A stretch of 64,000 nucleotides of DNA from Byssochlamys sp. IMV 00236 (taxonomy: Eukaryota > Ascomycota > Eurotiomycetes > Eurotiales > Thermoascaceae). The stretch spans positions 274,734 through 338,733 of the forward strand of contig MSJH02000792.1 in NCBI GenBank assembly GCA_001931875.2, read 5' to 3'. Shown piece after piece: positions 1-64,000 of the stretch; the stretch's first letter is position 1; every line of letters begins with the position of its first letter. Both the position numbers and the translations under genes were made by a program. Below the pieces are notes generated by a model. The model was not told the origin of the DNA. It saw only the letters and a list, made by a program, of their open reading frames with translations, and ran no database searches.

Positions 1-459
1 TTTTATGTCGTAGCTTGTAGCTTGTATCAAAGGCGGTATCTATGTGGTCATCTGCATAACTAATGTTGCTTATGCAAAGAGATAGATCTGCTTCTGTGAT
101 CCAATTGCGATGCCAGGAGCAGCGTGAGCAGGAACGCAAAAATAGCGATGCATGCTCAGTGACATGTATGTACTGTATACACATATACATCTCGAAGATG
201 ATGCGACCGGGACCATTCAGAAAAGAAAGACATCAATGATGATATTATAGCCTACCGAGGTATCTTATCTAGTATATGTGACCTCCCTAACGCCGCAACC
301 GAAAATAAGAAGACAAAAGGAATGGGAATGCCGTCTATAAGCAGCTTCCCTGAGGGGTATATGCGGAGAGAATTTCTCCAGCATTAGTTCAGGATGAAGG
401 ATGACTTCGATCCATAGCACACTTCAACCGTCCTCGTAGACGTGTCACATCTATGTCCC
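1..459. other. intergenic, 3' side of the Arl3 gene
   Basis: No gene is supported here. It lies downstream of the minus-strand Arl3 gene and probably holds its 3' UTR. No tRNA, repeat or long reading frame was seen, and the left edge of the window may cut another gene's flank. Confidence 0.5.
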
Positions 460-1374
460 TTATCTCATCAGCGGGGGACGGCCTTCCTTGTTCCATTTCA
501 CGCGACTTCGCACCCATTCGACCGCTTCCTGGACGCCGGTACCCAAAAGGGCACTGATTGGTAGGACACGGCTATCGCGAACACCACCCCCCTTCTCTCC
601 CTCGAAGACCTTCCGGACAAAACCCTCCTTGATGCGAACAACCTCGACACAGTCCTCACGGTCCTGTTTGTTTGCCAGCACCAGGATCGGTACCCCTGCC
701 ACATCGGAGTGTGCTAGCACCGACTCGAGAACCTGGCGACATTCATCTAGGCGACCGAAACTATCCCCAGCAGCACCGATGCCTGCCATCTGCTCTGCGA
801 ATGTCGGTGCGCTCTCTGCTGCCGATGACCCAGATGCGGTGCTGGGCCGACGGCCTTTATTCGGGAGACGGGTGATATCGGGATCCTGGCCGACATCTGC
901 ACTGTCTACCACGAAGATAATCGCATGGCAGCTGGAGTAGTAGCTCTGCCACAGTCCTCTCATGGAAATCTGTCCACCGACATCCCAGATCTTGAGGTAC
1001 ATATCTGGCATCGGGATGGTCGCGACATTTTGTCCAACGGTCGGGACAGTTTTCCCTGGGTCGGGCGCAGGTGCTCCTTCGGTGCGAGGCAGGTATAGCG
1101 CTTTGATCTGGGATAGAAGAGTTGTCTTACCGGCGTTGTCAAGACCCAGTAGCAGGACGGAATACTCTATCGAAGCCACCTGTCAGCTATCTCTGTTTAT
1201 GCTAGTAGATAGTAGTAATGCGCTAGGCTCAGAAGCTGCTCATGCGACTGCGATGAAACAATAGTAACACCATTCCAAAAGATATGAATGCCTCACAGCG
1301 ACGAAACAAATCATCATAGGCGTACCTTCTTTGCTGGTGGCGTATAGATAGAGAGACTTTGCGAGATGGTACAT
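460..1374 (-). CDS. arl3: Arl3/ARFRP1-type ARF-like small GTPase
   Basis: Model: complement(join(460..1166,1326..1374)), 251 aa. The protein is an ARF-like GTPase of the Arl3/ARFRP1 branch, which in yeast and animals acts at the trans-Golgi to recruit Arl1 and golgins. Visible motifs are the P-loop GLDNAGKT (about residues 24-31), the switch II motif WDVGGQ (77-82) and the base-recognition motif NKQD (182-185). The first exon (MYHLAKSLYLYATSKE) is short and recovers the ARFRP1-like amino terminus; it joins in phase to EYSVLLLGLDN across a 159-nt intron with a GTACG donor. There is no N-terminal glycine, in keeping with Arl3, which is acetylated rather than myristoylated in yeast. An insertion of about 44 residues, rich in Ser, Ala and Gly, sits between FVVDSADVG and RLDECRQVL. 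The gene is divergent from the OSGIN-like gene. Family assignment is firm; the exact splice sites are inferred. Confidence 0.9.
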
Positions 1375-2166
1375 GGTCACGGTTTACGGTTGCAGGTCGG
1401 ACGGCCCATGCATGGCTGATGGGGCGCTCCCCAACGTTGCTCCCTGTTGGCTAGATCGGGATCCTAGACGACCTGGAGAATCCGTGAATTACATGAAATC
1501 CAGCGACTTTGGACAACTGGGAGGTCGTCCTGACAAGGGACGTCGAAGCTCATGGCGATCTCCCTACGCGTCAGCTGCGGCCGGGAGACGCTAGGGCTCA
1601 GGGCAGGGTGGCACAAAGCCCTAAACCCTGGTTGTCCCGATTTGGCGCCCAACGGCGAACTAGTGAATCCTCAGTAAAATGCGGGGTGGACGATTAATAC
1701 AATGATTCTCTGGCAGAGGGGCAGACAGTTGGAGATCTCTCTCTCTCTCTATTTTATCCAGGACAACGGCAATAGTTACTCTAGTCAGGGACAGAGGGAA
1801 CACAGCCAGTCGATAGCTTGACGTCTCGATGATGCTAATGCTCCTTTAGGCTTCTCGTTCTGCTCTGGATCTGGATCTGGATCCGGATCTTGGTTCTAGT
1901 TACTTACCCAGACCCTAGTGACGGTCCGCCTCATCTCTTCCGAGAAAAGTCTCTCGTTTTGTCAGCATCTCCGGCCGGCATGGGTCTCCCACTCTGCCCC
2001 AGGCAATTCGCCTCCTCACGCCCTCGATGAAAGTCGCTGGCTGAGTCTAGGCAATTGACCTGCTGTAGCCTTCACCAGCACAGCTGGACGGCCTCGTCAC
2101 TGGTATCTTCGTCGCATTTCTCATGCAGAATGCCCCTCGTTGGATAGTCAGCGCCGGGCAGAGACC
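1375..2166. promoter_or_regulatory. divergent promoter region, Arl3 / OSGIN-like gene
   Basis: This gap separates two divergent starts and must hold both promoters. It contains a TC dinucleotide run at 1736-1750 and four tandem copies of a CTGGAT-type hexamer at 1865-1888. No coding sequence is supported. Confidence 0.5.
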
Positions 2167-3955
2167 ATGCCATCCTCGTCGGGGATCGAGACTGATACCA
2201 TAATCATCGGTATGTCGCCATCCGCCAGGCACGTCGTTCGCTGTTCCCTTGCTCTCTGGATCTCGACGTCTTTTCTTCGGCCAATAATTGAACTTTGACG
2301 GCGCCTGATGTCGAAGAACCGGCTGACTGACCAATATCGCAGGGAATGGACCATCGGCTTTGCTCTTATCGTACATCCTGCATGGCTACATTCCACGTTA
2401 TATCCAGGATCCCCCACATCCTGATCCGCTACTCCATGCCAAGCTAAAAGATTCTCCCCAGCTGTTGTCTTGTGACATTGACCGCCTTACGGAGCACTTT
2501 GCGGCCTCTCGGATCTCGTATTCTACGCAAGCGTTGCCCATCAATGTCTTGTTCGATACGCTGGTGCGCCCGAATGCCGAAGTCGACGATACCGAGAAGG
2601 ACACCAATGTTGAATGGTGCTACATGCCTGAGAAGGCCGTTCCGCACCTAATCTTTGGCAACACGCCTTGCCCAGGAGGTCAATGGACTGACAATCCAGT
2701 TGCTGCCAGCTGGGACATCCAGACGCTGAGTTATGCGGGCATGCTTGGTTTACCTGGATACTCGTTCGCAGAGCACTATCGCAAGTCGACTGGCAAAGAG
2801 CTCCCCGCATTCACCCGGCCAACAAGAAAGGAGGTTGCAGACTACTTTGCTGCCTACCCAGTAGCGGTCGGAATTGAGGGTGTTATACGCTGTGGGGAGA
2901 CTCTGGAGAACATCTCGAGGACTGCAGATGGATTTTATATCGGATCTCATGGCATCCGTTGTAAACGCTTGGTCTTGGCTAGCGGAATCTTCTCTGAAGT
3001 GATCAGTCCTCCTTCACTTCTTCAGCCCTTGGCATCTCTCCCACTTGGGTCATCAGCGAGGCAGGATGCTCCGCTACTTGTCATTGGGTCCGGCTTCTCA
3101 GCGGCAGATGTAATCATTTCCGCCCCGAAGGACCGGAAGATCATTCATGTCTTCAAATGGGACCCTGATAACCGACCATCCCCTCTTCGTGCTTGTCACC
3201 AGCAAGCCTATCCAGAGTATGCTGGTGTGTATCGATTGATGAAGCGGGCTGCTCTCACTCTAGAGTGCCAGTCCAGTGACCGGCCAAAGAACAGACGTCT
3301 GGCGTCTACTTCTTTCCTGGAGAGCCGCCCGTGGGATGAAGTGTACGAAGGCTGCCCGAACACTGAGATCACCCATGTTGAAGTCAGCGAGGGACGAGCC
3401 ATTGTGTCTTTCCGCCGAAGCGATGGGACTACTGTGACTCGTGAGGTGTGCGGCCTGGCCTACGCTGCTGGCCGAAAAGGCTCACTGCGATACCTGGACA
3501 ATGCTCTACTTACAGAGGTTCTCGACGGAGAAGGGGTCACTGACACTGATGGCTCTGTTACCGGTCAGACCCTCCGCAGCAAGGCAATGGACAATCTAGA
3601 GGTTGCTCCAGATGTCTTCATCATCGGCAGTCTGACTGGCGATTCCTTGATTCGGTTCGCCCACGGAGGCTGTGTTTATGCGGCATCCAGAATAATCCCA
3701 TCGCATAATGGCTTGGATGAGCGAGCTAGTGTGCGAAGCAGTAGTTCCACCTCAACGCAGAAGACACCACGCATTGTCCCAGCTGCTATGAACGGCATGG
3801 ATGGTCACCACACGCCACGCTCGTTTCTAGACGAGAAGCAACCGCAAGATCGGCGGGAAAAGGACGAGGACGAACGCTTGAAACATGGTACTGCACAGGC
3901 TGAGAAGCCCCGTGCGAGCAGCTGGTGGACCTCACTGCTGCAGATGCTGCGATGA
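2167..3955 (+). CDS. OSGIN/OKL38-like FAD-dependent oxidoreductase
   Basis: Model: join(2167..2209,2343..3955), 551 aa. The protein resembles the oxidative stress-induced growth inhibitor (OSGIN/OKL38) family of flavoprotein monooxygenase-like enzymes, whose substrate in fungi is unknown. The first 43-nt exon gives MPSSSGIETDTIIIG and joins in phase to NGPSALLLSYILHG, rebuilding the amino-terminal dinucleotide-binding motif IIIGNGPSA. A second nucleotide-binding motif, LLVIGSGFSAADV, lies near residues 240-252, and a FIIGSLTGDSLIRFAHGG segment near the C-terminus fits the final FAD-contact region. The last 80 or so residues are Ser-, Arg- and Glu-rich and look disordered. The gene converges on Prp18. 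Confidence is high for the flavoprotein fold and moderate for the OSGIN name. Confidence 0.85.
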
Positions 3956-4257
3956 TGTCCAATATATGCATTTCGGTTACCGCTGTATGGTGTTTTAGAC
4001 TTGGCTAATTTAGAATCCCCTCCATGGGATGCTTGCATGTACGAATTGGATGATACAACCCAGGCATGATTAGTATATTTTCTGGACGACATAGACTGAA
4101 ATTTCAAGAGAATCATGGTCATGACGACCGGCAGTTCTGATTAAATCAGCATCTGATTCTCGACGCTGATGTTTCTTGGTGTTCGCTATAACATTTTATA
4201 TGCCCTGAAATGACTCTATACATTACGCCCCGATAAAGACAAGGTCATAAATTCCCA
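3956..4257. other. convergent intergenic, 3' UTRs
   Basis: A short gap between the 3' ends of the OSGIN-like gene and Prp18. Nothing beyond UTR-like AT-rich sequence is seen. Confidence 0.5.
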
Positions 4258-5487
4258 TCAACCCATCAGCTGCAACTGGTCGTCCGGCGGCCACCGCACC
4301 TGTGCAAAGCTCAAACAACGCTTGATGCTCTGGAGGAACTTGCGTGTAATCTCGTCACTCATGATATGCGCCGTATTATTATCACCATGCAGTTTCTCAC
4401 GGGCAGATCGCTCGTGGATACCAACCATGGTCACACCAATAGGCCAGGCTCTGTATTGCAAGTAGTCATGTCAGCATGTATAACCCATATGTATGGAAGC
4501 AATAGGAAGGTAATGGAGGGGAGGTTCAACGTACGCTTTTCCGATACTCAGCCTCAAATACCCGTCGTTGGCATCCACATATCTCCTTTCTTGGGCACAG
4601 TGTACAATCTCTACCACTGGGTCTAGGATCGAATCCTCGAGATCCCCACGTTCGAATTTCCGAATCAAAGGCTTCATGTTCTCCCGCGATTGTATCATCG
4701 CGTTGTACGCCGCTCGACCTTGGAACGACTGTTTCACCGTCGGGTCCCGCTTGTTTAAGGCATCTTCCCATTCTGACAGCACCATGTTGAAATATGACGC
4801 CAGCTGTCGGAATAAGAACTTGCGAGCTTCAGGATCTTTGGGAGCTGTCTTCGGGACTTTCATATCAACCTCCGCTACACGCTCCAGCGTCGTGGGGATC
4901 GGTCCCTCAGTGACATTCTGCGGCGTCAGGGACCGCTGGACGAGACGCCGATACCGTCGCAATCGCCCACGATGCGTTTCGCCAAATAGTTTTGCTGGCT
5001 CGTTCAAATCCCGTAATCTCTGTATCAAGTCTTCCTCCGGAATATCCTCCTCCCCTTCTGCCAACGGCGTTCCCTCCTGGCTTCTTCCACGCTCTTTCTG
5101 CTCGGCCTCTGACGGTGGCAGTTCCGGCAATCCCAGCCTCTTTCGTCGCTCACGTTCCTTCGCTGCTTCTTCGGCTTCTCGTTTCTTCCGCGACTCTTCT
5201 GCCAATTTCCGCTTCTTTTCTTCCCGTTCACGCTTGCGCTCCGCTTCTTCCTCTTCGAATTTTCGCTTCTGCGCGGCGCGCGCCTCGCGCTCTTGCCGGA
5301 GCCGTTCTTGTTCAGCGTTGTAGGCGGCTAATCGCTGGGCTTCGAGCTCAGAGCGGCGAACGTATTTCTTTTCTGGGGCGGCGGATGAGGATGTGTCTTT
5401 GTTGTTGTTGCTGTCTGATGGAGGAGTGGGAGAGGCGGACGATTTGGCCTTGGATATCTCCTTGGCCATGAGCGAAGCGAAGTCCAT
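4258..5487 (-). CDS. prp18: pre-mRNA splicing factor Prp18
   Basis: Model: complement(join(4258..4450,4535..5487)), 381 aa. Prp18 acts with Slu7 in the second catalytic step of splicing in the U5 snRNP. The amino-terminal third has the Prp4/Prp18-type splicing factor motif (YVRRSELEAQRLAAYN), followed by a long charged Glu/Lys/Arg coiled coil of about residues 55-125. The Prp18 core follows, ending in the highly conserved stretch WPIGVTMVGIHERSAREKL. The 84-nt intron has a GTACG donor; after removal the junction reads SIGKAAWPIG, matching the human SIGNAPWPIG region. A pre-mRNA splicing gene that itself needs splicing is not unusual in this group. It is divergent from Sap18 across about 555 nt. 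Confidence 0.93.
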
Positions 5488-6042
5488 GACGGAGATAGCT
5501 TGCTGCAGGCGCAGCTAGAGATTTATATGTATATTTTTTGACTTTGTTTAATAGTGTGACCTTTTAATAGCGTTGTTTTGTAGATCGAGCGAAATATAAA
5601 TTGCGAGTTGTGGTAGATGGTCAGGCTGCGTTGAAGTTCAGAAAAGAACGTTCGATGGTCGTCCGGGGAAAGCAAGTGGGAGAGAGATCGCCGATCCGTT
5701 CCTGAGCCACGCAGAGCTTCCTTAGACAAACCACAGCTAAATCTTCAAGTCATTCCTCATTACACTTCGCCCTCCACAAGATCAAGGTTATAATAGCTGC
5801 CCTGAGTGTCATTGGAACTTTGATCATCCATCCATTACCACATGAGAATCTGCGTTTCACAACCTCAACTCAAGCAACGAGACGACCGCGCGCGGCGGCA
5901 CGCGCCCATCTCATCGCTCACCAGCGGCTCTTCGAAGAGGCAGAACTACTCCGAAGAGAACTCATAGCAGAGAAAACATCACTCCTACCTAGTCGCCTTC
6001 TTGAAATTTCTACAAGCCATCCAAAAAAAAGAAAAAATCACA
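5488..6042. promoter_or_regulatory. divergent promoter region, Prp18 / Sap18
   Basis: The gap between two divergent starts. It contains a GC-rich patch (GCGCGCGGCGGCACGCGCCC, near 5889) and an A-rich leader just before the Sap18 ATG. No separate gene is supported; reading frames seen here lack an ATG or end in noncoding sequence. Confidence 0.5.
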
Positions 6043-6792
6043 ATGGCTGCGCGCGACGCACCCAAACCTACAATCGACCGCCAGTCGACGACACCCTTCC
6101 ATCTGAAGCTCTTTTACCGCCAGAATGCCTTCCACCATCTGTCCGACTTTCCCATTACCTCCCCGCCTCCCCTCCCGCCACACCTTCAGATCTACACCTG
6201 GCAGTCATGCACGCTGCGAGAGCTCTCGCAGCTCCTCACATCCGCAATTCCCAGTCTCCTGCCCGACCCCGCCGTTGGCACGCGGTTAAGCTTCCGCTTG
6301 ATCTATCCCGATACGCGCGGCGCTGCAACTATGGGAGGAGATGTGCGAGGGAGGTTCCTGAGTAAAGATATCGGCAGCGTTGTTGTGGCGCCACGGGGAG
6401 ACAGAGAAGAAGACGCAGCAAATGGACACCGGCCATCGGCTGCGGGGATTAAGCTGGAAGGCGACGATGCCGATAAGACGTTGCAGGAGATCCGCTTCGT
6501 GATCGGAGATTATATTGACTGCGCGATCCTGCCCCCGTTAGAGGACGGTTCGGTCGCGCCGCCTCTGACGGGCAGAGGTGCCGCGCCTAGTTCAGCGCTG
6601 GGAGGAGGAATGAGGGCGTTTGGACCCCCACGGGAGAATGGCTACGGTCGTCCTAGAGGAGGTGGTCGCGGGGGATTTTCTGATCGAGGTAATGGACCTG
6701 GAGTGCCCAGTGGGGATTGGAGGAGAGGGGAGAGAGTGCCGGAAGGCTCTGGTGGACGATATGGAGGGAGGAGAAGCAGTCGGCAGTATTAA
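6043..6792 (+). CDS. sap18: Sin3-associated polypeptide Sap18
   Basis: Single-exon gene of 249 aa. Sap18 is a ubiquitin-fold component of the Sin3-Rpd3 histone deacetylase complex and, in animals, of the ASAP/PSAP exon-junction complexes. The fold is visible in order: TTPFHLKLFYRQNAFHHL, LQIYTWQSCTLRELSQLL, LSFRLIYPDTRG and the closing IRFVIGDYIDCAILPP. A low-complexity insert of about 40 residues separates the last two strands. The C-terminal 50 residues are rich in Arg and Gly (GRPRGGGRGGFSDRG), an RGG-like tail that suggests RNA contact or arginine methylation (inference). The ATG at 6043 was chosen because it lies in a CACAATGGCT context; the frame upstream is open but has no ATG. Confidence 0.9.
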   Translation: MAARDAPKPTIDRQSTTPFHLKLFYRQNAFHHLSDFPITSPPPLPPHLQIYTWQSCTLRELSQLLTSAIPSLLPDPAVGTRLSFRLIYPDTRGAATMGGDVRGRFLSKDIGSVVVAPRGDREEDAANGHRPSAAGIKLEGDDADKTLQEIRFVIGDYIDCAILPPLEDGSVAPPLTGRGAAPSSALGGGMRAFGPPRENGYGRPRGGGRGGFSDRGNGPGVPSGDWRRGERVPEGSGGRYGGRRSSRQY

Positions 6793-7581
6793 GCGTTGGG
6801 TAATCGGCAAACCGGAATGAATTAAAGCAATCATTCGGGATATTGATGTCGTTTTACGGTTCGAGTCAAGGGTCTCTGTCTTCAGAGCACGTCCTTGCCC
6901 GCGGCCGTCACCAATCTACTTATTCCTCTCTTCGACGGGACCGAAATATCCTCCGGCACGTGAACGTCAAAAGGGCAAGGCCGGAGAGATGGGGTTGCAA
7001 AGAGTTAGCTGGTCCCTGCTGAAACAGCGTGGACTGGGATCTGTCTTTCGGTTCGAGATATGTGTCGATATGTGTCGATAAGGTTTATTTACCTTATAAT
7101 CTTGCCCGTGTATGATACCAATCAATTGAATAACAACCATCCTGATACGGTCAGTATGAGACATACGAAAATGTCTCCGGCAAGTTGTAAAAGACCAGAA
7201 TAGGAGCCAACGTCATAAGCTGGAACGAAAGTGTGAAACAGAACAAAACAGCCCGCTTTCTAGCATCCGTAGTATATACACAGCAGACCGTCGCATTTAT
7301 CTCCCCATGGAGGATGACAAAAGTAGGAAAAGCAGACAGCAAGGCATGACCAGGAAGACTCTGCCATGTCCCTCCGTGATCAGTCGTCAAAATGGACACT
7401 CCCTCGATTGCAGACTAGAGGTGACAAGACATGACTTCCACGACACGGACGAGTACTCCCTTCTGCCTCAATTCCCGACCAGACGATCTGTTTTCCTATG
7501 CGAGCCGATAAAAAACAGTGCATGACAACAGTCGAGATAAGAATCCCATATGGTATCCCAATCCTTCAATCTCAAACCCAT
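6793..7581. other. convergent intergenic, Sap18 / complex I subunit
   Basis: No gene is supported. It contains a direct tandem decamer TGTGTCGATA at 7061-7080. Several short frames are present but none shows family similarity or a sensible start. Confidence 0.45.
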
Positions 7582-8193
7582 CTAAAACTCGCGGATCGTG
7601 TCTCCCCGTCTCTTCCCACGGAGCTCATATTTGCCCTGTTTGTTCGCACGATGCTGTCAGCTCTTGTCTTTATTCCTCCCTAGACGAGGTAAATAGGGGG
7701 AGATTATGATTTTATCCCAACAGGTATTTGGGGGAGACTTCAACATACGTCAGTCTTATAAGCGACATAGGTCAGAGCAGCGGGGATGATGCCGACGTAG
7801 ACGAGAGTCAACCAGGCGGTGCGTGGCGTCCATCGGAAGTACCTGAAGCGGGTCTGGTTGAGTTCTGCGACAGACAATTGTTAGATATCCCGTTGTCATA
7901 AAATGAATCCCTCCTCCCCGCAGGACCCCCGATCCGATCCGGAGTCCATTCGGGTTCCATCTGAGGAGATATAATCAAATCGAAGTGAAGTCAGAGCCGC
8001 TTCAGCTCTGCAACGATGACACATTCGAGATAGTGACGAAAGGGGATGTTCCATACCGTAGTATTTCTGAATGGCCGGGTCGAGGACCAAGGCTATATTG
8101 TGGCGGGCATTGCGTTAGCTAGAGGGGCACGGGAATGGGATCATCGAGATGATCATATGGATGACTGAGTTACTCACACTTGCTCTCAGCCAT
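7582..8193 (-). CDS. small mitochondrial membrane protein, likely NADH:ubiquinone oxidoreductase 6.6-kDa subunit
   Basis: Model: complement(join(7582..7635,7749..7864,8057..8092,8178..8193)), 73 aa, four exons of 54, 116, 36 and 16 nt. The reading frame is built only after splicing: MAESK, then [12 protein letters not shown], then [17 protein letters not shown], a hydrophobic segment [18 protein letters not shown], and a basic tail [17 protein letters not shown]. One membrane helix of about 18 residues and a positive tail fit a small supernumerary subunit in the inner membrane arm of complex I (B15/NDUFB4-like, the fungal 6.6-kDa subunit). The identity is from memory of that family. All junctions are in phase with GTGAGT, GTATGG or GTATGT donors and YAG acceptors. 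No exon is long enough to be found by a simple frame search. Confidence 0.75.
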
Positions 8194-8852
8194 GGTTGCG
8201 GTGTGATTGTGAGATTGCGCTCAAAGCTGTATTATGCCTGCAGACCTGGTTTACGAGAGCGTCGTTGGAGATGAACGTGAGGTTCGAGATTGGGCTTAGT
8301 CAGCGCGGATTTGCGGGCGGTGATTGGTGGGTTTGGTTTAAGGGCAGGATCGCGGGTTTCCTCCAGCTTTAGATGTATCCGGATCTCTCTCTCTTTCTCT
8401 CGCAAGGTTAATACCGCATGTGAGATTGAACTACTTCATACATATAGAGTATATCACTACTAGTTTTTCTAATAGACAACTTGTACATGCATACTTCACG
8501 GAGATGCATCTTTGTCTCGAAAGGATCCGCCATACATAACGTGCGCATGTGAGAATGAGTAGTAACATGTCGATTTAAAAGTTAGGACCAATTCTAATAC
8601 TGTCCTCAGAAAACTACTTCATGTGACTACTCATAGCATGTCTAGTAGGGTGGATTGAATACTTATAGACTTCGACTAAGCAAGATTCCACCTTCAGAAG
8701 TTGGCATTGAAACAGCCGAGGCTGTTTTGTCATGACATCACGAGATGTTCCAAGGAAGAAGACTGCTAACAATAGTATATAAAAGCATTCCAAAGCTCTT
8801 TTCATGCCAATAACTTCCCAATTGTACACACAAACCTACATATTCTTGCACG
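8194..8852. promoter_or_regulatory. divergent promoter region, complex I subunit / GST
   Basis: This gap carries both promoters. A (CT)n stretch near 8390-8400 lies on the complex I side, and a TATA box (listed separately) on the GST side. Confidence 0.5.
8776..8784 (+). promoter_or_regulatory. TATA box of the GST gene
   Basis: TATATAAAA lies about 70 nt before the GST start codon. The spacing fits a start of transcription near 8805-8815 and a short leader (inference). Confidence 0.55.
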
Positions 8853-9744
8853 ATGGCCGCCGCAAACAATAAGGGTGCTACGATCACCCTCTACTGGTAC
8901 GTGCCCACGAGAGGCCTCCCGCCTTGTTCGGGCTGACGGGTCGCGAGGGCCTAGGCTAGAACAGTCGCGTTCACAGCGCATTGTTTGGCTACTAGAAGAA
9001 TTGAATCTGTCTTACAACTTAAAGACGTTCAAGCGCGGCAGCGATATGCTTGCGCCGCCGGAGCTGAAGAGTGTGCATCCGCTAGGGAAATCCCCCGTCA
9101 TCTCCATCGAGGCGCCTGCCACTTCCAAACCACTAGTCATCGCGGAGTCGGGATCGATTGTAGAGTATCTGTGCGAGCATTTCGGGGGGGAGAGGCTTAT
9201 CCCCAAGAGGTATGCTCAGGGAAAGGAAGGCCAAATCGGGGGAGAGTCCGAATCGTGGCTACGGTATCGATTCTACATGCACTATGCAGAAGGGAGTCTG
9301 ATGCCATTTTTGGTGATCGCGCTCTTGGTAAACAGTAAGTCCAGATGTGTTCTATCACTCCGCATAATTTGCAGTCTACTAATCTTGTGTGCAGAGATCC
9401 GAAATGCACCTGTCCCCTTCTTCATCAGACCGATCCCAGCGTTCGTTGCTGGGCAGATCGAGTCCCAATTCCTCACAAGGAATCTACAAACTCATTTCTC
9501 GTTCCTTGAAGATCAGATCAGGACTTCTCCCGATGGGGGCAAGTTTCTCTGCGGCCAAGAGCTTACCGCTGCAGACATCATGATGAGTTTCCCCCTTATT
9601 GCTGCAGCAGGCCGTGATATTTTCGACAAGGGTGAGTATCCGGAACTGACGGCCTACATCAACCGTCTCCAAGACACGGAGGGTTATAAGAAGGCTGCCG
9701 CAAAGATCGAAGAGGTGGAAGGTACCTTCAAGGCTTCCCTCTAA
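8853..9744 (+). CDS. glutathione S-transferase (Gtt1-like)
   Basis: Model: join(8853..8896,8955..9334,9395..9744), 257 aa. A soluble glutathione S-transferase that conjugates or reduces electrophiles and peroxides with glutathione. The thioredoxin-like N-terminal domain reads TLYWLEQSRSQRIVWLLEEL, with the ESGSIVEYL motif that binds the glutathione gamma-glutamyl group near residue 75. The all-helical C-terminal domain contains the capping segment LTAADIMMSFPLIAA. The first intron separates TLYW from LEQSRS, and the second restores LLVNKIRNAPVPFF. Serine in SRSQR is the likely catalytic position, as in yeast Gtt1-type enzymes (family knowledge). A TATA box upstream suggests inducible expression. 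Confidence 0.9.
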
Positions 9745-11310
9745 ATCGGGAGAGGTTACTTGCAGTTCCAGTTATTGCCTACGCAATGACAGATTAATCG
9801 TGTCAGAAATTACGGCGCTTTATCTGAATGATAGCAAGGTTGGTCCTTGAAAGTTAGGGCCGACTACTATATTCCTAGCACGCCAATATGATAATGAAAA
9901 TTCCGTCCTTTCAGTGAAAGGATCTGCCGAAGTTCCTTTCAATAGCTGTCGTGGAGTCGGCACTGAGAGCAAAGAGAGCAAAGAGAGCAAGCTCTCTGAC
10001 CTTAAACAACTCCTAATATAGATGATCTTCGCTAGCCGGCGATGCTGCCACACGCGACATACGACAAAGCCCTAAAACTGGGACTGGGCAGACGGGCCAT
10101 GTTGAGCGCTAACTGTTCCGAACTTCCATGCCACTATATCCGGTATTGTTCTGGAGAATAGGCGAGTGATGTTCGGTAATTATCTGCATTTTCAGATAAC
10201 CCAAAACTAGATTATCACCGGAGCGAGATCACTGATGAAATTCTACCATAGCTCGTCGGATGTACTCCGTATGTCGATGCGGTCCTGGCGGCGCGTGTCA
10301 GATCCTCATAGTTAGTCGTGGGGGCCAAAACATGAGAGCACAGTCCAGACTCCAGACTTGAAGACGCAAAGACCACATATCTACGGTTTACAAATCCGAG
10401 TTTTAAAGGCACAACGCGCAACGATCAAAAGGCAGCTCGGGCGTAGGCCCTTTCATTTCAACTCCCCACTGCCACGGCCAGGACCAGCTCACTAGGCAGA
10501 AATGGGCCGGAGATCGGCGTGGTCAGGTCAGAATTGCCAGGAGCCGGCGTCCAGCGGCCGGTGACTGTGTGTGGTCTAAATCTTGGGTTCCTTTTATGCA
10601 GTTTGCGCACACAGAAGCTGTTACACAGACGTTAAGCCTCGCAGCTGACGATGTCTCTGATCAGCTCTGGAGTCTATGCGCCCCTGTCCATCTGATCTTT
10701 TGGATTGGCTTGTGGTTTCAGCCACTGCCGTACAGGCGTTATGACTCTGTACTTCACATTTGATCAACAACGGATATCCCCTGGGTACGAGGTTCGTCAA
10801 ATGTATGCACCAGCTGCTGAACGCGGTAAATAGAGGCCACCCTGCACGCAACAGCATCCTTTCTGCACGGGCTGGGATGGGAAAGGAGAAGGTTGATTGT
10901 TTGTAGATCGCCTGAGCTCCGGGTGGTTTAAGCGCCAGCGTCCTGATACCAACCCCTCCTCTTATCCCATTGTCCAATTACTGATCCACGTTGGGGCCTT
11001 CTTCTGCTCCGCGACTCGCTGATCTCTCGATTGCCGGAGATGACTGTCGCCGGCTATTATTATTGTTTAGTCTCCCTCTTTAATGCCTTGCTCTGTTTTT
11101 AGCATATTTGCTCTGTGCATCCACGTTCTCGCAACCTCATGCTCTGGAGTTGGCCGCACATTCGTTTCCCTCGGCGACTCTGACTCTTTCCATTCTTTTA
11201 CAAGCATCGCTAGACGTCAGCATAATTAGAAATTTGCCTATTCTGATTGCCTTTCGTTTTCTTTTCCCACTTATGCGCTTTCGTCTGTGAAGTTGACATG
11301 ATAGCCCAAC
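9745..11310. other. intergenic, GST / membrane protein
   Basis: About 1.6 kb without a supported gene. It holds a short tandem repeat with a hairpin (listed separately). A minus-strand frame at 10621-10977 has no recognisable domain. The last 250 nt is T/C-rich and probably the promoter of the next gene. Confidence 0.5.
9965..9997. repeat. three tandem nonamers ending in a hairpin
   Basis: Three copies of GAGAGCAA(A/G) run head to tail from 9965 to 9991. The last copy pairs with the sequence after it: AGAGAGC, loop AA, GCTCTCT. It is about 240 nt downstream of the GST stop codon. Confidence 0.7.
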
Positions 11311-12126
11311 ATGGATTACTTTGAGTACTCGGCGCTGTCTAAGGCGCCCAACGACAGTCGCATTCAAAAAGACACTGTATCATGGTGCTGGAAAGTCCCA
11401 GCCTTCATATCTCCGTGGTTGATATTAGCAGGGTATGTTTCTGTGTAGTACTCTGTTTACTATCGTATCATCTGGGTACTGACTAGCAACAGTTATTTCG
11501 CAGCACCTCTGGCGCTCGAGAGAGGGGACGATAGACCGCGAGTCAACCGGACAGCACTAATCATACTGGGCTCTACCTTGGTAGTCTCGGGATATGTCGT
11601 TTCCATGGTCCTATGCTTTAAGCTGCGTCGCCGTTTCCTCCTTGAATCACTCTTCTTGTAAGCAACCCAGCACCTTTTTGTTTCTAGATCAGGTTGTTGA
11701 TATTCGTCTCTTAGACCATGCTTCGCTTCCAGTCTACTGAGCGCACTAAACGTCGTCTTCAACGTTCTCAGCCGCGACCTGCTCCCCTTAGATTCTTTGG
11801 CCACTCTGGTCATAGGCGTCTCATCTATATCTACGGTTATATACAGTTTTGCCGCAATAATCACGTATTGGAAAGTGATCTCCAGCCAACGGCCTGCCCG
11901 GAATACGTCCTCCCCTGATGATAGTGCGGCCTTCGTCAGCGAAGACGAAATGCAACGGAGACAGCTTTTGAAGCTTCTAGCGAATAACTCGGACGCCGCC
12001 AACCCGAACCTGGTACGGAGTACCTTCCGTATCGACCTTCCGGAGAATATAAATCCGTTCAGGGGCCGAGAGCAGGATCGATACCTTGTCGTGCCGGAGA
12101 GTGCGCACGAGAAATACAAGAACTAG
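11311..12126 (+). CDS. uncharacterised four-helix membrane protein
   Basis: Model: join(11311..11432,11493..11657,11715..12126), 232 aa. The family is not recognised. After splicing, four hydrophobic segments appear: about residues 30-50 (PAFISPWLILAGYFAAPLAL), 61-83, 91-112 and 122-147. The loops are basic near residues 84-89 (KLRRRF). A hydrophilic tail of about 85 residues follows, ending in NPFRGREQDRYLVVPESAHEKYKN. All three exons splice in phase with GTATGT and GTAAGC donors, and hydrophobic segments continue across both junctions, which supports the model. It could be a fungal-specific plasma or vacuolar membrane protein; no function is proposed. A 208-codon frame on the opposite strand is a shadow. 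Confidence 0.7.
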
Positions 12127-12912
12127 GGTTTCCAGAACAGAATTCACTGGATAGCTGAAAATATAGCATCATCACTCTATTATCTGATCTGAGCACTTAA
12201 AGGGGACAGAGAGGGCAAAGGTTGTCGCTAGCTTCCTGAGGTGCATGGCCCGAAGGCCTATTCGTTGGATATTCGACTTAATTGGCATCAGACCACGACA
12301 CGTTGCTTCATCAAAATTGTCTCGAAGGGCTCGAAGGGCTCTAGGCATGCCTGAGTATTTCATTCTTTTTTTTCTTTCTTTTTAACTTACCTGTGAAGAA
12401 CGCATACGTTCATTGGTTAGCGATGGCGCTTGGTTAAGGGGCATTGGGTCTTGCTAGCTACAGCGACTTACAGATGCAATTGTCTGGATTTCTTCGCGAG
12501 CTGTCTGCACTAATTGACGATAATACGAAAATCAAGTTTCATTTGACAAACTAGCATGTGCTGGATACTTAAGGTAAATCTGCATAGAAGCACAAGCCAC
12601 GGTTATTGAACTGGCCAGCGAATATAAATTCCCGACTTATCAGGACTTGTCCGCGACTCGAGAAGCTCCGAGGCGCCCAGACTTTATCGCCGCTGAGCCT
12701 CGGCAACTCTGATGCGTGGGGCGGGCTCGATCGTCAATTCATTAGACCAGGAGCGTCATCTTCGATCACAACAGATTTCAACTGTTTCGGCTTTCAGGGG
12801 CTTTGGTTTTTCTTTCTCTCACACTGGGTGGTAATAGTTACTGCGACTTCGGGATTTTGAAGCATAAGCAGGCCTAGACGCTTACACCATCCCCTGGTGG
12901 TTCTTATCTATC
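12127..12912. other. intergenic upstream of the thioesterase
   Basis: No gene is supported. A T-rich run (TTTTTTTTCTTTCTTTTT) lies near 12366. The rest is ordinary sequence that should include the thioesterase promoter. Confidence 0.45.
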
Positions 12913-14296
12913 ATGGCTAAGAGAGTGACACTCTTCGAACCGCCGCCATTGGATCCCTCCAAGGCTCCGATTGAAAATGTCCTCGAGCTAACTCCTGTAT
13001 TAGATATTGGTCCGGTAAGTTTACTGTCTCTAATGTTCATCTTTTCGTTATCTGCTTCCATCTCCTTTGGTGCCTTTTCCACGACATCCTCGTCAGACCG
13101 TCACTAACCATGAATGTCCCATCAACAGGATGTCTTCACGAATACTCGCCCACTGTGGCATCCACCTGGTGCGCGCGGAATCTACGGCGGTGCCGCTATC
13201 GCGCAATCCCTGGCAGCTGCGCAGCGAACCGTTCCTGACAATTTCTTTGCCCATAGCATGCACTGCTACTTTGTCCTAGCCGGAGACTCGGAGATCCCAA
13301 TTCTATACCATGTCGAGCGCGTGCGTGACGGAAAGAGTTTCGCGACGAGAACAGTTCAAGCGAGGCAGCGAGGACGGCCAATCTTCACGACTACTCTAAG
13401 TTTCAGCCGGGAGGGCAGTGGCGGAAAGAAGAAGATCGAGCATGCAGTGCCGATGCCAGACGTACAGCTACCACCGCCGGAGGATAATCCTTTCTTGGAT
13501 AAGTTGAGCAACACTCGCGAAGGTGGACCATTTGAATCGAGAAGAGCAGGAATTGTGAACAGTATGCGCAGCCGATCCTTTCGCCTGGTTAAGACCAACC
13601 AGCTAACCGCTATCGTTATTTAGGGGCCTCTCCCCATCCCACGGACAAGCGCATACGCCAATTTAACCGCTGTCGCGGCGAGATTTCTGCCGAAGGTGGT
13701 CATCAAGCCCACCTCTCTGCTCTCGCCTATATCACCGACAGCTACTTCATCGGAACTGTCGCACGCGTGCACGATATCCCGCGATTCTCCTCTCCTGCGG
13801 CCCTCCAGCGCGCCCTCAAAGCTCTGAAGAACCCATCCGATTTAGATGACGATACGATCTCCAGTTACTTAAAGGATCTTGCGGACGAGGAAACCGCTGA
13901 GCTACGATCCCGACTGGAAGGTGCGCTGACCAGAGCCCAGAACGTAAACAAAGAAGTGGGGATGATGGTCAGTCTGGACCATACCATCTATTTCCATAAT
14001 CCGCAGGCATTCCGCGCGGATGAATGGATGCTCAATGAGATGGATAGTCCGTGGTCCGGGGAAGGAAGAGGACTGGTGACGCAAAAGATCTGGTCGAAGG
14101 ACGGAGTGTTGATCGCGACGTGCATTCAGGAGGTAAGTGCTCTTCCATTTTCATCCCGGCACAATGGATAACTGCCAATGTTGCGGGCATTTCATTGCTC
14201 GTCCGAGTTTTCAGCACCGGAAAGGCTAATATGGAATAGGGTCTTGTACGATTAAAGCAGGACGATTCGGACAAGACCAGGACATCAAAACTATGA
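12913..14296 (+). CDS. peroxisomal acyl-CoA thioesterase II (ACOT8/Tes1/TesB family)
   Basis: Model: join(12913..13014,13129..13561,13624..14132,14240..14296), 366 aa. It hydrolyses acyl-CoA to free fatty acid and CoA in the peroxisome. Two hot-dog domains are visible. The first runs from VFTNTRPLWHPPGARGIYGGAAIAQSL through HSMHCYFVLAGD and VERVRDGKSFATRTVQA. The second includes HQAHLSALAYITDSYFIGTV, with the conserved Asp of the TesB triad, and ends at MVSLDHTIYFHNPQAFRADEWMLNEMDSPW, FARGL-like RGLVTQKIWSKDGVLIATCIQEG. The final 57-nt exon supplies GLVRLKQDDSDKTRTSKL, so the protein ends in a canonical SKL peroxisomal targeting signal. If the last intron is retained, the protein instead ends VSALPFSSRHNG and loses the signal. 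Confidence 0.92.
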
Positions 14297-15144
14297 ACCT
14301 CTTTCTGTTCCTCATTCAATCTGAGGCATTATATACCCGTACTTAGTTCTCGTCGCTCATTGTTCTGTTCCCTTTCGATCATTTGTATCTATAAGTCTAC
14401 GCATGGTGTCATTTACGTCTTCAACCCCCATTATAGAATCTTTTCCATTGTTTTTAAAACTTCGAGGGTTTAATTGCAGCTATTGCAGTTCCTCCTTTGG
14501 CGTGGTAGCACTTTATTTTGTTCCCCGATTTTTCAGATATCAATGTACAGGCAAATACAGATCATAGCCATGAAGCCGTTCCTTAAACTCAAATTATTCT
14601 TTCCTTAAATATATGATATTGCGGACTGAATGATCTGGATACACGATGATCATGGTGGGTTCTGACTTTCCTTTCGCATTCTATATCTCGACACTCGATA
14701 GTATCGCGTTGTTAATTTCGGTTATTCCACGTACGTTCCGGCTTATTGTATACCGAGGAACGAGTTGGAAAGAAAGAACACCCCAATACCAATACGCAGG
14801 TCAACTGACGCCTGTAGATGTCTATCGCACCATGGATCACCAAGAAGATATACCAACATGTTATCTGACTTTATTCTGAAGAGTGGCGACCAAGTCGTGT
14901 TGATCTGCTTTGGGCACCTGGTGGTTCAAGTCACGTTTCAACCCAGCGCCTGCCCCGCGATCAACTACTTATCTCGCCGTCTCCTCAAGTGCGACAAACG
15001 CCTTTAAAAAGGGGGAAATCCATTTAACAGAGGTGAATCAGACAATCGATCCATGCCGGAATGCTCATAATACAATTCTCAGTTCGAAAACGCTGCAGGA
15101 AGCCTCCCATGCTTTTTTGAAAAAACATCACAGAAGCCCGAAAA
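14297..15144. other. convergent intergenic, thioesterase / HODM protein
   Basis: About 850 nt between converging 3' ends. Short frames exist but show no known domain. Nothing else was seen. Confidence 0.45.
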
Positions 15145-16310
15145 TCACCCCACCTGCGGCAGCCCGATCGTTTGTTGGCAGAAATGCAGAACACTTTCTC
15201 CCCAGATATCTTTTCCTTTGTAACTTGCTACCTCTTCAGGCCAGGTTTCCATCTCTCTAACTAAGTTATGCAGTTCCTCTCTTGGGAGCTCCTCCAGTGT
15301 GGTGAGAGTGGTCTTGACGCCGAAAAGAAGAGCTCCGCTTTGCGGTAGCTTGCGAAAGGTCTGTCTTTCGCGTCGAATGATGATATCGCATGGTCGAGGA
15401 CTGGGGGTCGCCTCTGAGAGTCCATCTGGTCTGAACAATGTGGAATAAAGACCCTCGTTTGGTCCTTTTAGTTCTACAAAGTAGTTGGAGCGTTCCATGG
15501 GAGATTCAGGGGTCAATCGAGCAAGGAACCTTTACGAGCATCAGCACCGCCGACGAGCATACCCATTGTTGGAATTGTGGAGAAGTCTTACTTGCTAACA
15601 GATGCGGAGACTTGCTCTTTCCATAGTGGCACGGGGCTATGCAATTGAGTCACCGTCCATCCGATCCGTTCTGCAACAGCCCAACCGACGGGAAAGAGGC
15701 TTCCACTTGCTGCCCTGCATTGATCATTAGCCATTCGTTCTGTCCTCAAGCACAGTGTTAACACATACAGGTAGTACTCGTCATCCGCATTCTTTATCAG
15801 GATACTCAGGTCTTCCATGGATAGCCGCACTGCAACCTCAAGGGGTTCCATGCTGCTGTTTGGCCCTCCAAATATGAAAGTTTCTCCTGTTTTCTTGTTA
15901 TGGACCGCTGTCTCCTTATCTTTCTTTGTGCTTTCGAACATCCACGGATACCTTTCACAGAGGAAGGCCACGACTTCTGTCAATGCTTCGGTACAAGCTT
16001 CCCGAGATTCGGGAAGAACTTGGAATACTTTTGGCTTCTCCGCCTCAAGCAGACGCGCTCTCACTCGATGCTCGTCCATATAGTTCTTATCCATTGTTAA
16101 CCAATTGTGTTGGTCAAGTTTGCGGACGTCCATCATGACTCGATATGTACCCCGGCCTCGAATCGGCCTCGGAGGGTATGGTGCCATGCGCTCAAGATCG
16201 TGTGCAGAGCTTCGAGATCCCTTCCCGGATGAGAAGTCTCGAAGCCGTGTATAAAGCCATTGAAGGGAAAGGCTAATGAAAAGGAAAACCGCTAAGTATA
16301 CAAGTAACAT
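15145..16310 (-). CDS. heme-dependent oxidative N-demethylase-like protein (HODM, DUF3445)
   Basis: Model: complement(join(15145..15529,15592..15714,15769..16310)), 349 aa. The family (DUF3445) includes bacterial heme-dependent oxidative N-demethylase; many filamentous fungi carry paralogues of unknown substrate. A hydrophobic N-terminal segment, MLLVYLAVFLFISLSLQWLY, looks like a membrane anchor. The conserved core follows: TYRVMMDVRKLDQHNWLTMD, EVVAFLCERYPWMFE, then DEYYLAASGSLFPVGWAVAERIG restored by a 54-nt intron, then LHSPVPLWKEQV, and after the second intron FLARLTPESPMERSNYF. The remainder contains RRERQTFRKLPQSGALLFGVKT and the WGESVLHFC end region. The second exon junction (GTAAGA donor, AAG acceptor) is the least certain. 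The family call is good; the reaction is inferred only from the family. Confidence 0.82.
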
Positions 16311-19300
16311 GTTTAATGTTGGATCACTTCAACTGACAAAGAATATCCGGACGACATTTTGCTGAGAATCCGAGGAACTTATAATCCAGCTTTGTCCGGC
16401 AAGGAAAAACAACCGCCTCAATTAGCTTCTCTTCCATTACTCATTTTGCTTAATGGTTAATGACGACACGTGCCTGTGTTTCTGATACGTTCCTCATATT
16501 CCCCACAACGTCCACAGTTCGCTTACTTACATAGCATGGCAACATCCACATGATCATGCAGGCTTTTGGCGCGGTGCCATTGACGAGACCCATAATGAAA
16601 CTATCAAATAGAACCGCCAGGAACAAGACGCCTCTGTATAGACGGGTCCTACGCAGCTCATGGATTCAAGAAGCTGTGAAAATGACAAGCGGAACTCCAG
16701 CCGAGCCGTGTCCGTGCGCTTGGAACCTTTGTTGCTCGATCAGAGACAGGCCGGAAGCCGATCGCAGAACCGCAGTACCCGCCGATCTCTTGTCATCCGA
16801 ATTTCAGCTCTTCGAGATAATAACTATAGGTGAGGATTCGGCTACCCCCTGTCGAAGTTCTCGGTCTTGTGAGTTACCGCGACAGCCACTCGAAAGAGCC
16901 GCTATCTTTGAGCATGGCTGTGGAGTTAGTCCCCGGCAGCTTCTCCGCCCTACTGCGGACAAGGCTACGGAGTATAGCGTCTGCTCAACCGACCGCTCTG
17001 ACGCCTTTTCTTGGAAACTGCGTGACGGAACACTGGGTCCGGGTCCATTTTGGTTCCACATGGTGGTGGCTTATGGATCGTGGAACTGCTTCCCCGGAAA
17101 GTCCAGGCTTCGAAGTATCATTTGGTGACACAAGCTTCCAAGCTCAATCCGCCTTGACGATTATTGAGTTTCCCGCACAAGGCGCGCTTGCCGCCTGGAG
17201 GTTGATGCTTATTCTAAGAGATCTTGATTGTAATCCAATCAGTTCGCTGCCATAGTCATTCTCGATCTCGACTCATCGTGAGCGGTCAAGAGAGAGGCTC
17301 CGATAAACTGCTTATGTCATGACGCCATACTCGCCTTTTTTCTGATCTATCTCGTGTGCCTTTTGCCTGTCAGCTTTGGGATCCAAGATCCTAGCTGCGG
17401 ATCGTTATGTCAGTATTCTGTTAACGGTTGCAGTTACCACGATGCTACATTATTCGATCCAGGGGGTGCGGGCCAACCAGCTCTTTGTTACCGGTGCTCG
17501 GGTGAAGAGGCCACGCTAACCTTCTAGACAGACGCAGGGTCTCATCCACAATTAGTCTGGCCATTATTGAGCCCACCTCCCGAACGAACATACCGGGAAG
17601 CGCGGAGGAGTAAGTATGCTTTCCTGGTCGACGCCCCTGAAACGCGTCCTCATTAGTGTCTGCAGATCTGGTTCGTGTATCTGGTTCATGCTATGTACTT
17701 CCAGCCGCAGCGTGACCAATCCACTAGCGACTATTGATAACAAGTAGCCCTTGTTCCTGACGCCTGAGCCAGCCTATGAGCGAAGTACATGCTCGATGGG
17801 GTCCTCGTCCAATCAGGATCAGATATTGTACTGTTTATAACTTATTTCACTTTTTCGATTCTTATAATCTGGCAATTCATGTACTTGATGAACTGTGCGC
17901 TCTCCGGCTCTCGTTGTCCAGTGTAGGTCCATTGCCTAGTCACATACTGGATAAACAGCTTCTGCAGTTACTGCTGCGAACGCTTGCGGATAGCACAAAA
18001 TAACGTTGGCCACGCCGACAGACCCGGTTCCAGATCGACAGACCAGCTCGCTATAGGGAAAGGGTCAAACACGTCACCCAAGCTCGTGCATGGTCTAGCG
18101 AGCACCGAGGCTGCGAGTCTTAGGAGAAAAAGGACATGTCATGTCAATTTGGGCTTTCGGATTGTTCAATTCCAATACCCCACGGGCCCGAGCTTTTCAA
18201 GTCTATTTTGACAGCACTGCAGACTATACAATCTGATGCCGAACTATCGCCTCCGGTGATTATAGGTCGACTGTTTCTTATCCCCGCAGAAGCTATAGCT
18301 AGCTATGTTCATACCATGCGATCAGAATTATCTGGACCCTAACATTCGGGACTTCTGCTAACCATGTGAATGCACTTTGTTTCGGTCCATGAAAATCTTA
18401 CCTTTTGACAGATACAAGCAGACACAACGTGCACTTGTTGGGAAGGATGAAAAGCTGCGGGTTGCGCACGCGATAGTGCAAATTGCAGGTCAGACTCAAT
18501 TACCGAATGACTTCCATTGCTACTCTTGCTAAACGCTGGGGGGCTCGGAGATGCCGGACTTGAGACCTGTGGTTTGCCACAATCAGGCTGATGATGCACA
18601 AGGGCGTTCTAATCTGCGAACACGCAATAGCCTGAGCCTTGACTCGCCGTCTCTACAAGCGGACTTTTTAGTAGATTCCCTAAAAAGTGCTAGAGGGTCT
18701 TCTGAGATTCGGAAAACTTTGATATCGGCATCCAAGGAACCACTGCTTTTGGTATCAGCTTTCTACCTGTTCGGACAACTCATCTTCTGCCTCGATAAAC
18801 GAGAAAACTATACAGCATTAGCAGCCACTTCCTCTGTACAGATGCTAGTCCAGGCTAGGCAGGAGAAATGGACGGCGCAATGCTTAACGTCATCAGGTTA
18901 CACGCACTTCGCTTCTCTGCAGTTGATCAACAAACGTGAATTTTCCTTCTGAAGGCACGCCTGAGTTTCGGAGAAAGTGTACTAGCGAGGAGAATCGGAG
19001 GTGGTACATATTACCTATCCCTGTCTATCTGTTTACCTCCCTGTCCAACCGATAAATCACCCCAATCGACAGGGTATCTGAGAGCTGCGGTACGTAGTCA
19101 GTTCCTACAGTTGACTCCCGGGGATCTTATCGCTTCTCCGAGTACAATTGCAGCATCAGCTCCGATCTTTCCTACAGCGAGTATGTGGCACAGTCAACTT
19201 TCGTCTCATGCACCCCTCACGCAGACGGGACGTTAGCCCTCGATGAGATCACTCGTGTCATTCTGTCAAATTTAGCCAGGAAGAAAACGATGCGCCTAGT

Positions 19301-20894
19301 TTCTTGTGTTCCCTCTAAATGGCGATGGTGATATAGTCTTGCCTCTCTCGATAAGCCATTCTAGAGTTTCCCCCGGCCGAACAGCTTGCCACGTTGCCAC
19401 TATGCGCTGCCTTGCCTACAGAACGAGGATGAGGCACGGACATTAGACGAAGTCACCTGGTCGATGGTATCCCGTTTAATGGCCCAAATCAGAATATCCA
19501 ACCCTGCAACCCGTGTTCTGCATCTTTCCCCCACATCGGATCTTAGGAGCTCGTGCATAATACTAATATACGTACGAGTCATGAGGATGATCATGAGAAG
19601 GGGGAAAATATAAGGAATGACAAACAGAGGTCATGAGAACTTCAGAGGTACTATCCTACCCCAAAACATGCATCTGTTGCATTCCTCCCCAGCTGTATGT
19701 AGGTTTCAGTTGCGGAGGCAGCTTGGCAAGAACAACGACAGCAAGGGAGACTTACGAACCTAGCAGTAATAGAAAGAAATCGGCAAATGTCCGTTTAGTT
19801 CTTTCCAGTGCTAGTCATACAGGACAGTAGCACATTGATGAAGTGATATTGTATAATCCTAACTCCGGGGACTTGAATTCAGCCAAGAATATTTCAATCA
19901 TCTGTTTCTTAGATTTGACAATCCTTTCTAAGTTACACCTTTCTAACTTACAGACCAACAGAGCTCATTGATCTAGACGTTGGGCATGAGAAATGACGCA
20001 CTACGTGTCTGTTTGTCGATGCAGAAAGATTAGACCTGTCACATCGCCCTTTGCAGCATATATACGCTAGTTATAGAACATACTGGATCTAGATTCTTTG
20101 CATGAGTAGCACTTATGGTAATCAAGCCTTAAGTATGGAAGTCGACTTACATTACTGGATTTCCTAAAGAGTGGCTTTTCGAAGCACTTTCCCATCTTGA
20201 TCTATGAATGTCTCGAGACGTATTCTCAATTGAGTTATGGAACAACACAAGAGTGATAAGGTCAAGGTAAGATATAATACCGATCATCTGATATGATATG
20301 ATTGAATTGGATTGTATCGCATCGCATCGAATATAGGCTAATCATGATATATAAGATCTCTTCTCTTCTCAATCCATGAACAACAATACAGAAAAGAATA
20401 AAAAGAAGAAGAAAAAAGTAACTATCTCTTAATTTCATGACGACGGGAATATGAGGTATACGAAATTTCGATCTGTATCGAAAAAACAGGGGAATAGGGA
20501 AACGAAACATAAAAAAAAAAGTATAGATTAGCGCATGGGGAATCCAAAAAAAAAAAAGAAAAAATAATCAATCAGACATAGATCATGTGCAAACAAAAAA
20601 CATGAGGCACTCGAAGGAATAATGATAATAATAATGTACGCTCAAAACTCCGGTTCTCCAGTGCAGTGCAAAGTTGTCGGGTTTAGGTGCCCAGACATCT
20701 TTTCTCTTTGCTTTTTTTTTTGTATGAACGTAATCCAGTTTCCAGGTCCAATCTGCTTCGCTCGGCTATGGGACCTATTGGAAGCTTGCTTCTAGGACAT
20801 AATGATTTCGCGGAGCCTCTTGTAACATCTAAAATGCCATTCGTCCGGTCTCTCTCTATCTTTGGGAGTCTCAGGCATGGATAGGACTAACCAA
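16311..20894. other. large gene-poor interval
   Basis: About 4.6 kb, the longest stretch in the window with no supported gene. Frames at 16550-17255, 17776-18003 and 18551-18952 (plus strand) and 18339-18599 (minus) have no recognised domain, uneven composition and no convincing splice partners. The last 650 nt is A-rich on the plus strand and probably includes the 3' UTR of the Hsp70-like gene. No tRNA, transposase remnant or long repeat was noticed. It could hold a noncoding RNA or a fast-evolving orphan gene. Confidence 0.45.
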
Positions 20895-23255
20895 CTACCG
20901 GAACTTTGCCGTGCAACGGCCCATGACCTCACCCTGGCAGACCAGTTCGGCGTTGAATTCACTTCCATCAAGTGTTAGATAGATGTCGAAGTACACGCGG
21001 TAAAAGGTGCCCTGAGGCGTGTCCATGCGCTCAAAGTCCTTTTCGAGATTCTTGCGAGAGAGGTCCGAGGTAAGCGTGACGACCTCCTTGATGCCTGACG
21101 CGAAATGCCGGTTAGCAATGGATGGAATAGACTATGTTGGGCGAAAGAAAAAAAAGGAGAAACTTACGAGGATCCTTGGTATACTCCGGACACACATCCT
21201 CGTCACAGGCATAGAGGATATCTTCGTACATCAACGTAGCACCAGGAGCAACCTGGCGGAAAAAGCTGACTTTGACTGGCTCTCCGATCTTCACGCGCTC
21301 ACCCTTCTGGACAAAGATTTGCCGTGTATACTTGCATCTATCTTTACCGTCCAAACTGGGCACGCGATACTGCTCTGGGTGGTAGCCTTCTTTGAATGGC
21401 TGTAAGGTTGCCATCAGATAGTGTCGACGGGCAACTCTATGGGTGACGACTCGCTCCGTGATACCTGCAGTTACTGCACCTTTGACAATGGCCGCAACCG
21501 AGTCCATGGGCCGCACAACCTTAGACTGATACTGAGGGGGCACATGAAGTTTGATTTGCTGGAAGAGGTATTCGGAAGCACCAAAACCACCAACGATCAA
21601 GACGTTCTAGGGTGACCGTCAGAAAAAAAAAACTGCACATATAAGAGCAAATAGTGGGGTTGGTTAATGCCACCTACCTGTAACGACCGGTTCTGAGCTT
21701 GGATGGCTATGATCTGATTGCGAATCAGTTCCAATATCCGATTCACAACCGGCTCGAAGCACTGTAGGATCTCCTCGTTGGTGAAAGTCATGAAACCCTC
21801 CTCAATTCCAGCTTCAGGATAGTCAGACTCGATACCAACATCCACCGCCCATTTCTGACCATTGTTACGGAAGTCCGCCTTGATTCGGTTCTCAAAGTCC
21901 ATAATGCACTTCGCGTATACTCTTCCGGCGGTCCGTGATCCATCTGGGAGTTTCATCTTTCGAATCTTTGCGCGCAGGATGTTGCTGAAGTTCCGATTCA
22001 AGGTTGTAGATCCGCAGGAGTCACCGGAACCAGCGGTGCACTCCGCAACACTGAAGGGATGTTCCTCCTCAACTTCATATGCGATCAGGTCAACTGTTCC
22101 ACCGCCACAATCGACGATGAGAATGGCGTCTCCAATCTTCAAGTTGAGAAGTCCAGTCTTGGAGCAAAACATAGCAGCAGCCTCTGGCTCCGAGATCAAG
22201 GTCAAACGGTTATCATTCTCATCCCGCAAGAAACCAGCTTGAATGGCCGCCGATCGCGTGGCTGCTTTTCCAGCATCATTCCAGATGGCGGGTACTGTCA
22301 AGAAATATCTGATGTTTCGCTCTTCTCTGTCGAAAACCTCTCCTAGTGTCTTCTGCAGCTGAGCCCGCATTGCCTGTCGTAGCTTGAAGAGATAATCTGC
22401 CGCGACGTCGATCTCTGACTTGCCTGGAGGCAGCGGAGGAAGGTTGATGGGGTCAATGTAGGTATTTCCTGAAAGCATAAGCTGTAGCTTGAACCATTCG
22501 ACCTTCTGTACTCCAGGTTTTGGATAGCCGCTAGGAGCGAGGGCGTCCGCAACATCGTGGGCCCATCCTACAACGTTCTGGTACTGATCGTAGTATAGCA
22601 CGGTGGGAATCTACTCAGCAACAGCAAGGTTAGATGCCAGACTCGTCAAATCCCAAGGTCATTCGAACACAGCTCTCCATACCTTCTGCTTGGTATTCGT
22701 GCCCGCTCCGGGCCATTCTGTGATTATATCCTCCCTCGCCTCTGTATTCGTCGCAAAAGCGAAAGCAACACCAGAGAATGTTGTGCCAAAATCAATACCG
22801 ACGATTAGCTGGGCCTTGCTCCGCCCTGCACCCTCCACCTCTACTGCGGGGTTGCGCATCCCATACTGGTTCATCGTGGGTTGGATCCCATGCGGAATCG
22901 ATTGAGGATATCCTCCATAGGCTGGAGGCGCCATAGCAGGAACACCATGCTGCCCATACTGCAGACTGGTGTTTATAGGTGCGGGGTGGGGGGCAAGCTG
23001 CTGCCCCGGCGGCATCGGGCTGGTCGGTCGACCCGTACCATTATATGGATAACTGGGAGGGCGACCGTGCTGCGCGTGGCCAGGCATGGGTAAACTGGCT
23101 GTCGAGGCCGACGGTGGAGAGCCGGTAGAGCTGGCGTTCGACGGCGCCAGGAGGTTGTTGTGCGGACTGGCGACCTGGTCCTGAGGTAGGTTGCTGTGAC
23201 TGTTCTTGCGTCTGCTGAAAGTGAGGGATTTGAATCGGGAGCTCATTAGATCCAT
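20895..23255 (-). CDS. HSP12A-like Hsp70-family ATPase
   Basis: Model: complement(join(20895..21094,21168..21606,21678..22610,22683..23255)), 714 aa. It belongs to the actin/Hsp70 ATPase superfamily in the atypical HSP12A-like branch expanded in filamentous fungi, not to the canonical folding chaperones. The first 150 residues are Pro-, Ser-, Gly- and Tyr-rich and probably disordered. The ATPase core begins GIDFGTTFSGVAFAF (153-167), continues with ILIVDCGGGTVDLIAYEV (phosphate 2) and LIVGGFGASEYLFQ (adenosine motif). A short beta-rich C-terminal region includes IFVQKGERVKIGEPVKVSFFRQV and FYRVYFDIYLTLDGSEF. No EEVD end or typical substrate-binding domain is present. All four exons join in phase. 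A polypyrimidine leader precedes the ATG. Confidence 0.9.
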
Positions 23256-25100
23256 AAGAAGGCAAAGCCTGGAGGGGAGAAGAGAGGAGAAGAGGAAGGC
23301 TGAGGGCCAAAAGGATAAGCAAACGATGAGTAAAGAGCGGGTGGGAGATCAGAGTCAGCACAAAGTCAGTTAATTAGGTCTTTCTTTCGGAGAGCGGGGG
23401 GTCTGTATCGCAGAGGGCAGGATACGACGATGGCCACCGGTTACACTCGACACGATACTGATTCTGCAGACATTCGCTGGTTGAAGATCAGATCACACTG
23501 TCCGACGCAGAGATTTGAAGAGACAAAAAAAGTCCCGAGACGTTTGCTGCAGACGATACGGGGGAGAGTGAGCGCGGGTCTAGTGCGAGGCCAGGGCGAT
23601 GCTGTGAGGCTGAGCAAGATGGCGGTTAGGTATGGCCTTCCAACAAGCGGGGATCAAGCCAAAAGCAACCAAAATAGAGCTGAAAGCTGCCAGATCAAGG
23701 TACTACGATGGATAGTTATGAAGAAAAAGAGACTGGAGTTCTCTGCTGCGTGGGTTCTGGCGTGATATGCCTCTCATTCTCATGCTCGCGATGTCCATAG
23801 CCAGCCAGTGACAGGCGGAGAGGAGCGCCCAAGGGATCTCCGTTCCGTACGGTCGCATACCAGACGTTTGTTACGGTGGAACATGTCCAGTACGGGGTAA
23901 TTCTTACCTTACAACTCGATTATTCAAGTTCAAGATCAAGATCAAGAACCAGGTCGGGCTTTATCTATGAGCGCTTCCCCATGGTCACCGACGGATAATA
24001 AATAATCTTGCTAACAACGGGTCGAATGTTTCCCGCCGGCTAAGTACTGCTGCTGACTGTATGTTGTTGAACACCACGTTTCCCGCCTTTCCAGTGTCCA
24101 ACGTCTTGATTCAGGCTCCTTGGTTATCATGATTCACTTGGCTCAGACTAACTATTATTAACTAGTTAAATAACCGATTAGTACTCAAGTTACAAGTATC
24201 AGTGCGCTCTCCCTTGAGTGAACAGAGCATCCCGTGATCGATCCGATAGATACCGCCCCACTGTGCCATGTCTATCGCGCAGTCAAGGGAGCGCAGTGAA
24301 CGTTTTTGACCCCGTTGGTTAATAATTATTGTAGTTCGTTAACTACAAACTGGCTTGTCTACTACTGCTTACGCCGGGCAGGCTAAGGTAGTCATGGTGA
24401 CTCGGATGCCATTCTCGCAAGATCAAACCAGCCTCTCAGGCCGTGTGCTTCGACACTAGAGTACTACAGGCTATAGCAGAATCTCCTCCGGCAATAATAA
24501 TTGTCCTCTCATTGTCAGTTCCCAATGCCCCGGGACCAGCTGGGTGACCTGGCTGGACGAGGTTAATACTGACTGGACAAAACCCCCCTGGATAGCGCGC
24601 TGGCCAACAAGCGCCCCTAGACTACTACCTAGGTAGACTACCTCTCGGCCCCAGAACGAACGACCCACGGGAATCAGATGAAGAGCGTTGGAGCTTGCTT
24701 TCTCCACCAGCCACATTCAGCCTTGCGACAACCATCTTGTTGAGGGTGGAAAGAGTCCAGCTGAACCGATCATGATGAGAGAGTCTGCGGATCGTAGATA
24801 ACGTGGAATCTGGCTTGACATCAAGTCATCGTCAGCTGCCGGCCATGTCCGCAATCGAAGATTCTCAGGCTGTCTTAGTGTATCAAAACCCTCAATGGAA
24901 CCCCTTGCCGGCGACGCAGCTATGCTCTTTGTTAGTCGTTACAGTACCGATGCGGTTGTCACATACGGTAAAGAACATGGACACTGGTGGCCTAAGGCGG
25001 ATTTCGATACTACTCAAACCCTAGCGCCGTCATCCCATAATAGAACCATATTGCGTTACTAGCGGGCATTAGGGAGCATACTATGGAGAAGTGACTATAT
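23256..25100. other. intergenic, Hsp70-like gene promoter and possible small repeat element
   Basis: The 100 nt next to the Hsp70-like start is strongly pyrimidine-rich on the sense strand, as in many Aspergillus leaders. Further away is a short inverted repeat flanked by AT-rich TTAA-bearing sequence (listed separately). No coding gene is supported. Confidence 0.5.
24198..24301. repeat. imperfect inverted repeat, possible MITE core
   Basis: The left arm (24198-24222) reads TCAGTGCGCTCTCCCTTGAG and the right arm (24279-24301), read on the other strand, TCACTGCGCTCCCTTGACTG. The arms agree at most positions apart from a 2-nt gap, and enclose about 56 nt. On both outer sides lies AT-rich sequence with TTAA and ATTATTAA motifs, at about 24148-24180 and 24317-24346. 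This suggests a small non-autonomous element, but no target-site duplication was confirmed. Confidence 0.4.
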
Positions 25101-26733
25101 TTATGTCGCTTTCTTTCGAGCTATCCAGCGAGAAGGTCTGTACAGGTTCTGCAGCATACTGCGCGGGTCTTGGATGTAGCCACATTCACGCTGCCCTTCC
25201 CTCAGAGCACGCTCCTCCACGTGGAATCCCATCCGCTCCACAAGTAGCATGACTTCTTCGTCGGTCAGCTCGACACTTCCAGGCTCTCCAATCCCGTCAT
25301 TCTGATGAGTATTCGCGCCAGTCTCCTCATTACTCTTGCCACCTCGGGTGCTGCTGCTCTCAAAGTGCCATAACAGAGGGCCTACGTTGATCCAGATTCC
25401 ACCGGGCTTGAGACAGTTTCGGATGACTTCGATATACCGGATCAGATTTGGCGCAGTATCGATGAAGAACACAGTGGCAACCGCATCGAAAGCGTCCTTT
25501 TGTGACTCGCCTCGGTATAGAACCACAAAGTCCGCGGCAGACATGCTCATCGTCCCGAAATTTCCTTCTGCGTTACCCTCTGCTTGCTCCTGCTGAGCTG
25601 CAAGCATCGCAGACATGGGATGTACGTCTGGTATCATGACCTTTCGTAACTGTTGCGTCCTTGACTCTAGGTTGGAGAATTGTGTGGCAAAAGGATAGAG
25701 GACATGCTCTCCGGGCCCACGGGAGTGATTGAGTACCCAGCTGCTGGCTATCAGCTGGTGGTACGAGATCTCATTACCTTCCGCTGCAAATCCAGCCTGG
25801 CAGAGATCGAAAACGAGCCTACCCAGTCCAGCCCCAGGAACCAACACTTTCACTTCTGACCGGGACCCCTTCCTTTGCCCGAATTCCTTATCTAAAGCTT
25901 TGATAACGGGGTCGTAACAGACCTCTCGCTCGGCCTTGCCTTCTGCACTCCAGTCCCTGTAGAACTGTCTAATAGTCGAGTGAGCCTTGCTCACATCGGA
26001 CGATGTAGCCGTTCCCTGCCAATTGCGGGTCGGATCATCCTCTTCGGGGTTCGCTGATAGTCCGAACGACTCCAGGCCAGTCTTGAGTATGGCGTCAGCA
26101 AGTTCCGCATTCGCATCAATGGCATCATCCACTTTGTTGAAGTTATCCAGAAGATTGAAAGGCGCTTCCGCTAGCATCTGCCAGTGCGAGGATGGGAGTG
26201 CGTAGAACGCCTGTCGTCGGCGGTGAGTGGTGTTCATGTGAGCTGTCCTTCGGTATTGCCTATTCATTGCTTAGTGGATGTAAAGAATGCAAAATGAAAT
26301 TATGGATCTCTGAGTGATTTGATCTCATAATGGAAGTTTGTAACCCCATGACCACATTAACAAGACCAACAAGGCAAAAGGGTATGAAGAGCATCAATTC
26401 TGAGCACACAATATAACGAACGCATATTCATTGGGAGACAAGAAATACATTAAACGACAAGCTTCGATATTAAGGTCAATAAAGATTAACAAGCAATAAA
26501 GCAGAATATATCAAGGTCACGGTATCAAACACAGGATAGACAGATTCTGGTCTACCCCCTCTGGGTACATAGGCCCATACACATCTGGAAACATAAATAA
26601 AAGATACGTACCTGAAAGAGTCAAGAGTAGAAAAGAGCACTCGACGCTCCTCCGGATCAGCAAAGGGATCAAAGTCCCCTGCCCAACTCTGGACTTCTTC
26701 TGGCTCATCGTGATGATGGGCGTGCGGGTCCAT
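25101..26733 (-). CDS. carnosine N-methyltransferase-like protein (CARNMT1/N2227 family)
   Basis: Model: complement(join(25101..26259,26612..26733)), 426 aa. The family are S-adenosylmethionine-dependent methyltransferases; the animal enzyme methylates carnosine at histidine to make anserine, and the yeast relative is Yil110w/Hpm1-adjacent in annotation but the fungal substrate is not established. The first exon gives MDPHAHHHDEPEEVQSWAGD and ends LFSTLDSF, joining to RQYRRTAHMNTTHRRRQAFY, a strongly conserved N-terminal block. The SAM-binding motif is KVLVPGAGLGRLVFDLC, followed by GNEISYHQL, the PDVHPM motif, FFIDTAPNLIRYIEVIRN and CLKPGGIWINVGPLLWHFE. The intron is 352 nt, several times longer than most in this window. 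It is divergent from the proteasome chaperone-like gene. Confidence 0.9.
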
Positions 26734-26846
26734 GACTTCTAGAAATATGCATACAGATCGAGCTCAAATACTCACTGACATCAAGCATGCCCTCTATCAG
26801 AAGAGCATAGATGGCCAATACACTCGTCACCCTTGGTCAGTAGAAG

Positions 26847-27056
26847 CTAACAATATAGAGCAGAGTATTGACGTGGTGGGACGTCAAGCTCGGGGATGTT
26901 TCCGGGTCTCTTTTTGAGTGGTGCGCGAGGAGTGGGTCCAAAGACCTCCAACATCCCAAAGGAATCACTATTCCTATCGTCAATATAATACACCTGCACC
27001 TTGCTTGAATCGGTTTCTGTCCTGGTGGTCTTAATCTGTGCTTCCAATTCTGACCG
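26847..27056 (-). other. coding-like exon of an unrecognised small gene
   Basis: Between two divergent genes lies a minus-strand frame with protein-like composition. It begins after a TATAG acceptor with RSELEAQIKTTRTETDSSKV and contains QVYYIDDRNSDSFGMLEVFG and PTPRAPLKKRPGNIPELDVP before the stop. It has no good in-frame ATG, so an upstream exon is needed. A second coding-like stretch, DFVKITADRLVVFDGGRVLV, lies at about 27085-27155 on the same strand, but a clean in-phase junction and start codon were not found. I do not recognise the family. It may be a small gene, the remains of one, or chance. Confidence 0.3.
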
Positions 27057-27284
27057 CTATATGAAGAAGATTCTTCACAATTAGTTGGGTTTAACCACGT
27101 GACAAGTACACGACCTCCATCGAATACTACCAGCCTATCTGCGGTGATCTTTACGAAGTCTCTCTTATATTGCTTTCAATCTCCTTCATCCAACTTTTAT
27201 TATCCTCTATCAAGTTCGTTTCACCTGCACTCTTGCAGGTCCTGAAAGCAATTCTTAAAAAAAGAAAGGGGAAAGGAAAGGAAA

Positions 27285-28151
27285 ATGACAACCATATCCA
27301 CCCCACCGATAGAAATGCCACACGCAGAACCTACATCTCCTTCTACGACTCCAATCGAGATCTCATTTCCACTTCCAAAGACACCTCATACGACAGCCCA
27401 TGTTCACCTGACTTTCCTGGCTACCTCAACCATGGTCTTTCTGGCCACGACGACGCCGGGAGATTCGGCGGGGACGATGAAGCCGCTGGGGAGTTTTGTG
27501 TATGCGATGCCGGATGTAGGTTTATTTTTTCTGATCTTGATTTCCTGTCTATCTTTATTTTCCTATGGTCCTACTCCTGTATCGTTGTTCAAGTGTTTAT
27601 TCTTGATTTCCCTCTATTTTGGATTGATTTTGCGCTTCCCGGTTTATTCGCTTTTATGGCTTTGCATATTATTTCCTGATCTGGAAGAGCACTCGTTCTC
27701 TTCTAATAATATTCTGGGCCCGCATCGAACCCGTTTCAACTCTCCCCATGCAGTCACGCCCTGCCCTTCTATCGCGTTCCCGCTACTTATATAGCCTACC
27801 AATGTATCTTGCTCTACATCAACTCACCCCTTTGCGAGCCCAGTGCATTCATGCATGCATGACAAAATATTGAGTGAACATATACTAACAAATATCCAGC
27901 GCACAAACACCCGCCCCGCACTCTCCACGGCGCTCTACACATCTCCCGCTAGCATCGACTACGCGACGCGAACGGCAAAGATCCTCGCGCGTCGCATGCG
28001 TCGTCCCGTCTATGTCGGATGTAGCATCGACACGGTGGCGGCCGGTTCAACGGCCGAGGAGGAAATGGAAGGGCTAGCGAAGATCGTGGACGAGATTATG
28101 AAGAAGTGGGATGAGAAACAGAGGGCAGATGGTGTTGTTAATGGCGTGTGA
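27285..28151 (+). CDS. proteasome assembly chaperone 4-like protein (PAC4/Poc4 family)
   Basis: Model: join(27285..27515,27900..28151), 160 aa. PAC4-family proteins pair with PAC3-family proteins and help assemble the 20S proteasome alpha ring in the cytosol. The N-terminal half carries a beta segment HVHLTFLATSTMVFLATTTP and ends GSFVYAMPD. The second exon continues RTNTRPALSTALYTSPASID, then the helix YATRTAKILARRMRRPVYVGCSID, as expected for the family pattern of a leucine/alanine helix followed by a strand. The 384-nt intron is unusually long, T-rich, and ends in a textbook TATACTAACAAATATCCAG branch and acceptor. The family call is from fold pattern and memory, so moderate. Confidence 0.68.
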
Positions 28152-28829
28152 ATCTGGGACAGGTTCTTAGCAAAAAAGAAGATGAGGACGAAGACACTAC
28201 TTTGCGAGGACAGTTTGCTGTGCTCCTAAGTTGTTGATGACTTGATGAGCGTATTCTGTTTAACCCTTGGATTGACCGCAGTTTTAATAACTTAGGATTC
28301 TCCTCTGATTGTGTAATCCACCAGTTGATGCGGCTTCGTGAAGCCGTTCTTCAGATATAATCAAACATGCCTGTCTACCGCTATCTAGATCCCCTGTACA
28401 GGAATATATATATATATATATATATATATATTCTTGTTACCTACGGGGCAAGATATATGTTGGCCTCAAACGAGCAGGGTTGATGAGAAGAATTTGCAAT
28501 CATCTGCTCGGGGTAATGACCATTCTATTTCAAAATGTGTCACCAGGTCGGTGGGCCTTTATCTAATCATGGACGTCTGTTTTAGTTAATGTGCGTCGCC
28601 AACAGACCTAAAACTGTACGTTTTGATCTTTCGTATTGGAAAATTGCAAAAGAATGGCTTGATATTATCGGAGAATCCAAAAAACATAGGAATTCGATTT
28701 GAACCCTCAAAGTGAGGGAAATGCCTAGCCTCTGAGATATACAAGTACGTGTAGTGAAATGACGAACTCTTTTATAATAGCACAAACGTGGTATAAAATG
28801 TCAAAAAGGGAGATTTTATGTATCACATC
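28152..28829. other. intergenic upstream of the tRNA pair
   Basis: Contains the 3' UTR of the PAC4-like gene and an (AT)n microsatellite listed separately. No gene is supported. Confidence 0.5.
28404..28431. repeat. (AT)14 microsatellite
   Basis: An uninterrupted run of about fourteen AT dinucleotides. Confidence 0.9.
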
Positions 28830-28955
28830 GCCCGGATGGTCTAGTGGTATGTTACAAATGGCACCCTCGCAGCCAATCATCATTGCTAATTCAAATTCAG
28901 GTATGATTCTCCGTTTGGGTCGGAGAGGTCCCGCGTTCAAATCGCGGTTCGGGCC
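28830..28955 (+). tRNA. tRNA-Pro(UGG), copy 1, interrupted in the D-loop
   Basis: Exons 28830..28846 and 28901..28955 join to a 72-nt tRNA. The acceptor stem pairs GCCCGGA with TTCGGGC and the discriminator base is C. The D-arm reads GTCT, loop AGTGGTA; the anticodon stem CTCCG/CGGAG encloses TTTGGGT with anticodon TGG at 28916-28918; the T-arm CCGCG/CGCGG encloses TTCAAAT. An A box (TGGTCTAGTGG) and B box (GCGTTCAAATC) are present, and a T7 terminator follows. The body aligns with yeast tRNA-Pro(UGG), including TGGTCTAGTGGTATGATTCT. Unlike yeast, there is no intron after position 37; instead a 54-nt insert splits the D-loop between G18 and G19. Without removal the D-arm could not fold normally. 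Confidence 0.88.
28847..28900 (+). other. GT...AG insert in the D-loop of tRNA-Pro copy 1
   Basis: The 54-nt insert starts GTATGTTACAAATGG and ends GCTAATTCAAATTCAG. These look like a fungal 5' splice site, a CTAAT branch site and a CAG acceptor. Its first five bases (GTATG) equal the first five of the downstream exon, so the exact junction can slide by up to five positions to the right or one to the left. Confidence 0.75.
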
Positions 28956-28966
28956 TTACCTTATTC

Positions 28967-28973
28967 TTTTTTT
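28967..28973 (+). terminator. RNA polymerase III T-run, copy 1
   Basis: A run of seven T begins 12 nt after the discriminator base; more T follow after CC. It fits a polymerase III terminator. Confidence 0.7.
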
Positions 28974-29043
28974 CCTTTTTTTCTTATTGAGCTGTCATTA
29001 TATTTTCTTAGAGCATCTCCGAAGAGAGTTCTATTACAGCATC

Positions 29044-29178
29044 GCCCGGATGGTCTAGTGGTAAGTTACCAAATATCTATATGTCACACTAGTCTTTGTC
29101 TGTCTCTAACATTCTCTCCTCAGGTATGATTCTCCGTTTGGGTCGGAGAGGTCCCGCGTTCGAATCGCGGTTCGGGCC
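29044..29178 (+). tRNA. tRNA-Pro(UGG), copy 2, interrupted in the D-loop
   Basis: Exons 29044..29060 and 29124..29178 join to the same 72-nt tRNA-Pro, with anticodon TGG at 29139-29141. It differs from copy 1 at only one base, position 57 in the T-loop (G here, A in copy 1), so the T-loop TTCGAAT is the more usual form. All stems pair as in copy 1. A 63-nt insert breaks the D-loop at the same place. The copies start 214 nt apart in the same direction and share a CATC just before the first base and a TTC(A)TTCTTTT-type 3' flank, so they look like an old tandem duplication. Confidence 0.9.
29061..29123 (+). other. GT...AG insert in the D-loop of tRNA-Pro copy 2
   Basis: The 63-nt insert starts GTAAGTTACCAAAT and ends CTCTAACATTCTCTCCTCAG, an excellent fungal spliceosomal donor, CTAAC branch site, pyrimidine tract and acceptor. 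The first dozen bases resemble those of the copy 1 insert, but the interior has diverged and the length differs by 9 nt. Confidence 0.78.
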
Positions 29179-29789
29179 TATGCTTCATTCTTTTTTTTTC
29201 TTCTCTTTTAATTTGATTCCTCACCTTGACTTTCCAAGTTATTTATTACCATGTCAAGGTGGATTCAATTGATTCATTAATTGAACCATCGGGCAGGCGT
29301 GATGTCGTCCTGTGTGGTGGGACATGAGTCTCGACAAATGAGTCGATAGGAATCCTTTTTTCTTTGGACTGAAGATCTTCATGACACCAAGTGAAGATGA
29401 GAGAACTAACTACTAAGGTGGTAGCTACTGTTTGGCGTATCGAGAGATGGTATCGAGTAATATCTCATTCTCATTGTTGTTTTACTCTTTGTATAGGAAA
29501 GCAGTAACTCTTTAAATACTCATCACTACTTGGGACTCTCGTACCATTTTCATAATTGAAGTATCGCCATAAGCAAAGAGAGGGAGAAGGCTAACGAGCC
29601 CATGCTACGGAGAAAATTGAAGTATTTTTTTTACCAGTACTCTTTTATATTATCAGAATCCGCCATAGAGGGTGAGGCCCTCATCATGAAAGCGACATTG
29701 GAAGAAGGAAAAGAAAGAAGCAGATTTCACATCAATAGTAATACAAAGAGTATTAAACCTTCCATGTATGATATCCATCCATTCGTCCA
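29179..29789. other. intergenic, tRNA pair / Ysh1 3' end
   Basis: Holds the copy 2 terminator and the probable Ysh1 3' UTR. A frame at 29602-29955 is antisense overlap and not supported. Confidence 0.45.
29191..29199 (+). terminator. RNA polymerase III T-run, copy 2
   Basis: Nine T in a row begin 13 nt after the discriminator base, as expected for a strong polymerase III terminator. Confidence 0.75.
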
Positions 29790-32700
29790 TCAAGCCTTCG
29801 CACTGACTTCAACGCCTGCCTTAGTTTCATTCATGGAACCCTGTCCAGACCCGTTGGTTGTAGGAGCAGACGGTGGTCCCTCAGCCCACATGGGAGCGAT
29901 GGTTTCTACCGCTCTCTCAATCACAACCCTCACTCTATCTCTCAATACGGCGTAGGAGCATTCGACATTTAGATCCTCCAGCCAGACACGAGCGACGTGC
30001 TTATCGACCTTGATCTCGATTCCGGGGAAGGGGATTCCGAGAGCATTTAGGCGAGCGAGCTCTGCTGCCTCGGCCTCAGCGACATCTTCAGCATCTTCTT
30101 CCTCTTCTTCCTCCTGTTCTTCCGCATTGGAGGCTGGAGTTTCAGTGCCGGGTTCGGTCTTAATGGCGCTAGGTGTCGACACGCCATCCTGGCTCTTTGC
30201 AGCGGACAGGTCTTTAGGGAGACGAGGACGTTCGATTGGGACAATGTCTGATCCGAACTGTGCTTCTAGCATCATCAAGAGGCGCCCAAAACGCTCTTCT
30301 GGGCCAAGATTCGAGTGTGGGTTCGGGGGAAGTGGAACATCATGGCTATGGTGGTTGTGCTTGCTGGATTCTGTGATCCGGAATGCCAGTTAGTCCTATC
30401 ATGCGACAGTAGTTGGGAAGACAGTAGATCTGAAACATACGCTTTACGGAAGCAGGGCTGCTTTCGACTGTCAGAAGCACGGCCATAACTGCATCAGCTA
30501 CCCCGTCGTTCATCATGTTACCCTCCCACTCCAGCTCGACCTCACGAGTGCGGGCCATATATCTGACAACCACGCAGCCCATCACAAGATATGCGTGGTC
30601 CTCTTCGTGAGGGATTTCCTCGTCAGCAGCCTCAACTTTCTCCAAGTGACCGTTTTTGCCGTTGATTGAATCGTCTCCGTTTTCCTTTTTAGCCAGCTCC
30701 TGGTGGCTGACACCGATCTCTTCTATCGCACCAAATGTGCCCTCAAGGGCCCATTTTATCAAATCCATGCTTGCTGAGCTAAGCGTGATGTGTTGCTTGC
30801 AGGTAATGGTCGTTGTTGTCAGGCCCGCATACTCGCGGAGGTCATCAGGCGCCATCAGCGACAGGTTGAATCCGTTCTGAACCAAGACCCCCGCCATCAG
30901 ACGGCCATCATCTTGTTCTGATGGGGGAGTGATCTCCGCCAACTTGCCGACAACTTTGGCGACCTTGTCTTTTCGGAAAGGTATGCGTACTTCTTCACAG
31001 TTGGCAGGCGTGTAGATCTTAACCTTCACTGTCTTCTCGGAATTAAGACTGAGGAGTTTGGATTTAAGACGCATCATTTGGTGCTTCTCGCCATGTACCA
31101 GGATCTGGGATAGGATGTCAGTTCAAATTGCCCACGCATAGTAAAGGACAATATACATACTACAACAGGAGCAGCGACTTCTTCGATAAAATTCCGATTC
31201 TCCACGCCATCAACGTGTGCCGCGAAACTGATCTCATCAATGGTACATCTTCTCGGGATCATGACCTTCTGCTCCTGATCACCAGCAGTCGGGACTCGAC
31301 CTCGGACAGGCAAGGCTGCCGTCCTGGACATGACTGCAGGGATCTGCTCCGGTTCATTGAGAAGTTGCTTAGCCATAGTTCCTTCAACGCTATAACCCGT
31401 CATAACAACCCCATTTCGTTCGCTAGGCGCCCATCTTTCCAAGAGCTCCCTACTTGTTCCGGTTTGGAGCATACCAGGAGAAGCTAGCATAACGCAACTA
31501 CCGACGTCATCAAAACGCTCCAGACTTCTTAGACTGCGAACAAATTTGAAGTCCCAAGGCCCCGCGCTGACGCTCTTGTCGCCTCTGGCCTCCGCTTCTG
31601 CCATCCGCTGACGGAAAAGACGCTTGATGTTGTCGTTCATGGCACCAATGTAGGTCTGATAGACAACCATACAGCGACGTGCTGTGTTTCCAATATAGTA
31701 GATAGGGATCTTCTGGAGCTCTGGGTGCTTCTCCCAGTATTCATCCAAGATCAAAAGTAGTTCCTGTGCACGACCCAAAGCAAACACAGGCATGAGAACC
31801 CTGCCTCCTCGGTTCAAAACACCAGTGACTGTCTTCATAAGAGCTGCTTCACGCTCTAGTCGAGGAGGGTTCGATGAGATACCGAATGTCGATTCCGTAA
31901 TGAGAACATCGATCTTAACGCCTCTGGGAACCTCTGCAGGTATCAGATGGCGGTCCTCTTCTCGAGAGTAGTCGCCAGTGAAAAGTATGTTGAGCCCAGC
32001 AATGGATACCAAAAACATAGCAGCACCGAGGACATGGCCAGCGGGGAAAGGAGTTACGCGGATACTGTTTATTGTGTGGGTCGTGTTGAAGTCAATTGTC
32101 TCGATTAGGGGCATGGTCGACAGGTGATCGTGTTCTGTGTATAGTGTCGTCCGTTGGTCTGATGATGAAGATGTATTGCTGACTCGGACGTTGTCTTGGA
32201 TAAGCCATTTGTAGATTGCTTTGGTTGCATGCGTCATGAAGACACGGCCTTTGAAGTTTGTCTTGCTCAAGACATAGGGGAGGGCAGAGGAGTGGTCGAC
32301 GTGGAAACTGTAGTGATACAATACTCATACATTAGCTATTTCTGCAAGCGAATAGAATTGAAAGTCGCGACACATGAATGGATCAAGAGGTTGCGAGATG
32401 CTCGCAACCATACGAGAGGCTTTGACAGTAGGGCGTACGGGAGGACAAATATCCGATAATGTCAGACTGAAGATATTGTATTGTTTCTCTGATATACATG
32501 CAGTCAAGTATAAAGGGTGTGTGGTATGATCCTCTTCCAGCGGTGCTGCTCGAGTATGGGCTTTTATCCGCTCCGTATACAGCACACCAGGTAGACACTC
32601 CAGTGATATTATATCTGCGTGACAACAAGCTCGAATGAAAGAAAGAGATCGGACGTACTGGCTGATAAGGAGTATGTCAACTGTGCTGAGATCGAACTCG

Positions 32701-32958
32701 TCGAAGAATGGAAGAGAGGCAAAGCCTTCTTTTGCAGGGTGCATGCCAGCATCAAGCTATCGGTCGTTAGCACTGCAACGGAAACCAAGGAATACAAGGA
32801 CAAACCATGACAGTTTTCCCCTTATATTGAATTATATGACAAGAACGGCCAACTTCATTTCCACCACCCAGACAATAGAAGGCTAGCTCATCTGAAGGGT
32901 CGACAGGCTCCTCGTCCACCGTGGCCGTCATGGCCGAGGCTTTCCGCTTTGCCGCCAT
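29790..32958 (-). CDS. ysh1: cleavage and polyadenylation endonuclease Ysh1/CPSF73
   Basis: Model: complement(join(29790..30370,30441..31104,31161..32307,32659..32756,32806..32958)), 880 aa, close to the usual fungal length. It is the zinc-dependent endonuclease that cuts pre-mRNA before polyadenylation. The metallo-beta-lactamase motif HFHVDH (84-89) is rebuilt across the second intron. Other active-site motifs are [13 protein letters not shown] and ESTFG; the beta-CASP domain carries [20 protein letters not shown] and [12 protein letters not shown], and [15 protein letters not shown] follows the third intron. The C-terminal domain has an acidic low-complexity insert ([20 protein letters not shown]) before [15 protein letters not shown]. 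The second intron is 351 nt, far longer than the others. Divergent from TAF4. Confidence 0.95.
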
Positions 32959-33675
32959 GATAATCCAACACTGCGAAAATAGATGTCAAATCGAAAGAGC
33001 TGTCTTTTCTTGCGTCTGTATAGTATGTGGGGGCAAATAGATAGATGAACGAGTAAGTGAAAAGCTACAAGAGATTATAGCCAAGCTACCAGTATCGTAG
33101 CATGTCAGATGTGAATCGAGCGCGATCTCGATGTCAGCATCATGGGGTCAAAGAAGCCATTGGGAAGAGTTCAGCACATGTTGCACAATGTATCGTAACA
33201 CCGCAAGCTTCTGCCGTCGTCCCAACTTGATATCAGTGACAAAGGCACAATCCAAACACAGTCCTGTTTCTCTTCTACTGTCCGTCCCCTTCGCTTCGCG
33301 CGGGCAAAGGCGAAGGACCGGCAGCTTACATAACTCAAAAATGCAACTCACGTGATCGCGGCGGCGCGCGCTTCTCTTGAGTCTGGTCGTCTTTGATCTT
33401 CCAAGCTCGCATCGCACCGTTGCGACCCATCGACCAGGCCTCTCCCATTCACTGTCCACCATTATCTACATAACCGGGCGATTCACTGTTAGCTCATCCT
33501 TCATTCAAATGCCTGACTAGACAGTTCTGAAATGGTTACAGCTGGCGGAGAAATACGGTTCGAGCTCTCCGCTCAGTTCTCAGGTCCTCGCGCGGGCACC
33601 TTGTCCTCACCTCGATAGGCGTATTCGGACCGGACAGCGAACAATAGATATTGACTCGAGGAGTCTTTGTTCATC
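32959..33675. promoter_or_regulatory. divergent promoter region, Ysh1 / TAF4
   Basis: About 720 nt between the two start codons. It must serve both genes. No distinct element beyond scattered GC-rich patches near 33295-33370 was recognised, and no coding exon is supported. Confidence 0.5.
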
Positions 33676-35413
33676 ATGGCGCAAACTCAGCCTCACCAGT
33701 TCCCTTCACAACCTTTCTCTCCTCCGGTGTCTACACCATCGCCAGGCGCCGCTTCGCCAGTGAACGGGGGCGCTGTTCCACCTCCTCAGAAACGACAACG
33801 GCTCTCGCCCATGCCTCAGTCGCAATCTCCATACGCCTCTCCGAGTTTTGGAACACTTCACCTTCCTCAGAACCCTGCCCCTATGATGAATGGAACAAAT
33901 ATGAACGGCATGACGCCGACACAGATGCCTTCACAAGCACCGCCTCCAGTGGGCTCGATGGGACCGCCTTCGCGGCCGGTCGAGAAGACGACGGATGCCG
34001 CTGAGCTCACAGATGTGATAGCGTCGTCCGGTATCGATATGAAAGAGGAAGAAGCCTTCCTTACTCAAGAATATGCGGCTCCCGGTGCGCAGGCGCAGCA
34101 GAGACCACAACCGCCGCCGCTGAATATGTCCTTTACCTCCCAGGCGTCCACGCCGGGTACGATGACCCCGTCAGCCAGCTTCACCGATCTCTCTCAACAG
34201 AAACCACCTAGTGCGCCGGACTCATTCTATGCTGGAGAGCCAGCAGCCCCGGTCCCTGCTCCGTTCAAGGATCCCAATGAACCGACGCGCGAAGACACAC
34301 AGGCAGCTAGGCGGTCACAATATCACCTGCAGGATCCTTTTCTGCTTACGAAAGTTCTAGAGCAGAGGCTGCAGAAGCGCGGTTTTGAATTAGGTGTCCG
34401 TATACCAGCAGAAGGGTTGTTTCATCCCGTGCCTGGCCGGCCACAGCCAATCGAAGTTACGGGACCCGACGGGTCGTCTATTGTGCGTAAAGGCCAGACG
34501 ATTTTGAACCAGGAGGGCGCACCTCTGGTGGACATCTTGACGCTCATGTCCTTGTCATGCGAAGAACGACTACGGACTGTGGTTGATTACTCCGCGACGC
34601 TGGCAAGGAGCCGGCGTAACCATTCCCACGGCATAATACCAACTGAATGGAAGGAACTGGCTGTACCTGTTGGGGCGGACGATGAGAACGCGGTCGGCCC
34701 GAAAGCTGCCTCTCTCAAACGTACGGTACATCCGAAACCATCATAGCGTAATGATGCTAACAAGATCTACAGGTTCTCATCCAGAAAGTACAGACACCGT
34801 TACTAACCCACTCGCGGAAAAATACCGGAAGTTCATGGATAAGGATGTGTCGGTTGAGGAGATCCGTGCATCCAAGCGGGCCAAGCGCAGTGCAAGCGCC
34901 ATCCTAGGAGATAGTAGCAGAGCAGGTTCGGTGGATGTTCTGGCCTCAGGAGCAGCTACACCCACGGGTGAAAAGACGCCATCGTTTGATAAGAAGGGAT
35001 TAACCAAGAAAGAAGCGAAGAAGCAGTTGGATGCTCGAGCTAGCGAAGCTCAACAGCACCAACAGTCCATTGAAACTGCCCGAATGGCTACCAACAACAT
35101 GCTGTCGGGTAACCCCTTTGGCAGAAAGAAGACATATTCATGGCTCAACAAAGGCCCATCTGCGGGCAGCGGGTTTTCTACTCCACGGACGCAGCCAGCA
35201 ACGCCTGGCGCTGGGGGCGACAAGGGCAGCCGGTCCGGTGATACGGGCGCAGCGACTGCCACCAAGCGGCTTGGGGACTGGCGGGAAGACAAGGAAAAAG
35301 GCGCAGGTATCCAAGTGCGGGATATCCTGTTCATGCTGGAACTGGACGGGCGAGGTACGCGGCACGTCCAAAAGGCCTACTCAAAGGATGTCAAAGAGGA
35401 TCGACTCGAGTAA
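33676..35413 (+). CDS. taf4: TFIID subunit TAF4
   Basis: Model: join(33676..34720,34773..35413), 561 aa. TAF4 is a histone-fold core subunit of TFIID that pairs with TAF12. The first 200 residues are Pro-, Gln- and Ser-rich. The histone-fold/TAF4 homology region begins near DPFLLTKVLEQRLQKRGFEL and includes LVDILTLMSLSCEERLRTVVDYSATLARSR. The short intron has a GATGCTAACAAG branch and rejoins LKR to SHPESTDTVTNPL. The C-terminal part carries KKEAKKQLDARASEAQQHQQ, GNPFGRKKTYSWLNKG and ends VRDILFMLELDGRGTRHVQKAY, the conserved C-terminal block. The ATG at 33676 was taken as the first in frame. Confidence 0.9.
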
Positions 35414-36548
35414 TCGATCCAGCAGGATTTTAATATATTTCTTTTACCTGGATTTTATGTGTTGTCTCTGAGAGGCAGCGGCGCTCAAGAGTGCCGCTTG
35501 CTGAATTTCGCATGGCTGCTGCGTGGGATCATGGTTTGAGGCGTTGCGGCAGACTGTTTGTCAGGGACCATCATCTTTGTTCTTCCTTATGGTCTGTATA
35601 TTTTCCACGGCGGTCGGCGCCCAGTTTCTTCGTGCGGAATCTCTTTTACTTTTTTTTTGAGTATGGCGAGAAGATCCCTCCGGATGGATGTCGGTCAGCG
35701 CAGCCCAGGAGATCCTGGTTCTGCTGCCATTTGAGGGGTTTTCGGGTCGACATTATGAGTCGATGATACGAGTTACACTGCGCTTCCTGTAGCGAAACAG
35801 GTATACCCTACTCTACGGAATATCTACTAGCTATGACTATTGGTAGTCCGATAATTGGAGAGCATATCGACATCAAGTTCAACTGTGGTCATGTATAGAC
35901 CCGGATGGGGATCGTAGTAATCCGACATTTTTGTCGCATCTCTTTAAGGTACGATACTTGCCAGCGTGAAAGAGTCCTTAACCGCATAGCTGCTACCGTG
36001 TAAAGATGAATCTGATCTCTCCGAAGTGCTACGGGCCGCTTTTGAAGTCCGCGGCGGGGGGATACGAGCGATATCGGGAATGGTGCCACGCACGCAGCTT
36101 GGAAGCGCAATTTCAGGGACGTCTTGGGACAAGTCGATATAGTGGAACAAAGTCCTTGATGATTCTTTATTCCTCCAGAGTGTCGACGATATGTGATCAC
36201 GAAGCGTGATCAAGATCCAGCTAGTGCTGATTTTGACACTTTGCTCCATGTAGCAATGACGGGGATTATCATACATACCATGTGGCTGAGAGAGCACGAC
36301 CCTTTTGTGACCATGTTAGGAACATTCTTTCGAATGCCTTGGAGATCACAGATCGAGGAATGGATTATTGCAGCCATCAAAAAAAAAAAAAGAAAAGGAG
36401 TCGCGCAAATGATGTGAGAAAACGGTTCCAGCCCCGTCTGACCGCGGCGTCGTCCGTATGGGAACAATGGCGATGCAAGATGGAGGGACTGACTTTTTCT
36501 AATTAAAAGACTTCCTTGTCCGGAGGGGTTCGGGGCATGACATCGACC

Positions 36549-36565
36549 CTCTTGAAATTCAAGAG
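36549..36565. repeat. 17-nt palindrome
   Basis: CTCTTGAAATTCAAGAG is a perfect palindrome around a central A. Flanking CGAC and GTCG can extend the hairpin with a small bulge. Confidence 0.7.
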
Positions 36566-37188
36566 TCGCGGTGACGTTGCCACCGACGGCGGTTTCTTTT
36601 CGAATAATGGTTCCTGTCTGTAACTATCCAGAGAATTCTTTGCCAGAGAACAACAACACTACCTCATCGCACAGAGAGTAGAAGAGTATCTAGAGCAGAG
36701 CAGGAGAGCACCATAGACTCGTTTCTTGGTGGTATGGCGCGGTGTACAGAGCCCCCCAGGGCACACTGAGTCTGCCCAAGTCTCATCCTCAAATCTCTCG
36801 CGGAGTCTGGACCGCAAGTAGAGAGCGTCTCCGTTAGTCACTACTATTTGTATGGTAACTAGTCAATATGGCCTCGGGAAGATCGCCCTTTTCCCCCAGC
36901 CCAGAGGACGAAGGAAATCGATGAAATGGAAGGCAGCTGAGGCGTAGATCAACGTGGTGACGGTGTCTGTGTGTTCTGATATCCTCGTAGCCGAACGAAA
37001 CCACAGTCAGCGGCGTCGCCCCGTCCCCCATCCTATCCCATCGCATCCTATCGTCTCCATCCCCATCATCCGCGAGCGCCTCGTTTAGTCTTCTTTCCCC
37101 CGGCTGCTTCTTCCATCTTTCGTTGCAACGTCGTTCATCCCGTACACGTCCTCGAGCATCGCTTCTTGATCCTGGGTTTCCTGATCAG

Positions 37189-37239
37189 ATGCCTCCTTCA
37201 CGGTCAATGGTGGTTCCATTCATCATCTCGGCCCGCTGA
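37189..37239 (+). other. upstream ORF in the LAMMER kinase leader
   Basis: ATG to TGA encodes 16 residues, MPPSRSMVVPFIISAR, 278 nt before the kinase ATG. If the leader includes it, it could lower translation of the main frame. Whether it lies in the transcript is inferred from the CT-rich context only. Confidence 0.4.
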
Positions 37240-37517
37240 AGGAAACGAGACTGGTTGAACGCCGACCGATCGATTATTACCTCGTCATCCGGACGTCTCC
37301 CACGTTTCCACTGCCCAGAAGAACCCCTCGATCGCATCCCTGAACACCTCCAAAACCCGTCGTGAAGACGAGTCTTGTCTCGACGGGCAATTCTCCCTCT
37401 CGGAAGTCGCCTCGTGCTGGTGGCTGACTCGCTCCGCGCAACTCACCTCCGTCTTTCGTCCCTCCACAACCTCAGCCTTCGTCGCTCGTCCAGACGCCCA
37501 GGTCTGGCAGTCCCGTC

Positions 37518-39809
37518 ATGTCGACTCCGTCGACAGCCACTGCGACACATCCTTCGCATCATCAACATTATGGGTATCCGCATCACCAAGCATCGTACCA
37601 GACCAACGGTTCATACCCTTCAGCTACGACAACAACAGGGACTTCTCGCCTAGCCAACCCGTACACATATCCCGCCAACACGCCAACTACAACCCTTCCC
37701 TATCCTCAATCGAAGCCTCCAGTACCCTCCACGACGGGGACCATGTCCTCTTATCCAAATAACAACGCTCCGAGCACTGTTCGGGTCCCCCGGAGGAAGA
37801 AGCCCGACTGGGGCGAGTTCTATAAGAACGGGTTGCCAAAGGAGGTGATCGTCATCGATGACACTCCTACTCCTGAGCCGCATGAGGAAGACCCCTATCC
37901 GCCGGCCGGCCCTTCTACAGCCACGGCCACGGGTGGGATGACCGTTCAGCCCGCAGGTAAGAAAAGACGGACTGGTGTCGAGACCGCGTATGATCTGGGG
38001 TACTACGATCGCCCATCGTTCTCGATCAATCCCCAGCACTACGGAGAGGATTCATCTGGAACATCCATCTCCACTGATCGAACCACATCTCTGCACACTA
38101 CGGCACCCACATCGCTTGGATCTCATGGCAGTTCAGGCGCGAGCAACGGTGTGGTTTATGAAGATGCGAATGTGGGCCAGAAACGAAAGCGGGTGACCAC
38201 ACGAAAGTCTGCTCGCGACGAGCAAAAGCGCCGGGAACTCGAGACGGCTGGAGATGCGTTCCTCAACTACATACCTCCAAAGAAGCCACCTATCAAAGCG
38301 AAGGACGTGCCAGTTCCGGTAGTCCGCGACGTAAGTGACCAGATTAACCATCGCGAGGACTCACGACCGATCATGCTAATGCGCCTGTACAGTACACCTA
38401 TTCAAAGCACCAAAAAGTTGATGATGACGATGGTCACTACATTGTGACGCCGGATACGGATTTGACGGATAGATGTAAGCTACCCCGTAATTCAGTGGGC
38501 ATCGAAATACTGCATGCCATGGGGAAAGAGCTAACAGCATCTTTTACAGATTCGATTATCAGGTTGCTCGGCCAGGGAACATTTGGCAAAGTGGTCGAGG
38601 CCTACGATAAGCAAAAGAAGACTCGATGCGCAGTCAAGATTATCCGCTCGGTACAGAAATACCGAGACGCATCCAGGATCGAGCTTCGAGTTTTGTCGAC
38701 ATTGTCTTCGAATGACAAGACCAACCGTAACAAATGTATTCACTTGCGAGACTGCTTCGATTTCCGAAACCATATCTGCATCGTCACGGATCTCTTGGGA
38801 CAGAGTGTCTTTGATTTCTTGAAAGGCAACGGTTTCGTCCCATTCCCCAGCAGTCAGATCCAGAACTTCGCTCGACAACTATTTACCAGCGTGGCTTGTA
38901 AGTTGCAATGACAGCCAGAATCGTTTCCGGTGGCTCCAGACTGACAAATATGCAGTTCTTCATGACCTGAACCTGATCCACACAGACTTGAAACCGGAGA
39001 ACATTCTGCTTGTGAACAACGCGTACCAGACATTCACGTATAACAGAACCATCCCCTCGTCCTCTCACACCACTTCAAGGAACGCCCGACAAAGACGTGT
39101 ACTGCTGGACAGTGAGATCCGCCTCATCGATTTCGGATCCGCGACCTTTGACGATGAATACCATTCCTCAGTCGTCTCCACCAGGCATTACCGTGCGCCT
39201 GAGATCATACTGAATCTGGGATGGAGCTTTCCTTGTGATATCTGGAGTATCGGTTGTATTCTCGTGGAGTTCTTCACTGGGGATGCTCTCTTCCAGACCC
39301 ATGATAATCTCGAGCATCTTGCTATGATGGAGGCCGTCTGCGGAGGCAAGATCGATACTAAACTTGTCAAGCAAGTCCAGCAGGGCGGACGAGGCAACAG
39401 CCAGAATCAAGCGGCCAAGTAAGTTGCGCATGATTTCCGTTCGCTTTTCGCGTCGATACTGACATTTCCAGATATTTCAACCGCAATAAGCTTGACTATC
39501 CGAACGAGGAGACGACGAGGCAATCACGGAAGTATGTGAAGGCCATGAAACAGCTTTCGGTAAGTTGCCTGTCGTTCACGATTGGCTTGTTCAATTACTA
39601 ACGTCATCTAGGAATTCATTCCATCGAATACGCCTTTTAACAGACAATTCCTCGACCTCCTCCAGCGGATTTTTGTATATGACCCCAAGAACCGCATCAC
39701 TGCCAAGCAGGCTCTCAAGCATCCGTGGTTCAAAGAAACTATCATCGATGATGGCACGGAGGCGTTGCGCATTGGTCAACAACTGCAACGCAACGCCCAG
39801 CGAGGTTAG
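37518..39809 (+). CDS. lkhA: LAMMER/CLK dual-specificity protein kinase
   Basis: Model: join(37518..38330,38393..38474,38550..38897,38956..39418,39472..39559,39612..39809), 663 aa. LAMMER kinases phosphorylate SR-type splicing proteins; the A. nidulans orthologue LkhA affects cell cycle and development. About 295 N-terminal residues are Ser/Thr/Pro-rich and carry basic patches ([34 protein letters not shown]). The kinase domain starts [20 protein letters not shown] (299 on), with CAVKII, the catalytic loop HTDLKPEN (423-430), IDFGSATF (472-479) and the activation loop [10 protein letters not shown]. The family signature reads [12 protein letters not shown] (534-545), so the final Arg of LAMMER is Ala. 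[13 protein letters not shown] insert follows. All six exons join in phase. Confidence 0.94.
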
Positions 39810-41216
39810 ATATGATTTGGCCTCGCTGGTCCATCATTTCATATCATACACATTATGTTTATTCCGGCTATCTAATTTGTGACGGCAACAATTTCCGCTT
39901 GCAGTGATGTTCCCGGTTACTGTTCCGTCTGCGGAGGTAGCATTATGTATACCTATCGATAGAGAGTTTCTGGATATCGAGCTATATTCCAGCAAGAGTG
40001 CTACTGTCTGTGCTGCTGCTGATGACGTTTATGGATGGATCGTGTGGGAAGCTACTGTGTTGCACCACAGTAAGGACGGTAATACTGGAATGCTGGAGCA
40101 GGCGATATGGACTGGCGTGTGGGGGGCACTGCTCGCGATGGTGGGTGTAATGGGACATGGTTTTCTTCTTCTTTTTCGCAAAGTACAAAGAAAACAAAAG
40201 GAGCGGGGTCTTGAAGTTTCCAAGACCTCAAAACTGGCGTGGATTTAGGGTGTGGATTGATTGCTCTTTATTTTACCCATCTCTGCAGCACTGTTGTTGT
40301 TTTTTTTTCCTTTCTTTTTCACTTTTATGCCCTACTCGTTGTCTACTTCTATATTTACGGGTTCGGCGATTACGATATGGTACAGGTTGTTACATTCTTG
40401 CATAGTACTTTTTGCCAGTGTTCTCCTCGAATCAAATGTTCGAGGCAGAAGCCATGGTTCAGATGGTTAATGTTATTTTCGGACTTGCGTCTGCATATGT
40501 TGGGCTTCGTCTTGAAGATGAGCCTTGCTGATTTGACTATCACATCCTGGTCCTCCAACAGTATGATTTTGGCTGTCTTCTAGTTCTATTACTATTCCAG
40601 ATGACCCGAAGATTGTTATCTGTTCTCCATATGCTACCTATATAGATGAGCCCTGTCTTTCCAGGAGTCTGCATGCTGCTTTAGAAGGTCATTCGCTGAG
40701 CACTCTAGGTGTACCTGAGAAGGTGCCTGTGCCTGAAACCGTGATGCTAGTTTTAAAAGAATGCGCATTTCCATGATGAATTGCCCATCGCATGAGGCAT
40801 TGACGTCACAAAAGAGAATTTGATCTCCTATGCCAGGCAGCTACGATGGGTATAAATAACAATTATTTCGACTATTGCTTCTCTTATAGTACTATGAACA
40901 TGTAAAAAGCTGATCTAGGCAGCGATTATCATTCTGATTAACCTTCGGGAAGTTGAAGTCGCCGTGGAACTGGCTGAATAAGCACGTCTATCCACAAGCC
41001 ACCACGATCGATCGATCGATCACTCACGGAATTGGGTTGTCAATTAACTTCAACCCTCTGATACAGATTCTCAGGTTCTGGGTATGCGAATAAGAGTATA
41101 CACTCGAATCCATAATTTTCCTATTTTCATCCACTCACTAGGTAGTAACAACACATACCTGAACCTTTCTTATTCCTTGATTGACCCCAGTACTACCTAC
41201 CTAGTTAACCACAACA
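39810..41216. other. intergenic, kinase 3' side / AtaL-like gene promoter
   Basis: No gene is supported. A T-rich tract near 40300-40320 and a GATC tetranucleotide run at 41005-41021 are visible. Frames at 39904-40248 and 40239-40583 have no recognisable domain. Confidence 0.45.
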
Positions 41217-41871
41217 ATGGTAGTCATCTACGTCTCAACCACTCACCCCGTCAATCCTCCCGAAAAAGCCAGTGACATTCTCACGCACGATGAACTATGG
41301 GCCGCTCTAGTGGCCAAAGCGCGCCATCCAGAAGAATTCGTCGCGGCGATCGAGACGTCGCGGATCGTCAGGGAAGATGCGACCGGGTTGACGAGAGCGG
41401 TCCTCTTCAAGGGCGAGTTAGGTAAGGGAGGAGAAGTCGAGGAGGAGATTAAGTATTTTGGGAAGATGAAGGTGGGTTTCTCCCCCTCTTTTCTTTTATT
41501 ATATAATTCATCTCCGCGTCTGCCTCGATAGATGACAAGAGACGGCGCATCTCTTGCCATGTAACAATAGTAAAGAAAGAAAGGACTTGGGGCAACTAAC
41601 AATGTATACTATTGATATGATATTACAGATCGATTTCGCAGTTCCTAAAACAGGACAATTCGTGCAGAACATCATCTGTGTCTCATCTACCGGTGCGCCG
41701 GAAGAGTTATTCTTGACCTTCACTTTCCACTGGCCGCATCCCGATGTGGCGGAGGGAAGTGAGGAGGCCAAGAAGCTGGAAGAGAAGTACTGGGCGATGA
41801 GCAGACAGGTTGTTCCGCATACCATTGAGACTGCAAGGAAGATGAAGGCTGAAGGGAGGTTGGGGTTATGA
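41217..41871 (+). CDS. AtaL-like SRPBCC protein (DUF1857)
   Basis: Model: join(41217..41471,41629..41871), 165 aa. It is a small soluble protein of the DUF1857/AtaL family, which has the START-like SRPBCC fold with a hydrophobic ligand cavity. AtaL is known by name from the acetylaranotin cluster of A. terreus, but its role is unclear. The N-terminus VIYVSTTHPVNPP leads into LTHDELWAALVAKARHPEEF, as in the family. The second exon has IDFAVPKTGQFVQNIICVSS, then ELFLTFTFHWPHPDV, and closes with a C-terminal helix YWAMSRQVVPHTIETARKM. The 157-nt intron has a GTGGGT donor and an ATTACAG acceptor with the junction in phase. No biosynthetic cluster surrounds it. Confidence 0.8.
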
Positions 41872-43359
41872 GTTGATTAGGTAGTTGCTTGGTTACGTTA
41901 TGGGGGAGGTTGAGCGTTGCGACTGTTACTTAGCATGAGCAAAGTACAGTAGTTATATATGGAGTAGGTTAAATAATTAGTCGATAATAATTGAGACAAC
42001 CCCAACAGCTCAGCCCTACAAGGGTAGTAGTAACTGTCCCGCAGATGAGACCGGCGCAGAGAGATCAGCGCACCGCCCCTACTTATATCTCTGCTCCAGG
42101 ATCCGGCCCGTTTATTGTTTCCGTTTTCTGATACTCACCGTGGTGGAGAGAGAAGCTTAATTGATATTCCCTAGGGCCTGCAGGGACCTAAACAAAGAAA
42201 AGACTGGAGCCGGAAAAGATATTTCGCTTGAAGTGCCGGCAGTTTCGCGCAACTGTAATAATGCCAACTAACTAGTTAGCTATTCCAATACGATATCACA
42301 CTTAATATTTCTAAAATATCTATTAGAGATATAAAAGAGAACCAAGAAGAAATATTTTATCTTTAAAACAGACCCAAAAAGGGATCTCGGAGTGACGAAG
42401 CGTGACGACTCAATCTAGCGCGCTCTCAGCCACTACTTACGCTTGCGCGCTAAGAAACTTGCAGTCTTACGTGGACGAGCTCTAGGTATCCACTGCGCTT
42501 ATATAGTCTCTGGAATAAAGTTATTTTTGGGCTTTCCGGACAAGAAGAAAAAAGGTAATGAATGAATGAATAGTGGCGATGATTTTTGATTCGACTCGAT
42601 TAGATTTTGGTTTTGATTTTGGTTTTGGTAGGTAACTATTAAGGACCATGACGATCCGGATCGAGCATCGATAAGATAGTATAATATGTACTTGGTCACT
42701 GTATTTATTATATTCGCTAATTTAGATACTCTTACCGTTTATAATGACTATAAAGAGCCAAACCAACACGATGTAGATCTCCTAAGCTATTCGCAATAAA
42801 AATGCACTTCTGTTCCTGCAGACAAGCCGATCGATTATCCCCGTCAGCCAATACTTACTTATCCCAGCCGGCTCTCTCCGTTGGCGATACAGCCCAAGTC
42901 CGCGTAGTCCCTCAGGAACCAACCATTAGTTACAAGGATTGGATTCGTCATCCGGCAGTGCCAATTAATGGACACGGGGGGCGCATGCGTTTCCTTAATT
43001 TAGTAGTCGACAACAGTTGGAGGTGTTTCCCCAAGGTAAAGTTCTGGATGAGCTAGTGCTGTGGTCTAGACAGAAGATCTCTTCTAGCTTACTTACTTAC
43101 TACCATACAAGGCTTTTTAATTCATAGTGCCACTGATTCCGTATTCATTCCACTTTGTCTCTGTCTTTGATCTTCTTGTTTTTGATGCCTATAAGGCGGT
43201 GAGCTGTTGTCTTATGTGTTGTATGAGTTGACAGGGTTGTCTTTGTTTATCCTGTCTTTCGCTTTTACACCTCACACTCGCTTCTCAGAGCTCGCACAAA
43301 TACTTTTACCATCATCGATTTTCATTTAAAAAAGTCCTGTTACTGTGAAATCTATCAAA
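41872..43359. other. intergenic with an AT-rich patch
   Basis: No gene is supported. At 42290-42370 the sequence is strongly AT-rich (TTAATATTTCTAAAATATCT and similar), set in GC-normal flanks, and may be remains of a repeat. A TTTTGGTTTTGATTTTGG stretch lies near 42605. The last 250 nt is the promoter and CT/TT-rich leader of the surface protein. Confidence 0.45.
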
Positions 43360-44289
43360 ATGCATAAGGAAAAGTTGGCTGTTATCCTGGCTTTGGCTGC
43401 TATTGTCATGGCATGGCCTTTTCGTCTCCCAATCTCTCTGCAGCCTATCGTGGAACTGTCTCTTCCAGGAGTGGGCCACGTCCTATCTGAAGGACAGAAT
43501 CACGAAATCCAACACGTCAAGAGAGATGCCGAGAAAGATGCCCATCACGGTGTTATTCTTTCAAAGCTCATAGAGATTCGCGCCGAGACTGATACCACGA
43601 CTGATACTACCTCAGCGACTACAGACACTGCGACAACTGCGACATCGACCTCAAACACTGCAACTACTACGTCTGATACAACCGCTACCTCTACTACCAC
43701 ATCTGAGACATCGTCCACTACTGCGTCGACTGCCACTTCTACCACTGCAACCACTACAAGCAGCACGTCCACATCAGCATCGAGTACTACCACCGCATCC
43801 ACATCGTCCAGCACGGCAACGACCACTTCCTCCTCAACATCTTCCACTACATCATCTACTTCCTCCTGTGCCCCCTCGGCAACAAGCAGTTCCTGTGTAG
43901 CTCTCAGAAAATTCAATCATGACGGCATCGTCCGTGCAATCGCCGTCTTCTGCTCACTGGCTGGTGTCGGCCTCATTTTTATCCTCTGGCGCTACATCAA
44001 GAGGAGAAAAGAGCAGAATCGTCAAAAGCAAAACCGGATCAGCCAGAACAGCGACAATTCGACTGCCTCGACGGAGTTTCTGACCGGTGAAGGAAGGGTC
44101 ATGTCGCCCGCAGATAAGCAGCGGTACAGGGAGTCACTCATGTTCATGGATCAGCGGTCGTCGACTGCTTTCGACTCGCGACGCAATAGTAAAAATATCT
44201 TAGTGGTCTCACCGCTGGCGAAAGAAGAGTCTACGGATCCCGCGAATACGGACATTGCGCTGGAGCCGATGCGTCCTGCCCACATTTAA
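43360..44289 (+). CDS. Ser/Thr-rich single-pass cell-surface membrane protein
   Basis: Single-exon gene of 309 aa; the family is not recognised by sequence. The layout is clear. A signal peptide covers about residues 1-19 (KLAVILALAAIVMAWP). A dibasic KR at 54-55 could be cut by a Kex2-like protease. Residues 78-179 are almost all Thr, Ser, Ala and Asp, and would be heavily O-mannosylated. A transmembrane helix lies at about 190-213 (VRAIAVFCSLAGVGLIFILW), followed by the stop-transfer RYIKRRKEQNRQKQ and a cytosolic tail of about 95 residues. This matches wall-stress sensors of the Mid2/Wsc type in outline, but the cysteine-rich WSC domain is absent and only two Cys sit before the helix. The ATG at 43360 was used because the frame upstream has no other ATG. 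Confidence 0.75.
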   Translation: MHKEKLAVILALAAIVMAWPFRLPISLQPIVELSLPGVGHVLSEGQNHEIQHVKRDAEKDAHHGVILSKLIEIRAETDTTTDTTSATTDTATTATSTSNTATTTSDTTATSTTTSETSSTTASTATSTTATTTSSTSTSASSTTTASTSSSTATTTSSSTSSTTSSTSSCAPSATSSSCVALRKFNHDGIVRAIAVFCSLAGVGLIFILWRYIKRRKEQNRQKQNRISQNSDNSTASTEFLTGEGRVMSPADKQRYRESLMFMDQRSSTAFDSRRNSKNILVVSPLAKEESTDPANTDIALEPMRPAHI

Positions 44290-45232
44290 AAGGAGTCTGA
44301 AGGAGTTGGGTTGATGCTTACGATGAACGTTTAGTTACGGACTTCACAGAAAGCGAGGGCAGAGTCTAAGGACACATGAATCACGGATACCGCACTGGAG
44401 CATACGCCCTGCGCATATTGAAGGAGTTCGAGGAGTTAGATCAAATTGTGATTTCCCCCCAGTTGATGCTTATGGAATGTTCTGGGATGGATGCATCTGC
44501 GAATGATGAACCTTTATAGGCGTATGTATGAGTACAAAATTTCTATCGGATTCTCTTCTTGTATGTATGTGTTGAGATCAAAAATCATGATTCTATTTTT
44601 ACTCTTCGGTCCTAAGTATGCGAGTCCTAGTACATACATACATGATACTTAAGTAGGGTGGAGTTGCATATGCATGAATAAATAAGTCCACCACACATTG
44701 TCGAATCCTTTAGCACGGAAGCAGAATCTGAATTGCTTGCTTGACTCTAGGTCCAGGGGGGATTTGATCCCATATTTACCATATCTCTAGCATATAAAGA
44801 ATCCAGTAGGTTTGATCCAATTCCATGCGGGAACCTGGTGTCACGGATGATTGTCTTCTTTGTACACCGACAGACATTATGCGCGTACTTTTGAGTAGTC
44901 TGATCGGACCACAGTGATATTATCTCGGCGAACACCAGCTGACTTACCCCGCGATAAACGATATCAAGAACCATGAAGTCCGATAAATTGCTTCCCTGTC
45001 TGAGATACATTGCACGTTGTAATTGGAAAATATTCGACCGGAAAGGTAAATAGAACTATATTCCCTTGTGTACCTGGATATAGACTTGCTAATCGAGAAG
45101 TTACGTAGCTACCTACTACTGTAGCAGATGCCTAACTGCATGCTCGACATAATCACCACATAACGTGCATCACACACAAAACACACGTCTATAGAAGACA
45201 ATATCCCTGAATCAATTGAATTAATTGAATCA
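44290..45232. other. intergenic upstream of the amidase
   Basis: No gene is supported. Short ACATAC-type repeats occur near 44633-44645. A minus-strand frame at 44747-45010 was considered and not supported. Confidence 0.45.
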
Positions 45233-46915
45233 ATGGACACCACTACAAACATACCCTTTACCATGAACGAACTGACCATATCCCGCTTCCACTCGGCCCT
45301 CCTCGCCGGCTCAACAACCTGCGAAGCACTCACTTCATTCTATCTCTCCCAAATAGCTAAATACGACAAAACCCTCCGGTCCATAATCACCATCAATCCG
45401 CAAGCGCTGGAAGAAGCACGTCGCAAAGATGCGCGATTTGCCGCGACCAAAGCTTTTGCTACAGACCCTGACGATCCGGATGTGCAATTGAAATTGCACT
45501 TACCACCCCTCTTCTGCGTCCCTATCGTCCTCAAAGACACCTACGCCACAGCATCCATGCCTACAACAGCGGGCTCGATCTCTCTCCGCACCCTGCGCAC
45601 CAAGGAAGATGCATTTGTCGTCCAGCGTCTCCGCGCCGCAGGAGCGATTATCCTTGCGAAAGCGAATCTTCATGAATTCTCCCTTCAGGGCATCACGATC
45701 AGTTCTCTCGGCGGACAGACGCTGAATCCATATGATAGCACACGCACGCCCGGGGGCTCGTCGGGCGGTACGGCCGTCGCGCTTGCTGCGAATATGGCCC
45801 TGGTTGGATGTGGTGGTGACACGATGAATTCGCTACGTAGCCCCGCGTCGGCGTGTGGTGTGGTTGGGTTCAGGCCGTCGAGGGGCCAGATTTCGAAACG
45901 TGGGACGGTGCCAGTAACGATGGCGCAGGATGTGCTTGGTCCTATGGCGAGGACGGTGGAGGATGTGAGGGTTCTTTTTGAGGTTATGAGAGGGCAAGAT
46001 ATGGAGGATCAAGTCACGGTGGATGAGAGGAGGGAGAATGAAACTACATCTCCTCCTTCGGGCCCAGAGACGTCTAGTATCAATGCTCTCCGCGGACATG
46101 ATCATAAGATCAGGATCGGGGTCCTGGATAATTACTTCGATGACGACACCAATAAAGATGAAGAGATATCCATCGTGAACGAAACGATCCAATCTGCACT
46201 GGAGAAAAGCCATGATTTCGCAGACCTCATCCATCTCTCCGTTCCGGAATTCGATACACACACCCTCCTCTCAACGGTAGATGTGCAATCATACGAATTC
46301 CGCACCGCAATTGACTCCTTCTTACAATCAGATATCATAATCCCCGGGTCGACGCATCGATCCCTCGCTTCTATTGCTGCTAGTGGGGAGTTCATGCGCG
46401 AAGCGATGACGCCGCCGTTCTTCGAATCGTTGCAAACGGATGTATTCAACACTTCGAGTCCGGAGTACAAAGAGCGATTAGGGAGGATTGAGGCTCTGAA
46501 GCGGAAATTACAGGAGTGTTTTGAGAAGAATCGACTCGATGCATTAGTGTATCCGCATCAGAGAAGGTTGGTGGTGAGAGTTGGAGAGACAGTGCAGAGT
46601 GGTAGGAATGGGATTCTGGCTGCTTTGACGGGTACGCCCGCCATTTGTGTTCCTGGTACGTTTTGTTGTTCTTCTGTTTTGGAAATGTGATGGCTTGGAT
46701 CAAGGAAGAGGTTGGGAGGGAGGAGGGGGAAAGATAATAAGCTGACGACGACTCAAGCTGGTTTTAGTTCACCGACAGAAACAGCCCCTTTGGGGATCCC
46801 TATTGGTATTGAATTATTGGGTCGGCCGTGGAAGGACTTTGAGCTGCTCGATATTGCGGAAAGGTTCGAGGGCGTTCTGCAGGCGCGGAGGGAGCCCGTT
46901 CTTGAGACAGTTTGA
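45233..46915 (+). CDS. amidase signature family hydrolase
   Basis: Model: join(45233..46655,46758..46915), 526 aa. The amidase signature family hydrolyses amide bonds with a Ser-cisSer-Lys triad. The triad Lys is in VPIVLKDTYATASMPTTAG, the cis-Ser in RTPGGSSGGTAVALAANMAL, and the nucleophile in GGDTMNSLRSPASACGVVGF. The glycine before the nucleophile in many bacterial members (GGSIR) is replaced by Asn here; I recall this form in a fungal subfamily similar to GatA. The final exon supplies AGFSSPTETAPLGIPIGIEL and the C-terminal helix. The intron is 102 nt and leaves ICVP joined to AGFSSP. The substrate is unknown. No signal peptide is visible, so it is probably cytosolic. Confidence 0.9.
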
Positions 46916-47392
46916 GGCGGGGTAGGTAGGTATACAGACATGATAACTGCTCATTGCGATAGAATGGACAAGGATTGTTGTGAACACAGAGGGAGATAGT
47001 ATGTGTTGTGATATATTCCAGATGATCAATGACGTTTTGATAATTATGGACAGTCTATCTAGACTCTAGTAAAGCTTCTATTCATCAAGAACAGGAGAGG
47101 TCTAATTGACGACCGCTGCTGCAGGAAGAAGTAAGGTAGAAATAACTCGACGCTAATGCCTCCCCGAAATGCGTGGGAAAAGAGACCGTTTTTATGAAAT
47201 AGAGAAAGGGCGCAACCGTCCTTCTCGACTTGACGAGACTAGCACATCTCGAAGACATTGCTCCTATCAAGCCGCCTGATCTATGATTCACTGATTTATT
47301 CTAGTGAGGTGCATAGAATCGCGTGGGCGGGGCCTCTGCTTCGACCCCATGCCCTACTGGTGAGATCTTCACTCGGCGACGGAATGTCGAGA
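46916..47392. other. convergent intergenic, amidase / sideroflexin
   Basis: Contains the 3' UTRs of both genes; nothing else is seen. Confidence 0.5.
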
Positions 47393-48712
47393 TTACATTC
47401 CACGGTTGAATTCAACCTTGCCATCTTGACCGCCCCGGCCCCAGAACTCCGGCTCCAAGCTATCAGCACTCACCGCTTGGCGCTGTGGGAATGCTCCGAG
47501 GGCCAGCGGAAGGGCGAAGAGAGAAGTGGTCAGGATCAGGCCGAGGTTGACGGGCAGAACCAGACGGGGTCGAGACTTGAGCCAGTCCATCTTCTCAAGC
47601 TTCACAAGAATCAAAGGTGGAATCACCATGATGGGAGTCGCGTTCAGCACACGGCTAATAGCAGTCTCACCGACCGCCAACGTAGCGGCCTTCTTGCTCT
47701 TCCCGAGACTCTGCAACCCTTCGCCGGTGATCTCACGTTTCTTCTTCTCCTCCTCAGAGAGAACAGGATAGACGTCAATTCCTCGTCGGATTTCCTCACC
47801 CCGCATCAAGAAGACGTTGAGAGCACTGGCGCTGGAGACGGCGGCAAACGGCACCAAACGGCTCAGGATCAACTTCGTGTTGGGGGAAACGCTTTTCAAT
47901 CGGGGAACAAGTGCGTTCAGACCAAGTGCCACCGAGCAGGATGCGGAGACAGCCATGCAGTAGGACTTGGCCATCTGGGAGACGGAGAGCGGCGTGGATT
48001 TGTTGGCATTGGAGCTGTTGATGGCCACGTTGAGCGACTGGTTGGCAATCTGCCACAGGAGCGTGCCAGTAGTCTAGCTGCTAATCAGAAACCAATCCTT
48101 CCCATGATCATCTCTATCTGTCTGCCAGTCATACCTTCAGCCCAGGCGTGAGCATTCCCGCGGTGACAACCAAATTGGACAAGACGAAGCAGGACATGCG
48201 GAAGGGAAGGAAAACAGGTTCGCTGGTATCTGCGTCAATACATCAGTACAGTCCATCCAAATGAGAAGAGATATCAGCCGGTCTCACCAGGATGAAGTGT
48301 CGAATCCAGCACCTTCTTGGCCTGCCACAACTCCGGGGTCATTGATGGAATCTCGCCCTGCTTGTAGGAGGTCACCAGCTTCTTCGCCTGCTCCAGACCG
48401 GATGAGGATACGAAAAGCATCCTGCGCAAAGCATCATTAGCATCTGCAGTAACAATTGACCGTGTTTGCAATCAGAGAGAAGCCCTGCCGTGTCAGAGCA
48501 GACTCAGCTGCACCATCCTCAAGAGGAACTGGACCAGCCCAGCCCCTCATCGTCTCTTCTGCGCGACTCCCCTACCCAATACCAAATTGAATGTTCAATC
48601 CAACTCACCGAGGATCCGAAATATCGGCGGCCTGCCTCACGCGACCCCAGTAGGTACTGAGATCATACTGGGATGCGGGGAGCTCCCGATTGCCGGGGAG
48701 CGAAGAGGACAT
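47393..48712 (-). CDS. sideroflexin (mitochondrial serine/amino acid carrier)
   Basis: Model: complement(join(47393..48073,48135..48229,48288..48421,48609..48712)), 337 aa. Sideroflexins are inner mitochondrial membrane carriers; human SFXN1 moves serine for one-carbon metabolism. The first exon gives MSSSLPGNRELPASQYDLSTYWGRVRQAADISDPR, the second MLFVSSSGLEQAKKLVTSYK and the LHPG motif, the third DTSEPVFLPFRMSCFVLSNL. The main exon carries the hydrophobic helices, with TTGTLLWQIANQSLN, AKSYCMAVSASCSVALGLNA, VPFAAVSSASALNVFLMRG, ETAISRVLNATPIMVIPPLI and LGLILTTSLFALPLALGAFP. All four exons join in phase. The C-terminal end (DGKVEFNRGM) fits the family. Confidence 0.92.
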
Positions 48713-49640
48713 GTTCCAGGAGAACGCAGTCTGAAACCCACAGGAGACGAGAGAGTCGAGTTGGCAACTGATCCCGCAAGGCTGATTGTGGGAATCGAAT
48801 CACTCTTCCAGACTGGTTACTGGGACAAAAGAGTCATCCACACGCTGACAAAAAAAATTGCCCGTCGCTATCGGAGGCGGTGAAGGGGATTGCTGATAAG
48901 CCGGTTTGGGACTAGCGCTCTCTCCCCAGATCTATCGGACATCCGAATAATGCGCGCACCCGATTGGCCGGTGACCGAGCTCAATCTTTCATGAGTCAGT
49001 GTTGGCGAGTCCGAGTCGTCATGAAGATAACTATCTGATCTAGGGTCGATGGAGGCTTGGCGGCCATCACTGCTGCTCACCGGATGGACCCTTTGTTTGC
49101 GCGATGGGGTGGACACGAAGATCGTCGGGGGAAGCAGGACAGATTGATTAATTGATTGATGGATGGATGGATGGATGGATGAATGAATGGATCAGATATG
49201 GTTGCTTTGTATCGACGATGATCTATGTCTATCAAGAACGCCTGAGGCCGCCTCTAGCATCCCGGGAACCGTCCAGCTGGAATAAGACGGGGAGGATCTC
49301 CTGCACGTGACCGCCACCAGCTCTGCAGAAATCGCCGAGAGACTCCGCCGCCGTTGCTCTCCGCGCTGTCCAGCCAATCAGATGCCCGGCACACGCCGTC
49401 CCTGGGGCTTTCTCGGCGCCGGCGCTGCACCTTGCCGGATGCGGGCATGAGGGGAAAAGCTTCCCATCCCAGACGAAATACACCTTAGTTACCCGGTCTG
49501 ACGGGTCCGGTACTTCGCTTGCAATTTACTGCATACTCCTAAAAAGCAATCATCCCACCATCTCCTGGTCTTCGTATCGCAGCTGTCTGTCGCACAGGCA
49601 TATCGCGCTATAACAATTGCCCGATGAGCGATGCTCGTCG
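48713..49640. promoter_or_regulatory. divergent promoter region, sideroflexin / methyltransferase
   Basis: About 930 nt between divergent starts, with a tetranucleotide repeat (listed separately). No gene is supported. Confidence 0.5.
49143..49190. repeat. GATT/GGAT tetranucleotide microsatellite
   Basis: A run of ATTGATT units passes into five GGAT units and then GAAT units over about 48 nt. It may vary in length between strains. Confidence 0.85.
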
Positions 49641-51354
49641 ATGGGCAGACGATCGTCGATGGCTGAACACACGGGCCCGGACCCAGGCGATGATCCGTTC
49701 TACCAGACGATAGAGGTCGATACGCAGGTCCGTAACCACGCGTTGATGCTGTTCACTCCCCTTCATACGAGGCAAAGAAATAATGGGTCTCTCCCTTTTC
49801 CTTTTTTAGGTAACGGGTACCGATAGCACATACGAGGATGAACTGTAATGAGATTCTATCCCGATGATCAGCAGCAGCAGCAGCAGAACAGTAGAAAGCT
49901 AACAGTTGCTCAGATCAAGTTGTACGAAATCCGTCACCTCCATTCGAGACTACCGGCAAGAGCATGGCAGACGCTACCACTCATACCACGACGGCAGTGA
50001 GTCTCCTTGATGACCATATGGGTCAACGGTATCTAATTGCAACGAAAGGGTATCTTCTGCCTAATGATGAGGCCGAAGCGCAGCGATTAGACATGATGCA
50101 CGAGATGATGTTGTTGATGATGGGCCAGCGGCTCTTTCTCGCGCCTATCGCGGATAACCCCCAACAAGTTTTGGATCTAGGGACGGGGACGGGTATTTGG
50201 GCACTTGATTTTGGTGAGTCGCGGATCGTATCAGTCAAAAGAAGGGAATGCTGACCCCAATTGCACTATCTAGCCGACCGGTATCCGAATGCAGAAGTAC
50301 ATCTCTCCTTCGAAGATCTATGGACGAATTGGCGTAGCATGCTGAACGATTTTATTTTCTAGGTCACTGGTACCGATCTCAGTCCAATCCAACCGTCATA
50401 GTAAGTAGCCTCAGTTTCCAGGATCTCTCGACAGCCTGGTTGGATCCTTCCACTATAATGTCTGCTTTTTGGGAGTGTGAGCGCGCTCGATCAATCTTAG
50501 CCTTCGTGGCGACTTCTCACCAGCATACTTCCCATCCCCATATATAGTCGCTAATAAGATGGACATAATCAGTAGCGGCCCTCCAAACGTTCACTTCATC
50601 GTGGATGATATGGAAGATGAATGGGCTTTCCCCGAGCAGCAGAAATTCGACTTTATCCATGCTCGTTTCCTCGCGCTGGGTATCAAAGACTTTCCCAAGC
50701 TTCTCACAGAGTGCTTTAAGTAAGAACTCCGGATCACCTCCCAAAGAAAACTAAATTACTAACGTACCTAGCAATACGATCCCGGGCGGATGGGTCGAAT
50801 TCCAAGATTGGGACCTGAACATGTATTCACAGGACGGTTCGACCACGGGAACATCAATCGAACAATACTACAATATCGGCATCAGAGCTTATGAGAAAAC
50901 AGGGCACGTCGTGAGCCCTGGCCCGCACCTGGAGCAATGGTTCCACGAGGCAGGATTTACCGAAATTCACGTCCAGAAGTACCTGCTCCCCATGGGACCA
51001 TGGCCCAAGGAAGAACACCTAGTCAGTCATCACAATATATATCCCTTATCTCCCTCGACCCATATCTGACCCCGAAGTCCAGAAATCCCTAGGAATGTGG
51101 AACCTATTACAAGCCTCGACTGGTTTCGAGGCTAGCGCCCTCGCAGTATTGACGAGATACGAAAACTGGACCCCCGCTGACGTCGTCCATCTGGCAGAAA
51201 AAGCAAAGTTAGATGCTAGAGACCGGAACATACATGCTTTATTTGATTTGTACGTCACACACACACAACCCTCCCACTTAATATTTTCAATCCATTCAAT
51301 TAACCAGATCCACCTACCACCAGCTACGTTGTATATGGGAGAAGGCCATTATGA
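49641..51354 (+). CDS. LaeA-like class I SAM-dependent methyltransferase
   Basis: Model: join(49641..49727,49810..49844,49914..49996,50049..50213,50274..50296,50363..50400,50576..50719,50772..51021,51083..51249,51324..51354), 340 aa in ten exons, the usual length for this family. A start at the later ATG of 49964 would miss conserved sequence: splicing the upstream exons gives SIRDYRQEHGRRYHSYHDGR, then YLLPNDEAEAQRLDMMHEMM, the standard entry of LaeA-like enzymes. The SAM motif is VLDLGTGTGIWALDFADRYP, followed by EVTGTDLSPIQPSYGPPNVH, DFIHARFLALGIKDFPKLL and IPGGWVEFQDWD. It ends HALFDFYVVYGRRPL. Exon 5 is only 23 nt and one donor is GTCAGT. LaeA relatives methylate unknown targets and some regulate secondary metabolism. 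No PKS or NRPS gene is nearby. The in-frame ATG at 49659 is an alternative start. Confidence 0.82.
49869..49886 (+). repeat. CAG trinucleotide run inside intron 2 of the methyltransferase
   Basis: Six CAG units lie in the 69-nt intron, before its GCTAAC branch site. Each CAG could be read as an acceptor, but only the CTCAG at 49911-49913 keeps the frame. Confidence 0.75.
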
Positions 51355-52499
<1,145 letters not shown>

Positions 52500-55030
52500 T
52501 CATCGATATCGGAAAGACTTATGTGCCAGGGGTGACGTCGGCGCATGGGCCGTCCCAGCTAACGGGTCTCGCAGTCGGCCTCCCCTCATGGGGGTTTGTG
52601 AGCAGTAGACACAGATGTACACAGGAGGCAGGTTTGCTCGCTCCAAGCCCACACATTTAGTGTGCAGCCAGTGATTGCAGGACTCGCTGGAATAAGTTAG
52701 CCTATGCACTAGATTTTATGGGTGTCCTTCGCAGGGCGTACCATTGGATCATGAGATGTCCACCGTTGTCCATCGAGTTACATATACATCTGGTGCTATT
52801 GCTGGGATTGCTTTGCCTGTCGGTGCTTGGCGTCGCAATATCGGGGTCGGTGACGGTCGTCGGCGAGTTACCTGAATCGGCAATGTTGAGATCCAGTCGT
52901 GCTCCGAAATGGGGAGGAGACGAACGGAGATGTGCAATGGTATTGGATGTCCGTGTGAGGCCAGAAGGGTATCCGACGACAGAATTCCTTGATCTATTTC
53001 TTCCTTTGAGGACTTGCCTCAGTGCGTGCTGTGCATCTCCGTCATCTTCATTCTGGTCTGGAAGGCTGTCCGACGTGGCAGATGTACCACGAGAGAAATC
53101 AGCATTGACAGGCATCGACAATCTTCGTGGTGTTTGAGCAGCCCAATCCTCCAACGACGGTCGTGGAGCTCGCCTTAAACCCCTAGAAGAATTGGCCCAA
53201 GGCGACTGCCGTCCGGAATGCGAGACTGTCGCACTAGAATATGATGATCCCTTTGAATGAGGTCTTGAAGTAGAACTAGCCCGGCTGAGTTTCGACTTCG
53301 AATCCGAGAATAGACTGTGGCTGATGGGGTATTCAGCGGACTCGCATTCGCTCTCTGTGGCAGAGCCGTCAAGGTCCATTCCGCTCAGAGGATCGGTTAG
53401 ACCCGTTGAGGATTCATCAACCACCTGCATCTCAGTCTTTGCCCTCCCATCCTTCCCAATCTTCAGGACAAGCGACTGGGAGCGAGTTGGAAGGGTGGCG
53501 GAGTTAGCACGAGGCAGACTTTGGCGCAGGGACTTGACTGGTGAGGTGCGTCCTTTTGATGGCGTCTTTCGAATCCCGGTGGTCGATGCCAACACTCCTG
53601 ACGACATCTGGTTCTGTTGCCTGTTATGGCTTGAGACTGCGGTGTGGGTTAAGCTCCTGGTCAGTCCCGGTCGGACACCCCTAGGTGTCCAGTCATCGTC
53701 CTCCTCATCTGAGAACGATCCAGGCATCCGCAGGCTTCTAGAGCGATGCAGTTCTTCCCTCTTGGATTCTTCAGTCTGGTGGTGATAAGGCTGGCGTTGC
53801 GATTCCCGTTGTACAGATCTCGGATCCACCCTAGTTTGTAGATGTCCAAAACGTCGAGCCGGGGAGCTCAGAAACATGGCAGGGTCTTCGGCTTTGGTAA
53901 CGGGAACACGGGGAGATGTGGAAAACGGTGCTGGGAACAATGCTGCGTCTGCGGTAGTCGTCCCTCTGAGGCCAAAGCTGGTGTCTCCGAACTCAGGCAG
54001 GTCGAGTGAGCCTTGGATCGTGGGTAACTGAGGAATTTGCTGATCGTGTGAGACTGTATTGCTTGGACCGAATGCTGCCCCCGTAGTAGGACCGAATATG
54101 TCATTGCTACTCCCCGGCAATCCGATGCTTTCTCCCTGGTTTTCAGACTCTTGGTCCCAGAAGAGTTTGTGCTGAGGAAAGAAGGGAGAAGCCGACTGGT
54201 CGATCGAGGCAAATTGAAACAGGTCAGGAGAACCCTGGATATTCGAGAATAGTTGAGGGGACGCTCCGATCAGCCGACTGGGTGTCTCTAGATGACTACC
54301 TCCCATGCTGACAGTAGAGAGCTTTCTTGAACTGTTCTGAAAGGCCTGGGCCGTCCCATTATTGTCATACTCCGTACCCTTCCTCCTCGAAGTACTGGTT
54401 GGCGGCGGCGTCTGCATCGAAGCGGCGGACTTCGCCGACTCGACAGTCCCGGGACCCTCCTCGTTACCCCATATGTCCGGCTTTGAAGAAAGACGCAGTC
54501 TTCGTGCAGTTCCTGTGCCTTCTGACGCCCTCGCTCTCTCCGAACCTGGAGCTATGTGTTCGCTAGTCGACCCAAAATCCCGATTCGTATCTCGCTCAGA
54601 GAATCCGCTCTGAGCCTTCAATTGGTTCGAAGGTGTGCTCAATCCAAATCTCTGGGGTGTCTTGAATAGTTCCGGGCTCGAGGCATACGGGTCGGATGTG
54701 TCCCAGGTCACACGAGGATCGTAGAAACTGGACTCGAGTTTGGGCGTTTGGAAGGCAGAATCACCGAAGCTGGTGAACCTGGGTGTCCGCGTCGGTGTCT
54801 GAGGTTCACCATTCGGATAGTTGAAGCTGAACATATTTGCAAGCTTCGTTAGTATCATCTTGCAGAGGTAAAACAAGGAGTGAGGAGGTAGGAGAATGGA
54901 AAGACTGGCCAGGAGGATGGCGACAGTTCAGACTGTCCCCGCCAGGTCAAAGAAGGGACAGGACAAAGGGCCTGCGGAGTCAAGCACTTAGATACCGAAC
55001 ATACCTGTGAACCGGACGATCCCAATTCAT
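52500..55030 (-). CDS. PHD-finger nuclear protein
   Basis: Model: complement(join(52500..52686,52742..54826,55005..55030)), 765 aa. Most of the protein is Ser/Thr/Pro-rich and disordered, with many TP motifs near the start ([20 protein letters not shown]), which suggests regulation by proline-directed kinases. The C-terminal PHD finger is built across the last intron: [18 protein letters not shown], then [20 protein letters not shown] and PVYICVYC, giving the Cys4-His-Cys3 ligands. PHD fingers of this form often read histone H3 methylation (family knowledge). A 26-nt first exon, MNWDRPVH, is proposed: it has a GTATGT donor, the intron has a TACTAAC branch, and TTCAG gives an in-phase join to SFNYPNG. 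If that exon is wrong, the start would be the ATG at 54834. Confidence 0.78.
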
Positions 55031-58000
55031 ATCAGCGAAAGAGTTCTCCCAGCAACCACGCAAGTCGAGCTGCCAAGCAGAAGAGACACAGTGCCGTGGA
55101 GACGCTTCCGACGTCAGGAATGTTCGATGGCGAGTGATATGTACCTGGTGCGGGAGAGAAGCAATGGCCACGAGGCCAAGCAGGCAACAGGGCCGGTCGA
55201 CAACCCAAGCAGGCAATTCAGCAGCCCGTCGACCTAGTGCATGTCCTTTTTTTTTGACTTCTGCTTGAGGACACAGGGGGGATGGAGGCTCAAAGGATAG
55301 GATGGAAGAGCAGAGCGGCCCCTGCCCAGGGAGGAAGAACAGTCGATGGAGGTGCTGCCTGCCTAGTGGTTTAAACTTGCGGAGATGCTGATGCTCAGAT
55401 GATCATAGGTAGTCTAGTGTTACTGCAGCGAAGGGAACAAATAAAGGCAGAATGATAATATGTTGGTCGTTGGTCGTCTTGCGTCCAGTGTTTTTCTTTT
55501 TCTCTGTTTGTAACAACAATTTTCCTCTTCTTTTTTTTGCTCTCCGCAGATCCACCGCCTTGACTCTTCTGAGGTCTAGGATGGTATGGTTTGGTATAAT
55601 TGATCGGTGCTGTCTTGTCACACCCAGCCCAGGTTCCTCCACTGACCACTGAGCCCACTTGAACAAGACTGCGCGACACCAGCTGGTCTTTTCCGCAATT
55701 GGCACACAATGTGCGATTGCGGGCTGTCTACGAGGGATCGAGCCCGACGGCGGAAACGATGCGTTAAGGTGAGCCACTCGAGGAATGATGCTGTGTGGGC
55801 TGAGTTAGTCAACTACTAACTAATTCTAATAATTATTATTCTGTTATTAAGTAACTAGATCCAGCTCCCCCGCTCTCGCCCGAATGGTGCGACCTTCAGT
55901 TAAAGGGAAGCTAGCTAACCGCCGACCCGGACAGCAAAAAAATGAGGGATGGAACTATCTATGTGATGTGTGATAGTTGATAATAACTGGCTTCGATGGC
56001 TCGGGATTCTTCTCCTAGCAGCTCCAACAGTCTTCCGCCAGAATGATGGAGTGCTCTGCTACTTTGCTGCCGGGCATCCAGGAGAGCTGCTCAGCTAGTT
56101 CGGCCCGTCTTAATTATATCCTGATGCTTACCCATGGATCCAGCTCCGAACAGGTACGGCCCCAAGCTCTCTTGGTTTGACTACCCGCCCTGCGCCGCCG
56201 CAATTTCCGTGGATCCTCGTTCCGAACTGAGCCAGGCTGAGATCAAATTGGAAGCTCCTGCATTGGCTCTCACTGCCAAGGCACATAGACTGCCTGTGGC
56301 TGGCTCGACCGCCCGGGAAATGGCCCAACCGTGAGCAGGGACGGCTATCAAGGAGGACATGAGGCTGCAACAGTGATCTTGAGTATCATGTCTCTTCCTG
56401 GTCGCAAAAGAAGGCCGCAGAGCCGATCTTCCCAGGATGAGAACAGTTCCCCCGCAGGTCTAACTCCCTCTCGAGTCTCGACCCGCTTCATCATCGTACA
56501 GTAGATATCTTTTGGTGTTTCACGGCGCCGACTTCTCAAAACATGCGGATCTGCTGAAAATCCGGTGCTCAGATTGCTGTGGGGAGCCCCATCGTTGAAG
56601 GAGTAACAGCGGCCTCCAATTGGTGCCCGTATCTACTGGCAGAAAAAAAGATCTTCGAACGATGTTAGGATACAGTCCTGCGTCACTGTCACTAGGTCGT
56701 AACCCCTCGAGGGGTTTAAAGTATGCTTTCCAGACAGATCTGAAGACTGACAGGGTCTCTGATCGAAGACGAGACCGCCGTTGTTCGCCGGGGACGACTT
56801 CTCCGGTACCGCCGGCTTTGCTCTCCGCGCATACCAAAGATATTTCGTACATGGGATAATCGTGCAATACTCAATCAAGCTACGGGCCTGGATTTCAAGG
56901 CTAATTAGAGCCTTTGGCGAACATTCCCCCCCTGACATGCGCAACAGCTCATTCTGGAGGCATCAATATTGCTTGAGCATTATGACGCCAGATCACACCG
57001 AATCGCAAATGGGCCCAAGGACCCGAGGAGGTCAATAGTGCCGCCAGTTCTCGATCGTCGATCTGTTCCATTGCAGGTTCAGCAAGGGGATGGAGATGAC
57101 CTGGACACTATTTCTTTTCCACTCCTTTGGGCCATAACTCCTGGCGTGATCCTGGACTCCGGTTCTCCCTCAGCTCGTCAAAGGTAGCAAGGCCAGCCGA
57201 TAAGAAAGGGGCACTGATCAAGCTTTCGCAAGCATCATCCAGCCTGTGTCCTCGTAACCCGATAAGGTTCATAGCACGAATTTCAGCGATCGAGAGAGTG
57301 AACAGCCCCACACCCCGCACTTGAGATCGTTCAGTTTTGGGAACATGCTGCGGAATATCAGACTGTTCGAATGTAAAATCAGAGCTCTATATGCTGCCCT
57401 GATTTCATGCTGCTGAGAGAGACCTGGACAGGAAAGAGTTCCCTGTCTGTCTGAGTCTCGGTTCCATGATCATCACGCATTATGAAGAAAGGGGTCGCTT
57501 GACGTGGCCCCACTGCTTCCAGCTGATAGCTGTGCCGTTGTCCCTCAACGTGCAATTGCACCGGCAGATGAGGCCGGTGGCGCCCGTCTTACTGATAGGC
57601 AGCGTCGGATTGTCCTATCAAGGTGGTTATATGGCCATCCTCCATATTTACTTCCTCTCTGATATGCAAGTAGCCCAGTCTAGATGACTGGCAGCTCCAG
57701 AAGCAGGCACATAGATCCATGATCGGTTGGACGAAGTTAAAATATCTGAGAGCCAGGCAAATATGCCCGAAGCCCTCTGCTCGTATGTCCATATTCACAA
57801 GAAGTAGAGAATGACTTGGGAGGCTGAGTCGCATTGGATTGGCTGGAAACGCCACAGAGACCTACAAAGCCACAGTCTGCTGTCCCACCAATCATGCCTG
57901 TCCCGGACGTTGGTCCCTTGGAGATGTCATCAAAGACGAGGACAGTGTCTGGAAACAAAGAAGCAGTATACTTGATTGTATTCTTTTTCTTCCTTTTTTT

Positions 58001-58201
58001 TGTTTATTGTTATTATTAGAATACCAGTTTCTCCATTCTACGGAGTATCCTCGTCTATACCACTCCTTCTACGCCTTAGTGGCGCGGTCAACAAACGCGA
58101 GCAGGACTCACGCGGCATTGCCAGCCCTCAAACGAGCACCGTCAATATAATATCTAAAATAGATTATCCTTCCAACTGGCTACTATTCACCAAGGAATTT
58201 A
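55031..58201. other. gene-poor interval upstream of the PHD and DUF2293 genes
   Basis: About 3.2 kb between divergent genes. It includes a T-rich stretch at 55490-55540 and an AT-rich TTAGT/ATTATTATT patch near 55810-55855. The short frames at 56128-57500 have no domain similarity. No tRNA or transposase fragment was seen. Confidence 0.45.
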
Positions 58202-59296
58202 ATGTCATTATGTGTCATGGCGATGTCAGAACCCTCCTCTGCTAGAAGGAAATCCACCCGACGCGTGACTCCTAGGGCTGGCAAGAATACAATGAAAAGA
58301 GACACGAAGCCAGTAGTAGATTTGGAAAAGCCAAGGACATCAGATGACCTGAACAAGGATACTTTGGTAAACTTGTTTGGTCCAGATTATTTGGAGGAGT
58401 TGGAAGATCTCGACGAAGAAGACGATTTCGAAGAGGAAGAAGAAGAGGTGCAAACTTCTTCACCATCACCACCACCGCAGCCATCACAACCGAAACGGGT
58501 AAAGATCCCTATTTCCACTGATCCACTCGAAAAGGTACGTTGGATTATCTCACTGGAGCATGGCTGTTATATACAATTGCATCTTATGTCTTCGCATCTA
58601 ACTTATTTCTACAGACTTGCATTGAGAAAGATCCCCTACCTGCTGGCTATATATTCGTCCGCAGAGGAGACGTATACATCACGCGCCACTGTAGAAGCAA
58701 GACAAAAGACTCAAAGCGCACAGTCTACCTTGTATATGTAAGCATCCATACTTCCCGATCCAAAGAACCCAATGATAACCAACTCTACGAACCAGGACGC
58801 CAAAGGCAAACGTACCCTCGGCATTCGTGTCCCTAAAGACATCTACCACTCTGTTCGCTCCGATGCGGTAGCAACTGCCTCCTCTCGTGCCGATGCCGTC
58901 AAGGTACGAGACGAGCGGGACCTTGCGCGGTCCCGAAAGCTACTACTAGCTCAATTTCCCAAAATGCCTCCATCATCGCTCGAGAGGATTCTCGAGCACG
59001 CGTTTCTGAAAGGGTCCGGACGGGTAGGCCGTTCGACGAAGAGATCGGATGAGCGTAAGGCGGAGTTAGCAGTCGAAGCACATATTCGGCATCTGCATAC
59101 GCCGTATGAGGAGTTGCTAGACCAGGGTATGCAGAGGGATCAAGCAAGGGATCGGGTATGGGATGCAGTGCAGGAGGTGAAAGCCGCTTGGGGAGGACAG
59201 AGGAGAGATAGTCCACTGCCGTCGAAGAGGATCAAGAGGAAGAGGAGGACCAAGGCTCCAGGAACGAAGGTTGCTAAGAAGGCAAAGAAGAAGTGA
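58202..59296 (+). CDS. DUF2293-domain protein
   Basis: Model: join(58202..58534,58615..58737,58796..59296), 318 aa. A fungal protein with the DUF2293 domain, whose function is unknown. A basic Ser/Thr-rich start is followed by LVNLFGPDYLEELEDLDEED and a long acidic run. The central part, GYIFVRRGDVYITRHCRSKT, crosses two exons and continues AKGKRTLGIRVPKDIYHSVR. The DUF2293 region includes LAQFPKMPPSSLERILEHAF, then HIRHLHTPYEELLDQGMQRD and a final AWGG. The last 40 residues are Lys/Arg-rich (SKRIKRKRRTKAPGTKVAKK), a likely nuclear signal. The acidic and basic blocks suggest nucleic-acid or histone contact (inference). Methionines at residues 1, 6 and 8 are all possible starts. Confidence 0.8.
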
Positions 59297-59948
59297 AGCA
59301 CATTGGCGCAAAGTCGATATTTCACTCGCTTCTTCGACATGGTGGCTAGTGACCGTTCAGACGTCGAGGATTCAACTATCCTCATGGGATGGACAATTTC
59401 CGAGCTATATGATCTTTGAAATTCTTCGTTGCCCAACAGAAAATCATCATTTGCTTGGCCAGCAAGGATCGAAACGTCTAAGACATGCCAATATGGAGAT
59501 AACAGGAAAGGTATCACGGAGAACTGAACCCCTTGTCCGTCCACCTTGGCACGGCCATGCTGCATGAATCCATTTTGCGACTACCACCTCAACGGCGTAC
59601 CCTCCGTGGAAGCTAACCGAGTGGAATAATGTGTTTTTTTTCCCCATCATCCTCTGTGCAAGGCCTTGAACGAGTCTATGCCAAAGTTCCGGATTCGATA
59701 ATTGACTGTTGCCACACGTATGTTACTTTGGATACAGACGGATATCCTAGCTTGTATAGAATAGAACCAAAAACCGACTGTAACATTCGTATGCATGCAT
59801 AATGCCCGTAAGATATATACAGAGACAAAAGGTCATATATATAGCTCCAACTAAGATCTAAATGAATGTTCACAGTGCTATGCGTATGGCACGAAATGGC
59901 AAATAGCTAGAATCGATCAATAAGACCAGCTGTGTTTCAAGAGATGGC
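59297..59948. other. convergent intergenic, DUF2293 / carotenoid oxygenase
   Basis: Contains both 3' UTRs; nothing else is supported. Confidence 0.5.
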
Positions 59949-61787
59949 TTAAAAGTCAAGGCCTCGCCCAAGCTCTCCACCGACACCTGTACTTCCCCTC
60001 GCAGAGACATGCGTGCCATGAAATCCGAACCCAGCAGCTCCTTTCAGCTCAGCACGTCCAACCTCCTTCATGGTCTTTGCATCGAGGACAAGGAGGTAGG
60101 ACCGGCCAACCGGGCCGTCAAGGACAACAGTGAGCAGCACGCCATCGTCCTCACCTTCTCCGTCTTCAGATACAACGCCGGGCTCACGAGGGATGAAAAT
60201 AGCCTCTCCAGCGCTCTGGCCGTGCTCACTCCAGACGAGAGCGGTTTTGGCCTTTGTATCATATTTGATTAGGCCATCAAGGAAGGACGCTTTCCCGGTA
60301 TCTGCGATACCGTAGACGTAACGATGAGGTCGGAGCACGTAAGAAGGATTGATTGTGGGCAGTTCGGGGGTCTCGAATGGGTTACCCACGAACTCGAGGA
60401 CGGCTTTCTGTCGTGATTTTGTCGGCGATGAAGGTATGGATGGAAGACGGAAGCGTTTATATTGGGCGCGGGTTGAGGCATCTGCTGGGTCTGCATGTTC
60501 TGCGGCTTTAGTGGACGTGGAATAGAGATTCTCGAAGAAGAACCGCTTCATGACGTTATGACTGCTATATGAAGCAAGATCCGCGATGATATCGACTCCA
60601 TTACCATCAGCAGATGGTTGTTCATACGCGTTGACGGTGTGAAAGCAGTAGAAGGGATCACTTTCGTAAGTGGCTATCACACCTTGTCCTCCTTCCTCTG
60701 GAGAGCGACGATCTACCACATACCATATACTGGGCCTGGTTGGATCGTAGCCTGATATAGAATCCATTATGTTTTGATTCAGCAGAATGGTAGCACCGTT
60801 TGCGGTAAAGTAAGAATTCCACACGCACAGAATCACGTAGTTTTGCGTCAGGAAAAACGAGTGGATATATGCAGCACTTGTGTTGAAAGTGGCTAGGATA
60901 GATGTCTTTCCCGTCGAAGCGGACACTCGGAAAATGCGATATGTCGATGTTGGACCGATTTCGAGGTTGTAGTTGAAGACATCACCTGAGATAGGGTCGG
61001 ACTTTGCATGAGCACAAGACATAGGGCCCTTGAGATCCGGATGGAGAATAGTTTGAGAAGTAATTCCAATTGGCTCCAAAGTCTCTGGATCCAAGGTCTG
61101 CAAGACATTGGCGTCCGTCTTGCTGCATAGTGTTTCGATTCCAGAAGCATGTCGCTGACCCGAGGTAGGAAGGCCGGGGAAATTGACCGATACAGTCACG
61201 GGAACGGTGCGCTCATTTGGCTTCATCTCAGCAGGCCGAAACGATTTGAACATGGACATTGTCTTTTTGAAATATGAGGTACAAGGGTCATATTTCGCTG
61301 CGAATGTCACGCCCTCACGGTTACCTGTTTTCCGGATCTTTTCTATGAGCCCGTCACAAGTACTGCGTGAGTTGTATATAACTCGAACGGGACCATTATC
61401 GTTCTCAGGAGCTCCAATCTGGAAACGATGGACAACCGAAAGACCATCAAACCAGTGCTTGACTTTAAACTTCGTGCCTTTCTCAGTGTCGATTTCGTTG
61501 GCCCCTGTTCCGACACGGTAGAGAACTCCCGCCGCCCATGGGGGTATATGACCTTTTACCTGTAGCTCGACAGGTGTCTTCTCTTCATATGTGGTGTTAA
61601 ACTGTATCGTCAGCCTCTGTATGTGCAAGATCAATAAGATGCTTTGTCTTACCCCAAGGTCATTCGGCCAGTCATTGTATGGACGGACTGGCTGGACTGG
61701 CTCCTGCTTGGTAACCTGTTGCACACCCTGAGATAATCGTTTAGGAGAAAGTACCCTACGCAAGGAAACCGCAGGGATACTTGCCAT
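59949..61787 (-). CDS. carotenoid cleavage oxygenase family protein
   Basis: Model: complement(join(59949..61601,61653..61787)), 595 aa. The family uses Fe(II) held by four His to cleave carotenoids, apocarotenoids or stilbene-like double bonds with oxygen. The four ligands are visible: H243 in GPMSCAHAKSDP, H292 in AAYIHSFFLTQNY, H366 in FYCFHTVNAYE and H573 in GFGFHGTHVSA. Seven-bladed propeller features such as HIPPWAAGVLYRVGTGANEI and HWFDGLSVVHRFQI are present near the start. The 51-nt intron happens to be a multiple of three without a stop, so the gene also reads as one frame of 612 codons. Spliced, DLG joins FNTTYEEKTP, as expected. The N-terminus is basic (LRRVLSPKRLSQ) and could be a mitochondrial presequence. 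The substrate is unknown; lignostilbene or apocarotenoid-type activities are both possible. Confidence 0.93.
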   Translation of the reverse strand: MASIPAVSLRRVLSPKRLSQGVQQVTKQEPVQPVRPYNDWPNDLGVRQSILLILHIQRLTIQFNTTYEEKTPVELQVKGHIPPWAAGVLYRVGTGANEIDTEKGTKFKVKHWFDGLSVVHRFQIGAPENDNGPVRVIYNSRSTCDGLIEKIRKTGNREGVTFAAKYDPCTSYFKKTMSMFKSFRPAEMKPNERTVPVTVSVNFPGLPTSGQRHASGIETLCSKTDANVLQTLDPETLEPIGITSQTILHPDLKGPMSCAHAKSDPISGDVFNYNLEIGPTSTYRIFRVSASTGKTSILATFNTSAAYIHSFFLTQNYVILCVWNSYFTANGATILLNQNIMDSISGYDPTRPSIWYVVDRRSPEEGGQGVIATYESDPFYCFHTVNAYEQPSADGNGVDIIADLASYSSHNVMKRFFFENLYSTSTKAAEHADPADASTRAQYKRFRLPSIPSSPTKSRQKAVLEFVGNPFETPELPTINPSYVLRPHRYVYGIADTGKASFLDGLIKYDTKAKTALVWSEHGQSAGEAIFIPREPGVVSEDGEGEDDGVLLTVVLDGPVGRSYLLVLDAKTMKEVGRAELKGAAGFGFHGTHVSARGSTGVGGELGRGLDF

Positions 61788-62902
61788 GACAAGAGTGATA
61801 TGTCCTGCAGGGGATGATATCTTGATCTCTCAAAGCGCAATAAGGATACTCCGAGCTCAAATTCAAGATCGAGTACTCAAGACGGCAGAAGAGGAAATCG
61901 TGTCGTATATCTAGTCATATATGATCCCATGTATTGTCGGAATATAACTATATATCTGATATACCCAGCCGAAAGGGCGCGCAAACTGACTATCTGATCA
62001 CTGCAACCTCCTGATAGCCCACCAACGCCTGCATGACAGACGGAACAGCGAACGCTAAGGTCCTGAGCATTGTGAAGGGATTTTCAACGAGAGGGTGCTG
62101 AAAAGAAGTTATTTGACCCAAATCTGATGTTTAGGTCCGACATAAACTCGGTTGCAGTACGTCTTGAGGCATTAATAAGTAGCTCTAGAGCTCCACGGAC
62201 GGACAATCGCCGCTTCTCCACTCGATCCGCGAACCTCTCACACGTCTTGATAAACGAGATCCGGCGCACTTAGGCTACTCTTAAGCGAGTGCTACGTCTG
62301 GAACAGAGTCTCGGCTTTTTCTGGAGGGACGCGAATGGATAGTTGTTGCTGTCTTCCGTTTCCAACTCGGTGGCTATAGAACACTTGACCTTTTTCTGCA
62401 AATGCTCACAAAAGTTACGGCCGCGCTCGGAGCGCGTGAAGGCCCTCGCATGGACAAGCTAAGATCTTATCTCGTCAATACTCGAGTCCTTTTTTTGGGA
62501 ATGTTGCTCTGAACCCGACGAAATATAAGACAATGTTCGAGGCTCTTGATCGCTTACATTCAAGAATGAGGACCGCTTTTGAAACCCGCAATTATTGAGC
62601 AGCTACGGTTCTTGATTGACATAGTACTAACTACACCAGTAAATAAACTGTCTACAAACTCAAGATGAACCTGCTTGGATACTTTTGCGTCTCTTTATTA
62701 CAGGCAGCTGAAATCATAAATCTAGTGACAAAGCCAAGGACCTGTATCGATGACTCCAGCTAGGTCAAGATGCTGCGTTTCTTTCAATACTGCCAAGGGA
62801 ATTCGCATAGCGATAGTATGAAGACAATGCCTTCATCACTTCCTGATATGCATATCCACCAAATAATCCCAAGAAAGCTGTGCACTGATCCGAGATCTCA
62901 AG
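61788..62902. other. intergenic upstream of the carotenoid oxygenase
   Basis: About 1.1 kb with the oxygenase promoter on the left and the 3' UTR of the next gene on the right. No coding or RNA gene is supported. Confidence 0.45.
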
Positions 62903-63334
62903 CTATTTTTTCTTTCCACTCTTGCCGCATTTGGACGGCGGAGGAAGATCGGAAAATGCCTTTTCAGTACCGCGGATGGTGCGGTTGATCCACTGTTCCC
63001 AGTCCTCAGAATCATCGTCTCCTTCGTACGGATGCTTGCCCTTAGCGATGGCATGGGCGCAGTCAGTGATCATTTCTGCGTGTCCAGAAATGAGTTCGTG
63101 CTCTTTATCGGTGATTTCTCTTTCGCGATATGCGTGCGCAAGACTGTTATCGATTATCCACATGGAGTCGAGCAGCTTCTGGGCCGCTTCCTCCAGGCTG
63201 CTCTTGTGGAAAGCGAGCTCCATAAGCATCGATTCGCACTTCTGGACCATATCAAACATGATAAATAAGGCGCGGGGGCTGACAGGTTTCGATCCGAGAA
63301 GCTCCTTGAGGAGAGATTTGGTAATCTTAGACAT
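62903..63334 (-). CDS. small uncharacterised protein with lysine-rich tail
   Basis: Frame of 143 aa, family not recognised. The start ATG at 63334 lies in a good context (GACAAAATGTC). The protein is mostly helical in look: MSKITKSLLKELLGSKPVSP, ALFIMFDMVQKCESMLMELAF, then LEEAAQKLLDSMWIIDNSLA and EHELISGHAEMITDCAHAIA. An acidic, tryptophan-bearing segment (GDDDSEDWEQWINRTIRGTE) comes next, and the end is KCGKSGKKK. The frame stays open for 87 nt upstream without an ATG and begins with GTGAGT right after a codon for Glu, so a short upstream exon joined through a very short intron is possible. Confidence 0.5.
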   Translation of the reverse strand: MSKITKSLLKELLGSKPVSPRALFIMFDMVQKCESMLMELAFHKSSLEEAAQKLLDSMWIIDNSLAHAYREREITDKEHELISGHAEMITDCAHAIAKGKHPYEGDDDSEDWEQWINRTIRGTEKAFSDLPPPSKCGKSGKKK

Positions 63335-64000
63335 TTTGTCTTTTGCGTGGATAGCCTGATAGTGGAAGGACTCAAGATCAGCTTCTTTCTGGACTGGTAA
63401 TACTGTAGGAGATACACTCACCTTCTATGAAGAGTTGTGGCTGCAGGCACATACAAGACTGGTTTTTGTAGGTAAAGGATGAGTCGCCTCCTGTTATAAG
63501 TAGTCTGTTCAAAGAGATCTGTTTTGGTAGACAATGCCCATCATAAAGAGGTCTTCATGAGGAGTAGTGGTTTGTTTACATGCTGGAGTGCTCCAGTAGT
63601 CTCAACTCAATAACACCAGAATAACCCTTGGTTTTACCATTGTGTTTTGCAAGCTGTGTGTTGCTACAATTTCCTAAATCCTTCGTAAAATATAGCAACA
63701 AGTTGTAATTAACATCATCATCGACAGAATGCACTTTGAGCCAGGACAGCTTCTTGAAACAGAGGTTACATGTTCCATGTTCTTTTTATAGAGATACATA
63801 GACGCAAGATACAGTAACTCACTATCTGTTTTTCGATTGGCTTTTAAAGGCCTGACTCAAGATATGCTTTTGCTGGTAGATAATATCCCATAATCTGAAT
63901 GTACAGTAAAGACAATAAGCTCAATGCTTCATCGCATAGAGAACTGTATGTTGTTTTGGCGATCATAGCAGGTCAAGCAACCTCAGGTCCATTATTTAGC
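63335..64000. other. right-edge intergenic sequence
   Basis: No gene is supported to the end of the window. It should contain the promoter and leader of the small minus-strand gene. Confidence 0.45.

Follow-up and report, generated by a model that had tools for sequence, protein, structure and literature searches.

Introns of tRNAs and introns of mRNAs are taught as two separate systems that are served by different enzymes. Within the U6 RNA of fission yeast, an RNA polymerase III product, an mRNA-type intron is removed by splicing, as described in the available part of PMC10484740, which has Tani and Ohshima (1989/1991) among its references. Fungal U3 snoRNA, U2 snRNA and ascomycete rDNA likewise carry mRNA-type introns in non-coding RNA genes, according to the accessible portions of PMC5832005 and PMC2586383. 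Interruption of the D-arm is described in the available excerpts of PMC4090602 and PMC9602550 for tRNAs of Cyanidioschyzon merolae and of cryptophyte nucleomorphs, with excision of the nucleomorph introns shown by RT-PCR, and PMC4090602 presents nucleomorphs and C. merolae as exceptions to the view that insertions in the D- or T-arm mark pseudogenes. Here we describe two fungal tRNA-Pro(UGG) genes whose D-loops are probably interrupted by U2-type introns, which we predict to be removed by the spliceosome from a likely polymerase III transcript.

The two genes lie in tandem on the + strand (28830-28955 and 29044-29178) of the window, by which we mean the whole 64,000-nucleotide stretch of DNA that was analysed; it belongs to contig C789 (742 kb), one of 840 in a 47.4-Mb assembly that was searched as well. 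A protein encoded at 25101-26267 (-) of the window matches a Paecilomyces variotii entry with 100% identity across 99% of its length, which makes this mould, or a very close relative of it, the likely host. In each tRNA gene an insert (54 nt in copy 1, 63 nt in copy 2) separates G18 from G19 of the D-loop (Table 1). The first-pass annotation had claimed that a 17-nt and a 55-nt part make up each tRNA-Pro(UGG), and ARAGORN agreed: the joined exons of either copy form a 72-nt sequence with a full cloverleaf that is called as tRNA-Pro(tgg). Its description of the inserts, with GTATGT or GTAAGT at the start, CTAAT or CTAAC inside and CAG at the end, was likewise borne out by coordinates and motifs. 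When the unjoined sequence was read with introns allowed, ARAGORN called copy 1 a tRNA-SeC(tca) and copy 2 a tRNA-Glu(ctc); without introns it found no tRNA across the whole window, and Rfam gave no match in the window at gathering score and none at E ≤ 1 for the unjoined sequence of 28700-29300.

Table 1. Features of the two split tRNA-Pro(UGG) genes in window coordinates.
Feature	Positions	Strand	Remark
Copy 1 exon 1 (tRNA positions 1-18), 17 nt	28830..28846	+	ARAGORN
Copy 1 A box, TGGTCTAGTGG	28837..28847	+	last base from intron
Copy 1 predicted D-loop intron, 54 nt	28847..28900	+	GTATGT...CAG
Copy 1 5' splice site	28847..28852	+	GTATGT
Copy 1 branch-point-like motif	28886..28890	+	CTAAT at -15
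Copy 1 exon 2 (G19 to discriminator), 55 nt	28901..28955	+	anticodon TGG 28916-28918
Copy 1 B box, GTTCAAATC	28935..28943	+	
T7 run, likely polymerase III terminator of copy 1	28967..28973	+	12 nt behind gene
Copy 2 exon 1, 17 nt	29044..29060	+	ARAGORN
Copy 2 A box	29051..29061	+	last base from intron
Copy 2 predicted D-loop intron, 63 nt	29061..29123	+	GTAAGT...CAG
Copy 2 5' splice site	29061..29066	+	GTAAGT
Copy 2 branch-point-like motif	29106..29110	+	CTAAC at -18
Copy 2 exon 2, 55 nt	29124..29178	+	anticodon TGG 29139-29141
Copy 2 B box, GTTCGAATC	29158..29166	+	
T9 run, likely polymerase III terminator of copy 2	29191..29199	+	13 nt behind gene

Because exon 2 starts like the insert, the same spliced tRNA results from seven junction shifts in copy 1 and from five in copy 2, and the tRNA alone cannot fix the junction; shift 0 is the sole junction that gives GT...AG in both copies. 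In copy 1 the insert and exon 2 (28901-28905) both start with GTATG, which resembles a 5-bp target-site duplication, and the insert of copy 2 starts with GTAAG. The GTATG repeat is a possible trace of intron gain.

Both inserts have the form of U2-type GT...AG introns, with a consensus 5' splice site (GTATGT/GTAAGT) and a CAG end. We compared them with nine likely mRNA introns of the window, a putative set hand-picked from reading-frame joins, of which seven are those with CTRAY among 13 candidates with a fixed GTRNGT (the six without CTRAY were dropped) and two were chosen by eye among 22 overlapping rows with a fixed CTRAY. These nine introns measure 52-84 nt and end in CAG (7) or TAG (2); their 5' sites are GTAAGT (3), GTATGT (2), GTAGGT, GTACGT, GTACGG and GTATGG (1 each), and their branch motifs are CTAAC (4), CTGAC (4) and CTAAT (1). 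The lengths of the tRNA inserts fall inside this range, and their CTAAT at -15 and CTAAC at -18 fall inside the -15 to -24 occupied by the branch motifs of the nine. Of the 5,881,790 combinations of start and length that the window offers on both strands at lengths of 45-90, 11 satisfied a strict motif (GTAWGT, CTAAY at -12 to -30 and CAG), both tRNA inserts and some of the likely mRNA introns among them. Multiplying the numbers of shifts by this motif density gives about 1e-10 for a chance match of both inserts, under an assumption of independence that is only partly true, and on this density we rejected a chance origin of the signals. The two inserts are not fully independent evidence because their first bases are common to both. 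It is the 5' splice site that carries most of the evidence for an intron; the branch point is weak evidence when taken alone, since shuffling the two inserts also produced CTRAY in the tested range, with frequencies of 3% and 14%. As to an introner family, which would have many similar intron copies in the genome, insert 2 matched only itself across the assembly at E ≤ 10, in a type of search that overlooked related tRNA halves.

The exons of the two copies are identical at 71 of 72 positions, and the single difference, A/G, falls in the T-loop. When insert was aligned with insert, the score was equalled by 18 of 500 shuffles, and this likeness lies in the first 13/14 nt: once these were taken off (GTATGTTACAAAT versus GTAAGTTACCAAAT), the score was equalled by 302 of 500 shuffles. 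For the flanks the corresponding counts were 77 of 500 upstream and 188 of 500 downstream. The tRNA exons look to be under selection, because they are nearly identical while the inserts past their first 14 nt and the flanks stand at shuffle level. An old duplication likely gave rise to the pair, with inserts of common origin that drifted and a tRNA that was kept; copying of the exons alone between the genes would likewise require selection, in that case keeping the inserts different.

Intact tRNA-Pro(UGG) genes elsewhere, part of the finding by which the first-pass annotation would have judged the two copies pseudogenes, did not appear when the 47.4-Mb assembly was searched with three patterns, which genes in N letters, in gaps or with a double interruption would escape. 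A pattern from anticodon to T-arm (2 mismatches) hit nine places, namely the two genes at 0 mismatches and seven places at 2, five of which are Ala tRNAs and two of which (C183, C815) hold no tRNA in ARAGORN. The second pattern, which spanned D-arm to anticodon with 3 mismatches allowed, hit seven: four Pro(AGG), one Pro(CGG) on C555, copy 1, caught through its exon 2, and a place on C805 in which ARAGORN finds no tRNA. With a 3'-half pattern (3 mismatches), seven places were found, comprising the two genes, four of Pro(AGG) type (C790, C837, C807, C820) and one on C689. Pro(AGG) is thereby represented by at least five genes, including both on C790 and C837; the C837 gene consists of N letters in its 5' half, and one of the C790 genes does so at its 3' end. 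Inserts at 37/38 were present in five of five Pro(AGG) genes (22 nt) and in Pro(CGG) (54 nt; C555:46985) and in neither Pro(UGG) gene, and the D-loop was uninterrupted in the four readable Pro(AGG) genes and in Pro(CGG). A-box sequences followed directly by GTAWGT were found in the two Pro(UGG) genes and at one place on C814 (two overlapping rows), which was rejected as a further D-loop-split tRNA on the finding of no tRNA there by ARAGORN. A BLAST-type search returned the two Pro(UGG) genes only, and we did not rely on it because it missed Pro(AGG) 3' halves that the 3'-half pattern caught. Among the 61 tRNAs listed by a tRNA family search, which scored 63 of 1,741 candidates, there was no Pro tRNA, and further tRNAs with D-loop inserts of this kind may exist. 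Searches for relatives in viral_contigs and genome_contigs, where few or no fungi are expected, gave 0 matches, a result that carries no information on conservation. In a group of small contigs that includes C276, C382 and C383, those of 38,045-38,047 bases carry the same tRNA-Phe, and identical tRNAs recur on several small contigs; a second organism, or duplicates, may be present in the 47.4-Mb assembly.

These data bear on the possibility that both genes are pseudogenes, inactivated by their D-loop insertions, with decoding left to Pro(AGG) and Pro(CGG). By the established decoding rules, CCA should be readable by inosine-bearing Pro(AGG), and CCG is read by Pro(CGG). Since wobble may in this way make Pro(UGG) dispensable, the missing intact gene does not prove function. 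A likely relic of a Pro-type tRNA does exist on C689 (1243-1531): it has kept its tRNA halves with a T-run behind, its anticodon loop is interrupted by 222 nt that start with GTACGT between T33 and the 3' anticodon stem, and ARAGORN reads it as a tRNA-Thr(tgt) with a 219-nt intron. The split genes contrast with this relic, in which no Pro anticodon is readable and the A-box stretch is changed, whereas their joined sequences fold as tRNA-Pro, their promoter boxes and terminators are retained, and splice signals persist in both diverged inserts. According to the available text of PMC4090602, D- or T-arm insertions in eukaryotic tRNA genes affect, in most cases, a single member of a large synonymous set, and such genes are taken as pseudogenes; here, by contrast, both of the two Pro(UGG) genes found are interrupted. 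The near-identity of the exons beside diverged inserts and flanks also argues against decay, and we regard inactivation of both genes as unlikely.

We also considered whether SEN or a similar enzyme would excise a non-canonical D-loop intron, with tRNA ligase joining the halves, as in red algae and nucleomorphs. D-arm introns in C. merolae and the demonstrated excision of non-canonical introns in the Guillardia nucleomorph (available excerpts of PMC4090602 and PMC9602550) offer precedents, and the assembly has tRNAs with 37/38 introns as well as SEN-type genes. The inserts, however, sit at 18/19, and the accessible part of PMC4033280 describes yeast SEN as acting strictly at 37/38. No bulge-helix-bulge with a centre of 3-4 bp and both 2-bp outer helices was found at shifts -1 to +5, in a scan run without a positive control: at the junctions with three or four of four central pairs, neither outer helix reaches 2 bp, and the nearest other case, copy 2 at shift 3, combines two central pairs with an outer helix of 2 bp at either side. 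Two PF01974 matches in the assembly give no sign of an extra endonuclease gene, and GTAWGT, CTAAY and CAG would be left unexplained. With no bulge-helix-bulge at shifts -1 to +5, we rejected the SEN route as very improbable.

The signals for transcription can be compared with what the first-pass annotation proposed, namely intron-like inserts removed either by the spliceosome from a polymerase II precursor or by a non-canonical SEN or other cleavage. Its intron reading and its spliceosomal option fit the data, the non-canonical SEN is poorly supported, and a polymerase II precursor is unneeded, because the A box, the B box, the T4-free bodies and the separate T7 and T9 runs indicate two units for polymerase III. 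Each copy has a complete cloverleaf, both internal promoter boxes and a T run as its likely terminator. The A box is unbroken by the intron because the first base of the insert is G, the last base of the box. The longest T run within the gene bodies is 3, with no T4; T4 is also absent from seven of the nine mRNA introns of the window, and T4-free inserts are weak evidence by themselves. Taken with the boxes and with the T runs behind each gene, the T4-free bodies make transcription by RNA polymerase III likely, in two separate units. That the spliceosome instead acts on an RNA polymerase II read-through transcript would suit the usual coupling of splicing to capping and polymerase II, and it is very improbable in view of the A and B boxes, the T4-free bodies and the T runs right behind each gene, one of them between the copies.

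For spliceosomal removal from a polymerase III precursor, the reading that we prefer, the following course can be proposed. TFIIIC and polymerase III would transcribe each tRNA-Pro(UGG) gene separately; the first intron base doubles as the final A-box base, which would leave the promoter whole despite the interruption. The pre-tRNA would be recognised by the U1 and U2 snRNPs, two transesterifications would join G18 to G19, and RNase P, tRNase Z and modification enzymes would then complete the tRNA. Counting against this course, an uncapped transcript whose first exon measures 17 nt is an unusual substrate for the spliceosome.

If this course is correct, a spliceosome-dependent tRNA would join the mRNA-intron and tRNA-intron systems and would show that splicing can act on an uncapped polymerase III product whose first exon is 17 nt long. 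We give about even chances to the further suggestion that Pro(UGG) can be made by way of the spliceosome only, perhaps throughout the Eurotiales and hidden by annotation, which would tie the reading of proline codons to splicing and link their translation to the state of the splicing machine. With a spliceosome-dependent tRNA, fungal tRNA lists from current tools could also miss real genes or misname them. The accessible part of an Aspergillus niger survey reports 284 tRNA genes, three of which were called selenocysteine tRNA, with ARAGORN as one of four programs (PMC6108506). Since ARAGORN reads copy 1 as tRNA-SeC, these three may be miscalled split Pro(UGG) genes.

Compared with their own isoacceptor family, the Pro(UGG) genes share a similar tRNA body with Pro(AGG) and Pro(CGG), and the 37/38 insert belongs to Pro(AGG) and Pro(CGG) only. 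The D-arm introns of C. merolae differ in being assigned to the splicing endonuclease and a bulge-helix-bulge, and those of nucleomorphs in measuring 3-24 nt; no GT-AG or branch-point signals are described for either in the available excerpts of PMC4090602 and PMC9602550. The U3, U2 and rDNA introns lie in RNAs other than tRNA, and the accessible portions of PMC5832005 and PMC2586383 describe no tRNA case. Among the literature matches listed, a set whose scope leaves out most subscription papers, there was likewise no report of a spliceosomal intron in a tRNA. The U6 gene of the present assembly, found as a single match, is unbroken over 100 nt and, unlike that of fission yeast, has no intron, so that we rejected it as a second intron-bearing polymerase III gene here. 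Fission-yeast U6 is itself a part of the spliceosome, and the origin proposed for its intron is reverse splicing close to the catalytic nucleotides, whereas the host here is a tRNA. That U6 gene already provides a polymerase III RNA with an mRNA-type intron; set against the available parts of these sources, the tRNA as host is what is new here.
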